Part shown: positions 1-53,622 of the stretch, piece by piece
Layout: every line of letters begins with the position of its first letter
How positions within the stretch are numbered: position 1 is the stretch's first letter
DNA from: Humidesulfovibrio sp.
GTDB taxonomy: Bacteria > Desulfobacterota > Desulfovibrionia > Desulfovibrionales > Desulfovibrionaceae
Reading direction: 5' to 3'
DNA: 53,622 bases
Assembly: GCF_031082295.1 (NCBI RefSeq)
Contig: NZ_JAVHLD010000019.1
Location: 1-53,622, forward strand
Made by a program: the position numbers and the translations under genes
The notes under the pieces: model-generated
The model's input: only the letters and a program-made list of their open reading frames with translations
Databases searched by the model: none
What the model was told of the DNA's origin: nothing

Positions 1-1
1 C

Positions 2-94
2 AGCATGGTCAAGCTCATCGTCTGGTACGACAACGAGGCCGGGTTCACCCACCAGCTGGTGCGACTCATCAAGAAGGTGGCTTCCTTCGGCTAG
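2..94 (+). CDS. gap: Glyceraldehyde-3-phosphate dehydrogenase, C-terminal end (partial)
   Basis: Only the last 30 codons are inside the window; the gene starts upstream of it. The visible peptide contains VWYDNEAGF followed by an amphipathic C-terminal helix ending in ASFG. That is the conserved C-terminus of NAD(P)-dependent glyceraldehyde-3-phosphate dehydrogenase, the glycolytic and gluconeogenic enzyme that interconverts glyceraldehyde 3-phosphate and 1,3-bisphosphoglycerate. The family usually has WYDNE(T/A)GY(S/A), so the F-T pair here is a mild variant. A strong hairpin terminator follows 30 bases after the stop codon. Type I GAPDH is the likely class, but the catalytic Cys region is not visible. 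Confidence 0.85.
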   Translation, partial: SMVKLIVWYDNEAGFTHQLVRLIKKVASFG

Positions 95-120
95 TCCGAA
101 CACCACCCCTTGGAAATGCA

Positions 121-153
121 AAAGCCCCGGTCAGTACGTCTGGCCGGGGTTTT
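121..153. terminator. Bidirectional intrinsic terminator between gap and the amidohydrolase gene
   Basis: A 10-bp stem (CCCCGGTCAG with CTGGCCGGGG, one G-T wobble) closes a five-base loop at 125-149. It is followed by TTTT on the plus strand and preceded by AAA, which gives a short U-run on the minus strand. It sits between two converging genes, so it probably ends transcription from both sides. Confidence 0.85.
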
Positions 154-170
154 CCGTTTCAGGGCGGAGG

Positions 171-971
171 TTAAGCCGAAGCGTGTTCGGGGAACAGTGC
201 GGTGCCTGCGGCAAGCAGGTCGTCCAGACGCACGCCCAGGGGAACGAGGCGGCGTTCGATGAGCCTGATCTCGTCACCAGGGTCGAACAGGGGATAGTCG
301 CTGCCGAAGAGCAGACGGTCCGACGGGTGCGCCTTGAGGAGGGCGCGCAGGGTGTCGTCTGGCACGAAACGCAGGGAGCTTGAGGTGTCCATGTACACGT
401 CCAGCCCGGCCAGGTGCTCCACGGCGAAGTCCCAATGCAGGTAGCCGCCCAGGTGCGCGGCGATCATCACCGGGCCGGGGAACTCGCGGCGCAGCCGGGC
501 CAGCTTGATGGGGCAGGAAGGGTTCTGCTCGGGCGGCAGGCGGTCGCCCACGTGGAACATGAGCATGAAGCGGCTCCCGACCTTTTCCAAGAGCGCATAG
601 AATTTGGGGTCGTCGAGGAAGAACCCCTGGAAATCCGGGTGGAACTTCAAGCCCACAACACCGGCGCGTTCCAGTCGGTCCAGTTCCTTGTCCACGTCGG
701 CGTAGTCAGGGTGCAGCGTGCCGAAGGCCGTGACGCGCGGTGACTGGCGCATGAGGTCGAGCGCCCAGTTGTTGGCAGGGATGACCTGGGCCGGGTCGGT
801 GGCGGCGGTGTGCACCACGACCCTGTCAACGCCCGCGCGATCGGCCCTGGAGAGAAGGTCCTCCAGAATGCCGCTCCCTTCGGGCCGCAAGCCGTAGTGG
901 CCTTCCAGCTGATTCAGCGCCTTTTCAGCGATCTTGGGGTGGAATACGTGGCAATGCGTGTCCGTGAACAT
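171..971 (-). CDS. Amidohydrolase family metal-dependent hydrolase
   Basis: A 266-residue soluble TIM-barrel hydrolase of the amidohydrolase superfamily (amidohydro_2/TatD-like). Metal-site motifs appear in the expected order: DTHCHVF at the N-terminus (HxH), GLKFHPDFQGF near residue 110 (Lys and His), an FHVGD strand, AAHLGG (His) and FGSDYPLFDP near residue 225 (the catalytic Asp). The substrate cannot be read from the sequence; related proteins act on varied C-N or C-C bonds. The ATG at 971 is preceded at good distance by AGGAG. It converges on gap and is transcribed with the same polarity as the downstream thioesterase-hom cluster, but 85 bases separate it from that cluster's last gene, so membership in that transcript is uncertain. 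Confidence 0.8.
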   Translation of the reverse strand: MFTDTHCHVFHPKIAEKALNQLEGHYGLRPEGSGILEDLLSRADRAGVDRVVVHTAATDPAQVIPANNWALDLMRQSPRVTAFGTLHPDYADVDKELDRLERAGVVGLKFHPDFQGFFLDDPKFYALLEKVGSRFMLMFHVGDRLPPEQNPSCPIKLARLRREFPGPVMIAAHLGGYLHWDFAVEHLAGLDVYMDTSSSLRFVPDDTLRALLKAHPSDRLLFGSDYPLFDPGDEIRLIERRLVPLGVRLDDLLAAGTALFPEHASA

Positions 972-1056
972 GTCTCAAGGCTCCTGCGGTAAGTGCGAAG
1001 GCCTCGATATTACGCCGGAATATTCTGGGGGCAAGGAAAAACAGGCGAGGGGGTGC

Positions 1057-1497
1057 TTACTGTCGCGCTTGCGGCTGATTCTCGCACAGCGCCTTGAACC
1101 AGTCGGGCACGGCCGTGGGCTTTCCTTGGGCATTGACGATGGCGTGCTCAGTGTAGCCCTGGGCGCGCAGTTGGGTGCGGTCCTCGCTCCGGAACTCGTA
1201 AACGATGCGCATGGACGCCCGGCCCCAGCCGGACACGCCGCAACGGACCATGAGCAGGTCATCGTAGCGCGAGGGCGCGCGGTAGCGGCACCAGGCCTCG
1301 CGCACGGGCAGGATGACCCCGCGCTCCTCCACAAGATTGTAGCCCATGCCACGCTCGCGCAGGAACTGGCTGCGGGCGCGCTCAAAGATGTGGAGGTATT
1401 CCGCATAATACAGCACGCCCATGGCGTCCGTCTCCCCGTAGGAGACGCGGTGGGCGTACCAGGTGTCGGAACTGGGGAAGACCTTGGGGAACTCCAC
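1057..1497 (-). CDS. Acyl-CoA thioesterase, YbgC/FadM (4HBT) type
   Basis: A 146-residue hot-dog-fold thioesterase. The N-terminal signature YGETDAMGVLYYAEYL contains the catalytic Asp (D24) of the 4-hydroxybenzoyl-CoA thioesterase/YbgC family, which hydrolyses short or aromatic acyl-CoAs in the cytoplasm. The reading frame stays open far upstream, but a GTG at 1497 with GGAG eight bases before it gives a protein of normal family length and starts two bases after the stop of the apgM-like gene. This spacing implies translational coupling, so it is the last gene of the alaC-hom-apgM operon. Its role next to amino-acid genes is not obvious; general clean-up of acyl-CoA is possible. Confidence 0.85.
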   Translation of the reverse strand: MEFPKVFPSSDTWYAHRVSYGETDAMGVLYYAEYLHIFERARSQFLRERGMGYNLVEERGVILPVREAWCRYRAPSRYDDLLMVRCGVSGWGRASMRIVYEFRSEDRTQLRAQGYTEHAIVNAQGKPTAVPDWFKALCENQPQARQ

Positions 1498-1499
1498 GG

Positions 1500-2717
1500 C
1501 TAGGGCTCCTGCGGTCGGCCAAGCTGGCGCAGCGTCCAGGCCAGCAGCTCGTGCCCGGCCTCGATGACCAGCCCGGTGGAACGCGCCTGGGCCTCGGTGA
1601 AGGCAGTGAGGCCGGAGGGCTCGCAGTTGGTGGCCTTGCAGCCGGGGTGCCAGAGCAGGAAGGGCACGGCGTCGGGCGTGTGGGTCTTCTCGATGATCGG
1701 GGTGAAGTGGTCGCAGGTGATGACGAAGGCCACGTCCTGGCCCTCCAGCGCCGCGAGCAGCGGCGCCACGATGCGCGCGTCGAAGCGGCTGATGGCCTCG
1801 GTCTTCTCGGCGGCGTTGCCTGCATGGCCGCACTCGTCAGGCCCTTCCAGGTGCACGAAGGCGAAGTCGCCGTGCTCAAGGAACTTGAGCGCCGCGTCCA
1901 CCTTGCCCTGGTAGTTGGTGTCGATGAGCCCTGTGGCGCCGGGGACCTCGATGACCTCCATGCCGGCCGCGCGCCCCAGGCCACGCACAAGGTCGACCGC
2001 GGAGATCACCGCGCCGGTGCGGCCAGTGGCTTGCTTGAAGTTCGGCAGGATGAGCGGACGGCCCTGGCCCCACGGCCAGATGGAGTTTGCCTTGGTGTGC
2101 GTGGCGGTCTCGGCCAGGCGTTCCTGCGCCAGGAAGAGCAGATCCCACATGCGGGCGCAGCGGGAGAATTCGCGCATGTCCGCGTGCAGGGGCTTTCCGG
2201 TGATGTCGTGGGGCGGGTTGATCTTGAGCCCGGCCTCGTCCTCGCGGGCGCCGCCCTTGTGCACCAGCAGGTGGCGGTACTGCACACCGGGGTGGAACTG
2301 GAAGGTCTCGTCGCCCAGGCGTTCCTGCAGGTCGCGCATTAGGGGCTCGGACGCCTCGGTGGTGATGTGCCCGGAGGAATAGTCGAGCATGTTGCCCGAG
2401 GGCGAAAGCTCGCTCACGCTGACCAGGTTCATGCGCCAGACCAGGTCGTCCGGGTCGAGCACGAGCCCCTGCGCGGCTGCCTCGATGGGGCCGCGACCGG
2501 TGTGGTGCTTGGCCGGGTTGAAGCCAAGCAGCGACATGTTGGCCACGTCGGAGCCCGGCGGCATGCCCTCGGGCACGGTCTGGCACACGCCGACGATGCC
2601 GTTGGTGGCGAGGTTGTCCATGTGCGGGGTGGTCGCTGCCTCCAGGCAGGTCCTACCGCCGGGCATCTCGTCGGCCCAGCCGCCCATGCCGTCGGCAATG
2701 AGGAAAAGAAGTTTCAT
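1500..2717 (-). CDS. apgM: ApgM-family protein, probable homoserine kinase (alternatively phosphoglycerate mutase)
   Basis: A 405-residue alkaline-phosphatase-superfamily protein of the archaeal-type cofactor-independent phosphoglycerate mutase family. The N-terminal LIADGMGGWAD supplies a metal-binding Asp (D9). PPGSDVANMSLLG holds the presumed nucleophile S56, and TCDHFTPIIEKTHTPDAVPF near residue 335 holds the second metal site. A bacterial branch of this family (TIGR02535) is annotated as proposed homoserine kinase in species lacking ThrB. Here the gene lies 19 bases downstream of hom, which favours that role in threonine synthesis. Residues seen here do not separate the two activities. 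The ATG is at 2717, and the next gene starts two bases after its stop. Confidence 0.8.
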   Translation of the reverse strand: MKLLFLIADGMGGWADEMPGGRTCLEAATTPHMDNLATNGIVGVCQTVPEGMPPGSDVANMSLLGFNPAKHHTGRGPIEAAAQGLVLDPDDLVWRMNLVSVSELSPSGNMLDYSSGHITTEASEPLMRDLQERLGDETFQFHPGVQYRHLLVHKGGAREDEAGLKINPPHDITGKPLHADMREFSRCARMWDLLFLAQERLAETATHTKANSIWPWGQGRPLILPNFKQATGRTGAVISAVDLVRGLGRAAGMEVIEVPGATGLIDTNYQGKVDAALKFLEHGDFAFVHLEGPDECGHAGNAAEKTEAISRFDARIVAPLLAALEGQDVAFVITCDHFTPIIEKTHTPDAVPFLLWHPGCKATNCEPSGLTAFTEAQARSTGLVIEAGHELLAWTLRQLGRPQEP

Positions 2718-2736
2718 GCGCGTTGGCCAGCCCGCG

Positions 2737-4035
2737 TTAGAGGATGGGGAAGTGCACGGTGGGCCGCACGGTGAAGGGGGAGGCGTCGATCTCGCGGATG
2801 GTCTCGGCCACGGCGGCCGCGCGCGCGTTGTGCGTCAGGAACACGATGGGCACGTCCGAGCCGGACATGTCGCCCTTTTGCACGGCCTGGGCGATGGAGA
2901 TGCCGTGCTCGGCCATGGCCTTGGCGATGGCCGCCATGACGCCGGGGCGGTCGGCCACGGAGAAGCGGAAGTAGTGCATGGACACGGCTTCGTCCGACGG
3001 CAGGATGTCGGCGGTGGGCAAGGGCTTGTTGCCGAAGCCGGTGTTGTCGAACGTCCAGCCCGGCACGGCCAGCCCGCGGCACAGGGCCATGATGTCGGCC
3101 ATGACCGCGCTGCCGGTTGGGGTGTCGCCCGCGCCCTGGCCGTGGAGCATGATGGGCCCGACGGCGTTGCCTTCCACGCGCACGGCGTTGAAGTTGCCGC
3201 CAACACGCGCCAGCAGGAAGGTGTACTTGACGAGGGTCGGCTGCACGCTGGCCTCGATGCGTCCGTCGATCTCGCGCGCCTGGGCCAGGAGCTTGATGCG
3301 ATAGCCGAACTCGCGCGCCAGCTCGATGTCCATGGGCGTGACTTCGGTGATGCCGCGCACGGGCACGTTGGCAAGGGGGAAGTCGCGCCCGTAGGCCAGG
3401 CGGATGAGCACCACGAGCTTGTGGGCCGTGTCCAGGCCCTCGATGTCGTAGGTCGGATCGGCCTCGGCGTAGCCCAGGTCCTGGGCCTGTTTGAGCGCCG
3501 TGCCGAAGTCCAGGTGGCTGGTGGTCATCTCGGAGAGGATGTAATTGGCCGTGCCGTTCATGATGCCGACCAGCCGCTCGATGCGGTTGGCGCCCAGGCT
3601 CTCGCGCAGGGTCTGCACGATGGGGATGCCCCCGGCCACGCTGGCCTCGTAGAACAGGCCAAGACCCTTGCTCGCGGCCAGGGCCGAGAGCTCCGGCCCG
3701 TGCAGGGCCAGCAGGTGCTTGTTGGCCGTGACCACGTGCTTGCCAGCGGACAGCGCTCGGGTGATGAGGCTCTTGGCGGTGTCGATGCCGCCCATGAGTT
3801 CCACCACGACGTCAATGCCGGGATCGTTCACCAGGTCGTCCGGGCTGGTGGTGAAGCGGACGTCCGGTCCCAGATCAACGGCGCGTTTCTTGGCCAGGTC
3901 GCGCACGAGGACGGACTTGATGGCCACGTCACGCCCGGTGCGCGCGCGGATGATCTCACCGTTTTCCTGAAGGATCTTGGCGAGTCCAGAGCCGACCGTG
4001 CCGAATCCGGCGAGCCCGAGGCGCAGCGTTTCCAT
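2737..4035 (-). CDS. hom: Homoserine dehydrogenase
   Basis: A 432-residue NAD(P)-dependent homoserine dehydrogenase, which reduces aspartate semialdehyde to homoserine, the branch point to threonine and methionine. The Rossmann motif GLAGFGTVGSG is at the N-terminus. The catalytic-domain signature around GLDTAHKLVVLIRLA and the preceding GYAEADPTYDIEG are intact. The last ~85 residues (from HYFRFSVADRPGVMAAI) form an ACT domain, the usual site of threonine feedback inhibition. The ATG at 4035 is chosen over a TTG one codon upstream because GGGAG lies at the right distance. The alaC stop is nine bases upstream and the apgM-like gene follows, giving a compact threonine/alanine operon. Confidence 0.95.
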   Translation of the reverse strand: METLRLGLAGFGTVGSGLAKILQENGEIIRARTGRDVAIKSVLVRDLAKKRAVDLGPDVRFTTSPDDLVNDPGIDVVVELMGGIDTAKSLITRALSAGKHVVTANKHLLALHGPELSALAASKGLGLFYEASVAGGIPIVQTLRESLGANRIERLVGIMNGTANYILSEMTTSHLDFGTALKQAQDLGYAEADPTYDIEGLDTAHKLVVLIRLAYGRDFPLANVPVRGITEVTPMDIELAREFGYRIKLLAQAREIDGRIEASVQPTLVKYTFLLARVGGNFNAVRVEGNAVGPIMLHGQGAGDTPTGSAVMADIMALCRGLAVPGWTFDNTGFGNKPLPTADILPSDEAVSMHYFRFSVADRPGVMAAIAKAMAEHGISIAQAVQKGDMSGSDVPIVFLTHNARAAAVAETIREIDASPFTVRPTVHFPIL

Positions 4036-4044
4036 CAAGTCTCC

Positions 4045-5217
4045 CTATTTGCCGAAGAACTTCTTCAGGTTGCGCGTGGCCTGGTTGATGCGGTGGCGGT
4101 TTTCCACCAGGGCGAAGCGCACGTGGTCGTCGCCGTAGTTGCCGAAGCCGAGGCCCGGGGAAACGGCCACCTCGGCCTCGCGCAGCAGGAGCTTGGAGAA
4201 CTCGACGCTGCCCAGGTGCTTGAACTCGTCGGGAATCTCGGCCCAGACGAACATGGTGGCCTTGGGCGCGGGCACCATCCAGCCGGCGCGGTGCAGGCCT
4301 TCGATGAGCGCGTCGCGGCGGTCCTGGTGTACGTCCATGATCTCGCGCACGCAGTCCTGGGGACCGTTCAGCGCGGTGCAGGCCGCGATCTGGATGGGCT
4401 GGAAGATGCCGTAGTCCAGATAGCTCTTGATGCGGGTGAGGGCCTGGACCATGTCGCGGTTGCCGCAGCAGAAGCCCACGCGCCAGCCAGCCATGGAGTA
4501 GCTCTTGGTCAGAGAGAAGAACTCGACAGCCACGTCCTTGGCGCCCTTGGCCTGCAGGAAGCTCGGGGCCACGTAGCCGTCGTAGGTGAAGTCGGCGTAG
4601 GCCAGGTCGTGGATGATGTACATCCCGTGTTCCTTGGCGAAGTCCACGATCTTCTGGAAGTAGTCCACGTCCGCGCAGATGGTGGTGGGGTTGTGCGGAT
4701 AGTTGATGACCAGCAGCTTGGGCTTGGGCCAGGTCTGGCGCACGGCGATCTGGAGGTCCTCCAGGAAGTCGCGGTTTTTGCCCATGGGGATGCGGCGTAC
4801 ATCCGCGCCGGCGATGATGGCGGCGTAGGGATGGATGGGATAGGCCGGGTCGGGCGCGAACACGACGTCGCCGGGGGAGAGCATGACCAGCGACAGGTGC
4901 GCCAGGCCTTCCTTGGCGCCCATGGTGACGACGACCTCCTGGTCGTGGTCCAGCTCCACGCCGAAGCGGCGCAGATACCAGTTGGCGATGGCCAGGCGCA
5001 GGCCCTTGATGCCCTTGGAGGCGGAGTAGCGATGGTTGGTCGACTTCTGCGCCGCCTCCATCAGCTTTTCGACAATATGCGGAGGCGTGGGCAGGTCCGG
5101 GTTGCCCATGCCCAGGTCGATGATGTCTGCGCCCTGGTGGCGCATCTGCATCTTCAGTTCGTTGACCTGAGCAAAAACATACGGCGGCAGGCGGTGGACT
5201 CTGGGAAATTGCTGCAT
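4045..5217 (-). CDS. alaC: Alanine aminotransferase, AlaC/YfdZ type
   Basis: A 390-residue fold-type I PLP aminotransferase that closely follows E. coli AlaC along its length: RLPPYVF near the start, [16 protein letters not shown] at 37-52, [26 protein letters not shown] with the PLP lysine K238, and MGSVEF-like and [21 protein letters not shown] segments towards the end. It should interconvert pyruvate and glutamate with alanine and 2-oxoglutarate. The frame is open further upstream, but the ATG at 5217 has AAGGAG six bases before it and matches the family start. It is the first gene of the minus-strand operon and has a good sigma-70-type promoter at 5292-5321. Confidence 0.92.
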
Positions 5218-5291
5218 TGCGCGCTCCTTGGCTCCCGTAGCTGGCCGGACATGCCCGTGGCTATCCGGAGATGAATGTTCGGTAGGGCGGA

Positions 5292-5321
5292 ACCTTACAT
5301 GCGCCGGGGGGCTGCTGTCAA
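5292..5321 (-). promoter_or_regulatory. Sigma-70-type promoter for the alaC-hom operon
   Basis: Read on the minus strand, TTGACA and TAAGGT are separated by 18 bases, with the start codon about 75 bases downstream of the -10. The intergenic region is shared with the divergent promoter at 5355-5383. Confidence 0.6.
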
Positions 5322-5354
5322 AATGAATGATGCCGCAATCTCGGGGCAAAATCA

Positions 5355-5383
5355 TTGTCCGTGGAGATTTTGCATGTTATAGG
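5355..5383 (+). promoter_or_regulatory. Sigma-70-type promoter for the cytosine deaminase gene
   Basis: TTGTCC and TATAGG are separated by 17 bases and lie 27 bases upstream of the ATG at 5410, which leaves a short leader containing GGAGGG. It diverges from the alaC promoter. Confidence 0.6.
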
Positions 5384-5409
5384 ACGGATTCATCATTTGG
5401 AGGGAAACA

Positions 5410-5874
5410 ATGGGCAAGAAATTGAGCAGGAAGGAATACGCCGCCATGCTGGAAGTCGCGCTGGAGGAGGCCCGCCTGGGACTCGCCGAGGGCGGGGTGC
5501 CCATTGGCGCGGCCCTGTTCGACGAGTCCGGCACGCTGCTGGGGCGCGGGCACAACCGCCGCGTGCAGGATGGCGATCCCTCAATGCACGCCGAAACCAA
5601 CGCCTTCCGCAACGCAGGTCGGCGCAAGAGCTACCGCGACACCATCATGGTCACCACGCTGGCCCCCTGCTGGTACTGTTCCGGGCTGGTGCGCCAGTTC
5701 GGCATAGGCACCGTTGTGGCGGGCGAGAGCGCGACCTTCCAGGGCGGGCTCGACTGGCTGAAGGAGAACGGCGTCACGGTCGTCGACCTGGACAGCGACG
5801 AATGCAAGGCGCTGCTCGGCGGCTTCATCCGCGAGAAGCCAGAGGTCTGGAACGAGGACATCGGGGTGGACTAG
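5410..5874 (+). CDS. Cytosine deaminase, yeast FCY1-like
   Basis: A 154-residue member of the cytidine deaminase-like fold. The zinc-site motifs are HAETNA (H60, E62) and APCWYCSG (C87, C90). The overall pattern matches fungal cytosine deaminase Fcy1 (158 residues): EEARLGLAEGGVPIGAAL near the start, GRGHNRR, VVAGESATFQGG and the C-terminal WNEDIG. It probably hydrolyses cytosine to uracil for pyrimidine salvage. The large bacterial CodA type is unrelated. A related nucleoside or guanine deaminase activity cannot be excluded. The start is fixed by GGAGGG five bases upstream. The cyclase gene begins 24 bases after its stop and may be co-transcribed. Confidence 0.85.
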   Translation: MGKKLSRKEYAAMLEVALEEARLGLAEGGVPIGAALFDESGTLLGRGHNRRVQDGDPSMHAETNAFRNAGRRKSYRDTIMVTTLAPCWYCSGLVRQFGIGTVVAGESATFQGGLDWLKENGVTVVDLDSDECKALLGGFIREKPEVWNEDIGVD

Positions 5875-5898
5875 AGCTTACGCGTCAGGAGGATCCGC

Positions 5899-7128
5899 AT
5901 GACAGCCGTTGTCGAGGAACGCATCAGCGGAACGCGCAAAGGCGCGATCATAATTGAATTCCTGAAGAACTCCTTCCACTTTCCGCTGGCCAACATCCTC
6001 CTTGAGCTGGTGCTGGAAGGGCCTTCGCACTACATCACGTCCCTGGACTTCTATTCCTCCCTGCTGGCCCCGGCGGTGCAGGCGTATTTCCTGGGCAGCT
6101 GGACCTACAAAGGCAGGCCCAGGCCGCTCCTCGGCAACCTCATCGGGCCGTTCATTTACTCCGTCGTGGATATTGCCGTCTCGGCGGACGAGTTCTTCAC
6201 CATGCCCTTCCACTACGCCTACTGGGGGTTCGCCCTTGGCATCGGCATCATCCAGGAGCTGCGCCTGCGCGTGGGCGACCGCTGGCAGTCCGCCTTCATC
6301 CTGCTGGAGAACGTGCTGCGCTCCAGCATCCTGGCTGTCATGTACTGGTTCATGGAACAGCTCACGGAGGCCAAGTACGCCGACCCGGCGGTGTTCTTCG
6401 GCAACCGGTCGCACATCTTCATCCTCTCGGCCATCTTCTTCCTCGGCCTGGTGGTCGGCCTGGACGACGCGCGGTCCCAGCGGTTCCTTGGCATCCTGCG
6501 CGAAACAGCAAGCCGCCTGCAGACCTTCTCCCACTGGCTGCTGGGGCGCAACATGCTCTCCATGGCCCTGACCAACCCCGAGGCGCTGTCGTTGGTGCGG
6601 CGCGAGCGCACCGTCATGTTTCTCGACATCCGGGGCTTCACCAGTTGGAGCGAGCGCCAGGAGCCCGAAGTGGTGGTGGGCATGCTGAATGACCTCTATG
6701 CGCTGGCCGAGTCGGTCTTCAGCGCCTCCGGGGCGATTCTCGTCAAATACACCGCCGACGAGGTCATGGCCTTTTTTGCCGACGCCGAGGACGGGCTGCG
6801 CAGCGCGCACCGCATGCACTGGGCCTGCATGGCGCGGCTGGCGGACTACGGCCTCGGCGTGGGCACGGGGCTGCATGACGGGCTCGTGGTGGAGGGGCTG
6901 CTCGGCAGCACCGAGGTCAAGCGCTACGAGATCATCGGTGACACCGTGAACACGGCCAAGCGCATTTGCTCGGCTGCGGGCAGCGGCGAGCTGCTCGTCA
7001 CCGACGCGGTGCTGGCCAAGGCCGGAAGCCTTTGCGAGGTGCTGGAGTCGCGCGCCATCAGCGCCAAGGGCAAGAGCGAGCCGCTCATGGTGCACTCGGT
7101 GCGGCTGAAGACCGGTGCCGAGGCTTAG
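5899..7128 (+). CDS. Membrane-anchored class III adenylate/guanylate cyclase
   Basis: A 409-residue protein with about five or six hydrophobic segments in residues 30-190 and a class III nucleotide cyclase domain from about 235. Metal-binding Asp residues are D243 in VMFLDIRGFT and D287 in VKYTADEVM (the usual Gly before the second Asp is Ala). K283 and D348 (IIGDTVN) occupy the positions that usually select adenine, and N351 and R355 (NTAKRI) match the transition-state pair. Cyclic AMP synthesis is therefore likely. The N-terminal membrane domain was not recognised as a known sensor. AGGAGG eight bases upstream supports the start. The gene converges on a TSUP transporter gene 34 bases beyond. 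Confidence 0.85.
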   Translation: MTAVVEERISGTRKGAIIIEFLKNSFHFPLANILLELVLEGPSHYITSLDFYSSLLAPAVQAYFLGSWTYKGRPRPLLGNLIGPFIYSVVDIAVSADEFFTMPFHYAYWGFALGIGIIQELRLRVGDRWQSAFILLENVLRSSILAVMYWFMEQLTEAKYADPAVFFGNRSHIFILSAIFFLGLVVGLDDARSQRFLGILRETASRLQTFSHWLLGRNMLSMALTNPEALSLVRRERTVMFLDIRGFTSWSERQEPEVVVGMLNDLYALAESVFSASGAILVKYTADEVMAFFADAEDGLRSAHRMHWACMARLADYGLGVGTGLHDGLVVEGLLGSTEVKRYEIIGDTVNTAKRICSAAGSGELLVTDAVLAKAGSLCEVLESRAISAKGKSEPLMVHSVRLKTGAEA

Positions 7129-7162
7129 GCCTGTCTGCGGGGGCCAGGATCCTGCGCAGCTG

Positions 7163-7957
7163 TCATGCCGGGATTGCCTGCCCGAGCGCCTGCCAGAGCA
7201 ACGCCAGGCCGGTGGTGGCCAAGAGAGCCAGCACCACGCGCCGGAATGCCGATTCGCTCACCCTGTCGCAACACATCCATCCGGCGCACATCCCCGCCAG
7301 CAAGAGCGGCAGTGTCTTGGCGAATAGCGCCAACACCTGGTTGTTCATGAGACCCTGCCAGAACTGCATGGCCACAATCAAGGAGCCTGCGCAGAGGAAA
7401 TAGGCTGTAAGCGTGGCCTTCAGCGTATCGCGGCTCCAGGTCTGGCACACGGCCCAGCTCACCACGGGAGGGCCGTTGATGCCCAGGCTGACGCCCATGC
7501 AGCCGGAAGCGATGCCCGCAGCCACAGCCCAGCGCCTGCCCAGGGGGTACCGGTGGGCACCCCGACCCGAGAGCCGCAGCGCCAGCACCACAACACACGA
7601 GCCAAGCAGGAACTTGAGCAGCGCCTCCGGTGCGGTGGACTGGAAGAGAAAGCCCAGGACCATGCCGGGCAGGGCTGCGGCCAGCAGCAGCACCAGGCTC
7701 AGGCCATGCGCCTGGCGGCCCAGGCGCGCCACGAGCAGCACGTTGATGGACAGGGCCATGAGGCAGCCCAGTGGTACTGCGGCGCGAACGCCAAGCACGA
7801 GCGCCAACAAGGGCATGGCCACGAGCGTGGAGCCGAATCCGGCAAAGGCCTGGGTGAATCCAGCCAAGAGCGCAGCCGCGGCCACAAGACCTAGTGAGGC
7901 CGCCTCCACCTCAGCTCCTTGGCCCAATTTGGACGTGGCCAGCCGCGCCGAACACAT
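7163..7957 (-). CDS. TauE/SafE (TSUP) family membrane exporter
   Basis: A 264-residue polytopic membrane protein with about eight hydrophobic segments in two homologous halves. The halves carry GFTQAFAGFGSTLVAMP near residue 35 and GIASGCMGVSLGINGPPVV near 150, the hallmark repeats of the TSUP (DUF81) family. Relatives move sulfonates, sulfite or other organic sulfur anions across the inner membrane, but the substrate is unknown here. A TTG one codon upstream is possible; the ATG at 7957 has GGAGG nine bases before it. It is divergent from a LysR gene, a layout that usually means the regulator controls the transporter. Confidence 0.82.
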   Translation of the reverse strand: MCSARLATSKLGQGAEVEAASLGLVAAAALLAGFTQAFAGFGSTLVAMPLLALVLGVRAAVPLGCLMALSINVLLVARLGRQAHGLSLVLLLAAALPGMVLGFLFQSTAPEALLKFLLGSCVVVLALRLSGRGAHRYPLGRRWAVAAGIASGCMGVSLGINGPPVVSWAVCQTWSRDTLKATLTAYFLCAGSLIVAMQFWQGLMNNQVLALFAKTLPLLLAGMCAGWMCCDRVSESAFRRVVLALLATTGLALLWQALGQAIPA

Positions 7958-8076
7958 CAAGCATGACCTCCAGGGGGAAACGCGCCGCTAATGTGGCCGG
8001 TCCGAAGCTCATCTCCGTGCTGATCTCAACGGCCTCAATGACTTGCCGCTGGCGGGAAAACTGCTCCATCTGTGCG

Positions 8077-8094
8077 TTACGTGTCTTCACGTAA
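8077..8094. repeat. Perfect inverted repeat in the tsup-lysR intergenic region (1 of 3)
   Basis: TTACGTG and CACGTAA are separated by four bases. It is one of three different perfect palindromes within 105 bases between the divergent transporter and LysR genes, and is a candidate regulator-binding site. Confidence 0.6.
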
Positions 8095-8104
8095 AATCTC
8101 CAGT

Positions 8105-8121
8105 GTTCATGTTTTATGAAC
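8105..8121. repeat. Perfect inverted repeat in the tsup-lysR intergenic region (2 of 3)
   Basis: GTTCAT and ATGAAC are separated by five bases (GTTTT). The size and spacing fit a LysR-type T-N11-A operator. It lies just upstream of the predicted lysR -35 element. Confidence 0.6.
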
Positions 8122-8129
8122 CATTCGAC

Positions 8130-8159
8130 TTGCCATCATTGCGTCTGTGGTTGTATAAA
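8130..8159 (+). promoter_or_regulatory. Sigma-70-type promoter for the lysR gene
   Basis: TTGCCA and TATAAA are separated by 18 bases, about 60 bases upstream of the ATG at 8220. Inverted repeats lie immediately upstream (8105-8121) and at the expected transcription start (8160-8181), an arrangement that would allow autorepression. Confidence 0.6.
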
Positions 8160-8181
8160 TTTGCATCGCAGCAGATGCAAA
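8160..8181. repeat. Perfect inverted repeat in the tsup-lysR intergenic region (3 of 3)
   Basis: TTTGCATC and GATGCAAA are eight-base perfect arms around six bases. It directly follows the predicted -10 of lysR, so a bound protein there would block initiation. It could also form a hairpin in the lysR leader. Confidence 0.65.
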
Positions 8182-8219
8182 CGATAAGTTTTGAACCAAT
8201 AATTCAGTGAAACAAAACA

Positions 8220-9149
8220 ATGCTCGATCCACACCTCCTCCGCTCCTTTTTGGCCGTGGCCGCAGAGCTTTCCTTCCGAAAGGCTGCCCTAGCCCTGCAC
8301 TGCGCGCCCTCCACAGTGACCAGCCAGATACGAAGCCTGGAGCAGGAGCTTGGCGTCGTCTTGTTCGAGCGCTCCAGCCGCAGTGTGCGGCTCACCGGGT
8401 CTGGGCAGGGGCTTGTGCAGAACGCCCGACGCATAGTGGACCTCATCGAGGAGACACAGCGTCTCGCAGCCGGGGGCGATGGCAGCGGCCTGGAACTGGC
8501 CGTGCGCATCTCGGAAAGTCTGGGGGTTTATTGTCTGCCGTGGGTGCTGCCTCGCTTTCGCCAGCGCTTTCCAGACATTCGGCTCTCCTTCGCCACGCAT
8601 TCGCGCCACGGCCTGCACCAGGACATTCAACACGGCGTCATGGATCTGGCCCTGCTGCTGGGCGAGCCGTTTCTCGCTGCGGGGATCGACGTGGAGTTGC
8701 TGGGTCGGGAGAGGCTTGTGGCCATCGTTGCGCCGCAGTCGCCACTGGCCGGAAGCTGCACGCTTCGTCCGGAGATGCTGGACGCTCAGGCTTTGGTGTT
8801 GACGCGGCACGTCTGGAGCCTCCGCAGGTCCATTGAGGCGGCGCTTTTGGAGGCGAGGGTGCGCCCGGCCAGTGTTGTTGAGTGCGCCAGCGTTGAGTTG
8901 GTCAAGGCCTGCGTCATGGCTGGACAGGGGCTGTCCATCGTGCCTGCGTTCAGTGTGCGCGAGGCTGTTCGGCGCGGCGAACTGGCGACGTTGGAGTGGC
9001 ACGGCGAGGGACTCTTCGCTCCGGTGTACCTAGCACGCCAGGCGGAGCGGATGCTTTCGCCGGTTGCGGAGGCCTTCAGCGAAACCCTGCGCGCGTTTTT
9101 CCGAAGGCCGGAAAAGAACGAGGCGATTTCACCGTCGCGTGGAGTCTGA
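8220..9149 (+). CDS. LysR-family transcriptional regulator
   Basis: A 309-residue LTTR. The winged helix-turn-helix spans residues 1-60 (LLRSFLAVAAELSFRKAA, then APSTVTSQIRSLEQELG and LFERSSRSVRLT). It is followed by a linker helix and a periplasmic-binding-protein-like effector domain from about residue 90 to 290. The gene is divergent from the TSUP exporter gene with three inverted repeats between them, so control of that exporter is the simplest role. The effector cannot be read. No strong ribosome-binding site precedes the ATG, which suggests low expression. Its last 21 bases overlap the end of the converging hydrolase gene. Confidence 0.92.
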   Translation: MLDPHLLRSFLAVAAELSFRKAALALHCAPSTVTSQIRSLEQELGVVLFERSSRSVRLTGSGQGLVQNARRIVDLIEETQRLAAGGDGSGLELAVRISESLGVYCLPWVLPRFRQRFPDIRLSFATHSRHGLHQDIQHGVMDLALLLGEPFLAAGIDVELLGRERLVAIVAPQSPLAGSCTLRPEMLDAQALVLTRHVWSLRRSIEAALLEARVRPASVVECASVELVKACVMAGQGLSIVPAFSVREAVRRGELATLEWHGEGLFAPVYLARQAERMLSPVAEAFSETLRAFFRRPEKNEAISPSRGV

Positions 9150-9764
9150 GCCGGAATCAGGCCGGGAGAGCCAGCCATGGCCTGCCGGTGCGAGCAGTCC
9201 GCGCAGCCTTTCCAGTTCCGCCGCATAGGCCGTGGCGTCCCAGCCCTGGGAGAGCCGGTTCATGAACCCGTGGGCCTTACCCTGCCGCAGCTCCGCAGCC
9301 ATCCCCCGGGCCTGCAGCGTCGCCACAAGCTCTGCCGGGGCGAAGGAGGCCTCCTGTTCGGCGAACACGAGCCGCACGTCGCCAGCAGGGCGCAGGTCCA
9401 GGTGGTCGCGTATGCGCGAGCCGTAGTAGAGCACCGCGCTGCCAGTGAAGGGCTTTGGCGGTGCAGCCAGGGCGACCCACAGGGCCGTGGCGCCCACGCT
9501 GAAGCCCACGGCCAGGGCAGGGCGGTGCTCCGCCAGGGCCTCGGCCACCATCTGGGTATAGCGCTCCAGGCCGATGCGCGCGGAAAAGGCCGCGTAGGCC
9601 TCGACCTCGCTTGAAAAGCGCGGGCGCTCCCCGCCATTGTGGGAGCCGTAGGGCGAGACGACGCGCGCGCGGACGTCGCGTCCGTTTGTCAGGTCGCGGG
9701 CCAGGGCCTGGACCTCCGGCGTGTGGCCGAAGATGTCGGTGGCTATGAGGATGGTTGCGGTCAT
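9129..9764 (-). CDS. Dienelactone hydrolase-like alpha/beta hydrolase
   Basis: A 211-residue alpha/beta-hydrolase. The nucleophile elbow GFSVGA places Ser89 where classical dienelactone hydrolases have Cys. The late AHGFMNR segment supplies the probable catalytic His, as in the family's (D/S)HGF motif. The start at 9764 (ATILIATDIFGHTPEVQALA) begins directly with the first beta strand; the 25 extra codons upstream are rich in Arg and look non-coding. Substrate unknown: a carboxylic ester or lactone is likely. It is monocistronic and converges with lysR, overlapping it by 21 bases at the 3' ends. Confidence 0.78.
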   Translation of the reverse strand: MTATILIATDIFGHTPEVQALARDLTNGRDVRARVVSPYGSHNGGERPRFSSEVEAYAAFSARIGLERYTQMVAEALAEHRPALAVGFSVGATALWVALAAPPKPFTGSAVLYYGSRIRDHLDLRPAGDVRLVFAEQEASFAPAELVATLQARGMAAELRQGKAHGFMNRLSQGWDATAYAAELERLRGLLAPAGHGWLSRPDSGSDSTRR

Positions 9765-9847
9765 GGGGCTTGGTAAGGCACGCCGCCGGACGAGGCAAGA
9801 GGATTTGCCGGACCGTTGGTGCCGCCTTCTCGTATCCACCCCCGCCC

Positions 9848-9876
9848 TTGACCTCCTGCCCCGTTTTTTTTAGCGT
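9848..9876 (+). promoter_or_regulatory. Weak candidate promoter for ilvE
   Basis: TTGACC and TAGCGT are separated by 17 bases, about 76 bases upstream of the ilvE ATG. The -10 is poor, so this is only a candidate within the 187-base divergent region. Confidence 0.3.
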
Positions 9877-9951
9877 GTCTGACTTTGTGAGACCTCGGCG
9901 CGACACCCCCTTTGACGAGCCGTCGCTCACCCCCCATAGGAGAAAACGGAC

Positions 9952-10875
9952 ATGGTTCAGAAAGCCGAAAAAATTTGGATGGACGGCAAGCTCGTCAATT
10001 GGGATGACGCCAACGTGCACATCCTCACCCACACGCTGCACTACGGTTGCGGCGTCTTCGAGGGCATCCGCTCCTACGAGTGCACCGACGGCCGCAGCGC
10101 CGTGTACCGCCTCGTTGAGCACATGCAGCGCCTCATCGACTCCGCCCACATTCTTGGCATGAAGCTCCCCTTCAACCGCGAGGAGCTGGTCCAGGCCGTG
10201 GTCGACACCCTGAAGGTGAACAAGATGAAGGCCGGGTACATCCGTCCGCTGGTGTTCATCGGCGACGGCGTCATGGGCGTGCACCCCGGCACCAACCCCA
10301 TCCGCGTGGCCATCGCCACCTGGCCCTGGGGCGCCTACCTGGGCGAAGGCGCTCTGGAGAAGGGCATCTCCATCAAGACCAGCACCTTCCACCGCCACCA
10401 CGTCAACGTCATGATGACCAAGGCCAAGGCCTGCGGCAACTACGTGAACTCCGTGCTGGCCAAGACCGAGGCCGTGGCAGACGGCTTCCACGAGGCGCTC
10501 ATGCTCGACACCCAGGGCTACGTCTCCGAGGCCACCGGCGAGAACATCTTCATCGTCAAGAACGAGGTCATCAAAACCACGCCGCTGACCTCCATCCTGC
10601 CCGGCATCACCCGCGACAGCATCATGGTCCTGGCGCGTGATATGGGATACGAGGTCGTGGAGCAGCTCTTCACCCGCGACGAGCTCTACGTGGCCGACGA
10701 AGCCTTCTTCACCGGCACCGCGGCGGAGATCACGCCCATCCGCGAGGTAGACCGTCGCCAGATCGGCGCCGGAAAGGCCGGCCCCATCTCGCTGTTGCTC
10801 CAGAAGGAGTACTTCAAGATTGTGAAGGGCGAGAACGCTGACTACTCCCACTGGCTGCACGAGTACACGATCTAG
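9952..10875 (+). CDS. ilvE: Branched-chain amino acid aminotransferase
   Basis: A 307-residue fold-type IV PLP aminotransferase, the last step of leucine, isoleucine and valine synthesis. Visible family features are HTLHYGCGVFEGIR at 27-40, TKAKACGNYVNS with the PLP lysine probably K159, YVSEATGENIFIV around 195, and GTAAEITPIREVD near the C-terminus. The length matches bacterial IlvE. AGGAG upstream of the ATG fixes the start. A GC-rich hairpin follows the stop, and dnaX starts 78 bases further on, so ilvE is probably a single-gene unit. Confidence 0.95.
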   Translation: MVQKAEKIWMDGKLVNWDDANVHILTHTLHYGCGVFEGIRSYECTDGRSAVYRLVEHMQRLIDSAHILGMKLPFNREELVQAVVDTLKVNKMKAGYIRPLVFIGDGVMGVHPGTNPIRVAIATWPWGAYLGEGALEKGISIKTSTFHRHHVNVMMTKAKACGNYVNSVLAKTEAVADGFHEALMLDTQGYVSEATGENIFIVKNEVIKTTPLTSILPGITRDSIMVLARDMGYEVVEQLFTRDELYVADEAFFTGTAAEITPIREVDRRQIGAGKAGPISLLLQKEYFKIVKGENADYSHWLHEYTI

Positions 10876-10887
10876 CGAATCAAGCGT

Positions 10888-10918
10888 CCGGGGGGAGCAG
10901 CCGCTCCCTCCGGGCATT
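10888..10918 (+). terminator. GC-rich hairpin after ilvE, probable terminator
   Basis: An 11-bp stem (CCGGGGGGAGC with GCTCCCTCCGG, one wobble) closes a four-base loop. The following T-run is short (ATTTC), so termination may be partial. Confidence 0.5.
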
Positions 10919-10953
10919 TCGTCATCAGCGCAAAACCTTCCCGGAGCCCGCCC

Positions 10954-12822
10954 ATGGCCAGCCTCACCGCAAAATACCGGCCCCGCCGCTTCGCCGAAGT
11001 CGCTGGCCAGGACGCGGTCAAGGCCATCCTCTCGCGCGCCTCGGCCACGGGCAGGATCGCCCCGGCCTACATGTTCAGCGGCACGCGCGGCGTGGGCAAG
11101 ACCACCATCGCCCGCATCTTCGCCAAGGCCCTGAACTGCGAGAAGGCCCCCACGGCCGAGCCCTGTAACGAATGCGCCATGTGCAGGCAGGCCCTGGCCG
11201 GGACAGCCGTGGACATCATCGAGATCGACGCGGCCTCCCACGGCGGCGTTGGCGATGTGCGCGCCCTCAAGGAAGACGTCGGCTACGCGCCGCTTGAGGG
11301 CCGCTACAAGGTCTTCATCATCGACGAAGCGCACATGCTCTCCACCGCGGCCTTCAACGCGCTGCTCAAGACGCTGGAGGAGCCGCCCGCGCGCGTGACC
11401 TTCATCCTGGCCTCCACCGAGGCCCACAAGTTTCCCGCCACCATCCTTTCCCGTTGCCAGCACTACGTGTTCAAGATGCTGCCCCAGGCTGACCTGGCCG
11501 CTCATCTGGAGGGTCTGCTCGTGCGCGAGGGCTTGGAGTTCGAGCCCGCCGCGGTGCGCATCATCGCCCGGCGCGGCGCGGGCAGCGTGCGCGACAGCAT
11601 GTCGCTGCTTGGCCAGGCCCTGGCCTACAGCTCCGGCAAGCTGCTGGAGAGCGAGGTCCGCGCCTGCCTAGGCCTTGCTGGCCAGGAGGTGTTTTTCGCC
11701 CTCATGGAGGCCATCCAGGCGCGCGACCTGCCGCTGTTGTCGCGCACCCTGCGCCAGGTGCTCGACCAGGGCCTGGACCTGGGCTTCTTCCTGCGCGAAC
11801 TCTCGGCCTGCTGGCGCAACATGTTTTTGCTGCGCCAGGCCGGCGAGGCCATTCTGCCGGAGCTGGGCCTTCCCGCCGAGGAGGCCTCCCAGTGGCAGGC
11901 CTGGGCCGAACGCTTCACGCCAGCGCACATACACGCCTGTTGGCAGATGACGCTGGACGGCCAGCAGCGCGTCATCAAGAGCCTGGAGCCCGCGCAGTCG
12001 CTGGAGCTTCTGCTGTTGAACCTGGCCTGCCTGCCGGACCTGATCCCGCTGGAGGCCCTGGGCGGAAAACGCCCGGCGCCGCCGACTGGTGGTGGGGCTT
12101 CCGGCGGCGGTGTCGGCAGGGGACAGGCTTCCGGGTCCGCCTCCGGAGGCGGCGCGCAGATGGCTTCCGCCACGTCCGCTCCAGTGTCATCCGCCACGAC
12201 ATCCGCCACGACAACTGGCCCGACATCTCCGACGCCGGTCGCCACGGCCTCCCAAACGATGCAGACAACGCCAGCACCCGTCGCGCAGGCCCCGGCCGGG
12301 AACGCTTCGCCGGAGGTTGCGTCCACGCCTTCGTCCATGTCTCCGTCCACGCTTTCGCCCACGCCAGCAGCCACGCCCCTTGCCACGCAGACGGCCACGC
12401 AGACGGCCACGCCAGCAAAACCTGTCGCTGAACCGGCTGCCGTGAGCGCCGCCAGCAACGCAGAGTCCCTGTCCTGGGAGGGCTTCCAGGCCTTCGTGGC
12501 TGCCAAGAACGGCAGCGGCATCGTCACCGGCCTGGCCCAGGCCCAGGGGGATTGGAACGGCAGCGTTTTGACGCTCGCCTGCCACAACGGCACCCACTGC
12601 GAGATGCTCTCCCAGGGCGACAACCACGCGCGCCTGCAGCGCCACATTTTCGAGTACTTTGGCCCGCAGGCCACCCTTGAGTTCAGTTTTGAGGAGCGCG
12701 AGCCCCAGCGCAGCTCCTCCGAGATTGACCGCGAGATCCAGTCCCACCCTGCGGTGGCCCGCGTGCGCGAGGCCTTCGAGGTCAAGGGCCCCGGGCTTGT
12801 GACCATGCGAGGCCGCAACTAG
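10954..12822 (+). CDS. dnaX: DNA polymerase III subunit gamma/tau
   Basis: A 622-residue clamp-loader ATPase. Walker A FSGTRGVGKTT lies at 41-51, the zinc-binding Cys are C62, C71, C74 and C77, the Walker B/DExH segment IIDEAHMLS follows, and a sensor region with LASTEAHKFPATILSRCQ comes next. Residues ~372-500 are an Ala/Thr/Pro/Ser-rich linker with short tandem repeats, followed by a conserved C-terminal domain (SWEGFQAFVAAKNGSGI onward). No A-rich slippery heptamer for programmed gamma production was noticed. The gene heads the dnaX-ybaB-recR cluster found in many bacteria. Confidence 0.95.
   Translation: MASLTAKYRPRRFAEVAGQDAVKAILSRASATGRIAPAYMFSGTRGVGKTTIARIFAKALNCEKAPTAEPCNECAMCRQALAGTAVDIIEIDAASHGGVGDVRALKEDVGYAPLEGRYKVFIIDEAHMLSTAAFNALLKTLEEPPARVTFILASTEAHKFPATILSRCQHYVFKMLPQADLAAHLEGLLVREGLEFEPAAVRIIARRGAGSVRDSMSLLGQALAYSSGKLLESEVRACLGLAGQEVFFALMEAIQARDLPLLSRTLRQVLDQGLDLGFFLRELSACWRNMFLLRQAGEAILPELGLPAEEASQWQAWAERFTPAHIHACWQMTLDGQQRVIKSLEPAQSLELLLLNLACLPDLIPLEALGGKRPAPPTGGGASGGGVGRGQASGSASGGGAQMASATSAPVSSATTSATTTGPTSPTPVATASQTMQTTPAPVAQAPAGNASPEVASTPSSMSPSTLSPTPAATPLATQTATQTATPAKPVAEPAAVSAASNAESLSWEGFQAFVAAKNGSGIVTGLAQAQGDWNGSVLTLACHNGTHCEMLSQGDNHARLQRHIFEYFGPQATLEFSFEEREPQRSSSEIDREIQSHPAVARVREAFEVKGPGLVTMRGRN
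12384..12407 (+). repeat. 12-bp tandem duplication in the DnaX linker
   Basis: Two identical copies of CACGCAGACGGC encode TQTA-TQTA inside the low-complexity Thr/Ala/Pro linker of DnaX, followed by a partial third copy. It is in frame and looks like a slippage expansion. Confidence 0.8.
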
Positions 12823-12886
12823 CCGAATTTCCGGTGCGCCAATTGCGCGCCACACCCAAATACGATTCGACCGGAGGAACACCCCC

Positions 12887-13198
12887 ATGCGTGGAATGCA
12901 GGACATGTTGCGCCAGGCCCAGATGATGCAGAAAAAAATGCACGCCATCCAGGAAGAGCTCAAGACCCGCGAGGTTGAAGCCACCAGCGGAGGCGGCATG
13001 GTCACCGTGAAGGTCACCGGCGGCCAGGAGATTCTGGCTGTGACCATCGACAAGAGCGTGGTCGAGGCCGGGGACGTGGAAATGCTTCAGGACCTGGTGC
13101 TGGCCGCCGTGCGCGACGCGCTCAAGAAGGCCAAGACCATGACTGAGGAAGAGATGAGCAAGATCACCGGGGGCCTCAAGATTCCCGGCATGTTCTAG
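12887..13198 (+). CDS. ybaB: YbaB/EbfC family nucleoid-associated protein
   Basis: A 103-residue small DNA-binding protein. It opens with MRGMQDMLRQAQMMQKKM, the long amphipathic helix of the family, followed by EVEATSGGGMVTVKVTGGQEI and a C-terminal helix. Homologues form tweezer-shaped dimers that bind DNA and often sit between dnaX and recR, as here. The ATG at 12887 has GGAGG upstream; recR starts two bases after its stop, so the two are translationally coupled. Confidence 0.92.
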   Translation: MRGMQDMLRQAQMMQKKMHAIQEELKTREVEATSGGGMVTVKVTGGQEILAVTIDKSVVEAGDVEMLQDLVLAAVRDALKKAKTMTEEEMSKITGGLKIPGMF

Positions 13199-13200
13199 GC

Positions 13201-13827
13201 ATGGCCCCTTCCCGCACGCAAGGGGACCGGCTGCCCGGACCTCTGCGCGAGGTGGCCGAGCATCTGGCACGGCTGCCGGGCCTGGGGCCGAAGAGCGCCC
13301 TGCGAGCGGCCCTGGCCCTGCTCAAGATGCCGCGCGAGCAGGCCAGCGCCGTGGGGCAGTCCGTGCTGACCCTGCGCGAGCGCCTGTGCCTGTGCGGCAC
13401 CTGCGCCAGCCTGGCCGAGCAGAACCCCTGTCCCATCTGCGCCGACCCCGGCCGCAACCGCGAGCAGCTCTGTCTCGTGGCGGAGTGGGACTCGCTTTTG
13501 GCGCTGGAGGAGATGAACCTGTTCCGGGGCACCTATCTGGTGCTGGGCGGGCTGCTCTCGCCCCTGGACGGCGTCGGTCCGTCGGGCCTGGAGTTCGATC
13601 TCCTGCGCCGCCGCCTGGAATCCGGAGAGGTGCGCGAGCTCATTCTGGCGCTCGGCGCCACACTGGATGCCGAGAACACGGCCTCCCACGTGAAGAACAT
13701 GGTGGCCCAGGGCTTCCCCGGCATCACCGTGTCGCGCCTGGCCCAGGGCATCCCCATGGGCGCGGAGGTCAAGTACATGGACCGCGAGACGCTGCGGCAG
13801 TCGCTGCTGCATCGTCAATCGGTGTAG
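13201..13827 (+). CDS. recR: Recombination mediator protein RecR
   Basis: A 208-residue RecR, the partner of RecF/RecO that helps load RecA at gaps. Features in order: the helix-hairpin-helix ARLPGLGPKSALRAALAL near 24-41, a four-Cys zinc finger (LCLCGTC ... NPCPIC), a Toprim domain starting LCLVAEWDSLLALE, and the C-terminal VSRLAQGIPMGAEVKYMD. It starts two bases after ybaB and belongs to that cluster. Its length is slightly above the usual ~200. Confidence 0.95.
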   Translation: MAPSRTQGDRLPGPLREVAEHLARLPGLGPKSALRAALALLKMPREQASAVGQSVLTLRERLCLCGTCASLAEQNPCPICADPGRNREQLCLVAEWDSLLALEEMNLFRGTYLVLGGLLSPLDGVGPSGLEFDLLRRRLESGEVRELILALGATLDAENTASHVKNMVAQGFPGITVSRLAQGIPMGAEVKYMDRETLRQSLLHRQSV

Positions 13828-13884
13828 GGCAGTCCGTGTAGGGCCGCCCGTCTTCACGTCCCATCAGATCGGCCAAGGAGCCAC

Positions 13885-16071
13885 ATGCCCGCCACCATCA
13901 CCGCCGAAGTCCACGCCGTGGTCTACCACAACCCGGACAACGGCTATGCCGTGGTGCGCGTGCGCGCCAAGGACGAGCCCGGCATGCTCACGGTGGTGGG
14001 CTGTCTTGGTCAGCTTCAGCCCGGCGAGTACCTGGAGATCACCGGCGAGTGGAAGAACCACCCCAAGTTCGGCCGGCAGATGGAGGCCATCTCCTTCAAG
14101 CAGACCTACCCGGCCACGGAACACGGCGTGGTGCGCTTTCTCAAGAGTTCTCTCAAGGGCGTGGGCGAGAAGACCGCCACGGACCTCGTAAAACGCTTCG
14201 GCGTGGCCGTGCTGGACCTGCTCGACAATGACCCCGAGCAGCTGCTCGGCAAGGGCATCAGCAGGAAGAAGCTGGCGGGCATGCTGGAGTCCTGGCAGGG
14301 CCAGCGCGAGGTCAAAAGCCTCATCGTCTTTCTGCACAGCCATGAGGTGCCGCCCACCTATGCCGCGCGCATCTTCAAGATCTTCGGCGCCGAGAGCGAG
14401 GCCAAGCTGCGCGAGAACCCCTACGAGCTGGCCTACCTCATCCGGGGCATCGGCTTCCGCACGGCGGACAACATGGCGCTCAAGCTCGGCTTCGCCGAGG
14501 ACTCGCCCCAGCGCATCGAGGCGGCAATCGCCTACATCCTGGTGAGCCAGGGGGAGCGGGGCGGGCACATGTTCTGCCCCAAGGACAAGCTGCTGGCCGA
14601 GGCCGCCAAGCTGCTCGACGTGCACGACCATGAGCGCCTGGAGGAAGGCCTGGCCACGCTGGAAGGCCGCAAGCGCGTGCACATCGAGGACCTGCCGGAG
14701 CAGGGCGTGGAGCAGGCCGTGTTCCTCATGACCTCCTACCGGGCCGAGCGCGAGATCAGCCAGCGCCTGTTCGGGCTGGTGAACCACCCCGCGCCGGTGT
14801 CCGAGGCCAAGGTCCGCCAGACCTTGCCCGTCATCGAGGCCAACCTGGGCTTCAAGCTCTCCGAAGAGCAGCGCAAGGCCGTGCTCATGGCCTGCGTGCA
14901 CAAGGTCTTCATCATCACCGGCGGTCCCGGCACCGGCAAGACCACCATCACCCGGGCCATCGTGGCCGCGCTCTCGGAGCTCAAGCTCACGGTGCGGCTG
15001 GCCGCGCCTACGGGCCGCGCGGCCAAGCGCCTGTCCGAGGCCACGGGCGAGGGCGCGCAGACCCTGCACCGCCTGCTCATGTACTCCCCGGAACACGGCT
15101 TCCACCACTGCGAGGACCAGAAGCTCGCGGCCGAGGCGCTGCTGGTGGACGAGGTGTCCATGCTGGACGCCCAGCTTTTCCTTGCGGTGCTGCGGGCCTT
15201 GCCCGTCACCTGCCGCCTCATCCTGGTGGGCGATGTGAACCAGCTGCCGAGCGTGGGCGCGGGCAACGTCCTGGCCGACCTCATCAACAGCGGCGAGGTT
15301 CCCAAGGCAGTGCTCACGCACATCTTCCGCCAGGCCCAGGAAAGCTCCATCGTGGTCAACGCGCACCGCATCAACGCCGGACTGACGCCCATCCCCAGTC
15401 CCAAGGAGCCGCCCGAGGCCGACTTCTTCTGGATGCCCCAGGAGGACCCAAGCAAGGTGCAGGATCGCATTCTGGAGATGGTCACCACGCGCATCCCCGA
15501 ACGCTACGGCCTGAACCCCATGCGCGACATCCAGGTGCTCACCCCCATGCACAAGGGCGACGTGGGCACCAGCACGCTCAATCAACTGCTGCAGGGGCGC
15601 CTGAACCCCAAGCGCGGGGTGGAGCTGAAGCGCGGGTACGCCACCTTCCGCCCTGGCGACCGCGTGCTGCAGCTCAAGAACAACTACGACAAGGAAGTGT
15701 TCAACGGCGACCTTGGCTGGGTGGAGCAGGTGGACCCGGAGGAAGGCTCGCTGGTGGTCAACTTCGACGGCAACCTCGTGGCGTTCGACTCCACGGAGCT
15801 GGACGAGCTGACCCTGGCCTACGCCGTAAGCGTGCACAAGTCCCAGGGCTGCGAGTACCCGGCCATCGTCGTACCCCTGGTGACGCAACACTACATGCTG
15901 CTGCAACGGAACCTGCTGTACACGGCGCTGACGCGCGCGCGCAGGCTGGCGGTGTTCATCGGCAGCGAGAAGGCGCTCTCCATCGGCCTGAACAACGTCA
16001 CCTCCGGCAGCCGCCTGACGCATCTGCAGCACCGCATCCGCTCCGTCTTCGGAGGCAACATCTTCGGCTAG
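13885..16071 (+). CDS. recD2: RecD-like 5'-3' DNA helicase, RecD2 type
   Basis: A 728-residue superfamily 1B helicase. The N-terminal region (TAEVHAVVYHNPDNGYAVVRV) and helix-hairpin-helix segment are typical of RecD2, which works outside RecBCD. Walker A is GGPGTGKTTITRA near residue 350 and Walker B is LLVDEVSMLD near 425. Later motifs include LVGDVNQLPSVGAGNVL and AYAVSVHKSQGCEYPA. It probably acts in DNA repair or replication restart. AAGGAG four bases before the ATG supports the start. It follows recR by 57 bases and likely extends that cluster. Confidence 0.93.
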   Translation: MPATITAEVHAVVYHNPDNGYAVVRVRAKDEPGMLTVVGCLGQLQPGEYLEITGEWKNHPKFGRQMEAISFKQTYPATEHGVVRFLKSSLKGVGEKTATDLVKRFGVAVLDLLDNDPEQLLGKGISRKKLAGMLESWQGQREVKSLIVFLHSHEVPPTYAARIFKIFGAESEAKLRENPYELAYLIRGIGFRTADNMALKLGFAEDSPQRIEAAIAYILVSQGERGGHMFCPKDKLLAEAAKLLDVHDHERLEEGLATLEGRKRVHIEDLPEQGVEQAVFLMTSYRAEREISQRLFGLVNHPAPVSEAKVRQTLPVIEANLGFKLSEEQRKAVLMACVHKVFIITGGPGTGKTTITRAIVAALSELKLTVRLAAPTGRAAKRLSEATGEGAQTLHRLLMYSPEHGFHHCEDQKLAAEALLVDEVSMLDAQLFLAVLRALPVTCRLILVGDVNQLPSVGAGNVLADLINSGEVPKAVLTHIFRQAQESSIVVNAHRINAGLTPIPSPKEPPEADFFWMPQEDPSKVQDRILEMVTTRIPERYGLNPMRDIQVLTPMHKGDVGTSTLNQLLQGRLNPKRGVELKRGYATFRPGDRVLQLKNNYDKEVFNGDLGWVEQVDPEEGSLVVNFDGNLVAFDSTELDELTLAYAVSVHKSQGCEYPAIVVPLVTQHYMLLQRNLLYTALTRARRLAVFIGSEKALSIGLNNVTSGSRLTHLQHRIRSVFGGNIFG

Positions 16072-16077
16072 CGGCCC

Positions 16078-16107
16078 TTCACAAGCGTACTTTCATGTGT
16101 ATATGAA
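16078..16107 (+). promoter_or_regulatory. Candidate ferritin promoter with overlapping inverted repeat
   Basis: TTCACA (16078-16083) and TATATG (16100-16105) are separated by 16 bases. The inverted repeat TTCAT-N6-ATGAA at 16092-16107 covers the -10, which suggests repression by a dimeric, perhaps iron- or peroxide-responsive, regulator. It is not a clear Fur consensus. Confidence 0.45.
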
Positions 16108-16158
16108 TGGTTCAGCCTCGCCACACACCTGAAACAATCGCAGCCAAGGAGTCGCCAC

Positions 16159-16665
16159 ATGCTGAGCAAGAAGATGGAGAAGGCCTTCAACGACCAGATC
16201 AAATGGGAATATTTCTCCGCCTACCTCTACCTGTCCCTGTCGGCCTACTTCCAGGGCCTGGGCCTGCCCGGCTTCGCCAACTGGATGGACGTGCAGTTCC
16301 AGGAGGAGCAGTTTCACGCCCGCAAGATGTTCGACTACGTGCTGGAGAAGGGCGGCAAGGTCCAGCTCCAGGGCTTCGATGCCCCGCAGCACACCTGGAA
16401 GTCGCCGCTGGCGGCCTTTGAGTTCGCGTTGAAGCACGAATACGTCGTCACCAAGCGCATCAACGACCTGGTGGACCTGGCCCAGAAGGAGAAGGACCAC
16501 GCCTCGGCCATCTTCCTGCAGTGGTACGTTACCGAGCAGGTGGAGGAGGAAGCCAACTTCGGCGACACCGTGAACAAGCTGAAGCTGGTGGGCGACGGCG
16601 GCGGGCTGTTCATGCTCGACCGCGAGCTGGCGACCCGCGTGTTCACGCCGCCCGCGGCCGCGTAA
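16159..16665 (+). CDS. ftn: Non-haem ferritin
   Basis: A 168-residue four-helix-bundle ferritin that oxidises and stores iron in a 24-mer cage. The first helix carries NDQIKWEYFSAYLYLS with the ferroxidase Glu. The second has FQEEQFHARKMFDYV (Glu and His ligands), and KHEYVVTKRINDL and QWYVTEQVEEEANF supply later ligands. Length matches FtnA. It stands alone between recD2 and the 2-oxoacid oxidoreductase genes, with its own candidate promoter and operator. In an anaerobe it would also limit Fenton damage on oxygen exposure. Confidence 0.93.
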   Translation: MLSKKMEKAFNDQIKWEYFSAYLYLSLSAYFQGLGLPGFANWMDVQFQEEQFHARKMFDYVLEKGGKVQLQGFDAPQHTWKSPLAAFEFALKHEYVVTKRINDLVDLAQKEKDHASAIFLQWYVTEQVEEEANFGDTVNKLKLVGDGGGLFMLDRELATRVFTPPAAA

Positions 16666-16754
16666 GTTCCACAGCGCAAGCGTTACGACACTGGTACAAG
16701 CGGGGGGCTTCGGGCCCTCCGCATCCTTATGTCCCTCTAGCCTGGGGGGGTCGC

Positions 16755-18461
16755 ATGCCGGACTCAAGCATCGTCATACTCATCGGCGGGGAGGCCGGGC
16801 AGGGCCTGGTCACCATCGGCCAGCTCATGTCCAAGGCCCTCGTGCGCGCGGGCTACGAGGTAGTGGTCTCCCAGGACTACCAGTCGCGCATCCGCGGCGG
16901 GCACAACACCTTCGCCATCCGCACCGGGGTGGACGCTCTGCATGGCCCCTGCGAGAAGGTGGACATCCTCGTGGCGCTGGACGCCGAGACCGTGGCCCTG
17001 CACAAGCATCAGCTCACCCCCGGCGGCATCGTCCTGACGGGTGAGATCTTCGCGCTCACGGGCGAGACCGAGGGGCTTAACATCCTGCGCGTTCCGTTCA
17101 AGAAGATCTCCCCCAAGGCCGCGCACGAGAACGTGGTGGCGCTGGGCGTGCTGGCGCAGGCCCTGTGCAAGGACCTCGGCCTGCTGGAGGAGCTGCTGCG
17201 GCAGACCTTCGCCAAGAAGGGGGAGGCGGTCATCGCCGAGAACCTGGCCGTGCTCCGCGCCGCCCACGACTGGATGGGCACCCAGAGCCACGGGTTCGCG
17301 TGCATGCCGCCCGCGCCCGAGAATCCGGGCGAGCGCATGATGCTCAACGGCAACGAGGCCATCGCCCTGGGCGCGCTGGCCGCTGGCTGCAACTTCTGCT
17401 CGTTCTACCCCATGACGCCCGGCTCCTCCGTGGCCCTGACCCTGGCCGCCAAGGCCAAGGCCATGGGCACCGTGGTGGAGCAGGCCGAGGACGAGATCGC
17501 GGCGGCCAACATGGCCGTGGGAGCCGTCTGCGCGGGCGCGCGGGCCATCGTGCCCACCTCCGGCGGCGGCTTCGCGCTCATGGTCGAGGCCGTGAGCCTG
17601 GCCGGAATGCTTGAGACTCCCGTGGTCTTTGTGGTGGCCATGCGCCCCGGACCGGCCACCGGCCTGCCCACGCGCACCGAACAGGGAGACCTGAACCTGG
17701 TGCTCTACGCCGGGCATGGCGAGTTCCCCCGGGCGGTGTTCGCTCCGGGCAGCGTGGAAGAGTGCTTCTACCTAACGCACCGCGCCTTCGAGATGGCCGA
17801 GAAGTACCAGTCCCCGGTGTTCCTGCTCACGGACCAGTACCTGGCCGACTCCTTCCAGAACGCGGAGCCCTTCGACCTCTCCGAGCTGCCGGAGATTCCC
17901 GGCCCGCTGCTGGAGCCGGAGAACCCGGGCCAATACAAGCGCTTCGCCCACACCGAGGACGGGGTCTCGCCCCGGGCCATCCCGGGGTTCAGCACGGCGC
18001 TGGTGGTCTCGGACTCCGACGAGCACACCGAGGACGGCAAGCTCACCGAGGATCTGGACGTGCGCGTGCGGATGGTGACCAAGCGCCTGGACAAGGGCCT
18101 GGGACTGGCCGAGGAGGCCATCGCCCCCGGCTACATTGGCGAGGAGAACGCCGACGTCCTGCTGGCGTGCTGGGGCTCCACCCTGGGCGCCGCGCTGGAA
18201 GCCAGGGAACGGCTGGAGGAATCCGGCACGCGCGCGGCTGTGCTGCACTTTCCCCAGGTCTGGCCCCTGAACGAGGACCAGTTCCTGCCGCAGCTTGAAG
18301 GCGCGAAGCGGGCCGTGTGCGTGGAGGGCAACGCCACGGGGCAGCTGGCGCGGCTCATCCGCCAGGAGACGGGTTTCCGCTTCAAGGACCTGGTGCTGCG
18401 CTACGACGGCCTGCCCATCACCGCCGCCTACATCCTGCGCGGCCTGGAAAGCATCCTCTAG
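16755..18461 (+). CDS. korA: 2-oxoacid:acceptor oxidoreductase, alpha subunit with fused gamma domain
   Basis: A 568-residue protein. Residues 1-190 form the gamma domain (GGEAGQGLVTIGQLM, then QDYQSRIRGGHNTFAI). From about 195 comes the alpha domain (LNGNEAIALGALAAGC, FYPMTPGSS, PTSGGGFALM, RPGPATGLPTRTEQGDL), with a transketolase-C-like tail from ~450. With the next gene it should form a thiamine-diphosphate enzyme that oxidatively decarboxylates a 2-oxoacid and passes electrons to ferredoxin. 2-Oxoglutarate is the commonest substrate for this architecture, but the specificity is not proven. The frame is open upstream; the ATG at 16755 begins with the family N-terminus. Confidence 0.88.
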   Translation: MPDSSIVILIGGEAGQGLVTIGQLMSKALVRAGYEVVVSQDYQSRIRGGHNTFAIRTGVDALHGPCEKVDILVALDAETVALHKHQLTPGGIVLTGEIFALTGETEGLNILRVPFKKISPKAAHENVVALGVLAQALCKDLGLLEELLRQTFAKKGEAVIAENLAVLRAAHDWMGTQSHGFACMPPAPENPGERMMLNGNEAIALGALAAGCNFCSFYPMTPGSSVALTLAAKAKAMGTVVEQAEDEIAAANMAVGAVCAGARAIVPTSGGGFALMVEAVSLAGMLETPVVFVVAMRPGPATGLPTRTEQGDLNLVLYAGHGEFPRAVFAPGSVEECFYLTHRAFEMAEKYQSPVFLLTDQYLADSFQNAEPFDLSELPEIPGPLLEPENPGQYKRFAHTEDGVSPRAIPGFSTALVVSDSDEHTEDGKLTEDLDVRVRMVTKRLDKGLGLAEEAIAPGYIGEENADVLLACWGSTLGAALEARERLEESGTRAAVLHFPQVWPLNEDQFLPQLEGAKRAVCVEGNATGQLARLIRQETGFRFKDLVLRYDGLPITAAYILRGLESIL

Positions 18462-18478
18462 CGCCAGGAGGCACGAGC

Positions 18479-19342
18479 ATGGTCAGCACGACAGTCACAC
18501 CCGAAGACTACGGACAGTTCGACACCGCCTGGTGCCCCGGCTGCGGCAACCACGCCCTGCTGAAGTGCATGAAGCAGGCGCTTTCGGGCCTGGGCCTGGC
18601 CCCGCACCAGGTGCTTATGTGCACGGGCATCGGCCAGGCGGCCAAGACCCCGCTGTACATGAACTGCAACATGATAACCGGGCTGCACGGCCGGGGCCTG
18701 CCCGCCGCCACCGGGGCCAAGCTGGCCAATCCGGAACTCACGGTCATCACCGAGAGCGGCGACGGCTGCAACTACGGCGAGGGCGGCAACCACTTCCTGG
18801 CGGCCCTGCGCCGCAACGTGGACATGACGCTCGTCGTACACGACAACGGCATTTACGGTCTGACAAAAGGCCAGGCGAGCCCCACCACGGCCAAGGGCCA
18901 AGTGACCAAGGCCCAGCCCTTCGGCCAGCCCTCGGAGCCCATCAACCCCATGGCCGTGGCAGTGGCCATGAACGCGGGCTTCGTGGCGCGGGGTTTCACC
19001 GGCGAGCCGGAGCACCTGGTGGACCTCATCCAGCAGGCGGTGCGGCACAAGGGCTTCTCCCTGGTGGACGTGTTCCAGCCCTGCGTCTCCTTCAACAAGG
19101 TCAACACCTTCGCCTGGTACAAGCAGCGCTGCCGCAAGATCGGGCCGGAGCACGACCCGGCCAATCGCGAGCAGGCCATGAAACTGGCCCTGGAGTTCGG
19201 GGAGAGCATCCCCATCGGCGTGCTGTACAAGAGCGACAGGGAGCCCTTCGGCGCGACCCTGCCGACGCTCAAGGCCGGACCCCTGGCCCGGCGCGCGGTG
19301 GACACCGAGGCCCTGCAGGGCGTCCTGCGCTCGTACCTCTAG
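18479..19342 (+). CDS. korB: 2-oxoacid:acceptor oxidoreductase, beta (TPP-binding) subunit
   Basis: A 287-residue catalytic subunit. FDTAWCPGCGNHALLKCM near the start gives the iron-sulfur-binding Cys. ESGDGCNYGEGGNHF through HDNGIYGLTKGQASPTT is the thiamine diphosphate/Mg motif (GDG ... N). It pairs with the alpha subunit 17 bases upstream and lacks a separate ferredoxin-like delta subunit, so soluble ferredoxin is the probable acceptor. AGGAGG seven to eight bases before the ATG supports the start. A strong terminator follows the stop, closing a two-gene operon. Confidence 0.9.
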   Translation: MVSTTVTPEDYGQFDTAWCPGCGNHALLKCMKQALSGLGLAPHQVLMCTGIGQAAKTPLYMNCNMITGLHGRGLPAATGAKLANPELTVITESGDGCNYGEGGNHFLAALRRNVDMTLVVHDNGIYGLTKGQASPTTAKGQVTKAQPFGQPSEPINPMAVAVAMNAGFVARGFTGEPEHLVDLIQQAVRHKGFSLVDVFQPCVSFNKVNTFAWYKQRCRKIGPEHDPANREQAMKLALEFGESIPIGVLYKSDREPFGATLPTLKAGPLARRAVDTEALQGVLRSYL

Positions 19343-19366
19343 CGCCTTGCCGCACTGGCGAGAACG

Positions 19367-19395
19367 AGGGGCGGCCCGGAGGCGCCCCTTCTTTT
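19367..19395 (+). terminator. Intrinsic terminator after korB
   Basis: A perfect seven-base stem (AGGGGCG with CGCCCCT) and nine-base loop are followed by TCTTTT. It separates the plus-strand korAB operon from the converging GGDEF gene. Confidence 0.75.
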
Positions 19396-19399
19396 GGGC

Positions 19400-21748
19400 C
19401 TATGCGGCTGCGGAGTCGTGGCCGGCGCAGGAGCTCTGCGTGACAGTCGCCACCGGCACGCTGCCCAGCGGGGCGCGGCGGTCCCAGACATAGCCGTTGC
19501 CGGGCTTGGCCTTGGCGATCTTCTTCACCTGGGCGGCGCGTTCGCCTATCTCCATAAGCGTGCACGGCCCGGCGATCTCCAGGATGCCGATGCTCAAGGA
19601 CACCAGCGGGTAGGTGCGCTCCACGCCGTCGCGGCCCGTGGCCTGCACCTCGCCGCGCTTGCGGTCCTCCTGGCAGTAGCACCCGCGGATGAGCCGCTTG
19701 AAGCAGCGCGTGGCCGACTGGCAGATGCGCTCCACGTGCTCCGGCCTGCTCACCAGCACGAAGTCGTCCCCGCCGATGTGGAACAGCTTGGCCGTGGCGT
19801 CACCGTAGCGGCGCACGCTGTGGTCCAGCATCTCGGCCGAGAGCTTGATGACCCGGTCGCCGTTCTTGAAACCGTACGTGTCGTTGTAGACCTTGAAGTT
19901 ATCCAGGTCGGCGTAGGCGATGGCGAAGCCCTTGCCCGCCGCCACAAGCGATTCCACCTCGCGCTCCAGCGTGACGTTGCCGGGCAGCCCGGTGAGCGGG
20001 TTGGTGCCCTTGGCCATCTCCACCTGCACGTGGGCCAGGGCGTTCAGCAAGCGCTGCACCGTCACGATGCCGAGCACCCTGTTCTGCCGGGTCACGATGA
20101 TGTCGTCGTAAGCCTTGATCTTCTCGCGCAGCATGGCCGCCTTGGCCGTCTGCTCCACCGGGGTCGCCTCGTCCACGATGAGCGGGCTCTTGTCCATGAT
20201 GGCGTCGATGGTTCGTTTCGAGTACAGCGCCGAGCCGAACTGCCCGGAGAGCTGGCGGTTCAGCTGGTACTCCATGACGAGGCCCAGGGGGCGGTCGCCA
20301 TCGGCAACGACGATGCTGGCCTGCTGGCGCAGTGTCTCGAAGCATTGCTGGGCATCGGGCACGAGCATGCCGGAGGGACGCACCTGCGCGGCCTCCACCA
20401 GATTGCCGATGGGCATGAGGCAGGAGGTGGTCAGGCGTGTCTGGTCCTGAGTGGAGCGCAGGTAAGAGGTGTCCAGCAGCAGCGGGGGCTTGGGCGCGTC
20501 GGGCCGGGCGAGGTAGTAGCCCTGGCCGTAGTGCACGCCTATGTCAACCAGGCAGGCCGCCTGGGCCTGGGACTCGATGCCCTCCGCGATGATCTTCGAG
20601 CCGATCTTGTCGGCGAAGGTGACGAACGTCTCGATGAGGGCGCGCTTCACCGGGTCCTTGTCGATGCCCTGGATGAGGCTCATGTCGATCTTGATGAACT
20701 CCGGGCGGATCTGGGCGATGGAGGTGAGGCCGGAATAGCCGGCCCCGGCGTCGTCCACGGCCACCAGGTAGCCCTGGCTCCGGTAGTGGTCCAGGGTGCG
20801 GTGGAACAGCGCGAACTCCGTGATGCTGTGGCGTTCGGTGATCTCGAAGACGATGTTCTGCGGGGTCAGCCCGGCGGCCTGGAGCAGCTCAAGCGTCATG
20901 CCGTGGGTGAACTCCGGGTCGGCCATGGTCTTGGGGTGGATGTTCAGGAAGAGCTTCTGGCCCGGCCCGATGCTTCCGCAGGTGCTGATGGCCTTCTCAC
21001 GGCACAGGCGCTCCAGCGCGAAGAGCTTGCCGGACTGCTCGGCGAAGTCGAACAGCATGGCCGGGGACTGGAAGGTGGTGCCCTCCGGTCCTCGCGTGAG
21101 GGCCTCCCATGCCAGGATGGTGCCGGTAGCGAAGTCGGCGATGGGCTGGAACACCGCCCGCACGGAGCGGTTGTGCAGGATCGCGTTGAACTCCGTTGAC
21201 AGGGAGAGCTGGCTCAGGTCCAGGCGCATCTTGGCGCGCAGGCGGGCCTCGTTGACGGCCTGGAACAACTTGGACTCCCGGTCCTGGCCGTTTGAGGCGC
21301 TGTGCCTGGCGCAGCCGAAGCCAAGGTCCAGCTCGCGTCCGGCCCAGCGCAGCAGGTGCGTGTTGGCTTCGCGCTGGGCGATGAGCTTTATCTCGTAGGC
21401 AGCGTCGTGCTGCGCCGTTGCGCTGTCGCCTTGCCCGATGTCCTGGCTGGGCCAGCCCAGCAGGTACTCGCCGGGTTCCAGCGTCAGACAGAAGGGCGAA
21501 ACGTGCAGACGTTCGGTTACGGCCCGCTTGAGCACGCTGGTCACCTGGGCCTCCACGTCCTGCGACAGCTCCTGGCCGTAGAGTTCGCGCAGAAGCGGGA
21601 AGTCGCGCACGTTGATGAGCAGGATGTCGAAGTCCTGGCCGGTGCGGACAAGTTCGCGCAGGCGGTTGGCGCGCAGCTCAGGATTGGGCGCGTTGCCGCC
21701 AAAGGCCTGCCTGCCGTTGCGGAGCTTGTGCATGATGGTGCTGAGCAT
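19400..21748 (-). CDS. c-di-GMP protein with EAL, CBS-pair and GGDEF domains
   Basis: A 782-residue protein. Residues 1-170 resemble a worn GGDEF fold (ILLINVRDFPLLRELYG). An EAL phosphodiesterase domain covers about 185-440, with EAL at 215-217, FLNIHP, VFEITER, VDDAGAGYSGL, FIKIDMS, AEGIES and GQGYYLARP, so the metal and base residues are present although the DDFGTGYSSL motif is altered. Two CBS motifs follow (about 450-580). The C-terminal GGDEF domain has NPLTGLPGN and GGDDF (659-663), a less usual but possibly active A-site. It may make and break c-di-GMP under CBS control by a nucleotide. The start at 21748 has an AGGGAA-type site. No membrane segment is seen. Confidence 0.85.
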   Translation of the reverse strand: MLSTIMHKLRNGRQAFGGNAPNPELRANRLRELVRTGQDFDILLINVRDFPLLRELYGQELSQDVEAQVTSVLKRAVTERLHVSPFCLTLEPGEYLLGWPSQDIGQGDSATAQHDAAYEIKLIAQREANTHLLRWAGRELDLGFGCARHSASNGQDRESKLFQAVNEARLRAKMRLDLSQLSLSTEFNAILHNRSVRAVFQPIADFATGTILAWEALTRGPEGTTFQSPAMLFDFAEQSGKLFALERLCREKAISTCGSIGPGQKLFLNIHPKTMADPEFTHGMTLELLQAAGLTPQNIVFEITERHSITEFALFHRTLDHYRSQGYLVAVDDAGAGYSGLTSIAQIRPEFIKIDMSLIQGIDKDPVKRALIETFVTFADKIGSKIIAEGIESQAQAACLVDIGVHYGQGYYLARPDAPKPPLLLDTSYLRSTQDQTRLTTSCLMPIGNLVEAAQVRPSGMLVPDAQQCFETLRQQASIVVADGDRPLGLVMEYQLNRQLSGQFGSALYSKRTIDAIMDKSPLIVDEATPVEQTAKAAMLREKIKAYDDIIVTRQNRVLGIVTVQRLLNALAHVQVEMAKGTNPLTGLPGNVTLEREVESLVAAGKGFAIAYADLDNFKVYNDTYGFKNGDRVIKLSAEMLDHSVRRYGDATAKLFHIGGDDFVLVSRPEHVERICQSATRCFKRLIRGCYCQEDRKRGEVQATGRDGVERTYPLVSLSIGILEIAGPCTLMEIGERAAQVKKIAKAKPGNGYVWDRRAPLGSVPVATVTQSSCAGHDSAAA

Positions 21749-21881
21749 CGTTTCCCTTTGGCGTTGAGTCCGTGTTGTGCGAGGGCGAAGCGCACCCGCG
21801 TCTGCTGGCGAACGTAGTGTGGCGGCGCGACGATTTGGTGACGAGCATGTGACGGAGTGGGAAGATTCGCGCTGAGATACG

Positions 21882-21915
21882 AAAAAACGCCCGGCGGAGA
21901 TGATCCTGCCGGGCG
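21882..21915 (-). terminator. Intrinsic terminator after the carboxyltransferase gene
   Basis: A perfect eight-base stem (CGCCCGGC with GCCGGGCG) is followed on the minus strand by TTTTTT. It ends the biotin carboxylase-carboxyltransferase operon. The remaining 130 bases before the GGDEF gene should hold that gene's promoter; none was clear. Confidence 0.8.
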
Positions 21916-21945
21916 TCGAGGTGTTCGCTTTGAGCGGGTAGTGGG

Positions 21946-24189
21946 TTAGCGGTAGTAGAGGTTGCGTCCGCCCATGGTCAGGAAGGCCTGGTGCAGGTTG
22001 GCGCGGATGTCGCGGCGGTCCCAGATGTCCTGGATGTGACCGCGCGACAGGGCCTTGTAGGCGCTGTGGTAGTCGGGCGGGATGTCCATGCCCGTGGTCT
22101 CGCGGATGACGCCGGGACCGGCGAAGCCGATGCGAGCGGAGCGCACGGCGTACTGGTAGGGCGAGCAGCCCAGGAAGCTGGCCACGGGTCCGGCGTAGGA
22201 ATTGGTGTCGTACAGCACGATGTACAGGCCGCCTTCCTCGATGTAGCGGCGGACGGCCAGGGTCACGCGGGGCATCTGGATGAGGCCGTTGACGCCTTCC
22301 TGGATGCGGATGCCCGCCGTGCCGTGCACATAGGCCAGGAAGGGCTGGTGGCGCTTGCGGGCCAGGTCCAGGGCGCGGATGAACTTTTCGCCCTCGGCGC
22401 TGCCCACCGAGCCGCCACGGAAGTTGGCCACGAGCATGCCGCAGGTGAGGCGGATGCCCATGATGCTGGCGTTGAAGGTCACGCAGGAGGACTGCAGGTG
22501 GGTGGTCTCCTTGGCCTTCTGGATGCGCTCGTCGAACTTTGGGAAGCCCGTGGGGTTGCCCGCGGCGATGGACTGGTTGAATTCGCGCACGCTGCCGCGG
22601 TCGAACACGTTGGCCATGTACCACTTGTATTCCATGGGGAAGTGGTAGCCACAGTTGGGGCACACTCCGCCGAATTCGCCGAAGAGGTCTCGCGCCCAGA
22701 TGTCCAGGCAGCCGCGTGTGGCGGCGTGCGGGCAAGACATCTCGCGGTCCTCCATGGACTTGGGGCTGATGTAGTTGGTCTCGTTTGAGCGCGCGTTGTT
22801 GGCGGGCGCGGAGAGGCTCGTCAGGGCGGAGTCGTCTCCGCCGCCCTGCAGCAGGCCGAGCTTTTCCAGGGCCTGGCAGGTCAGGCGGTCCATGCGGCTG
22901 GTGACCACGTGGATCTCGTCGGTGACGTCCGTTGCCACGCGGGCGAGCTTCTTCTGATAGCGCTTCAGGATCTCGTAACGCAGCGTCGTGTAGATGGAGT
23001 AAAAGAACTCCATGTGCTTGGCAGCCAGCTTTTCCATGATGCCGCGCTTGTCTATGTAGGCGTGGCGCGCCATCCTGCGGTATTTCTGGTAGCGCTTCCA
23101 GACGAGGGCCTCGCGCGCCTGGGCGTCCAGTTCCCAGCGGATGAGCACGTCCTCGACGTTCTCGGGCTTGCGGGCGCCGCGCCGGGCCAGCTTGCGCAGC
23201 AGGCTCACGCTCTGCACGGACAGCACGACCTCGTCCGTGGCGCGGATGACATCCGAGCGCAGGCGCTTGAAGAAGTCGAAGTGCTCGTTGCGGGCGCCCA
23301 GGGGCGGCTCGTCGATGATGGCGTCGATGTAGCCGTTTCTCAGGTTGTCCTGGGCGGTGATCATCTGGTGCTTGGCGCACTTCTCGATGAGCTCCGGCGT
23401 GGCGCGCATCTGGCCGAAGACCTTGCCCTCGATGGCTGCCGCGCCCTCGGGCGAGATGACCGAGTAGTAGCCATGAGAGAACATGAGGCGCCGGTCGGCC
23501 AGGGCGATTGCCTCGGCTCCGCCGCTGCCGCCCTCGGAGAACACGGCCACGATGGGCACGTCGAGCCCGGCCATTTCATAAATGTTTTCAGCGATCTGCT
23601 GTGCTGCCCCGGGGTAGTCCTCGATGGGGTAGGAGCCTGGCGTGGACACGTAGGCGTGGATGGGGATGTTCTCCCGGGCCGCGACCTTCATGTACTTGAG
23701 CGCCTTGGCGTTGCCCCAGGGCTTGATGGAGCCGCCGTTGCGGAACTCCTGGCCGTGGCCCTTTTCCTGGCCCACCACCATGACCGAGTGGTGGATGACG
23801 CGCTTGCCCACGCGGCGGGTGATGTACGCGCGCGCGATGAGCATGCCGGGGTCGATGCTGACCTCGTCGCGGCCGCCGATCTCGGTGTAGTTGTCGTAGA
23901 CGTTCTCGAGGATGTCCTTCAGGCACACGCGCTGCGGGTGGCGAACCACGCGCACCTTGTCCATGGGCGTGAGCAGGTGGTCCAGGTCCTCTTCCAGCAC
24001 CGTGAGGCGCTTGGAGATGTCGGCGATCTTGTCCAGGGCGGCGTCGATGTCCAGGCTGTCGAGCTTGGGCGCGAGGTTGCCGATGTCCTGGCTGATGGCC
24101 TCGAGACGTTCGCTGGTTCTGGGCGCCATGATGTCGCGGGCGTAGGCCACGCGTTGCGTGAGAGTGTCGAGATTTTTTTCGATATCCAT
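21946..24189 (-). CDS. Fused acetyl-CoA carboxylase carboxyltransferase (alpha then beta)
   Basis: A 747-residue fusion. Residues 1-310 are AccA-like: an N-terminal coiled coil, GRRDE-type and HQKG-like segments, FSEGGSGGAEA at 218-227 and PEGAAAI. Residues ~311-480 are a long helical, charged linker. Residues ~486-747 are AccD-like with a zinc site at C486, C494, C510 and C513 (CPNCG) and HGTAGIRIQEGVNGL at 622-636. It should transfer the carboxyl group from carboxybiotin to acetyl-CoA, giving malonyl-CoA. The alpha-beta order and the ~170-residue helical bridge are noteworthy. The start at 24189 follows the biotin carboxylase stop by 19 bases. Confidence 0.85.
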   Translation of the reverse strand: MDIEKNLDTLTQRVAYARDIMAPRTSERLEAISQDIGNLAPKLDSLDIDAALDKIADISKRLTVLEEDLDHLLTPMDKVRVVRHPQRVCLKDILENVYDNYTEIGGRDEVSIDPGMLIARAYITRRVGKRVIHHSVMVVGQEKGHGQEFRNGGSIKPWGNAKALKYMKVAARENIPIHAYVSTPGSYPIEDYPGAAQQIAENIYEMAGLDVPIVAVFSEGGSGGAEAIALADRRLMFSHGYYSVISPEGAAAIEGKVFGQMRATPELIEKCAKHQMITAQDNLRNGYIDAIIDEPPLGARNEHFDFFKRLRSDVIRATDEVVLSVQSVSLLRKLARRGARKPENVEDVLIRWELDAQAREALVWKRYQKYRRMARHAYIDKRGIMEKLAAKHMEFFYSIYTTLRYEILKRYQKKLARVATDVTDEIHVVTSRMDRLTCQALEKLGLLQGGGDDSALTSLSAPANNARSNETNYISPKSMEDREMSCPHAATRGCLDIWARDLFGEFGGVCPNCGYHFPMEYKWYMANVFDRGSVREFNQSIAAGNPTGFPKFDERIQKAKETTHLQSSCVTFNASIMGIRLTCGMLVANFRGGSVGSAEGEKFIRALDLARKRHQPFLAYVHGTAGIRIQEGVNGLIQMPRVTLAVRRYIEEGGLYIVLYDTNSYAGPVASFLGCSPYQYAVRSARIGFAGPGVIRETTGMDIPPDYHSAYKALSRGHIQDIWDRRDIRANLHQAFLTMGGRNLYYR

Positions 24190-24208
24190 GGATGTGGCGT
24201 CTCCGGAG

Positions 24209-25627
24209 TTAGAACTCCAGCAGGTCCTTGGTTTTCTCGCGCAGGAAGGCGATGTTGCTCTTGAGCTCCGTGCCCTGGGCGTCGGCCCCGGCAAGCTTGA
24301 AGGAATCAAGGAACGCCAGGCCGCGGGCCTTGGCTTCCTCGAGGTCCTTGCCCCAGATGATGGCCAGGGCCAGGTTGGGGTCATATTCCGTGGGGATCTG
24401 GTAGGGGCGGTCCTGCGGCACGTGGGTGTGCATCTTGAGCCAGGGCTCGTCCGGCCAGGATATTGTTTCGATGCGGCCGGTCCAGGGGGCGAAGCGGTTG
24501 AACGTGTCCTCGGCGATGATGCGGTACTCGATGCCCACGCCCTCGAAAGTCACGTCGGCCTGGGTGTAGCCCTGTTCCTCGCCAAGGCCGAGGCGGATCT
24601 GCTCGCGGATGAGGTTGACCTCTCCCTGGCCCTTGATGCGCGAAATGGCGGCGGAAACGCCGTTCTCCACCTGGATGCGCGTGTTGACTTCCATGAGGAA
24701 GGGCTCGCCCTTGGGCGTCACGATCCATTCCCAGGTGCCCACGTTGTCGTAGTTGATCTCCCGGGCGATGGACAGGGAGTGGCGAACGATGTCGTCCATG
24801 ACCTTGCGGGCGTCGAAGTTGTAGGAAAAGCACTCGGGGCAGAAGCCGGGGGCGGTCTCGATGCGCTTCTGCCTGCCCGGGCTCTGCACCGAGCAGTTGC
24901 GCGTGCCGAAGTGGATGGGATCGAGCCCGCCGCGTGCGGAGACGATCTGCACTTCCAGGTGGTTGTAGTTGAAGATGCGCTGCTCGATGAGCACGCCGGG
25001 GTCGTTGAACTGGCGCTGGGAGTAGTTGCGGATGCGCCGGTAGGTCTGGCGGAAGCGGTTCATGCTGTGCACTTCGTCGATGCCCATGCCGCCGCCGCCT
25101 GCCGAGGCCTTGACCAGGACCATGGGCCGCGAGACGCCCTGCTTCTCCTGGAAGTTGAAGAGCTGCTGGGCGATGGTCTCGGCCTCCATCTCGTCGTAGA
25201 TGGCGCGGTCGGAGCCGGGAACCGTGGGCACGCCGAGGCTTCTGGCCAGGCGCTTGGTGTTGATCTTGTCGCCCAGGTCGCGGATGACGCGCCAGGAGGG
25301 GCCGATGAAGATCATGGGCCGGGAGCGCTCCACCACGCGGCGGGCGAAGCGGTAGTTCTCGGAGAAGAAGCCGTAGCCGGGGTGGATGGCCGTGGCTCCG
25401 GTCGCGTCCGCCGCGGAGAGGATGTCTCCGGCGTCGAGATAGTTGTGGATGCGCACCAGCGCCTCGTCTCCGCCCAGGCTGCGCGCCAGGGAGACGTGGC
25501 CGGATTCGGCGTCTTCCTTGGTGTAGACGCAGACAAAGCCGACGCCGAGATCGACGCAGGCCAGCATGATGCGGACGGCGATTTCGCCCCGGTTGGCAAT
25601 GAGTACCTTATGCTTGTCCCTGGTCAC
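24209..25627 (-). CDS. accC: Biotin carboxylase-like ATP-grasp protein (divergent)
   Basis: A 472-residue biotin carboxylase relative. Conserved parts include VLIANRGEIAVRIM, IHPGYGFFSENYRFA, KASAGGGGMG and EVNTRIQVEN. Several positions differ from E. coli AccC: GGGGRG is GGGGMG, RRHQKVIEEAP is SPGRQKRIETAP with one extra residue, TRIQVEHPVTE is TRIQVENGVSA, and the C-terminal YYDSMIGKL is EYDPNLALA. It still probably carboxylates biotin, but on a distinct branch. The start is GTG at 25627. The fused carboxyltransferase is immediately downstream; no biotin carrier protein gene is in the window. Confidence 0.8.
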   Translation of the reverse strand: MTRDKHKVLIANRGEIAVRIMLACVDLGVGFVCVYTKEDAESGHVSLARSLGGDEALVRIHNYLDAGDILSAADATGATAIHPGYGFFSENYRFARRVVERSRPMIFIGPSWRVIRDLGDKINTKRLARSLGVPTVPGSDRAIYDEMEAETIAQQLFNFQEKQGVSRPMVLVKASAGGGGMGIDEVHSMNRFRQTYRRIRNYSQRQFNDPGVLIEQRIFNYNHLEVQIVSARGGLDPIHFGTRNCSVQSPGRQKRIETAPGFCPECFSYNFDARKVMDDIVRHSLSIAREINYDNVGTWEWIVTPKGEPFLMEVNTRIQVENGVSAAISRIKGQGEVNLIREQIRLGLGEEQGYTQADVTFEGVGIEYRIIAEDTFNRFAPWTGRIETISWPDEPWLKMHTHVPQDRPYQIPTEYDPNLALAIIWGKDLEEAKARGLAFLDSFKLAGADAQGTELKSNIAFLREKTKDLLEF

Positions 25628-25669
25628 GTGCTTTCATGTCCTCGCTTAGGTGGCGGAAGTTGCATTGCG

Positions 25670-25698
25670 CCTTTAGCCGTTCTTGGATGATTAGGCAA
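25670..25698 (-). promoter_or_regulatory. Candidate sigma-70 promoter for the acetyl-CoA carboxylase operon
   Basis: On the minus strand TTGCCT and TAAAGG are separated by 17 bases, with the GTG start 42 bases downstream of the -10. It lies between the terminator of the upstream small-protein unit and the biotin carboxylase gene. Confidence 0.5.
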
Positions 25699-25736
25699 GT
25701 CGGACCAGGGCGGTTCGATACGTAGGGCGGGGCGGT

Positions 25737-25780
25737 AAAAGAAACAAGCCCCCGGACGCCAGGCGGCATGCGGGGGCTTG
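25737..25780 (-). terminator. Intrinsic terminator of the sigma-28 small-protein unit
   Basis: A perfect 10-base stem (CAAGCCCCCG with CGGGGGCTTG) and 16-base loop are followed on the minus strand by TTTCTTTT. It starts 20 bases beyond the stop of the 188-residue protein gene and closes that transcript. Confidence 0.85.
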
Positions 25781-25799
25781 CGGATATGAGAGGTGAGGG

Positions 25800-26366
25800 C
25801 TAGCCGTTGACCTTGAGCAGGGTGGGCATCCCCGTCGGGTTCTGGGCCGCGCCGAGAGCCCTCTGAATGTCCTCAACGGTAATGGCGGATGAAGTCGCGC
25901 CTTGGCTGGAGACAGTCGTGAAAGCTTGATTGCCTGCGGCGTTTCCCTGCTGAGCGCTGTTCATCATCGCATTGAAGTTGGAGTTGATCGCCTCTGTGTT
26001 GATGGTCGCACGGCCGGGCTGATTCCCACCGATAAGGTTCCCGATGTTCATGTCGGAGACGTTCACCAGCGAGCCGGTCATCTGCTCCAGCGCCCTGGGC
26101 GCCGCCATGATTTCGGCTGTGGTGGGGGGGGCGTCTTGCGCGCCGAAAATCGTCCCCGCTTTCTGAGTCTCCGCTGCCGCCTGTGGGCTTGCATTGTCAG
26201 GCAGCTTGATCTCGTCTCGTGCCATTTGCTGCAAGCCAGGATCGGTGTTGGTGGACGTTTGATCGCCTGACGTGGTCTTGGCTGGCAGGCTCGGGGGGGT
26301 GAACGCGGTGTTCAGATCCCGCGAGGCGTTCATCGGCATCATGTTGTGACTGATGTTAAGTGACAT
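25800..26366 (-). CDS. Unrecognised 188-residue protein, second gene of a sigma-28 unit
   Basis: I do not recognise this protein. It has 188 residues, no Cys, no signal peptide and no membrane segment. It is rich in Ala, Asn, Gln, Ser and Thr, with a probably disordered first ~75 residues (SLPAKTTSGDQTSTNTD) and a Met-rich start (NMMPMNAS). The C-terminal third (TVEDIQRALGAAQNP) may be helical. Such a composition is common among exported, non-folded or filament-associated proteins. GGAGGAG before the ATG at 26366 is a strong ribosome site. It lies 68 bases downstream of the tandem-repeat protein gene with no promoter of its own seen, so it is probably driven by the sigma-28 promoter at 26853-26879. 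A motility or export role is inference. Confidence 0.7.
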   Translation of the reverse strand: MSLNISHNMMPMNASRDLNTAFTPPSLPAKTTSGDQTSTNTDPGLQQMARDEIKLPDNASPQAAAETQKAGTIFGAQDAPPTTAEIMAAPRALEQMTGSLVNVSDMNIGNLIGGNQPGRATINTEAINSNFNAMMNSAQQGNAAGNQAFTTVSSQGATSSAITVEDIQRALGAAQNPTGMPTLLKVNG

Positions 26367-26434
26367 GCGTCATCTCCTCCGTAAGCCGTTCACTTGGGGG
26401 GCGAAGGGGCGCACTCCCTTTGCTGCCAGGGAGC

Positions 26435-26806
26435 TCAAACCTTGACGTTTGCCAGTGCCCCGATGGCGTCCGCATGGCCGCCAAGGACGGATTTCTGGAA
26501 GTCGTAGCTCTGGGCCATGCCGTTGTCGTGGCCCTGGCCCGAATTCATGTAGTCCAGCGTCTTGGAGACCACGGCGGCTCCGAAGGTCTGCTTGTCCATG
26601 GGCGCGTTGTCGATGGATGAGGAGCCTTGGCCGTTCATGTAGTCCAGGGTTTTGGTCACCACGGCGGCCCCGAAGGTCTGCGTGTCCATGGGCGCGGTGG
26701 CGATGTTTTGCTTCGCCTGCGCGGCCTGTTCGAGCGAGTATGAGTCGGCCCCGGAGTACTGGCTCTGGTCAAAGGCGGAAAATCCGCCGACGGGATCGAT
26801 GGCCAT
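26435..26806 (-). CDS. Tandem-repeat small protein under a sigma-28 promoter, possibly motility-related
   Basis: A 123-residue protein of unknown function with an internal duplication: residues 38-58 and 68-88 are nearly identical (APMD-T/K-QTFGAAVV-T/S-KTLDYMN), spaced exactly 30 residues. No Cys, signal peptide or membrane segment is present. Each repeat (Q..GAAVV.KTLD) loosely resembles the core helix of the short YjfB-like putative motility proteins; that is a weak recollection, not a match. The upstream sequence is a perfect sigma-28 (FliA) promoter, so expression should follow late flagellar genes. AAGGAGG lies upstream of the ATG at 26806. The 188-residue gene follows in the same unit. 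Confidence 0.75.
   Translation of the reverse strand: MAIDPVGGFSAFDQSQYSGADSYSLEQAAQAKQNIATAPMDTQTFGAAVVTKTLDYMNGQGSSSIDNAPMDKQTFGAAVVSKTLDYMNSGQGHDNGMAQSYDFQKSVLGGHADAIGALANVKV
26543..26695 (-). repeat. 90-bp-period coding duplication in the sigma-28 protein gene
   Basis: Two 63-base coding blocks (26633-26695 and 26543-26605) encode the near-identical 21-residue repeats, with the period exactly 90 bases. Only two of 21 residues differ (T/K and T/S), indicating recent duplication or strong constraint. Confidence 0.9.
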
Positions 26807-26852
26807 TTTCGTACCTCCTTGCCTGAAGATTGGATTATGCCTTCTTCGTTTC

Positions 26853-26879
26853 TTATCGGCATATCATTAAGAAACTTTA
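26853..26879 (-). promoter_or_regulatory. Perfect sigma-28 (FliA) promoter
   Basis: On the minus strand TAAAGTTT is followed after exactly 11 bases by GCCGATAA. Both halves are perfect matches to the enterobacterial sigma-28 flagellar consensus with canonical spacing. The -10 ends 46 bases upstream of the ATG of the tandem-repeat protein gene. No other full match was noticed in the window. Confidence 0.9.
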
Positions 26880-26909
26880 GGGTGGCACGAAAATATGTGC
26901 ACGCTGTGT

Positions 26910-26937
26910 TTGACAAGCGTCGTTCCTTCGATAATAC
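26910..26937 (+). promoter_or_regulatory. Sigma-70 promoter for the S1 protein gene
   Basis: A perfect TTGACA is followed after 16 bases by TAATAC, about 59 bases upstream of the ATG at 26997. It diverges from the sigma-28 promoter 30 bases away. Confidence 0.75.
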
Positions 26938-26996
26938 ACGCCCCAGGCGGATGCGTACCGCCAATATATTTGCGTTCAATCGCACAGGAGCATCAG

Positions 26997-28517
26997 ATGA
27001 CCGACCAGGCGCAGACCAACGGGGATCAGGAGCAGAGCTTCGCGGAACTTTTCGAGGCCAGCTACGCCGGACAGGGCGAGCCCTTGAACCTTGGAGATAA
27101 GATTTCCGCCCGCATCATCAGCATCGGCGCGGACAGCGTGTACTTCGACACCGGCACCAAGATCGACGGTGTGGCCGAGAAGAAGGAACTCCTTGATGCC
27201 GAGGGCAACTTCCCCTTCAAGGAAGGCGAGAGTGTCGACCTGTACGTGGTCTCCAAGACCCGCAGCGAGATCGTGCTTTCCCGCGCGCTTGCCGGAGCCG
27301 GCGGCCTGGAGATGCTCCAGAACGCCAAGGATGCCGACCTGCCCGTTGACGGACGCGTGAAGGAGACCTGCAAGGGCGGCTTCTCGGTGGAGATCATGAA
27401 CCGCCGGGCCTTCTGCCCCGTGAGCCAGATCGACGCGCGCTACGTGGAGAACCCCGAGGAGTACGTCGGCAAGACCTTCCCCTTCCTCATCACCAAGCTT
27501 GAGGAGCGCGGCCGCAACATCGTGGTGTCCCGCCGCGTGCTCATCGAGCGCGAGCGCCAGGCCGCCACCGAGGAATTCCTGGCCGCCATGAAGCCCGGCG
27601 AGGAGATCGACGGCACCGTCGTGCGCCTGGCCGATTTCGGCGCCTTCGTCGAGATCGCCCCGGGCCTGGAAGGCATGGTCCACGTGAGCGAGCTCGGCTT
27701 CGCCCGCATCGCCAAGCCGGACGAGGCCGTGAGCATGGGCGACAAGATCCGCGTCAAGGTTCTTGGCGTGGAGCCCGGCAAGAAGCCCGGCCAGCTGAAG
27801 ATCTCCCTGTCGCGCAAGCAGACCATGAGCGACCCCTGGGAAGGCGTGCAGGACAAGCTCAAGGAAGGCGAGAAGCTCACCGGAAAGGTGGTGCGCCTGG
27901 CCGACTTCGGCGCTTTTGTGGAGATTCTGCCCGGCGTCGACGGCCTCATCCACGTGAGCGAGATGAGCTACACCAAGCGCGTCAACAAGCCGAGCGAGAT
28001 GGTCCAGGTGGGCGACGAGGTCTCCGTGGTCCTGAAGGAGATCGACCCCTCCAAGCGCCGCATCTCCCTGTCCATGAAGGACGCCGAGGGCGACCCCTGG
28101 CTGGAGGCCGCCGCCAAGTACGCGCCCGGCACCCAGGTCACCGGCACGGTGGAAAAGCGCGAGACCTTCGGCATCTTCGTGACGCTGGAACCCGGCATCA
28201 CCGCGCTGCTGCCCAAGTCGCGCATGGCCGTGGCCGTCGACCCCAAGCAGTTCGACGCCCTCAAGAAGGGCGACTCCGTGACCCTGGTGGTCGAGGACTT
28301 GCGCGCTGGCGAACGCCGCATCGCCCTGTCTCCCCTTGAGGTTCGCGAGAACGCTGGCCAGGAAGGCGGCGGCGGTCGCGAGAACAGCGACTGGAAGGCC
28401 TACGCCAAGCCCGCCAAGGCCGCCAAGGGCGAGGACAAGTCCGCCTCCTCTTTCGGGGGCGGGGGCATGGGCAGCCTGGGCGACATGCTGGCCCAGGCCA
28501 TGAAGGGCAAGAAGTAA
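26997..28517 (+). CDS. rpsA: S1 RNA-binding domain protein (ribosomal protein S1-like)
   Basis: A 506-residue protein with five S1 RNA-binding repeats. They begin near residues 33 (GDKISARIIS), 115 (VDGRVKETCKGGFSVE), 202 (GEEIDGTVVRLADFGAFVE), 288 (GEKLTGKVVRLADFGAFVE) and 378 (GTQVTGTVEKRETFGIFV). Repeats 3 and 4 are the most canonical (GMVHVSEL, GLIHVSEM). Full-length S1 usually has six repeats, so this is a shorter form or an S1-like translation factor; another rpsA may exist elsewhere. The tail is Gly/Lys-rich and flexible. The frame is open 34 codons upstream, but CAGGAG six bases before the ATG at 26997 and the promoter position favour this start. Confidence 0.85.
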   Translation: MTDQAQTNGDQEQSFAELFEASYAGQGEPLNLGDKISARIISIGADSVYFDTGTKIDGVAEKKELLDAEGNFPFKEGESVDLYVVSKTRSEIVLSRALAGAGGLEMLQNAKDADLPVDGRVKETCKGGFSVEIMNRRAFCPVSQIDARYVENPEEYVGKTFPFLITKLEERGRNIVVSRRVLIERERQAATEEFLAAMKPGEEIDGTVVRLADFGAFVEIAPGLEGMVHVSELGFARIAKPDEAVSMGDKIRVKVLGVEPGKKPGQLKISLSRKQTMSDPWEGVQDKLKEGEKLTGKVVRLADFGAFVEILPGVDGLIHVSEMSYTKRVNKPSEMVQVGDEVSVVLKEIDPSKRRISLSMKDAEGDPWLEAAAKYAPGTQVTGTVEKRETFGIFVTLEPGITALLPKSRMAVAVDPKQFDALKKGDSVTLVVEDLRAGERRIALSPLEVRENAGQEGGGGRENSDWKAYAKPAKAAKGEDKSASSFGGGGMGSLGDMLAQAMKGKK

Positions 28518-28549
28518 AAAAGCTTCAACGATTCAAGTCTGAAACGAAA

Positions 28550-28570
28550 CGGGGCGGCCATTCCGCCCCG
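28550..28570. other. Perfect stem-loop between the S1 gene and ettA
   Basis: CGGGGCGG and CCGCCCCG form an eight-base perfect stem with a five-base loop, 33 bases after the S1 stop and 21 bases before the ettA ATG. Without a T-run it may be a weak terminator, a processing site or an mRNA stability element. Confidence 0.5.
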
Positions 28571-28590
28571 ACTCATTTGAGAGGTTTTCC

Positions 28591-30270
28591 ATGGCTGAGC
28601 CGACCAACAAGATCATCTATTCCATGATGAGCGTGAGCAAGTACTATGACAAGCGCCAGGTGCTGAAAGACATCTCGCTCTCCTACTTCTACGGCGCCAA
28701 GATCGGCGTGCTGGGCCTGAACGGGTCCGGCAAGAGTTCGCTCCTGAAGATCCTGGCCGGGGTGGACACGGACTTTCAGGGCAAGATCGCCCTGTCGCCC
28801 GGTTACACCATCGGCTTTTTGGAGCAGGAGCCAAAGCTCGACGAGACCAAGACCTGCCGCGAAATAGTGGCCGAGGCCGCCCAGGAGACCGTGGACCTGC
28901 TGGCCGAGTTCGAGCGCATCAACGAGAAGTTCGCCGAGCCCATGGACGACGACGCAATGCAGAAGCTCATCGACCGCCAGGCCGCCGTGCAGGAAAAGCT
29001 CGACGCACTGGACGCCTGGGACCTCGACAGCCGCCTGGAGATGGCCATGGACGCGCTGCGCTGCCCCCCGGGAGACACCCCTGTGAGCGTCATCTCCGGT
29101 GGTGAGAAGCGCCGCGTGGCCCTGTGCCGCCTGCTGCTGCAGAAACCGGACATCCTGCTGCTGGACGAGCCCACCAACCACCTGGACGCGGAGTCCGTGG
29201 CCTGGCTGGAGCACCACCTGCAGCAGTACGCGGGCACCGTCATCGCCGTGACCCACGACCGCTACTTCCTGGATAACGTTGCCGGTTGGATTCTGGAACT
29301 GGACCGCGGCCGGGGCATTCCCTGGCAGGGCAACTACTCCTCCTGGCTTGAGCAGAAGCAGAACCGCCTGGCCAACGAGGAAAAGTCCGAGACCGAACGC
29401 CAGAAGACCCTGGCCCGCGAGCTGGAGTGGATCCGCATGAGCCCGCGCGGCCGCCACGCCAAGGGCAAGGCCCGCATCAGCGCGTACGAGAACCTGCTTT
29501 CGCAGGAGAACGAGAAGCTGGCCCCGGAGCTTGAGATCTTCGTGCCCGCTGGCCCGCGCCTGGGCAACGTGGTCATCGAGGCGCAGGGGCTCAAGAAGGC
29601 CTTCGGCGACAACATGCTCGTGGACGGCATCAACTTCATCCTGCCCCCGGGCGCCATCGTCGGGATCATCGGCCCCAACGGCGCGGGCAAGACCACGCTC
29701 TTCCGCATGATTACCGGCAAGGAGAAACCCGACGCGGGCACGCTGAAGATCGGCGAGACCGTGAAGCTGGCCTATGTGGACCAGGACCGCTCGCTCGACC
29801 CGGACAAGACCGTGTTCGACGTCATCTCCGGCGGCAACGACATGATCAAGCTGGGCAACCGCGAGGTCCACGCGCGCGGCTACATCGGCAAGTTCAACAT
29901 CACCGGCAGCGACCAGCAGAAGAAGGTCGGCGTGCTCTCCGGCGGCGAGCGCAACCGCGTGCACCTGGCGGCCATGCTCAAGGAAGGCGCCAACGTGCTG
30001 CTGCTTGACGAACCCACCAACGACCTAGACGTGAACACCATGCGCGCGCTTGAAGACGCCCTGGTGAACTTCGCGGGCTGCGTGCTGGTCATCAGCCACG
30101 ACCGCTGGTTCCTGGACCGCATCGCCACGCACATCCTGGCCTTTGAGGGCGACTCCCAGGTAACCCTGTTCGACGGCAACTGGAGCGAGTACGAGGCCGA
30201 CCGCAAGGCCCGCCTGGGCACCGCCGCCGACCAGCCGCACCGCATCAAGTACCGCCACCTGACCCGCTAG
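28591..30270 (+). CDS. ettA: Energy-dependent translational throttle protein EttA (ABC-F)
   Basis: A 559-residue ABC-F ATPase with two nucleotide-binding domains and no membrane segments. Walker A motifs are GLNGSGKSS near residue 45 and GPNGAGKTT near 363. The signature motifs are [11 protein letters not shown] and [11 protein letters not shown], and both Walker B segments read LLDEPTN. The arm insertion and the charged linker ([14 protein letters not shown] near 270) match EttA, which binds the ribosomal E site and gates the first elongation step by ATP/ADP ratio. The length is typical (about 555). A strong terminator follows. Confidence 0.95.
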
Positions 30271-30310
30271 GCGCGCACCGGCGGCGACCGCCGCCCATTC
30301 GCACAACGAG

Positions 30311-30346
30311 AGGCCCATCCTGGTTCACAGGGTGGGCCTTTGTTCT
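30311..30346 (+). terminator. Intrinsic terminator after ettA
   Basis: A 12-base stem (AGGCCCATCCTG with CAGGGTGGGCCT, one wobble) and five-base loop are followed by TTGTTCTT. Confidence 0.85.
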
Positions 30347-30471
30347 TGAGCACAAGGCGAGAGTGGGGTAGCTTTCCCAAACTGAAATTTTAGTGCATTT
30401 GTGTGGTTGCTTGACGGCGCCTGCTGTTTCATCAACGTCGCGGGATCACAAGTCCTGCCAGGGGGGGGAGC

Positions 30472-31227
30472 ATGCTCAAACCATCCATTCTTGTCGGCAT
30501 CCTGTTGTTTGCGCTTTGCCTGCCCGTCGCGGGCCTGGCCCAATCCGGCAGCTCTCCCGCCAAGCAGGCGGATGCCCTGCCCACCGACAAAGGCGACCTC
30601 GTCATCACGTTTCTGGGCCACGGCACCCTCATGTTCCAGTGGGACGGCAAGGTGGTCCACGTAGACCCCTGGACCAGCCAGGGAGAGTACTCGGCCTTGC
30701 CCAAGGCCGACCTCATCCTCGTGACCCACGAGCACCGAGACCATCTGGACGCCGCCGCCATCAAGGCCGTGAGCAAGCCCGGCACGATCATCGGCTCGTC
30801 CAACAAGGCCTCTGCCACGCTGGCCGACGCGGTGGTGCTCAAGAACGGCGACACCAAGGAGCTTGCGGGCATTCTTGTGGACGCCGTGCCGGCCTACAAC
30901 ATCGAACACATGCGTTCGCCCGGCAACCCGTTTCACCCCAAAGGGCAGGGCAACGGCTACGTGTTGCACTTCGGGAAAACACGCGTCTACGTTGCGGGCG
31001 ACACAGAGGTCGTCCCGGAGATGGCGGCCCTCAAGGGCGTTGATGTGGCCTTCCTGCCCGTGAACCTGCCCTACACAATGACGCCCTTCATGCTCGTCGA
31101 CGCGGCCAGGATGATCCAGCCCAAGATTCTGTATCCCTACCACACGGGTGACACGGACATGGACAAGCTCGCGGCCCTGCTGAAAGCCCTGCCCGGCGTG
31201 GAGACGCGCATTCGGCCCATGAAGTAG
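30472..31227 (+). CDS. Exported metallo-beta-lactamase-fold hydrolase (UlaG-like)
   Basis: A 251-residue protein with an N-terminal signal peptide (hydrophobic residues 5-22, probable cleavage after GLA), so it acts in the periplasm. The metal motif THEHRDHL places H86, H88, D90 and H91. A later AGDTEVVPEM gives the bridging Asp and YPYHTGDT the last His. The layout (FLGHGTLMFQWDGKVVHVDPW) matches the UlaG/RomA-like L-ascorbate-lactonase branch rather than true beta-lactamases. The substrate is unknown. A run of G before the ATG forms the ribosome site. The glycosyltransferase gene starts 31 bases after the stop and may share its transcript. Confidence 0.8.
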   Translation: MLKPSILVGILLFALCLPVAGLAQSGSSPAKQADALPTDKGDLVITFLGHGTLMFQWDGKVVHVDPWTSQGEYSALPKADLILVTHEHRDHLDAAAIKAVSKPGTIIGSSNKASATLADAVVLKNGDTKELAGILVDAVPAYNIEHMRSPGNPFHPKGQGNGYVLHFGKTRVYVAGDTEVVPEMAALKGVDVAFLPVNLPYTMTPFMLVDAARMIQPKILYPYHTGDTDMDKLAALLKALPGVETRIRPMK

Positions 31228-31258
31228 CCCCAGGCAGCGTGAAAACATCGGAGCGTTG

Positions 31259-32944
31259 ATGACGGATCCCACAGCCTTGAACACCCTTGGCGTCTGGAGC
31301 GCGCTGCCACCCATGGCCCGGCGGGCCTTGGCTCGCGGCTCCGTTGGCCGCGACCACCTTGTGGGTCTGTCGGCGCAGCTTCTGCCGCTCGTCGCGCCTG
31401 CCGATCCCTCCGCCCGCGCCCTCCTGGGGCGGCTCATCCAGGATTTGCTTGCCTCTGCCTGGGCCGCCAACCCCCTGGATGGCGACCTCGCGAGGCTGAA
31501 CTCCGGCCAGCTTTGGACGGGCTGCCCCAGCCTGCCGGAGAACGTCGTCGATACGCTCAAGGCCGTGTCCAACTTCTGGCGGCCGCCCGGAGCCTCCGAT
31601 CCCTGGTGGACCTTGCCGGGGGACGCCCAGGGGGTGGTGGAGCGCCGGAGCATGCTGCTGGCCCGCCTGAAAGCCGAGCCCAAGAACCTGTACTGGAAGG
31701 CCGAGGCCTGGTCTTTTGCGTGGCCGCGCGCCGACTGGGACCTGGCGGATGCGCTTCTGCGGCCAGAGGCCTGGCCCAGGACGCTGACACCGTTGCGGCT
31801 GCAAGCCACGGCTCAGGCTCTGCTGGCCCGTGGCGAGGCCGGAGACGCGCTGGCGATGCTCTACGGCCTTGGCGCGTTCTTTCCGGACGGCTGCCCCGGC
31901 CTGCGTGCCGAGTGCCTGCTGCGTCTGGGCCGGGAGTCCGAGGCTGTAGAACTGCTGGCCGCATCTGTGGCGAAGGCCCCCTGGCGCACCAGCCAGCTCT
32001 TGCGCCTGTCCGATCTGGTCAGCGGCGCGGCAACGGCGCGCGCGGTCGTTCGCGGCAGTGTCGGCGTGCTGCTGTACACCTGGAACAAGGCCAAAGAGCT
32101 GGACGAGACCCTGGCCTCGCTGGCGGCCTCGGATGTTTTCGGCGCAGGGCAGGGCGCGCATCTATGGGTGTTGGACAATGGCAGCGCCGACGCCACTCCC
32201 CAGGTCCTTGAAGCCTGGAAGGGGCGGCTTGGCGAGGGGCTGAGCGTTGTGCGCCTGCCTGTGAACGTTGGCGCACCGGCGGCGCGCAACTGGCTGCTGT
32301 CCATGCCCGACGTGCGCAACCGGGAGTATCTGGTCTTCCTCGACGACGACGTCACTTTGCCCGCCGACTGGCTGGGGCGGCTGGGAGCCGCGGCCGAGCG
32401 CTTTCCCGAGGCCTCCGTCTGGGGGTGCCGGGTGGTGGACGAGGCCAACGCGCTTGTCGTCCAGAGCGTGGACTACACGCCCCAGGCCGCCAGGGCGGAC
32501 AGCGACGGCGGACAGCCCATGTCCCTGCCCACGTTGCACCAGGGCCAGCCGGACCTGGGCCAGTTCGCCTACCTGCGGCCCTGCGTCAGCGTCACCGGCT
32601 GTTGCCACCTGCTGCGCACGGCTGACATCGACCGCACCGGCGGTTTCGACATCCGCTTCTCGCCATCGCAATACGACGATCTTGAGCGTGACCTGCGCGT
32701 CTTTCTGGGCGGTGGGCATGCCGTGTACCAGGGGCATCTGGTCATCGGGCACAAGCGCAGCAGCGGCCAAGTGGCCGAGCGCAGCCCGGCGGAGCTTGGC
32801 AATGCCACGGCCAACACGCACAAGCTTCTGACAAAGCACCCCGCGTCCGAACTCGCGCGCCTGTGCGAGGAAGGCGAGGCATTGCTTGAGCGGGACATGG
32901 AGCGCCGCCTCGGCGAGCTTCAGGATACCTTGAACGGAAACTGA
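31259..32944 (+). CDS. Family 2 glycosyltransferase with a ~260-residue N-terminal extension
   Basis: A 561-residue protein. The GT-A domain starts near residue 265 (SVGVLLYTWNKAKELDETL), followed by VLDNGSADATPQVL, VNVGAPAARN and the nucleotide-sugar/metal motif LDDDV at 361-365 (Asp 362-364). The acceptor-side region runs to ~500. Residues 1-260 were not recognised; they are Leu/Ala-rich and helical, with tetratricopeptide-like spacing in 170-235 (ALLARGEAGDALAML). It probably transfers a sugar to a surface polysaccharide or a protein. The ATG at 31259 is chosen over an adjacent TTG because GGAG is suitably placed. No other glycan genes are nearby. Confidence 0.8.
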   Translation: MTDPTALNTLGVWSALPPMARRALARGSVGRDHLVGLSAQLLPLVAPADPSARALLGRLIQDLLASAWAANPLDGDLARLNSGQLWTGCPSLPENVVDTLKAVSNFWRPPGASDPWWTLPGDAQGVVERRSMLLARLKAEPKNLYWKAEAWSFAWPRADWDLADALLRPEAWPRTLTPLRLQATAQALLARGEAGDALAMLYGLGAFFPDGCPGLRAECLLRLGRESEAVELLAASVAKAPWRTSQLLRLSDLVSGAATARAVVRGSVGVLLYTWNKAKELDETLASLAASDVFGAGQGAHLWVLDNGSADATPQVLEAWKGRLGEGLSVVRLPVNVGAPAARNWLLSMPDVRNREYLVFLDDDVTLPADWLGRLGAAAERFPEASVWGCRVVDEANALVVQSVDYTPQAARADSDGGQPMSLPTLHQGQPDLGQFAYLRPCVSVTGCCHLLRTADIDRTGGFDIRFSPSQYDDLERDLRVFLGGGHAVYQGHLVIGHKRSSGQVAERSPAELGNATANTHKLLTKHPASELARLCEEGEALLERDMERRLGELQDTLNGN

Positions 32945-33089
32945 CCTGCGCCTCTCCTGGACGCTCCCGGCCCTCGGCAGCGGAGCGCCATGAATCAATC
33001 TGGAAGAGCATCGCAGCTGAAAGGCGAGCGGCATGCCGGCGTGCGGGACGTTTCCGCCGCCGCCTGGCGTGTGGTGCGCAAGGTGGGGG

Positions 33090-34310
33090 CTAGGAATCGG
33101 CGCGGGAGGCGGCATGTTCGGCGCGGAAACAGTAGCCGACAGGCTGGGTGCGGCCTTCGATGAGGGCCATGAGGGTCTTCTGGTTTTCAATGGATGAGAG
33201 CTGGAACGAGAGCCCCATCTGGTAGTTGCCGTCGCCGGTGCTGCTGACGCGGCTCACCTGCGCGTTGACCGGAAGCCGGATGCCAAGGACGTTGTCCGTG
33301 AGCATCAGCTCGATGTTCGTGGCCCGAGGCACTGGCCTGTCGGCAATGCAGAGCAGGCCGCCGAAGCTGATGTCGCGGGCCATGGCCTGGATTTGGCTCT
33401 TGGCGTCGCGCAGGCGCAACGGCAGCGGGTCGGACAGGGTGTAGCGGGTCTGGCTGCGCTGGTGGTCGCTGAAGGGTCGGACGCTGTTGCGCTTGACCTT
33501 GGCCTGGTAGAGGGCCTGATCGGCCCGCTGAACCAGGGAGGCCATGTCCAGGGCATCGGTGGGGAAGCAGGCAAGCCCGATGCTCACGGTTATTGGGGGC
33601 AGTTCCTGCCCGGCGAAGACGATGGCGTGGTGCTCCATCGCCTGGCGGATGCGTTCGGCAACGCCAACAGCCTCCTCACGTGTGGTCTGCGGCAGGATGA
33701 GCGCGAATTCCTCGCCGCCGTAGCGCACAATGGTGTCGAGCAGGCGAGCGGTGTCGCCGAGTTCATGGGCGATGTCGCGCAGGGCCTGGTCTCCGGCGGA
33801 GTGGCCATAGGTGTCGTTGAAGTCCTTGAAGTGGTCAAGGTCGAGCATGAGCAGGGTGAACGGTTGGCCGAAGCGGCGAAAGCGTTCCATCTCCTTCGGA
33901 ACTTCCTGGTTGAAGGCGCGACGGTTGGAGAGCCCGGTCAGTTCGTCCTTGTAGGCGCTTTCCTCCCGCTGGCGAAGGAGGTTCACCTCCACCAGGATGG
34001 GATCGCTCAGCATGGGGTTCACCTGCATGAAGTAGTCGCACATGGCGGTGACCAGGCTGATGTTGCGGCCCAGGGCTTGGCACAGGCCTTCCTGGTGGTC
34101 GAGCACATCCAGCATGGTGTCCTTGGCTTCACCGGGAGAGAGCTCCAGGCGGGTCAAGCGGTACAGGGCTTCGGTGTAGATTTCGTCGCCAGCATCCCGC
34201 GCAAGACTTTCCCACAGCTGTCGGCTCAGGGTGCAATTGTTCCTGGCGCGCTTGAGAAGTTCATTCAAACGCCCGGAAGAATCCTTAAGCAGCTCGCGCG
34301 TACTGGCCAT
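33090..34310 (-). CDS. Diguanylate cyclase with C-terminal PilZ domain
   Basis: A 406-residue cytoplasmic protein. Residues 1-115 are helical and unrecognised. The GGDEF domain (about 118-278) starts KDELTGLSNRRAFN and has the active site GGEEF at 198-202. The inhibitory I-site RLLD (189-192) lies exactly five residues before it, so product inhibition is expected. A PilZ domain follows: RSQTR (285-289) and ARDISFGG (DxSxxG, 313-318), a c-di-GMP receptor. It should make c-di-GMP and also bind it. AT-rich upstream DNA holds a strong promoter and a palindrome. The ribosome site is weak. Confidence 0.9.
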   Translation of the reverse strand: MASTRELLKDSSGRLNELLKRARNNCTLSRQLWESLARDAGDEIYTEALYRLTRLELSPGEAKDTMLDVLDHQEGLCQALGRNISLVTAMCDYFMQVNPMLSDPILVEVNLLRQREESAYKDELTGLSNRRAFNQEVPKEMERFRRFGQPFTLLMLDLDHFKDFNDTYGHSAGDQALRDIAHELGDTARLLDTIVRYGGEEFALILPQTTREEAVGVAERIRQAMEHHAIVFAGQELPPITVSIGLACFPTDALDMASLVQRADQALYQAKVKRNSVRPFSDHQRSQTRYTLSDPLPLRLRDAKSQIQAMARDISFGGLLCIADRPVPRATNIELMLTDNVLGIRLPVNAQVSRVSSTGDGNYQMGLSFQLSSIENQKTLMALIEGRTQPVGYCFRAEHAASRADS

Positions 34311-34334
34311 GAAAATATAACCTACTGTATTTGT

Positions 34335-34348
34335 TCGATTAATATCGA
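34335..34348. repeat. Palindrome in the leader of the diguanylate cyclase gene
   Basis: TCGAT-TAAT-ATCGA lies about 14-27 bases downstream of the expected start of transcription and 25 bases upstream of the ATG. It could be an operator for a repressor. Confidence 0.45.
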
Positions 34349-34368
34349 CGGATTCTATTTGATGCTAA

Positions 34369-34397
34369 AATATATCTATTGAAGATGCGCGTGTCAA
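34369..34397 (-). promoter_or_regulatory. Strong sigma-70 promoter for the diguanylate cyclase gene
   Basis: On the minus strand a perfect TTGACA and TATATT are separated by 17 bases, in an AT-rich island that contrasts with the surrounding GC-rich DNA. Confidence 0.75.
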
Positions 34398-34491
34398 CGG
34401 TAATGCAAGAAATTTGTGCGCTTGACTGATCGCCTTGCCGGATGCACAGAAGAATTGACGTGAAATCACCCGATGATCCGAGAGGAATGCC

Positions 34492-35574
34492 ATGACATCC
34501 GGTTTTCGAAATGACGACAGCGTGCTCCGGGCCAGCGTGGAGCAGACGATGCGGCAGCGCAAGTCCCTGGGCCTGGAGGGTTTGGTGGGTGGGCTTGAGA
34601 CCGTGATCTTCAATGTGGAGCCGGATCGCCTGAAAGACGCGGCCGCGGAGTTTCTGGGCAACTCAGGCTATATCTTCGGAACGGCCCTGGACAGCCCGCA
34701 GGGTCAGGCCTGCGTGCTGCAATTGCCTGGCTCCGCCGATTTCCTGTTGACCGCCCGGAATTCCGGCCACAGCCCCTTCGACGACGAGCCCAAGGGCCCC
34801 AAGTCCGCGCATTTGCCACACACCAGGGTCGAGACCATGGTGTTTCTGTGCCACGACCTGGAACGCTTCGTGCGCATCCAGAAAGCTCGAGGTGTGCGCT
34901 TCATGACGCCGGACGTGTTGCGCTCCGAGGCCAGCCTGTTCATCCAGACCGAGCCCTCGCCGCACAGCGCGCTGTCGTACGGTTTCGTGCAATGGCTGAA
35001 AGGCGGCCGCCAGTACCGGGGCGAGTTCTTCCGCGAGGCCGACTGGTGCCTGCCCAAGCCGGACATGGCCCACCTGCGCAACATCGGCGTCTTTGACCAC
35101 GCTTCCGTCCGCGTGCGCGCGCGCGAGCGCGACAAGGCCATCGTGGAGTTCCTGGAGCTCACCAACTACGAATATTCCATGTCCGTGTACGTGGACAACC
35201 TGAACTCAATCACCAACGTGGCGCGCCTGCCGGGCGAGGTCTACGCCATGGTCATCACCTCCGGCCTGGGCGATGCCGCGGACTGGCAGATCGGCCCCAC
35301 CGAGAAGTTCATCGAGAACTACGGGCGGCGCATTCACCACATGGCCTACCGCACGGAGCACATTCAGGACACCTTCGCCGGGCTCAAGGCGGCGGGCATG
35401 GAGTTCCTGGTGGAACTGGTCGGATCGCCGGAAGAGGGTCTTCGCCAGACCTTCAGCCGTCCGCTGCCCAATACCCTCATGGTCAACGAGTACATCAAGC
35501 GCTACGAGGGCTTTGACGGCTTCTTCACCAAGAGCAACGTGACGCTGCTGACGAAGGCCACGGAGAATCAGTAG
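34492..35574 (+). CDS. 4-hydroxyphenylpyruvate dioxygenase-like (VOC superfamily) protein
   Basis: A 360-residue protein with two vicinal-oxygen-chelate halves, the HPPD layout. The C-terminal half keeps the three iron ligands in order: VFDHASVRV (H203), IHHMAYRTEHI (H283, aligned with HPPD QHIA) and VNEYIKRYEG (E333), followed by FDGFFTKSNV, which parallels the HPPD GFGEGNF segment. Classical HPPD turns 4-hydroxyphenylpyruvate plus O2 into homogentisate, which is surprising for an anaerobe. No homogentisate pathway gene is nearby, so the substrate may be another 2-oxoacid. AGAGG six bases before the ATG supports the start. The gene is divergent from the diguanylate cyclase gene. Confidence 0.75.
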   Translation: MTSGFRNDDSVLRASVEQTMRQRKSLGLEGLVGGLETVIFNVEPDRLKDAAAEFLGNSGYIFGTALDSPQGQACVLQLPGSADFLLTARNSGHSPFDDEPKGPKSAHLPHTRVETMVFLCHDLERFVRIQKARGVRFMTPDVLRSEASLFIQTEPSPHSALSYGFVQWLKGGRQYRGEFFREADWCLPKPDMAHLRNIGVFDHASVRVRARERDKAIVEFLELTNYEYSMSVYVDNLNSITNVARLPGEVYAMVITSGLGDAADWQIGPTEKFIENYGRRIHHMAYRTEHIQDTFAGLKAAGMEFLVELVGSPEEGLRQTFSRPLPNTLMVNEYIKRYEGFDGFFTKSNVTLLTKATENQ

Positions 35575-35601
35575 CGGCAACGGAATGCCGGAGGGCGAGG
35601 C

Positions 35602-35630
35602 TTGACAAGGCGGGGCAGGGGGCATACCTT
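35602..35630 (+). promoter_or_regulatory. Sigma-70 promoter of the arsR-permease unit
   Basis: A perfect TTGACA and TACCTT are separated by 17 bases, 24 bases upstream of the ATG at 35655, so the leader is very short and overlaps the predicted operator. Confidence 0.6.
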
Positions 35631-35633
35631 GCA

Positions 35634-35659
35634 AACAAGTGAGCAACTATTCATATGAG
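35634..35659. promoter_or_regulatory. SmtB/ArsR-type 12-2-12 operator
   Basis: TGAGCA-AC-TATTCA at 35640-35653 resembles the TGAACA-NN-TATTCA core bound by SmtB/CzrA/CadC-type sensors. It overlaps the likely transcription start and the start codon, consistent with metal-relieved autorepression. Confidence 0.5.
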
Positions 35660-36020
35660 TAAAGACACAAGCCTTGACGCCTGCGAAGCACCCTGCCTGC
35701 ACCTGGACCGCGTGGACCAGGTGCGGGCGGGTATGCTTACGGACGAAGCGGCGGAAGGCCTGGCAGAGATTTTCGGCCTGCTGGGAGACCGCACCAGGGT
35801 GCGCATACTGCACGCCCTGAGTCTGGGCGAGTTGTGCGTATGTGACATCTCCGCGGTACTGGGCACGACCTCCTCGGCGGTGTCGCATCAGTTGAGGCTG
35901 CTGCGCACGGCCAAGCTGGTCAAGGCCCGCAAGGAGGGCAAGAATGTCTACTACACCCTCGACGACGAGCATGTGCGACAGCTTTTCGCCCAGGGCCTTG
36001 AGCATGTTCAGGAACGATAG
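35655..36020 (+). CDS. ArsR/SmtB metal sensor, CadC-like
   Basis: A 121-residue winged-helix repressor that combines both CadC metal sites. The alpha-3N thiolate site has C10, C14 (CEAPC), C61 and C63 (ELCVCDIS), with the same 51-residue spacing as C7 and C58 in plasmid pI258 CadC. The alpha-5 site has D104, H106, H117 and E120, in the CadC pattern. It should release DNA on binding Cd, Pb or Zn. The recognition helix is TTSSAVSHQLRLL. The metal permease gene starts 69 bases downstream, and a matching operator lies over the promoter. Confidence 0.9.
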   Translation: MSKDTSLDACEAPCLHLDRVDQVRAGMLTDEAAEGLAEIFGLLGDRTRVRILHALSLGELCVCDISAVLGTTSSAVSHQLRLLRTAKLVKARKEGKNVYYTLDDEHVRQLFAQGLEHVQER

Positions 36021-36088
36021 GCGACATTTTTTTTGTTGTAACGAATGAACAAGTGCGCACACGTTTGCGCAATAATGCAGGCAGCATC

Positions 36089-37189
36089 ATGGATTACTTC
36101 GTTTCGTTTCTGGCCGAAAGCTGGCACGTGTTCCGGCAGGCAGCGCCGTTTCTGATCTTCGGCTTTTTTATCGCCGGCATGCTGAAGGCGCTTGTGCCGG
36201 CAGATCTGCTCGCGCGTCACTTCGGTGGCAGGGGCTTCCTGTCGGTTCTCAAGGGCGCGCTGCTTGGAGCCCCCTTGCCCCTGTGCTCCTGCGGGGTGCT
36301 GCCCGCAGCCATGGGCTTGCGCCGCCAAGGGGCCGGGGCCGGGGCCACAACGGCGTTCATGATAGCCACCCCGGAGACGGGTGTGGACTCACTGGCCGTG
36401 ACCTACGCCCTCATCGATCCGCTCATGACGGCGTTGCGGCCCTTGTCCGCCGTGCTGACGGCCGTTGTCGCCGGAATATTAACGAACCTTTTGCCGGAGC
36501 GTTATGTTCCGGCTGTCAAAGCGTCCCCTGTGCCCTGCGCATCGGGGTGCTGCGGCGGTGGGTGTTCGACGCAGAGCCAGTCCGGCTTGATCGGGGCCCG
36601 GACGGCTCCCTTGTCCATACGCCTGCGCGAAGGCCTGGGGCACGCCTTCGGAGAGATGCTCGCCGACGTGGGCCTGTGGGTCATCATCGGCGTGCTGGCC
36701 GCCGGGGCAATCTCGGCCTTTGCGCCGCCCACGTTGTTCACGGAACTGCCGGGCGGGGAGTTCAGCTCCATGCTGGTCATGCTCGTCATCGGCGTGCCCA
36801 TGTACGTGTGCGCGTCCAGCTCCACGCCCATCGCGGCCTCGCTGCTGCTCAAGGGGCTGTCGCCGGGCGCGGCGCTGGTGTTCCTGCTCACCGGCCCTGC
36901 CACCAACGCCACCACAGTGACTGTCATGGCCCGGACCTTCGGCAAGGCCCTCACCGGCGTCTACGTCGCGTCCATCGCCTTGTGCGCGCTGTTTTTCGGG
37001 TACCTGACCAATCGCCTCTACGTTGCCCTAGGCTTCGACATCCACGCCGTCCTCGGGACTACCTCCGAAGCCTTGCCGTCCTGGGTCGAGCTCGCTTCGG
37101 CGCTGCTGTTGCTTGGGCTCATCGCCCGCGCCCTTCTGCAGGCCAGGCACGAGCACGCCGCGCTGGAGTGCGAAACCGCCCAGCGCTGA
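36089..37189 (+). CDS. SO_0444-type heavy-metal efflux permease
   Basis: A 366-residue membrane protein of the permease family PF03773 (ArsP/SO_0444-like). It has about eight to ten hydrophobic segments, the intramembrane motif PLPLCSCGVLP with C66 and C68, and a cytosolic or periplasmic loop with PCASGCCGGGC (C150, C154, C155, C159), features of the SO_0444 Cu/Zn efflux group. The second half carries CASSSTPIAASLL and GPATNATTVTV. The upstream CadC-like sensor suggests export of Zn, Cd or Pb. A GTG at 36053 in the same frame is less likely than the ATG at 36089, where the protein begins as its relatives do. Confidence 0.85.
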   Translation: MDYFVSFLAESWHVFRQAAPFLIFGFFIAGMLKALVPADLLARHFGGRGFLSVLKGALLGAPLPLCSCGVLPAAMGLRRQGAGAGATTAFMIATPETGVDSLAVTYALIDPLMTALRPLSAVLTAVVAGILTNLLPERYVPAVKASPVPCASGCCGGGCSTQSQSGLIGARTAPLSIRLREGLGHAFGEMLADVGLWVIIGVLAAGAISAFAPPTLFTELPGGEFSSMLVMLVIGVPMYVCASSSTPIAASLLLKGLSPGAALVFLLTGPATNATTVTVMARTFGKALTGVYVASIALCALFFGYLTNRLYVALGFDIHAVLGTTSEALPSWVELASALLLLGLIARALLQARHEHAALECETAQR

Positions 37190-37282
37190 TCGCGCGGCAT
37201 GGCCGCGTGTCCGCTTGCGGCGGGGGTCGGATTGCGGTAGCGCAGTCTCTGACGCACATTCCGCAGGAGGACGCGCAACAAC

Positions 37283-38314
37283 ATGGCAGAAAAGGTCGCA
37301 CCGGGCCGCAGGCTGGAGTTCAAGGACCCCGAGCTGGCCAACAAGCTCTTTGGGCCGCAGGGCAGCAATCTGGCCCTGCTGGCCGAGAAGACCGGCGCCT
37401 GCATCGACACGCGCGGTTCCGTCGCCATGCTCGCCGGTGCGCCCGAGGCCGTCGACCTTGCCGCCTCGGTGCTGACGCAGCTCTACGGCCTGTTGCAGGA
37501 GGGCAAGCAGGTTCATCCGCAGGACGTGGATTGCGCCTGGCGCATCCTGCTGCGCGAGCCCGGCGCGGACATCCGGCGCATCTTCCAGGACACGGTGTAC
37601 GTGGCCTCTCCGCGCAAGACCATCGCCCCCAAGACCATCAGCCAGCGCAACTACCTTCAGGCCATCCGCGAGAACGACCTGGTCTTCGCCGTTGGCCCCG
37701 CCGGCACGGGCAAGACCTATCTGGCCGTGGCGCTGGCCGTCAGCGCGCTCATGAAGCGCGAAGTCAAGCGCATCGTGCTGGCGCGGCCCGCCGTGGAGGC
37801 GGGCGAGAAGCTGGGATTCCTGCCCGGCGACCTGGCCGAGAAGGTCAATCCATACCTGCGCCCGCTCTACGACGCCCTGCACGACATGCTCGACTTCGCC
37901 CGTGTGCAGGACATGCTCGCCACCGGCGTCATTGAGGTCGCGCCGCTGGCCTTCATGCGCGGCCGCACGCTGAACGACGCCTTCGTCATCCTTGACGAGG
38001 CCCAGAACACCACGCCCGAGCAGATGAAGATGTTTCTGACGCGCCTTGGCTTCGGCTCGCGCTGCGTTGTCACGGGCGACGTGACCCAGATCGACCTGCC
38101 GACCCAGACGCGCTCCGGCCTGGTGGAGGCCCGCGGCATCCTGGCCGGGGTCAAGGGCATCGGCTTCGTGGAGTTCCACGAGGAGGACGTCATCCGCCAT
38201 CCGCTGGTGGGCCGCATCGTCCAGGCCTACGACCGCCATGATAAGGGCCGCCATGATAAGGGCCGCCACGACAAGAGCCGGGCCGACCAGGTGCGCGGCA
38301 AGGCCAAGGCGTGA
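37283..38314 (+). CDS. ybeZ: PhoH-like ATPase (YbeZ)
   Basis: A 343-residue P-loop protein. An N-terminal KH-like region (LEFKDPELANKLFGPQGSNLALLAEKTG) precedes VGPAGTGKTYLAVALAV (Walker A near 137-145) and ILDEAQNTTPEQMKMFLTRLG (Walker B). It is thought to act with the endoribonuclease YbeY in RNA maturation; here ybeY overlaps its stop by four bases. The C-terminal 20 residues contain three RHDK-(G/S) repeats, an unusual basic tail probably added by repeat expansion. AGGAGG upstream of the ATG supports the start. Confidence 0.93.
   Translation: MAEKVAPGRRLEFKDPELANKLFGPQGSNLALLAEKTGACIDTRGSVAMLAGAPEAVDLAASVLTQLYGLLQEGKQVHPQDVDCAWRILLREPGADIRRIFQDTVYVASPRKTIAPKTISQRNYLQAIRENDLVFAVGPAGTGKTYLAVALAVSALMKREVKRIVLARPAVEAGEKLGFLPGDLAEKVNPYLRPLYDALHDMLDFARVQDMLATGVIEVAPLAFMRGRTLNDAFVILDEAQNTTPEQMKMFLTRLGFGSRCVVTGDVTQIDLPTQTRSGLVEARGILAGVKGIGFVEFHEEDVIRHPLVGRIVQAYDRHDKGRHDKGRHDKSRADQVRGKAKA
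38234..38278 (+). repeat. Three 15-bp tandem repeats at the end of ybeZ
   Basis: The unit CGCCATGATAAGGGC occurs twice exactly and a third time with four changes, encoding RHDKG-RHDKG-RHDKS. It lies 36 bases before the stop. Confidence 0.9.
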
Positions 38315-38745
38315 GCGTCAGCCTGGGAATCCGCACCGGCGCAAGCGCGCTTGACCCGCGCTTTCCCCTCGCGCGGCGCGAGCTTGTCGGCTTTCTGGAG
38401 TCGATGCTCGAAGCGCTGGGCCTTGCCGGAGCCCACGTTTCCCTGACCCTGCTGGACGACCCCGGCATCTCCGTGCTCAACGCCGAGTTCCTGGGCTGCC
38501 AGGGGCCGACCAACATCCTGAGCTTTCCCGAGGCCGACCCGAAGCGGCCCGAGTCCCTGGGCGCGCTGTTCCTGTCTGTTGATACCCTGTCGCGGGAGAC
38601 GTACCTGTACGGCCAGGATCCGCGCGAGCACCTGGCCCGGCTGCTCGGCCACGGCCTGCTGCACCTCTGCGGGCACGATCACGGCCCGGAAATGGAAGCG
38701 CTGACGGAGCTTGCGGTACAGTCCGTGTGCCCGCAAATGGCCTGA
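38311..38745 (+). CDS. ybeY: rRNA maturation endoribonuclease YbeY
   Basis: A 144-residue zinc endoribonuclease. The metal motif HGLLHLCGHDH (H-x3-H-x5-H) is intact, and PTNILSFPE is the conserved loop upstream. YbeY processes 16S rRNA 3' ends and takes part in ribosome quality control. It starts with GTG at 38311 inside the GTGA overlap with the ybeZ stop, showing tight translational coupling. Confidence 0.92.
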   Translation: MSVSLGIRTGASALDPRFPLARRELVGFLESMLEALGLAGAHVSLTLLDDPGISVLNAEFLGCQGPTNILSFPEADPKRPESLGALFLSVDTLSRETYLYGQDPREHLARLLGHGLLHLCGHDHGPEMEALTELAVQSVCPQMA

Positions 38746-38852
38746 GCGCGGCGATTTGCAGCCTGAGCGACGGCCTCTTTACAATCCCGGCCCGGTTGGG
38801 CAAAATACACGTTTTCACCAACGCGAGATTGGATTTTGCGAGGAGAACAGCC

Positions 38853-39758
38853 ATGGCCAGACATTTTCTGAACATCCTGGACATTCCCCAGTCCGACATA
38901 TTCAAGGTGCTGGAACGGGCCAAGGCCCTGAAGGACGGCGACGTCCGCACCAGGCTCCTCGACGGCAAGACAGTCATCCTGATCTTCGAGAAGGCCTCCA
39001 CGCGCACCCGCGTGTCCTTTGAGGTCGCCGTGCGCCACCTGGGCGGCAGCACCGTGTTCCTGACCCCGCACGAGTCACAGCTGGGCCGCAACGAGCCCTT
39101 GAAGGACACCGCCCGCGTGCTCTCGCGCTACGCCGACGCCCTGGTGGTGCGCACCTTCGGTCAGGAGAAGCTCGACACCCTGGTGCAGTGGGGCAGCATC
39201 CCCGTGGTCAACGCCCTCACTGACGAGCATCATCCCTGCCAGGTCATGAGCGACGTGCTGACCATGTTCGAGCGCACCCCGGACCTGTGCTCCCTCAAGG
39301 TGGGCTGGATCGGCGACGGAAACAACATGGCCCACTCGTGGATTGAGGCTGCGGCCCGCTTCCATTTCGAGCTGACCCTGGCCTGTCCGTCCGGCTACAC
39401 CCCGGACCTCGCCATCCTGGCCAAGGCCAGGGAACAGGGCGCGCGCATCGTGCTCACCGAGGACCCGGAGCTGGCCGCCAAGGACGCCGACTACCTGAAC
39501 ACCGACGTCTGGGCCTCCATGGGCCAGGAGGCGGAGCAGCTGCGGCGCGAGGCGGCCTTCGAGGGCTACCAGCTGAACGACGCGCTCTTGAAGCTGGCCA
39601 AGCCCGGCTGCAAGGTCATGCACTGCCTGCCCGCCCACCGGGGCGAGGAGATCACGGACGAAGTCTTCGAGGCCAACGCCGACATGATTTTTGACGAGGC
39701 CGAGAACCGGCTGCACATGCAGAAGGCCATCCTCGAATGGGTCTTCGAGGCCCTCTAA
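38853..39758 (+). CDS. argF: Ornithine carbamoyltransferase
   Basis: A 301-residue transcarbamylase that makes citrulline from ornithine and carbamoyl phosphate. The carbamoyl phosphate site [13 protein letters not shown] (STRTR) is near residue 45. VRTFGQ, the HHPCQ signature, [10 protein letters not shown] and the ornithine-site [11 protein letters not shown] are all present. The frame is open upstream, but GAGGAG before the ATG at 38853 and family length fix the start. It leads an argF-argG-argH run. The 107 bases upstream contain a TTTACA-like element but no convincing promoter. Confidence 0.95.
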
Positions 39759-39786
39759 CACCATTTTCGTAAACGGAGCAGAACGC

Positions 39787-40983
<1,197 letters not shown>

Positions 40984-41006
40984 GACCGGCAGCAGGGGAG
41001 TTACAC

Positions 41007-42392
41007 ATGACCAAGAAGATGTGGGGCGGACGTTTCGCCGAGGCCGCCGCGGCCTCGGTGGAGCAGTACACGCAGTCCGAGAGTTTTGACCGGGCGCTGT
41101 ACCGCGAGGACATCCTGGGCTCCAAGGCCCACGCCACCATGCTCGGCAAGGTCGGCATCATTTCGGCCGAGGAAGCCGTGACGCTGTGCGCCGGGCTGGA
41201 CCAGGTGCTCTCGGAGATCGAGGCCGGATCGTTCGTCTGGAAGCGTGAGCTGGAAGACGTGCACATGAACATCGAGCGCAGGCTGACGGAGATCGTCGGG
41301 CCTGTGGGCGGCAAGCTCCATACGGCGCGCAGCCGCAACGACCAGGTCTGCCTGGACTTCCGCCTGCACGTGGACGCGCGCCTGGGCGGTTGGTCTGTTG
41401 AACTGGGGCGCCTGGTGGATGTTCTGTGCGCCCGGGCCGAGGAGCATGCGCAAACGCTGCTGCCCGGCTGCACGCATTTGCAGCCCGCCCAGCCCGTGAG
41501 CCTGGCCCACCACCTGCTGGCCTACGCCCAGATGTTTCGGCGCGACTTCGAGCGCCTGCATGACTGCCTCAAGCGCGTGCGCGTTTCGCCGCTGGGCGCC
41601 GCGGCGCTTGCCGGCACCACGCACCCCATCCAACCCGCCCAGGTGGCGGAGGAAGTCGGCTTCCTGAGCACCTTCGCCAACAGCATGGACGCCGTCAGCG
41701 ACCGTGATTTTGCGCTTGAGGCGCTGTTCTGCGGCAGCGTCATCATGATGCACTTAAGCCGACTGTGCGAGGAACTGATCATCTGGTCCAACCCGAACTT
41801 CGGCTACGTGCGCCTGCCGGATGCCTATTCCACGGGCTCCTCCATCATGCCGCAGAAGAAGAACCCGGACGTCTGCGAGCTCATGCGCGGCAAGACGGGC
41901 CGGGTGTACGGCGCGCTGACCTCGCTTCTGACCCTCATGAAGGGCCTGCCGCTGACCTACAACCGCGACATGCAGGAAGACAAGGAGCCGTTTTTCGACG
42001 CCGACCGCACCGTTTACGCCTCGGTGTCCATCATGGCCGACATGCTGGCGGTGCTGGAGTTCGTGCCGGAGGCCATGCGCCGGGCGCTCACCAAGGGCTA
42101 TCTCAACGCCACGGAACTGGCCGACTATCTGGCGGCCAAGGGGCTGCCGTTTCGCGAGGCGCACCACGCCACCGGCGCTGCCGTGGCCCTGGCTGAGAAG
42201 AAGGGCGTGTGCCTGGAGGACTTGAGCCTGGAGGAACTGCGCTCGTTCTCGCCGCTGGTGGAGCAGGACGTGTTCGACGTGCTGCGATACGAGGCGGCGG
42301 TGAGCCGCAGGAACCTTGCTGGCGGCACAGGGCCGGAGTCCGTTTCGGGCCAGATTCTGGCGTTGCGGGCCTGGCTTGCGGGAATCCGCTGA
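41007..42392 (+). CDS. argH: Argininosuccinate lyase
   Basis: A 461-residue member of the fumarase/aspartase superfamily that splits argininosuccinate into arginine and fumarate. It begins [11 protein letters not shown], and the superfamily signature [15 protein letters not shown] is near residue 280. [10 protein letters not shown] and [11 protein letters not shown] carry active-site residues. It starts 23 bases after argG and completes the arginine branch. A strong terminator follows. Confidence 0.96.
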
Positions 42393-42419
42393 AGATTGTT
42401 CGGCATGACGGGCAGATAT

Positions 42420-42448
42420 GGTGCGCTCCGTACGGGGCGCCCTTTTTT
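42420..42448 (+). terminator. Intrinsic terminator of the argFGH operon
   Basis: GCGCTCC and GGGGCGC (one wobble) form a seven-base stem with a GTAC loop, extended by flanking GG/CC pairs and followed by TTTTTT. It isolates the hydrogenase genes from arginine synthesis; the next ~105 bases should hold the hydrogenase promoter. Confidence 0.8.
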
Positions 42449-42555
42449 ATCCAAGAAATCCATGTGCATTTTTGAACATGGGTTGCACTTCCTTGGGATA
42501 TTGTTCATAGCCTCCAAAGGAGCAGAGTCACCGCATCCGATCCCGGAGGGGAATC

Positions 42556-43602
42556 ATGACGACGTACACCGTCTACAAGGAACAGCTGCCAGGGCTGTTC
42601 GAGAAATGGAGCAAGCAGTATGCCCTCCACGTCCCGGCCCGGCTGCGCGAGGGGTTTTACGACCTTGTGCCCTGGAGAAAGGACCTGGAGATAGCCTGGG
42701 ACTACGATGTTGCCTACAACTCGCCCAAGCGCTTCGTCATGCCGCCGCATGAGGCCCTCATCACCTACGATCGCCGCACCTATGAGGCCAAGCCCGTCTT
42801 CGGGGCGCCGAAGCAGATCCTCTTCGGCGTGCACCCCTATGACGTGAAGGCGCTCAATCAGCTGGATCAGCTCATGGAGGGCGGCAGCCCGGACCAGAAC
42901 TATATTCGCCGCCGCGAGGCCACCGTGGTCATGGCCTTCGAGCCGCTGACCGTTTCGCCCTCGGGCTTCTGGGCCAGCGTGGGCGCGTCCAGCGTGGCCC
43001 ACGGCTTCGACCTCTACTGGACCAAGGTCGGCCCGGCCTCGTTCACGGTGGAGATCGGCTCGGCCAAGGGCGAGGAATTGCTGGCGATGGGCGGTGCTCT
43101 TTTGCCCTCCACTGCGGGCGACAAGGAGGGGGCTCGCCGCGCCAAGGCGCGCATCCTCACCAAGGCCCGCAAGAACGCCCTGCGCTACAACTGGGAAGAG
43201 ACCCCGCGCCTGCTCGCCAAGTGCTGGGATTCGCCCCTGTGGCGCCGCTACTCGCAGATGTGCCTGGCCTGCGGCTCCTGCAACACCGTCTGCCCCACCT
43301 GCTACTGCTTCGACATCCGCGAGGAGTCAGACGACAAGCTGGAGACGGGCACGCGCTACCGCGAATGGGACGGCTGCATGCTTGAAAGCTTTGCCAAGGT
43401 GGCGGGCAACCACAACTTCCGTCCCAAGGCCCAGGACCGCTACCGCCACCGGTACTTCCGCAAGGGCAAATACATCTACGACAAGATCGGCGAGCTTGGC
43501 TGCGTCGGCTGCGGGCGCTGCGTGCGCGCCTGCACGGCCGGCATCGCCAACCCGCTCAAGGTGTTCAACGAATTGTGGGAGGAGACCGCCCATGAGTACT
43601 AA
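42556..43602 (+). CDS. hydB: Cytoplasmic NiFe hydrogenase/sulfhydrogenase beta subunit (iron-sulfur)
   Basis: A 348-residue electron-transfer subunit of the HydB/AsrA type. Two ferredoxin-like [4Fe-4S] motifs lie in the C-terminal third: CLACGSCNTVCPTC near 236-249 and CVGCGRCVRAC near 316-326. It should pass electrons between the flavin subunit and the small subunit. The gene order beta-gamma-delta-alpha equals the hydBGDA operon of Pyrococcus furiosus soluble hydrogenase I. GGAGGGG precedes the ATG. The gamma gene overlaps its end by 11 bases. Confidence 0.88.
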   Translation: MTTYTVYKEQLPGLFEKWSKQYALHVPARLREGFYDLVPWRKDLEIAWDYDVAYNSPKRFVMPPHEALITYDRRTYEAKPVFGAPKQILFGVHPYDVKALNQLDQLMEGGSPDQNYIRRREATVVMAFEPLTVSPSGFWASVGASSVAHGFDLYWTKVGPASFTVEIGSAKGEELLAMGGALLPSTAGDKEGARRAKARILTKARKNALRYNWEETPRLLAKCWDSPLWRRYSQMCLACGSCNTVCPTCYCFDIREESDDKLETGTRYREWDGCMLESFAKVAGNHNFRPKAQDRYRHRYFRKGKYIYDKIGELGCVGCGRCVRACTAGIANPLKVFNELWEETAHEY

Positions 43603-44425
43603 ACTCTTCTCGCCGTACGTGCCGCGTCCGGTCACGCTGGTGGAGAAGACCCCGCTGTCGGACTTCGTCACGCGCTTCACCTTCGAGCAGGACAACGGCA
43701 AGCCGCTGGCCCACAAGCCCGGCCAGTTCGTGAACCTCTCCATCTACGGCATCGGCGAGGCGCCGTTCTCCATCAGCTCGCCGCCCCGGCGCACCAACAT
43801 CACCTTTGAGATCGCGGTTCGGCGCATCGGGGCCGTCACCGGCGCCATGCACGCCCTTGAGCCCGGCGCAAAGGTCGGCATCCGCGGGCCTTACGGCTCG
43901 TCGTTCCCGGTCATGAAGTTCGTCGGCAAGGACGTGCTCATCGTGGCCGGCGGCCTGGGCTACATCCCGCTGCGCTCGCTTCTGTTCTACCAGCTGCGCC
44001 ACCGCGACGAGTTTGGCCGCATCGTGCTCATGGTCGGCACCCGCGACCCCAAGGAGCGCATCTTCGTGGACGAGATCGCCGACCTGGCGAAAAGTGGCGA
44101 GGTCGAGGTCATGGAGACCGTGGACATGCCCGACAGCACCTGGAAGGGCAACGTCGGCGTCATCACCACGCTCCTGCCAAAAATCGACCTTGATCCCGGC
44201 AACACATACGTGGCCATGGTCGGCCCCCCGATCATGTACCGCTTCGTCATCGCCGAATGCCGCAAGAAGGGCATCGCCTCGGAGCAGATTTTCGTCTCGC
44301 TGGAACGCAAGATGAAGTGCGGCCTGGGCAAGTGCGGGCATTGCCAGATCAACGAGCTGAACACCTGCATCGACGGCCCCGTGTTCTGCTACACGGACAT
44401 CGAAGCCTACCAGGAAGCCATCTAG
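43592..44425 (+). CDS. hydG: Hydrogenase gamma subunit, FAD/NAD(P)-binding reductase
   Basis: A 277-residue ferredoxin-NADP reductase-like subunit. The FAD domain has PGQFVNLSIYGIGEAPFSIS near residues 48-67; the pyridine nucleotide domain has AGGLGYIPLRSLL near 115; and a C-terminal [2Fe-2S] motif reads CGLGKCGHCQI with further Cys in NTC and VFC. It lets the enzyme couple H2 to NAD(P). Whether NADH or NADPH is used cannot be read. The ATG at 43592 has GGAGG upstream and lies within the end of hydB. Confidence 0.88.
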   Translation: MSTKLFSPYVPRPVTLVEKTPLSDFVTRFTFEQDNGKPLAHKPGQFVNLSIYGIGEAPFSISSPPRRTNITFEIAVRRIGAVTGAMHALEPGAKVGIRGPYGSSFPVMKFVGKDVLIVAGGLGYIPLRSLLFYQLRHRDEFGRIVLMVGTRDPKERIFVDEIADLAKSGEVEVMETVDMPDSTWKGNVGVITTLLPKIDLDPGNTYVAMVGPPIMYRFVIAECRKKGIASEQIFVSLERKMKCGLGKCGHCQINELNTCIDGPVFCYTDIEAYQEAI

Positions 44426-44449
44426 GCGCCCTGGCGGGGAGGGGACATC

Positions 44450-45190
44450 ATGGCCAAACCGAAAATCGCCTTCTTCGACTTCGCTGGCTGCGAAGGCGAC
44501 CAGCTCCAGATCGCCAACCTTGAGGAGCGCCTGCTCGACATCCTTGGGCACGTCGAGGTCGTGAGCTTCCGCGAGGTCGCCACCGGGCATTCCGACGACT
44601 ACGACGTGGCCTTTGTCGAAGGCTCCATCACCCGGCCAGAGGACGAGATCCGCCTGAAGGAAATCCGCAAGAATGCCAAGGTCCTTGTGGCCCTTGGCGC
44701 CTGCGCGGCCATCGGCGGCATCAACTGTCTCAAGAACTTCATGGCCGAGAACGTCTACCGCGAAGAAGTTTACGGTGGACAGGCTCGCTGGTACTCCACC
44801 TACGCCGCCCGCCCGCTGAAAAGCGTCGTTCATGTGGACGCCGAGGTTCCGGGCTGCCCCATCGACCCCACCGAGTTCGCGCGCATCACCAAGGAGCTTC
44901 TCCAAGGCCGCGCGCCCTGGATTCCGGACTTCCCGGTCTGCGTGGAGTGCAAGCAGGCGGGCAACGTCTGCCGGTACGAGATGGGCAAGATGTGCCTGGG
45001 CATCATCACGCGCGCGGGCTGCAAGGCCGCCTGCGTGTGCGAGGGCGCGCACTGCTGGGGTTGCCGGGGCCTGGTGCCCGGCGCGAACCTCGACGCCGCG
45101 CGCATCGTGATGGACCGCGCGGGAAGCGACCGCAAGGCCACTCAGGACCTGCTGCGCTTCTTCCTGGGAGACACCGGGGCCGCCCTGTAG
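44450..45190 (+). CDS. hydD: NiFe hydrogenase small (delta) subunit with CxxD proximal-cluster motif
   Basis: A 246-residue small subunit of group 3 type, without a Tat signal, so cytoplasmic. Proximal [4Fe-4S] ligands are C14, C85 (GACAA) and C136 (GCPID), but the fourth position is Asp17 (GCEGDQ) where P. furiosus HydD has SCYGC. A Cys-rich C-terminal part (VCVECKQAGNVC, MCLGI, GCKAACVCEGAHCWGC) carries the medial and distal clusters. Asp ligation has a precedent in F420-reducing hydrogenase. The codon reads GAC clearly. It starts 24 bases after hydG. Confidence 0.88.
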   Translation: MAKPKIAFFDFAGCEGDQLQIANLEERLLDILGHVEVVSFREVATGHSDDYDVAFVEGSITRPEDEIRLKEIRKNAKVLVALGACAAIGGINCLKNFMAENVYREEVYGGQARWYSTYAARPLKSVVHVDAEVPGCPIDPTEFARITKELLQGRAPWIPDFPVCVECKQAGNVCRYEMGKMCLGIITRAGCKAACVCEGAHCWGCRGLVPGANLDAARIVMDRAGSDRKATQDLLRFFLGDTGAAL

Positions 45191-45240
45191 CGAGAAAGTA
45201 GCCGACCGGCCCATTCACGGGCCGCCGAGAGGATATGATC

Positions 45241-46665
45241 ATGGCCAAGACCGCACCCGCCAAGAAAACCGCCCCGAAAAAGGCCAAGGCCTCGCCCGCA
45301 ACGCCCGTTTCCGTGCCGGACAAGGTCAGCGGACCCAAGAAGGTCCACGTGCACTACCTGACCCGTGTGGAGGGCCACGGCAACATAGTTGTCGATGTCG
45401 AGGCCGACGGCCGCGTGTCCACCTGCCGCTGGGAGGTGCCCGAGGCGCCGCGCTTCTTCGAGGCCATGCTCATCGGTCGCGACTACAAGGACGTGCACCA
45501 CATCGTCTCGCGCATTTGCGGCATCTGCGCCATCGGCCACCAGCTGTCCAGCCTCCAGGCTACCGAGGACGCGCTGAACATCAACGTCAGCGAGCAGACG
45601 CACATCCTGCGTCGGCTGGCACTGCACGCCGAGAATCTGCAGAGCCACCTGCTGCACATCGCCTACCTGGTGTTGCCCGACCTGATGGGCGTGGACTCCA
45701 TCCTGCCCCTGGCCGCCACCCACAAGGACGCGGTGCTCAAGTTCATCGCGGCCCGGCGCGTGTCCAACGAGTTCAGCCGCCTCATCTGCGGGCGCACGAC
45801 CCACCCCCAGCGCATGACGCCCGGCGGGTTCACCATGTTCCCGTCCACCGAGCAGCTGAAAGACCTGCGCACCATGCTCCATGAGGCCATGCCGAACCTC
45901 GACTTCGCCGTGGACTTCTTCGCCAGCATCATCGACAAGTTTCCCAAGTTCGAGCGCCAGACCGAGTATGTCGGGCTGGTGTCGCCCTCGGAATACGCCA
46001 TGTACTGGGGCGAGATCGGCTCCAGCAAGGATGAGCGCAGGCCTGTGCGCCAGTATCGCAACACCACGCGTGAGTATCTGATCCCCACGTCAACGGCCAA
46101 GTGGACCAAGAACCTCGACGAGTCCTACATGGTGGGGGCGCTCGCGCGCTTCAACCTGAACGCCGAGCACCTCATGCCCAAGGCCGCCGCCGCTGCCAAG
46201 AAGCTCGGCCTCAAGAAGGGCTGCACCAACCCCTACCTGATCACCGTCGCCCAGTTGGTGGAGTGCGTGCATACTGTGGAAGAGTCCCTCATGCTGGTGG
46301 ACGACCTGCTCAAGCGCGGCATCCGCGACGAGGCCCCGGCCAAGGCCAGCATCGCCCCGGGACGCGGCGTTGGAGCCGTCGAGGTGCCCCGCGGCATCCT
46401 GTTCCATGCCTACGAGTATGACGAGCACGGCCGCATTTTCCAGGCCGACTGCGTCATCCCCACGAACCAGAACCACGCCAACATCCAGAAGGACATGGAC
46501 GCCCTGGTGCCGCTCATCTCCGGCCTCTCGGAGAAGGAGATGGAGCTCCGGCTGTCCATGCTCGTGCGCGCCTACGACCCCTGCATCAGCTGCTCCACGC
46601 ACTTCATCGACGCGCGCGGCCTGAATGAAGAGAAACGAAGCATGGTGCGCTTCAATTACAAATAG
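45241..46665 (+). CDS. hydA: NiFe hydrogenase large (alpha) subunit
   Basis: A 474-residue catalytic subunit. NiFe ligands are RICGIC (C93, C96) and DPCISCSTH (C448, C451). A 20-residue tail after H454 is expected to be removed by a maturation endopeptidase, as in other NiFe enzymes; no maturation gene is in the window. The first ~30 residues are a Lys/Ala/Pro-rich extension before the usual start (HYLTRVEGHGNIV), which resembles a flexible histone-tail-like leader. GAGAGG is correctly spaced for the ATG at 45241 rather than the one at 45235. Group 3b is the likely class. Confidence 0.9.
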   Translation: MAKTAPAKKTAPKKAKASPATPVSVPDKVSGPKKVHVHYLTRVEGHGNIVVDVEADGRVSTCRWEVPEAPRFFEAMLIGRDYKDVHHIVSRICGICAIGHQLSSLQATEDALNINVSEQTHILRRLALHAENLQSHLLHIAYLVLPDLMGVDSILPLAATHKDAVLKFIAARRVSNEFSRLICGRTTHPQRMTPGGFTMFPSTEQLKDLRTMLHEAMPNLDFAVDFFASIIDKFPKFERQTEYVGLVSPSEYAMYWGEIGSSKDERRPVRQYRNTTREYLIPTSTAKWTKNLDESYMVGALARFNLNAEHLMPKAAAAAKKLGLKKGCTNPYLITVAQLVECVHTVEESLMLVDDLLKRGIRDEAPAKASIAPGRGVGAVEVPRGILFHAYEYDEHGRIFQADCVIPTNQNHANIQKDMDALVPLISGLSEKEMELRLSMLVRAYDPCISCSTHFIDARGLNEEKRSMVRFNYK

Positions 46666-46710
46666 GAAACAGAGAACAGGGGCGCCACCCCATTGACCTC
46701 AATTGACCTC

Positions 46711-46749
46711 GAAAGGGCTGTTTCAGGAGTAACCTGAGGCAGCCCTTTC
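46711..46749. terminator. Long hairpin between hydA and the two-CW gene, probable bidirectional terminator
   Basis: A perfect 10-base outer stem (GAAAGGGCTG with CAGCCCTTTC) and inner CAGG/CCTG pairing make a long hairpin between converging genes. T-runs are short on both sides. A 10-base direct repeat (ATTGACCTC twice, 46692-46710) directly precedes it. Confidence 0.6.
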
Positions 46750-46796
46750 GCGGTTTGGTGGCAAAGGCCACTTCCCTTTAATCCTCAGTTCGCTTG

Positions 46797-47105
46797 TTAT
46801 CGCGACGTTTTCAGGATTTCGAGAATCTGCTTGGTGTTTGTGTAGCTCACGCCCTGCTCGCGGATAACGTTTTTGAAAAATCCGCATTTCAAGCAGTTTC
46901 TCTGCTTCATGGCGAATGTTCCCTGTACTATATTTCCGCAAAACGTACCTGCAATGGCCCAGCAGCATCTCCCGCCACATTTGCCGTCGTTCAGCCCATC
47001 GACAGGCTTTGCGGTAGTGGCTGGGCATATCCCATCCTCCTGTGCGTGCGCGTCCGCTGCGATGCGTTTGCAATGCTTGAATTCCCAGCAATTCATCTTG
47101 CTCAT
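46797..47105 (-). CDS. Cys-rich two-CW domain protein
   Basis: A 102-residue protein with nine Cys (C6, C12, C27, C43, C47, C48, C56, C71, C74) and two Cys-Trp pairs: NCWEFKHC at the start and GRCCWAIAGTFCG in the middle, ending in RNCLKCGFFKNVI. This matches what is annotated as two-CW domain protein in sulfate reducers and relatives. It may bind metal or an iron-sulfur cluster; its function is unknown. An ATG at 47123 is possible, but GAGG six bases before 47105 favours the shorter form. It converges on the hydrogenase operon. Confidence 0.75.
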   Translation of the reverse strand: MSKMNCWEFKHCKRIAADAHAQEDGICPATTAKPVDGLNDGKCGGRCCWAIAGTFCGNIVQGTFAMKQRNCLKCGFFKNVIREQGVSYTNTKQILEILKTSR

Positions 47106-47396
47106 TGTATGCCTCATGATCATAATGATTATCGCAAGAGCGCTATATGTCTATGTATCACGTTGACGTCTGATTGTCATCCTGTAACAATTCCAATCCG
47201 GTTGCTGTATGCAACTGGCGGAAGTGTAGGGATGGGGGGCTTGACGATTCAAAGAGATCAGAGGTTGTCGTGTGGGTCGTTCTCGGATGACCTTTTGCGC
47301 GTAGAGAAGAATTCCTGTGTTTGATCTCGGTGAACAACATCAATCCGAGGAAGGAGCATGTCCGCAGTAGGCCACCGGTTTTGGGCCTCTGCGGGT
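47106..47396. other. Gene-poor region upstream of the two-CW gene
   Basis: These 291 bases have lower GC than the surroundings and no convincing gene; the short open frames lack ribosome sites and family features. The region holds the two-CW gene's promoter (not clear) and a hairpin at its left edge near the GNAT gene. Confidence 0.5.
47362..47394. other. Hairpin after the GNAT gene, possible terminator
   Basis: CCGCAG and CTGCGG, continued by AGGCC and GGCCT with one bulged T, form an 11-bp stem just beyond the GNAT stop on the minus strand. There is no T-run, so factor-independent termination is uncertain. Confidence 0.4.
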
Positions 47397-47909
47397 CTAC
47401 GGCTCGATGTCGAAGGCTGGATGGTGCGAAAGCATCCCGCTGGGCTCGCTGCCGAAAAGCGACAGGATCAACAGATATTGGGGCGGTACCCCTGGGTAGA
47501 TTAGGGTCGTGGCCTGCCGGAAGCCGAAGCGTGCGTAGTAGGCCGGATCGCCCACAAGCACGCAGCCAGAGGCGTTGCGCCGACGCAGTTCAGCCAATCC
47601 CTCCAGCACAAGTTTCGAGCCGACGCCTTTGCGCTGAAGGTCGGGCCAAACGGCCACAGGTCCAAGCAGGAACCAGCCCAGGTCGCGGCCCTCCACGTGA
47701 GCCTCGGAAAAGGCGATGTGGCCGGCCACACGTGATCCCGTGGCCGAAGGTTCCTCGGCAACCAGGGAAAGTGTCAGGGCGCCGTCTTCGCGCAGGGCAT
47801 CGACATTGAGGTGCTCGGTCTGCCTGCTGAAAGGATGCGTGGCAAACGCAGCAATGTTGATCTTGCGGATGACCGTGTGGTCTGCAGGTGTTTCCGGACG
47901 GATGATCAT
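47397..47909 (-). CDS. GNAT family N-acetyltransferase
   Basis: A 170-residue acetyltransferase. The fold is visible as IIRPETPADHTVIRKINIAAF at the start, GPVAVWPDLQRKGVGSKLVLEGL (the acetyl-CoA pyrophosphate loop Q-x-x-G-x-G) near residues 87-109, and GDPAYYARFGFRQA near 120, as in the YhbS-like group. The acceptor is unknown. It lies 32 bases downstream of the thioredoxin reductase-like gene on the same strand and may share its transcript. Confidence 0.85.
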   Translation of the reverse strand: MIIRPETPADHTVIRKINIAAFATHPFSRQTEHLNVDALREDGALTLSLVAEEPSATGSRVAGHIAFSEAHVEGRDLGWFLLGPVAVWPDLQRKGVGSKLVLEGLAELRRRNASGCVLVGDPAYYARFGFRQATTLIYPGVPPQYLLILSLFGSEPSGMLSHHPAFDIEP

Positions 47910-47941
47910 GTGTGCGCCTGGTGGGTGCGGAGGTGTGCGCG

Positions 47942-48871
47942 CTACTCTTCTGCGCCGCCTTCCTGGGCCAGTTTCAGGTTCTTGGCATAGGTGGCGGCCA
48001 TGGTTCCGGCCACGCAGCCCTCGCCCACGGCCTTGGCCATCTGCAGGGGCGGGCCGCAGATGTCGCCCGCTGCGAATACGCCGGGAACGCTGGTGGCCTG
48101 GGCCTTGTCGGTCTGTATGTACTTCATGCTTTCGTCGAGGGTCAGCCCCAGGGTCGAGGCAAGTTCCAGCACGCCCTTGGCCCCTTGTTCGATGAACACG
48201 CCCGCCACGGGAAGCGATGTTCCGTCGGACAGCGTCAGGCCTTCCACCTTGCTGTCGCCGGTGATGGCCTTCACCGTGACGCCTTCATGCAGGCTGACTC
48301 CGCTCTCGCGCAGCTTGTCCTGCAGGACGGGCGAGACATCAAGGCTTTCGCATATGAGGTGTACGCTCTCGGCCAGATGCAACAGGGTCAGGGCGCCGCT
48401 TACTGCAGCGCTCTGGCCTCCCACCACGGCAACGACTTCGCCCCGGAAGAACCCGCCGTCGCAATCCACGCAATACGACACGCCGCGACCGAGCAGTTCC
48501 TTTTCGCCTGGCACGCCGAGCTTGTTGCGGGTGGTGCCTGTGGCGAGGATGAGCGAGCGGGCGCATAGTTTCCGGCCGCTTTCAGTCTCGATCTCGAAGC
48601 AGCGCTTTTCATGGGAGATGCTGAGCGCGTCTTCTTCCATCAACTCGGCGCCGAAGCTTTCGGCCTGGGCCAGCCCGGTCTTGAGCATGTCCTCGCCGCT
48701 TGTTTTGAACATTCCGAGGAAGTTTTCCACATGCGCCCAGAACAGGTTGCTTTTGTTCATGCGCCCCAGCAGGAGCACCCCGGCCTTCTTGCGTGAGGCG
48801 TGGATGGCGGCCTGGATGCCCGCGGGGCCGCAGCCGAGGATGACGACATCATACATGCTGTGCTGGGTCAT
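47942..48871 (-). CDS. Thioredoxin reductase-like NAD(P)/FAD flavoprotein
   Basis: A 309-residue low-molecular-weight thioredoxin reductase relative. The FAD motif VVILGCGPAGIQAA is at the N-terminus, the redox disulfide is CVDC (in YCVDCDGGFF), the NAD(P) motif is VAVVGGQSAAVSGA, and the C-terminal FAD contact is GVFAAGDICGPPLQM. The active-site pair is CVDC rather than CATC, and the pyridine site lacks a clear HRRxxxR NADPH motif, so NADH or another donor is possible. CAAGGAG precedes the ATG. No thioredoxin gene is adjacent. Confidence 0.85.
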   Translation of the reverse strand: MTQHSMYDVVILGCGPAGIQAAIHASRKKAGVLLLGRMNKSNLFWAHVENFLGMFKTSGEDMLKTGLAQAESFGAELMEEDALSISHEKRCFEIETESGRKLCARSLILATGTTRNKLGVPGEKELLGRGVSYCVDCDGGFFRGEVVAVVGGQSAAVSGALTLLHLAESVHLICESLDVSPVLQDKLRESGVSLHEGVTVKAITGDSKVEGLTLSDGTSLPVAGVFIEQGAKGVLELASTLGLTLDESMKYIQTDKAQATSVPGVFAAGDICGPPLQMAKAVGEGCVAGTMAATYAKNLKLAQEGGAEE

Positions 48872-48916
48872 GGCAGCTCCTTGGTTGCAGCGAAAGGGGT
48901 GGGCTTTGGCGTTAGC

Positions 48917-49702
48917 CTAATCTCCGGCGAGCCTTTGGGCAAGGTGCCCCATGATCTGGCTGCGCAGGGCGAGGAGCTTCGGCTCGGCCGGCAGGGAATC
49001 GAAGATGGTGTCCAGGTAGCCCCGTTCGCGCAGCAGCTTGAGGGAATGGCGGTAGTTCAGGTCGTATATCCAGCCCGCGACCATGAGCTTGAAGTCGTTG
49101 ACCCAGACGATGTGGCGGTAGTCTCCTGTTTCGCCGCGCAACAGGCCGTCCAGAACGGCCTGGGAGTAGGCCGTGGGGTGGGGCTTCACGTGGAGCGCCA
49201 CCTCCGGGTGTTGAGGCGTCTCCTGGGAGAAGTGCGCGATCATGACGCGAAAGATGTCCAGCTTGTCGCTGTCGCGCACCAGGCGCGCAACCGCCAGGGT
49301 TTCAGGCGGCAGGGTCAAGGGCAGGGCGCGCACGTTGTGCAGGATGACTGCGCCGAGCGTCAGGCGGCGGATGTCCTCCGGCACGTCTGCCAGCATGTCC
49401 CCGCGCAGGGTGTGGCGGACGCTCAGCGCAGCGTGGTTGGCCGACTCCGCGTCTCGGAAGGTGCGGTATCGCTTGTACTGCGGAAAGCGCCCGACATCGT
49501 GGAGAAGGGCGGCGAGGCGCGCGGCGAAGCGCACGCGTTCTGACACGCGTGAGTGATCGGCGATGTCGGTGGCGATGGCGCTTACACGGATGGTATGCTC
49601 AACCTTGAGGCGGTAGGCGAAGTTGTCGCCGGGCTCGGCCAGGAATGGCTCGGCGAAGGCTTGGAAGCGCTTGGCAACAAGCTCGACATGGGCCTCGCTC
49701 AT
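48917..49702 (-). CDS. HD-domain metal-dependent phosphohydrolase
   Basis: A 261-residue HD-superfamily protein. Metal ligands are H36 (KVEHTIRV), H68-D69 (ALLHDVGRFPQY) and a later Asp in VRDSDKLDIF; H90 lies between. The HD-GYP signature is absent, so c-di-GMP is not the obvious substrate; a nucleotide or signalling nucleotide is possible. Its ATG overlaps the stop of the small membrane protein gene (ATGA), so the two are translated together and may work together. Confidence 0.82.
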   Translation of the reverse strand: MSEAHVELVAKRFQAFAEPFLAEPGDNFAYRLKVEHTIRVSAIATDIADHSRVSERVRFAARLAALLHDVGRFPQYKRYRTFRDAESANHAALSVRHTLRGDMLADVPEDIRRLTLGAVILHNVRALPLTLPPETLAVARLVRDSDKLDIFRVMIAHFSQETPQHPEVALHVKPHPTAYSQAVLDGLLRGETGDYRHIVWVNDFKLMVAGWIYDLNYRHSLKLLRERGYLDTIFDSLPAEPKLLALRSQIMGHLAQRLAGD

Positions 49703-50010
49703 TGTTCGATGATCCTTTTCTGCCTTTTGTATTCAATCTGCGTGATCCTGCCGGAACGAAGGCTCGCTTCCAGTTGCGAGAGCTCCTTGCGCTTGGCCTC
49801 CTCGGCCTCGCGCTCAAGCTCCTTGTCGCGCCATATGCCCTTGGGGCCGAACAGCAGTCGCAGGAACACGCAAATGGCGCCCAGGATGAGGGCTGAAAAG
49901 GCGTAGGTTGCGAGGGTGGTCTGCCAATCTCCGCCATAGCCGGAGTTGAACGGCCAGCCGTCCCACTTGGAGGGCAGGGCGGCCTGGGTGCTGATGTTCA
50001 GGAAAGACAT
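49699..50010 (-). CDS. Small membrane protein with SHOCT-like tail
   Basis: A 103-residue protein. One membrane segment (about residues 34-53, YAFSALILGAICVFLRLLF) is followed by a charged coiled coil (REAEEAKRKELSQLEASL). The end, LRSGRITQIEYKRQKRIIE, resembles the short SHOCT motif that often ends membrane proteins. Function unknown. The frame is open much further upstream, but the ATG at 50010 has CGGAGG nine bases before it. Its stop overlaps the start of the HD phosphohydrolase by four bases. Confidence 0.75.
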   Translation of the reverse strand: MSFLNISTQAALPSKWDGWPFNSGYGGDWQTTLATYAFSALILGAICVFLRLLFGPKGIWRDKELEREAEEAKRKELSQLEASLRSGRITQIEYKRQKRIIEQ

Positions 50011-50128
50011 GCTTGGGAACCTCCGGTTGATCATTGCGGCAAGCCTGCTGCCTGCGCGTCTCGCCTGGGAGAGATACGTCGCATCGGGCTCTCTGGCAAG
50101 ACGCAAGCTGGACCTTCTGTTCCCGCCA

Positions 50129-50157
50129 TTGTCTCCTGCGAAAAGATCAGCTATCAT
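50129..50157 (+). promoter_or_regulatory. Sigma-70-type promoter for the response regulator-tim44 unit
   Basis: TTGTCT and TATCAT are separated by 17 bases, 24 bases upstream of the ATG at 50182. The 171-base region is shared with the divergent SHOCT-HD pair. Confidence 0.65.
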
Positions 50158-50181
50158 CACGTATGAAGAACGGAGGTCGCC

Positions 50182-50583
50182 ATGCGCATACTCATAGCCG
50201 AAGATGATGTGGCTAGCGCGCAATATATGGAAGGACTCATGGCTCGCTTTGGCGATTGCCATGTCGTTTACGACGGCGAAGAGGCTGTATCCGCGTTTGC
50301 GGCAGCCCTTGAGGAGGGCCGCCCCTTTCAGGTGGTGTGCCTCGATATCATGATGCCACAGATGAATGGCCAGGAGGCCCTGCAACAGATTCGCGCTCTC
50401 GAACTCCAGGCCGGCGTGCAGAACGATCACGAAGCGAAGGTCGTCATGACCACGGCCCTTGGCGATGTGCGTTCGGTCATGGGCGCGTACAAGCATGGCG
50501 CCACCGCCTACGTCACCAAACCCATTTTGCCGGAGCCGTTTTTCGAGACCCTCCGCAACCTGGGCATCAGCAACTCAACATGA
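50182..50583 (+). CDS. Single-domain response regulator (CheY-like)
   Basis: A 133-residue receiver domain without an output domain. The acidic pocket is EDD at residues 7-9, the phosphoacceptor is D55 in CLDIMMPQMNG, the conserved Thr is in VVMTTA and the Lys is in YVTKPI. It should relay a phosphate or act by binding a partner. No histidine kinase is in the window. Its stop overlaps the ATG of the Tim44-like membrane protein gene, so the two products are made together, which suggests a functional link. Confidence 0.9.
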   Translation: MRILIAEDDVASAQYMEGLMARFGDCHVVYDGEEAVSAFAAALEEGRPFQVVCLDIMMPQMNGQEALQQIRALELQAGVQNDHEAKVVMTTALGDVRSVMGAYKHGATAYVTKPILPEPFFETLRNLGISNST

Positions 50584-51587
50584 GGATAACCGTGAGAAGA
50601 TTCCCTGTCTTGTTCGGGCTGGCAGCCCTCGCAGTATTGCTCTGCCTGAGTCTGGCAGAGGCGGCGCGCCTCGGCGGCAACCGTTCCTTCGGCAGCCGTT
50701 CCACCTATTCGCGCAGCTACAGCAAGCCTGTGGCACCCACATATGCGCCGACCCAGACCCCGAGCGCAGCTCCCACGCAGGCGAAACAGCCCGCACCTGC
50801 TGCGCCAGGTCCCCTCGGCGCACCGCAGCCGAGCATGTTCTCGCGCATGGGATGGGGCCTTGGCGGGCTCATGGCCGGCGGGCTCATCGGCTCCATGCTC
50901 TTTGGCCGCGGCATGGGAGGCTTTGGCGGGGGCATGGGCTTCCTGGACATCCTCCTCATCGGTGTGATCATCTATTTCGCCGTGAAGCTGTTGCGCCGCC
51001 GTGGCCAGACGTCCGGAGACGCCCCCGCCCAGGGCGGTTGGCAGGCACCGCCGTCCTCCTCGCCAGATACGTCGGAGGATGCACGCGCAAGGGCCGCCCA
51101 GAACTGGGACGCCCTGCGCTCCAAGCCTGAGGCTGGCGGCACGGGCGGCTTCGGCGCGGCAACGGCGACGCCGGAACCCGCGGCAGAGACAGTCGCGGGC
51201 CCCACTGTCCCGGTCGGCTTCATCGTGCCGGAGTTCCTGGAAGGGGCCAAGACCGTCTACGCCCGCCTGCAGCATTCCTGGGATCGTCGCGACCTCGACG
51301 ACATCGCGCTGTTCACCACCCAGGAAGTGCTTGAGGAGATCAAGCGCCAGGCCGCGCTCGACCCCAAGCCGTCCAAGACCGAACTGTTGCTCATCAACGC
51401 CCGCCTCCTCGAATTCAAGGAGGAAGCGACTGACACCGTGGTTTCCGTCTACTTCGACGTTCTCCTGCGCGAGGACGCCAGCGAAGACAAGCCCCGGCAG
51501 ATTCGCGAGGTCTGGCACTTCTCCAGGCCAACGGGCGACCTGAACGCCAACTGGCGGCTGGAAGGCATCCAGCAACTTGAGGCCTAG
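50580..51587 (+). CDS. Tim44-like domain membrane protein
   Basis: A 335-residue protein. A signal-anchor or signal peptide (VLFGLAALAVLLCLSLAEA) is followed by a Ser/Pro/Gln-rich stretch, a Gly-rich membrane region with two hydrophobic segments (GLGGLMAGGLIGSMLFGRG and FLDILLIGVIIYFAVKLLRRR), a disordered linker and a C-terminal Tim44-like domain (from VPEFLEGAKTVYARLQHSWDRRDLDDIALFTT) ending in WRLEGIQQLEA. Bacterial Tim44-like proteins are poorly understood; membrane-protein assembly or transport roles are proposed. The start overlaps the response regulator stop (ATGA). A terminator-like hairpin follows. Confidence 0.82.
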   Translation: MRITVRRFPVLFGLAALAVLLCLSLAEAARLGGNRSFGSRSTYSRSYSKPVAPTYAPTQTPSAAPTQAKQPAPAAPGPLGAPQPSMFSRMGWGLGGLMAGGLIGSMLFGRGMGGFGGGMGFLDILLIGVIIYFAVKLLRRRGQTSGDAPAQGGWQAPPSSSPDTSEDARARAAQNWDALRSKPEAGGTGGFGAATATPEPAAETVAGPTVPVGFIVPEFLEGAKTVYARLQHSWDRRDLDDIALFTTQEVLEEIKRQAALDPKPSKTELLLINARLLEFKEEATDTVVSVYFDVLLREDASEDKPRQIREVWHFSRPTGDLNANWRLEGIQQLEA

Positions 51588-51624
51588 ACGGCGCCCCGCC
51601 ATAGCTTCCCGAACACTACCACCC

Positions 51625-51653
51625 AAGCCTGGAGCCACACTCCGGGCTTTCTT
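51625..51653 (+). terminator. Hairpin between tim44-like gene and ycaO, terminator or attenuator
   Basis: A 10-base stem (AAGCCTGGAG with CTCCGGGCTT, one wobble) and five-base loop are followed by TTTCTT. It ends 17 bases before the YcaO start codon, so it could also limit read-through into that gene. Confidence 0.6.
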
Positions 51654-51669
51654 GCGCAAGGAGATCAGG

Positions 51670-53406
51670 ATGTTTGCCCTCAAGGATTGCTTCAAGGTCT
51701 ACACCATGGACCAGGACAAGGCCTCTCCACCCGCTGAAACCGTCGCCAAGGTCAAGGCCGTGCTCGAGCAAAAATGTCCCGGCGTGCTGGAAAAAACCGA
51801 CCGCGTGGACACCGGACGCCTCGGCATCCCGGTGTTCTTGAGTATCTGCGGGCCGGAGGCGCGTGCCGTGATGCCCACGCGCAAGCAGATGGGCAAGGGC
51901 GCCAGTCCCGCCCAGGCCGAAGCCTCGGCCCTTATGGAGCTGGTGGAGCGCTTCAGCTACTTCAGCTTCTGGGCTGACGAGTCGAACTTCGTGCGCTGCA
52001 CCTGGTCCGAGGCTGTGCAGCGTTTCGGCGACCAGCTCATGGACATCCGCGAGATTTGCTCCTCCGTTGGCGACGAACTCTCGCCAGAAGGCGCAAGACG
52101 CGTCATGGACCTAGTGCGTTGGCGTTTCTGCCCGGCGCTGAACGTGGCCACGGGGAAAACCTGCGTGTTGCCGCTCGACTGGTTCAAGACGCTGAACGAG
52201 TTCAACGGCTCCTCCGCGGGCAACACCAGCGAGGAGTCCGTGCTGCAGGGCGCCTGCGAGCTGGTGGAGCGCCATGTCTGCGCCGTCATCGACCGCAGCG
52301 ATCCGACTCTGCCCACCATCAGCCAGGACAACCTGGCCGACCCGGTGCTGCGCGAGCTGTGCGAGGCTTTCCGCAAGAATGGCATCATGCTTGTGCTGAA
52401 GGACTTCTCCCTCGGCATGCCCGTGCCGACCGTCGGCGCGTTGGCCTTTGACCCCCGGACCTTTCCGGGCTTGAGCGAGATCGTCTACACTGCCGGAACA
52501 GCTGCCTCGCCGGTAAAGGCCGCAGTGCGCGCCGTCACCGAGATCGCGCAGCTTGCGGGCGACTTTGAGACCGGGCGCGTGTACGAGGCGTCTGGCCTGC
52601 GCAAGTTCACGGACCCCGGGCAGTTCGAGTGGCTCCTGGCCGGACCTGTGGTCGAGCTGGACAGCCTGCCCGACGTCGAGGACAACAATATCCGCGTGGA
52701 GCTCGCCCGCCTGGCCGATGGACTGGGCGCCAAAGGCTACAGCCTGTACTCCGTGGACACCACACGCGCCGACATCCAGGTGCCCGCCAACTACAACCTC
52801 GTGCCGGGCTTCGACTTCCGCGAGCGTACCGTGAACCGCAGCCTGGGCCTGTTTGTGGGCCGCAAGCTGGCGGAGGAGGCCGAGGTGCCGGAAGCCGAGG
52901 CAGGGCTTGCCGTGCTGGCGGAGGTTGCTCCCACTGCCTACTACCTGCCGTTCTTTCAGGCCCTGCTGGCGCTGCGCAAGGGCGACCTCGACCTGGCCGC
53001 CGAGCGCTTTGCCCTGGCCGAGCCCCTGCAGCCTGGTTCGGACGAACGCGCCCTGTGCGCCTTCTACCAGGCCTATGCGCTCTCCCAGGACAGCCGCTGG
53101 GAGGACTGCGTTCCGCATCTCGACAGGGCCATTTTGCTGGACCCGGATGTGAAGGAGTACTTCAACCTGCGCGGCGTGGCCAGGTTCAAGGCCGGTTCAT
53201 ACGAACTGGCGAAGGATGATTTCCACGCCGTGTTGGCGCTTGATTCCGGGTCGGCACCCGATCTGGCCAATCTTGGCCTGTGCCACAAGTTCCTCGGGCA
53301 GCGGCAGGAGGCTCTGGAATGCCTGGAGGCGGCGCTGCGCCTGGATCCCGGCCTGGACTACGCGCGCAAGCACCTGGAGGAACTTCTCCGGGGCAAGCGG
53401 GAATAA
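51670..53406 (+). CDS. YcaO-domain protein fused to TPR repeats, next to dsrC
   Basis: A 578-residue protein. Residues ~20-405 are a YcaO ATP-dependent cyclodehydratase/amide-activation domain with the three nucleotide-site helices GKGASPAQAEASALMELVER (E90, E93), LQGACELVERH (E197, E200) and AAVRAVTEIAQ (E291, Q294). Residues ~425-575 form tetratricopeptide repeats (ALLALRKGDLDLAAERF, GVARFKAGSYELAKDDF, GLCHKFLGQRQEALECL). YcaO enzymes activate peptide amides for azoline, amidine or thioamide formation. The C-terminal PxPxP of azoline YcaOs is absent. A dsrC/tusE gene follows 161 bases downstream, a known pairing of unknown function. GGAG before 51670 fixes the start. Confidence 0.85.
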   Translation: MFALKDCFKVYTMDQDKASPPAETVAKVKAVLEQKCPGVLEKTDRVDTGRLGIPVFLSICGPEARAVMPTRKQMGKGASPAQAEASALMELVERFSYFSFWADESNFVRCTWSEAVQRFGDQLMDIREICSSVGDELSPEGARRVMDLVRWRFCPALNVATGKTCVLPLDWFKTLNEFNGSSAGNTSEESVLQGACELVERHVCAVIDRSDPTLPTISQDNLADPVLRELCEAFRKNGIMLVLKDFSLGMPVPTVGALAFDPRTFPGLSEIVYTAGTAASPVKAAVRAVTEIAQLAGDFETGRVYEASGLRKFTDPGQFEWLLAGPVVELDSLPDVEDNNIRVELARLADGLGAKGYSLYSVDTTRADIQVPANYNLVPGFDFRERTVNRSLGLFVGRKLAEEAEVPEAEAGLAVLAEVAPTAYYLPFFQALLALRKGDLDLAAERFALAEPLQPGSDERALCAFYQAYALSQDSRWEDCVPHLDRAILLDPDVKEYFNLRGVARFKAGSYELAKDDFHAVLALDSGSAPDLANLGLCHKFLGQRQEALECLEAALRLDPGLDYARKHLEELLRGKRE

Positions 53407-53567
53407 ATTTCCACCAGTTTGGAGGATATACTCCCAGACCGTATTGACCACGGCTGAGAAATCCATTAGTTCGGTTTGCACGCAAGTGTGGACTTGGTCC
53501 ATGCGCGGTTCCAAAGGAATTTATCGGCTTTGGCGACTTCCCTGAGATCCTATGAGGAGGACGAAGA

Positions 53568-53622
53568 ATGGCTATTGTTGAGTACAAGAGCAACAAGTTT
53601 GAGGTGGACGAGGACGGTTTCC
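53568..53622 (+). CDS. dsrC: DsrC/TusE family sulfur-carrier protein, N-terminal start (partial)
   Basis: Only the first 18 codons are inside the window: MAIVEYKSNKFEVDEDGF, which matches the beginning of DsrC (the gamma protein of dissimilatory sulfite reductase) and its relative TusE. DsrC carries trisulfide intermediates on two C-terminal Cys, which lie outside the window, so DsrC cannot be separated from TusE-type proteins here. AGGAGG seven bases before the ATG is strong, as expected for an abundant protein. The 161 bases upstream show no clear promoter. Confidence 0.85.
   Translation, partial: MAIVEYKSNKFEVDEDGF

Follow-up and report, generated by a model that had tools for sequence, protein, structure and literature searches.

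The locus studied here, from a bacterium that probably reduces sulfate, lies on the minus strand of a 53,622-base window (the whole stretch of DNA that was analysed) and is centred on an ORF of 123 amino acids (26435-26806), which starts with ATG and carries a ribosome-binding site, AAGGAGG. Upstream of this ORF, the minus-strand letters of positions 26853-26879, TAAAGTTTCTTAATGATATGCCGATAA, match exactly the consensus of a sigma-28 (FliA) type promoter, TAAAGTTT-N11-GCCGATAA, with an 11-base spacer. The -10 element is separated from the ATG by 46 nt, which is a plausible distance for the promoter of a sigma-28-dependent late gene. A divergent copy, GGCATAAT, of a leader element that recurs in the family (RGCGTYRT, see below) lies between promoter and ORF, at 26834-26841 on the same strand. 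A second minus-strand ORF, of 188 amino acids (25800-26366), starts 68 nt downstream of the first and has a flagellin-like N-terminus; it is followed by a probable intrinsic terminator (25737-25779, minus strand). A biotin carboxylase gene lies downstream of this unit, and an S1-domain protein is encoded divergently upstream, followed by an ABC ATPase.

The first-pass annotation had described the window as free of any recognisable flagellar gene. This held for the 20 ORFs that we scanned with Pfam, among the 43 ORFs listed, none of which matched a flagellar family; however, the description had overlooked the 188-aa ORF. Elsewhere in the window, we observed a protein with a GGDEF plus a PilZ domain (33090-34310, minus strand) and a protein with a YcaO domain and C-terminal TPR repeats (51670-53406, plus strand).

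The exact sigma-28 consensus reported at 26853-26879 was confirmed. Indeed, 100 shuffles of the 53,622-base window were nearly free of such matches, with a mean of 0.05 matches at three mismatches or fewer (5 of the 100 shuffles had one match each). It had been proposed that the genome be scanned for the promoter and the result compared with the flagellin genes. Throughout the genome (3,451,090 bases, or 3.45 Mb, in 73 contigs), the exact sequence occurred only in the window. When three mismatches or fewer were allowed, 12 sites were found versus 8 with a reversed control pattern, so the three-mismatch sites are mostly at chance level. The sole site with two mismatches (C73:98293-98319) lies upstream of a flagellin gene. 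The genome has four Flagellin_N matches, and upstream sites were compared for three of these flagellin genes: in the other two, the best site reached 10 and 11 of 16 positions and was not comparable. The genome also encodes FliA itself (G000:C13:40174-40824), with a score over the TIGR02479 cut-off. A three-mismatch site near fliA (C13:41856) was rejected as a likely chance match because it lies inside an ORF.

The repeat protein and the ORF that follows it

The 123-residue protein contains two near-identical 21-residue repeats spaced by 30 residues, exactly as annotated initially. Repeat 1 covers residues 38-58 (APMDTQTFGAAVVTKTLDYMN; 26633-26695, minus strand) and repeat 2 residues 68-88 (APMDKQTFGAAVVSKTLDYMN; 26543-26605, minus strand); both follow the pattern APMDxQTFGAAVVxKTLDYMN and are identical at 19/21 amino acids and 56/63 nucleotides. 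Homologues with a single repeat align with repeat 2. Two AlphaFold2 runs on the protein gave mean pLDDT values of 51.4 and 53.8 and poor pTM values of 0.20 and 0.27. In both runs, helices were predicted at residues 42-57, at residues 72-88 and from residue 96/97 to residue 108/116, with an additional one at 25-29 in the first run only; these low-confidence helices coincide with both repeats and with a YDFQK segment. The repeats showed no excess of amphipathicity, 21-23% of shuffles being as high or higher, and a search of solved structures returned a single match at E 0.72, which was disregarded.

The N-terminus of the 188-aa ORF, MSLNISHNMMPMNASRDLN, resembles the sequence MSLVINHNLMAMNASRNLN of a flagellin from G010. 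In a set of 59 genomes, the ORF matched, outside itself, only the N-termini of two flagellins (E 2e-4 and 9e-4). Pairwise comparisons with five flagellins, each expressed as the score over the maximum of 200 shuffles, gave 95/61, 84/59, 79/69, 65/64 and 49/80: the first two are thus clearly above chance, the third is modestly and the fourth barely so, and the fifth is not. A PF00669 domain was not found in the ORF, which had no Pfam match at E ≤ 10. Its product contains no Cys, Trp or Tyr.

The terminator was recognised by eye after the 188-aa ORF, as a 10-pair stem with a 16-base loop and a T-rich tail. An automated scan picked up just a smaller, internal stem of this hairpin (25763-25751), and the scan's 3 sites compare with 1.8 in shuffles; it listed no terminator-like site between the repeat gene and the 188-aa ORF. 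In three relatives from the same genus (L074, L076 and L077), the biotin carboxylase gene comes directly after the repeat gene with no 188-aa ORF in between, and a terminator-like hairpin was apparent by eye after the repeat gene, the script flagging two of the three. In a fourth locus (L079), the hairpin is also present after the repeat gene and is followed by the contig end. More generally, a terminator-like hairpin occurred within 150 nt in 23/65 family members versus 19/1143 random windows. Because a hairpin follows the 188-aa ORF, none was listed between the two genes and the 188-aa ORF is missing at that place in the three relatives, the repeat gene and the 188-aa ORF probably form one two-gene transcript, as judged from sequence, which would be an addition in this species.

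Distribution of the family and of its upstream site

Homologues of the repeat protein were found by protein search in 35 of the 59 genomes. Searching with a profile detected them in 136 of 247 genomes from the order Desulfovibrionales and in 9 of 395 genomes of a phylum-wide sample. Named genomes, when scanned, yielded 40 loci, most of them titled Desulfovibrionales. The carriers outside the order were Desulfarculus or Desulfarculales records (L106, L107 and L111) and a contig titled Candidatus Methylomirabilis (L110); the latter homologue may reflect a binning error or a transfer. The homologue set used below comprises 106 loci and 67 distinct proteins and represents part of the family, as the matches in the order supplied only their best 30 loci. 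Start codons were chosen by script or by hand and are uncertain for a few homologues (L113, L015 and L020); two loci with no ORF by motif (L121 and L122) were left out.

The family has no name in Pfam (29 + 14 members scanned) or in NCBIfam (29 members), and the matches of its members to these collections were weak and, apart from YjfB and DUF5858, did not converge on any one family. The literature on YjfB, Desulfovibrio FliA, Feds, cysteine-poor flagellar proteins and the genus, searched by topic and not by sequence, contained no title or abstract that names it. Aligned members share the core FGAxVVxKTLDxMN, followed by YDFQKxVL and a C-terminus that often contains GxG. The gene product had been described as a tandem-repeat protein, but the duplication is not characteristic of the family: by a crude motif count, 27 of the 67 members have one copy of the core and 40 have two. 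One- and two-copy forms both occur within the genus of the window, where repeat copy number varies among species; in the same genus, a 72-aa member (L028) is devoid of the YDFQK segment.

In the family, the residues S, T, N, Q, G and D are abundant, and C, W, P, H, R and E are scarce. Only 2 Cys were counted in 6403 residues, where 211 long ORFs from these loci would predict 85, and 65/67 members are Cys-free versus 41/145 small ORFs with a ribosome-binding site, these control ORFs coming from a simple script and possibly including false ones. The composition is flagellin-like, 15 flagellins containing 7 Cys in 5224 residues. Short disordered proteins are also expected to be depleted in Cys; the composition fits an exported flagellar protein but would also suit short disordered proteins in general.

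We then scored the region upstream of the 67 distinct homologues, retaining for each the best match to the 16 promoter positions within 150 nt of the chosen start. Scores of at least 13/16 were obtained for 32/67 homologues versus 20/3811 windows of 150 nt drawn at random from these loci, and scores of at least 12/16 for 40/67 versus 37/3811; the homologues are related to each other, so that these counts overstate independence. For 38/67, the site both scored at least 12 and lay 36-60 nt from the ATG. Moreover, a model-free count of 7-mers upstream of all 67 ranked AAGTTTT, CCTAAAG and GCCGATA as the top three. In the 38 high-scoring sites, the first T and the A at the fourth base of the -35 element are invariant, as are C, G and A of CCGA, although this conservation is partly built in by selection on score. 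The site is absent in 29/67 homologues by the strict rule (at least 12, 36-60 nt) and in 23/67 by a loose rule. No recognisable site was found in Nitratidesulfovibrio, Solidesulfovibrio, genus g25, Desulfarculus, Halodesulfovibrio and others, and none that was convincing in the carriers outside the order (the Desulfarculus-type records and L110). Upstream of members scoring 12 or less, we found no convincing match to sigma-54 promoters.

The leader element RGCGTYRT starts 8-13 nt past the -10 element in 31 of the 44 members that have a site under a loose definition and occurs in 1.9% of 6197 random 40-nt windows, the pattern having been derived post hoc from the same sequences as those counted. 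The copy in the window mismatches this pattern, and the leader of the flagellin gene in C73 of the same genome does not match it. The element may be part of the initial transcribed region of the promoter or an RNA-level control site.

Gene neighbours were checked at 14 site-bearing loci, which represent about ten different gene contexts. The S1 protein adjoins the family gene in the window and in L104, from the same genus. The neighbours are a DeoC-type aldolase and a methylase in L093, an iron-sulfur/CCG protein in L094, a menaquinone enzyme in L096, a DNA glycosylase and a solute-binding protein in L105, a receiver-domain protein in L108, an Rrf2 regulator and a MotA-type proton channel (L109:1504-2448) in L109, a desulfoferrodoxin in L112 and an inositol monophosphatase in L113. 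Synteny does not explain the presence of the site, given the number of contexts (about ten) in which it is retained. In the four other loci (L081, L082, L086 and L103), a MazG gene was observed directly upstream of the family gene. All neighbour scans together (E limits of 1e-10 in a first round and 1e-6 in three later rounds) covered 40 proteins from 21 loci, and 27 of these proteins were assigned to a family. Some ORFs of the first round had probably been read in a wrong frame, and the one from L093 was replaced. A MotA-type neighbour was seen only once, so that linkage to flagellar genes is rare. A hybrid ORF in L111 contains a chemoreceptor-type sensor domain.

The presence of the family was compared with that of FliA within the order. 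FliA was over cut-off in 135/136 family-positive versus 84/111 family-negative genomes (Fisher p 1e-9, relatedness ignored), FliA being absent from 27/111 of the latter. The single family-positive genome without FliA, G631, is 89% complete. In the 59-genome set, all 6 genomes without FliA over cut-off were also without the family gene. The genus g34 has no genome among the 136 carriers. The 84 FliA-positive genomes without the family indicate that the gene is dispensable for flagella, and on the basis of gene content the family is an accessory rather than a core flagellar component. Homologues lacking both the site and a link to motile lineages, which would have spoken against a role in motility, were not found within the order, given the near-constant presence of FliA in carriers. 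D. vulgaris is now placed in Nitratidesulfovibrio, where the sigma-28 site is absent upstream of the homologues L088 and L090. A fliA deletion in D. vulgaris is described, in an excerpt of PMC3944678, as impairing both the formation of flagella and the halos produced by motility.

A probable late flagellar gene and competing readings

The initial suggestion that the gene is a late member of the motility regulon is supported by comparison, not experiment: the site recurs, and nearly all carriers examined also have FliA. The full explanation that we favour, with a probability of roughly 60%, is that of a FliA-controlled late (class III) flagellar accessory gene whose product docks on the flagellar system. 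FliA RNA polymerase, freed at completion of the hook-basal body, would transcribe the gene together with the distant flagellin gene, a FliA dependence that we infer from the promoter. The product would be a small, largely unfolded, cysteine-free protein, in which the FGAxVVxKTLDxMN and YDFQKxVL segments would form short helices, as modelled, that dock on a putative flagellar partner, for which the export apparatus and the growing filament are the likeliest candidates. With such docking, export of the protein, or action at export, would be probable, and duplication of the repeat would alter docking valency. Taken by themselves, the parts of this explanation differ in strength: it is very likely that the gene belongs to the late flagellar regulon, but we are inclined to doubt somewhat that the protein is exported, even though export is the likeliest way for it to act. 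A bolder proposal is that the family consists of flagellum-exported repeat proteins delivered by a portable cassette (the sigma-28 site plus RGCGTYRT), here paired with a second export substrate bearing a borrowed flagellin N-terminus; we put this forward very tentatively.

It may be objected that a single consensus match proves little and that 23 to 29 of the 67 homologues have no site. A promoter match by chance, in front of a gene unrelated to motility, is nevertheless extremely improbable in view of the recurrence of the site over lineages and contexts and of the co-occurrence of the family with FliA. A different function within the late regulon deserves more attention: the protein could stay in the cytoplasm as a late regulator or adaptor, a disordered protein binding FliA, a chaperone or a chemotaxis protein via its repeat helices in an anti-sigma-like manner. 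FlgM, the anti-sigma-28 factor, is likewise small, disordered and flagellar; the family is small, disordered in low-confidence models and linked to FliA, and no signal peptide was seen by eye in the sequences inspected. However, neither the FlgM domain (PF04316) nor a chemotaxis family was among the matches of 29 members (Pfam at E ≤ 10, NCBIfam at E ≤ 1), and the Cys-poor, flagellin-like composition also argues against a cytoplasmic regulator, which we consider rather unlikely.

The first-pass annotation had also suggested a loose resemblance of the repeat to YjfB (PF14070), and the family could be a very distant homologue, the order's counterpart of that motility protein. Membership of the YjfB family did not withstand the HMM search: the best member reached 15.5 bits versus a curated cut-off of 27, whereas a real YjfB, in L123, scores 42.8 bits. 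Matches at E ≤ 10 were obtained for 5/29 members in one alignment, where YjfB was the second commonest sub-threshold Pfam match and fell on the FGAAVVxKTLDxMN segment, but for 0/14 in the single-repeat alignment; DUF5858 gave sub-threshold scores about equal to those of YjfB in more members (9/29). A comparison of the family with YjfB by hhalign returned no match, although the YjfB side was a single sequence. PF14070 was over cut-off in none of the 59 genomes, including that of the window, and further YjfB sequences numbered none in plasmids and one in 297 phylum genomes, the same one being found in 2 class genomes. In favour of kinship, the proteins are of similar size and some members begin with MD(I/V), like the YjfB of L123. 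Weighing these points, we regard common descent with YjfB as improbable.

Comparison with known systems

Late flagellar regulons still contain small proteins of unknown job, and a family without a Pfam or NCBIfam name is present in more than half of the order's genomes (136/247). With one promoter and one small gene, the locus offers a testable handle on such proteins. YjfB is similar to the family in being a small protein tied to sigma-28; a passage of PMC11607428 calls it uncharacterised and places it in a sub-module with sigma-28. The similarity in sequence is weak, and the single YjfB compared (L123) shows neither the duplicated segment nor the YDFQKxVL motif of the family. It is possible that the family works like YjfB. 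By analogy, the closest functional analogue is the group of Campylobacter Feds, although these belong to another lineage and the likeness is one of description, secretion being only predicted in our case. The Feds depend on sigma-28 for production and secretion, as stated in an excerpt of PMC5223770. According to the same source, Feds and FlaC are sigma-28-dependent or flagellin-like proteins that the flagellum secretes. The repeat gene resembles theirs in being sigma-28-linked and outside the structural set, and the neighbouring 188-aa ORF, with its flagellin-like N-terminus, recalls FlaC.
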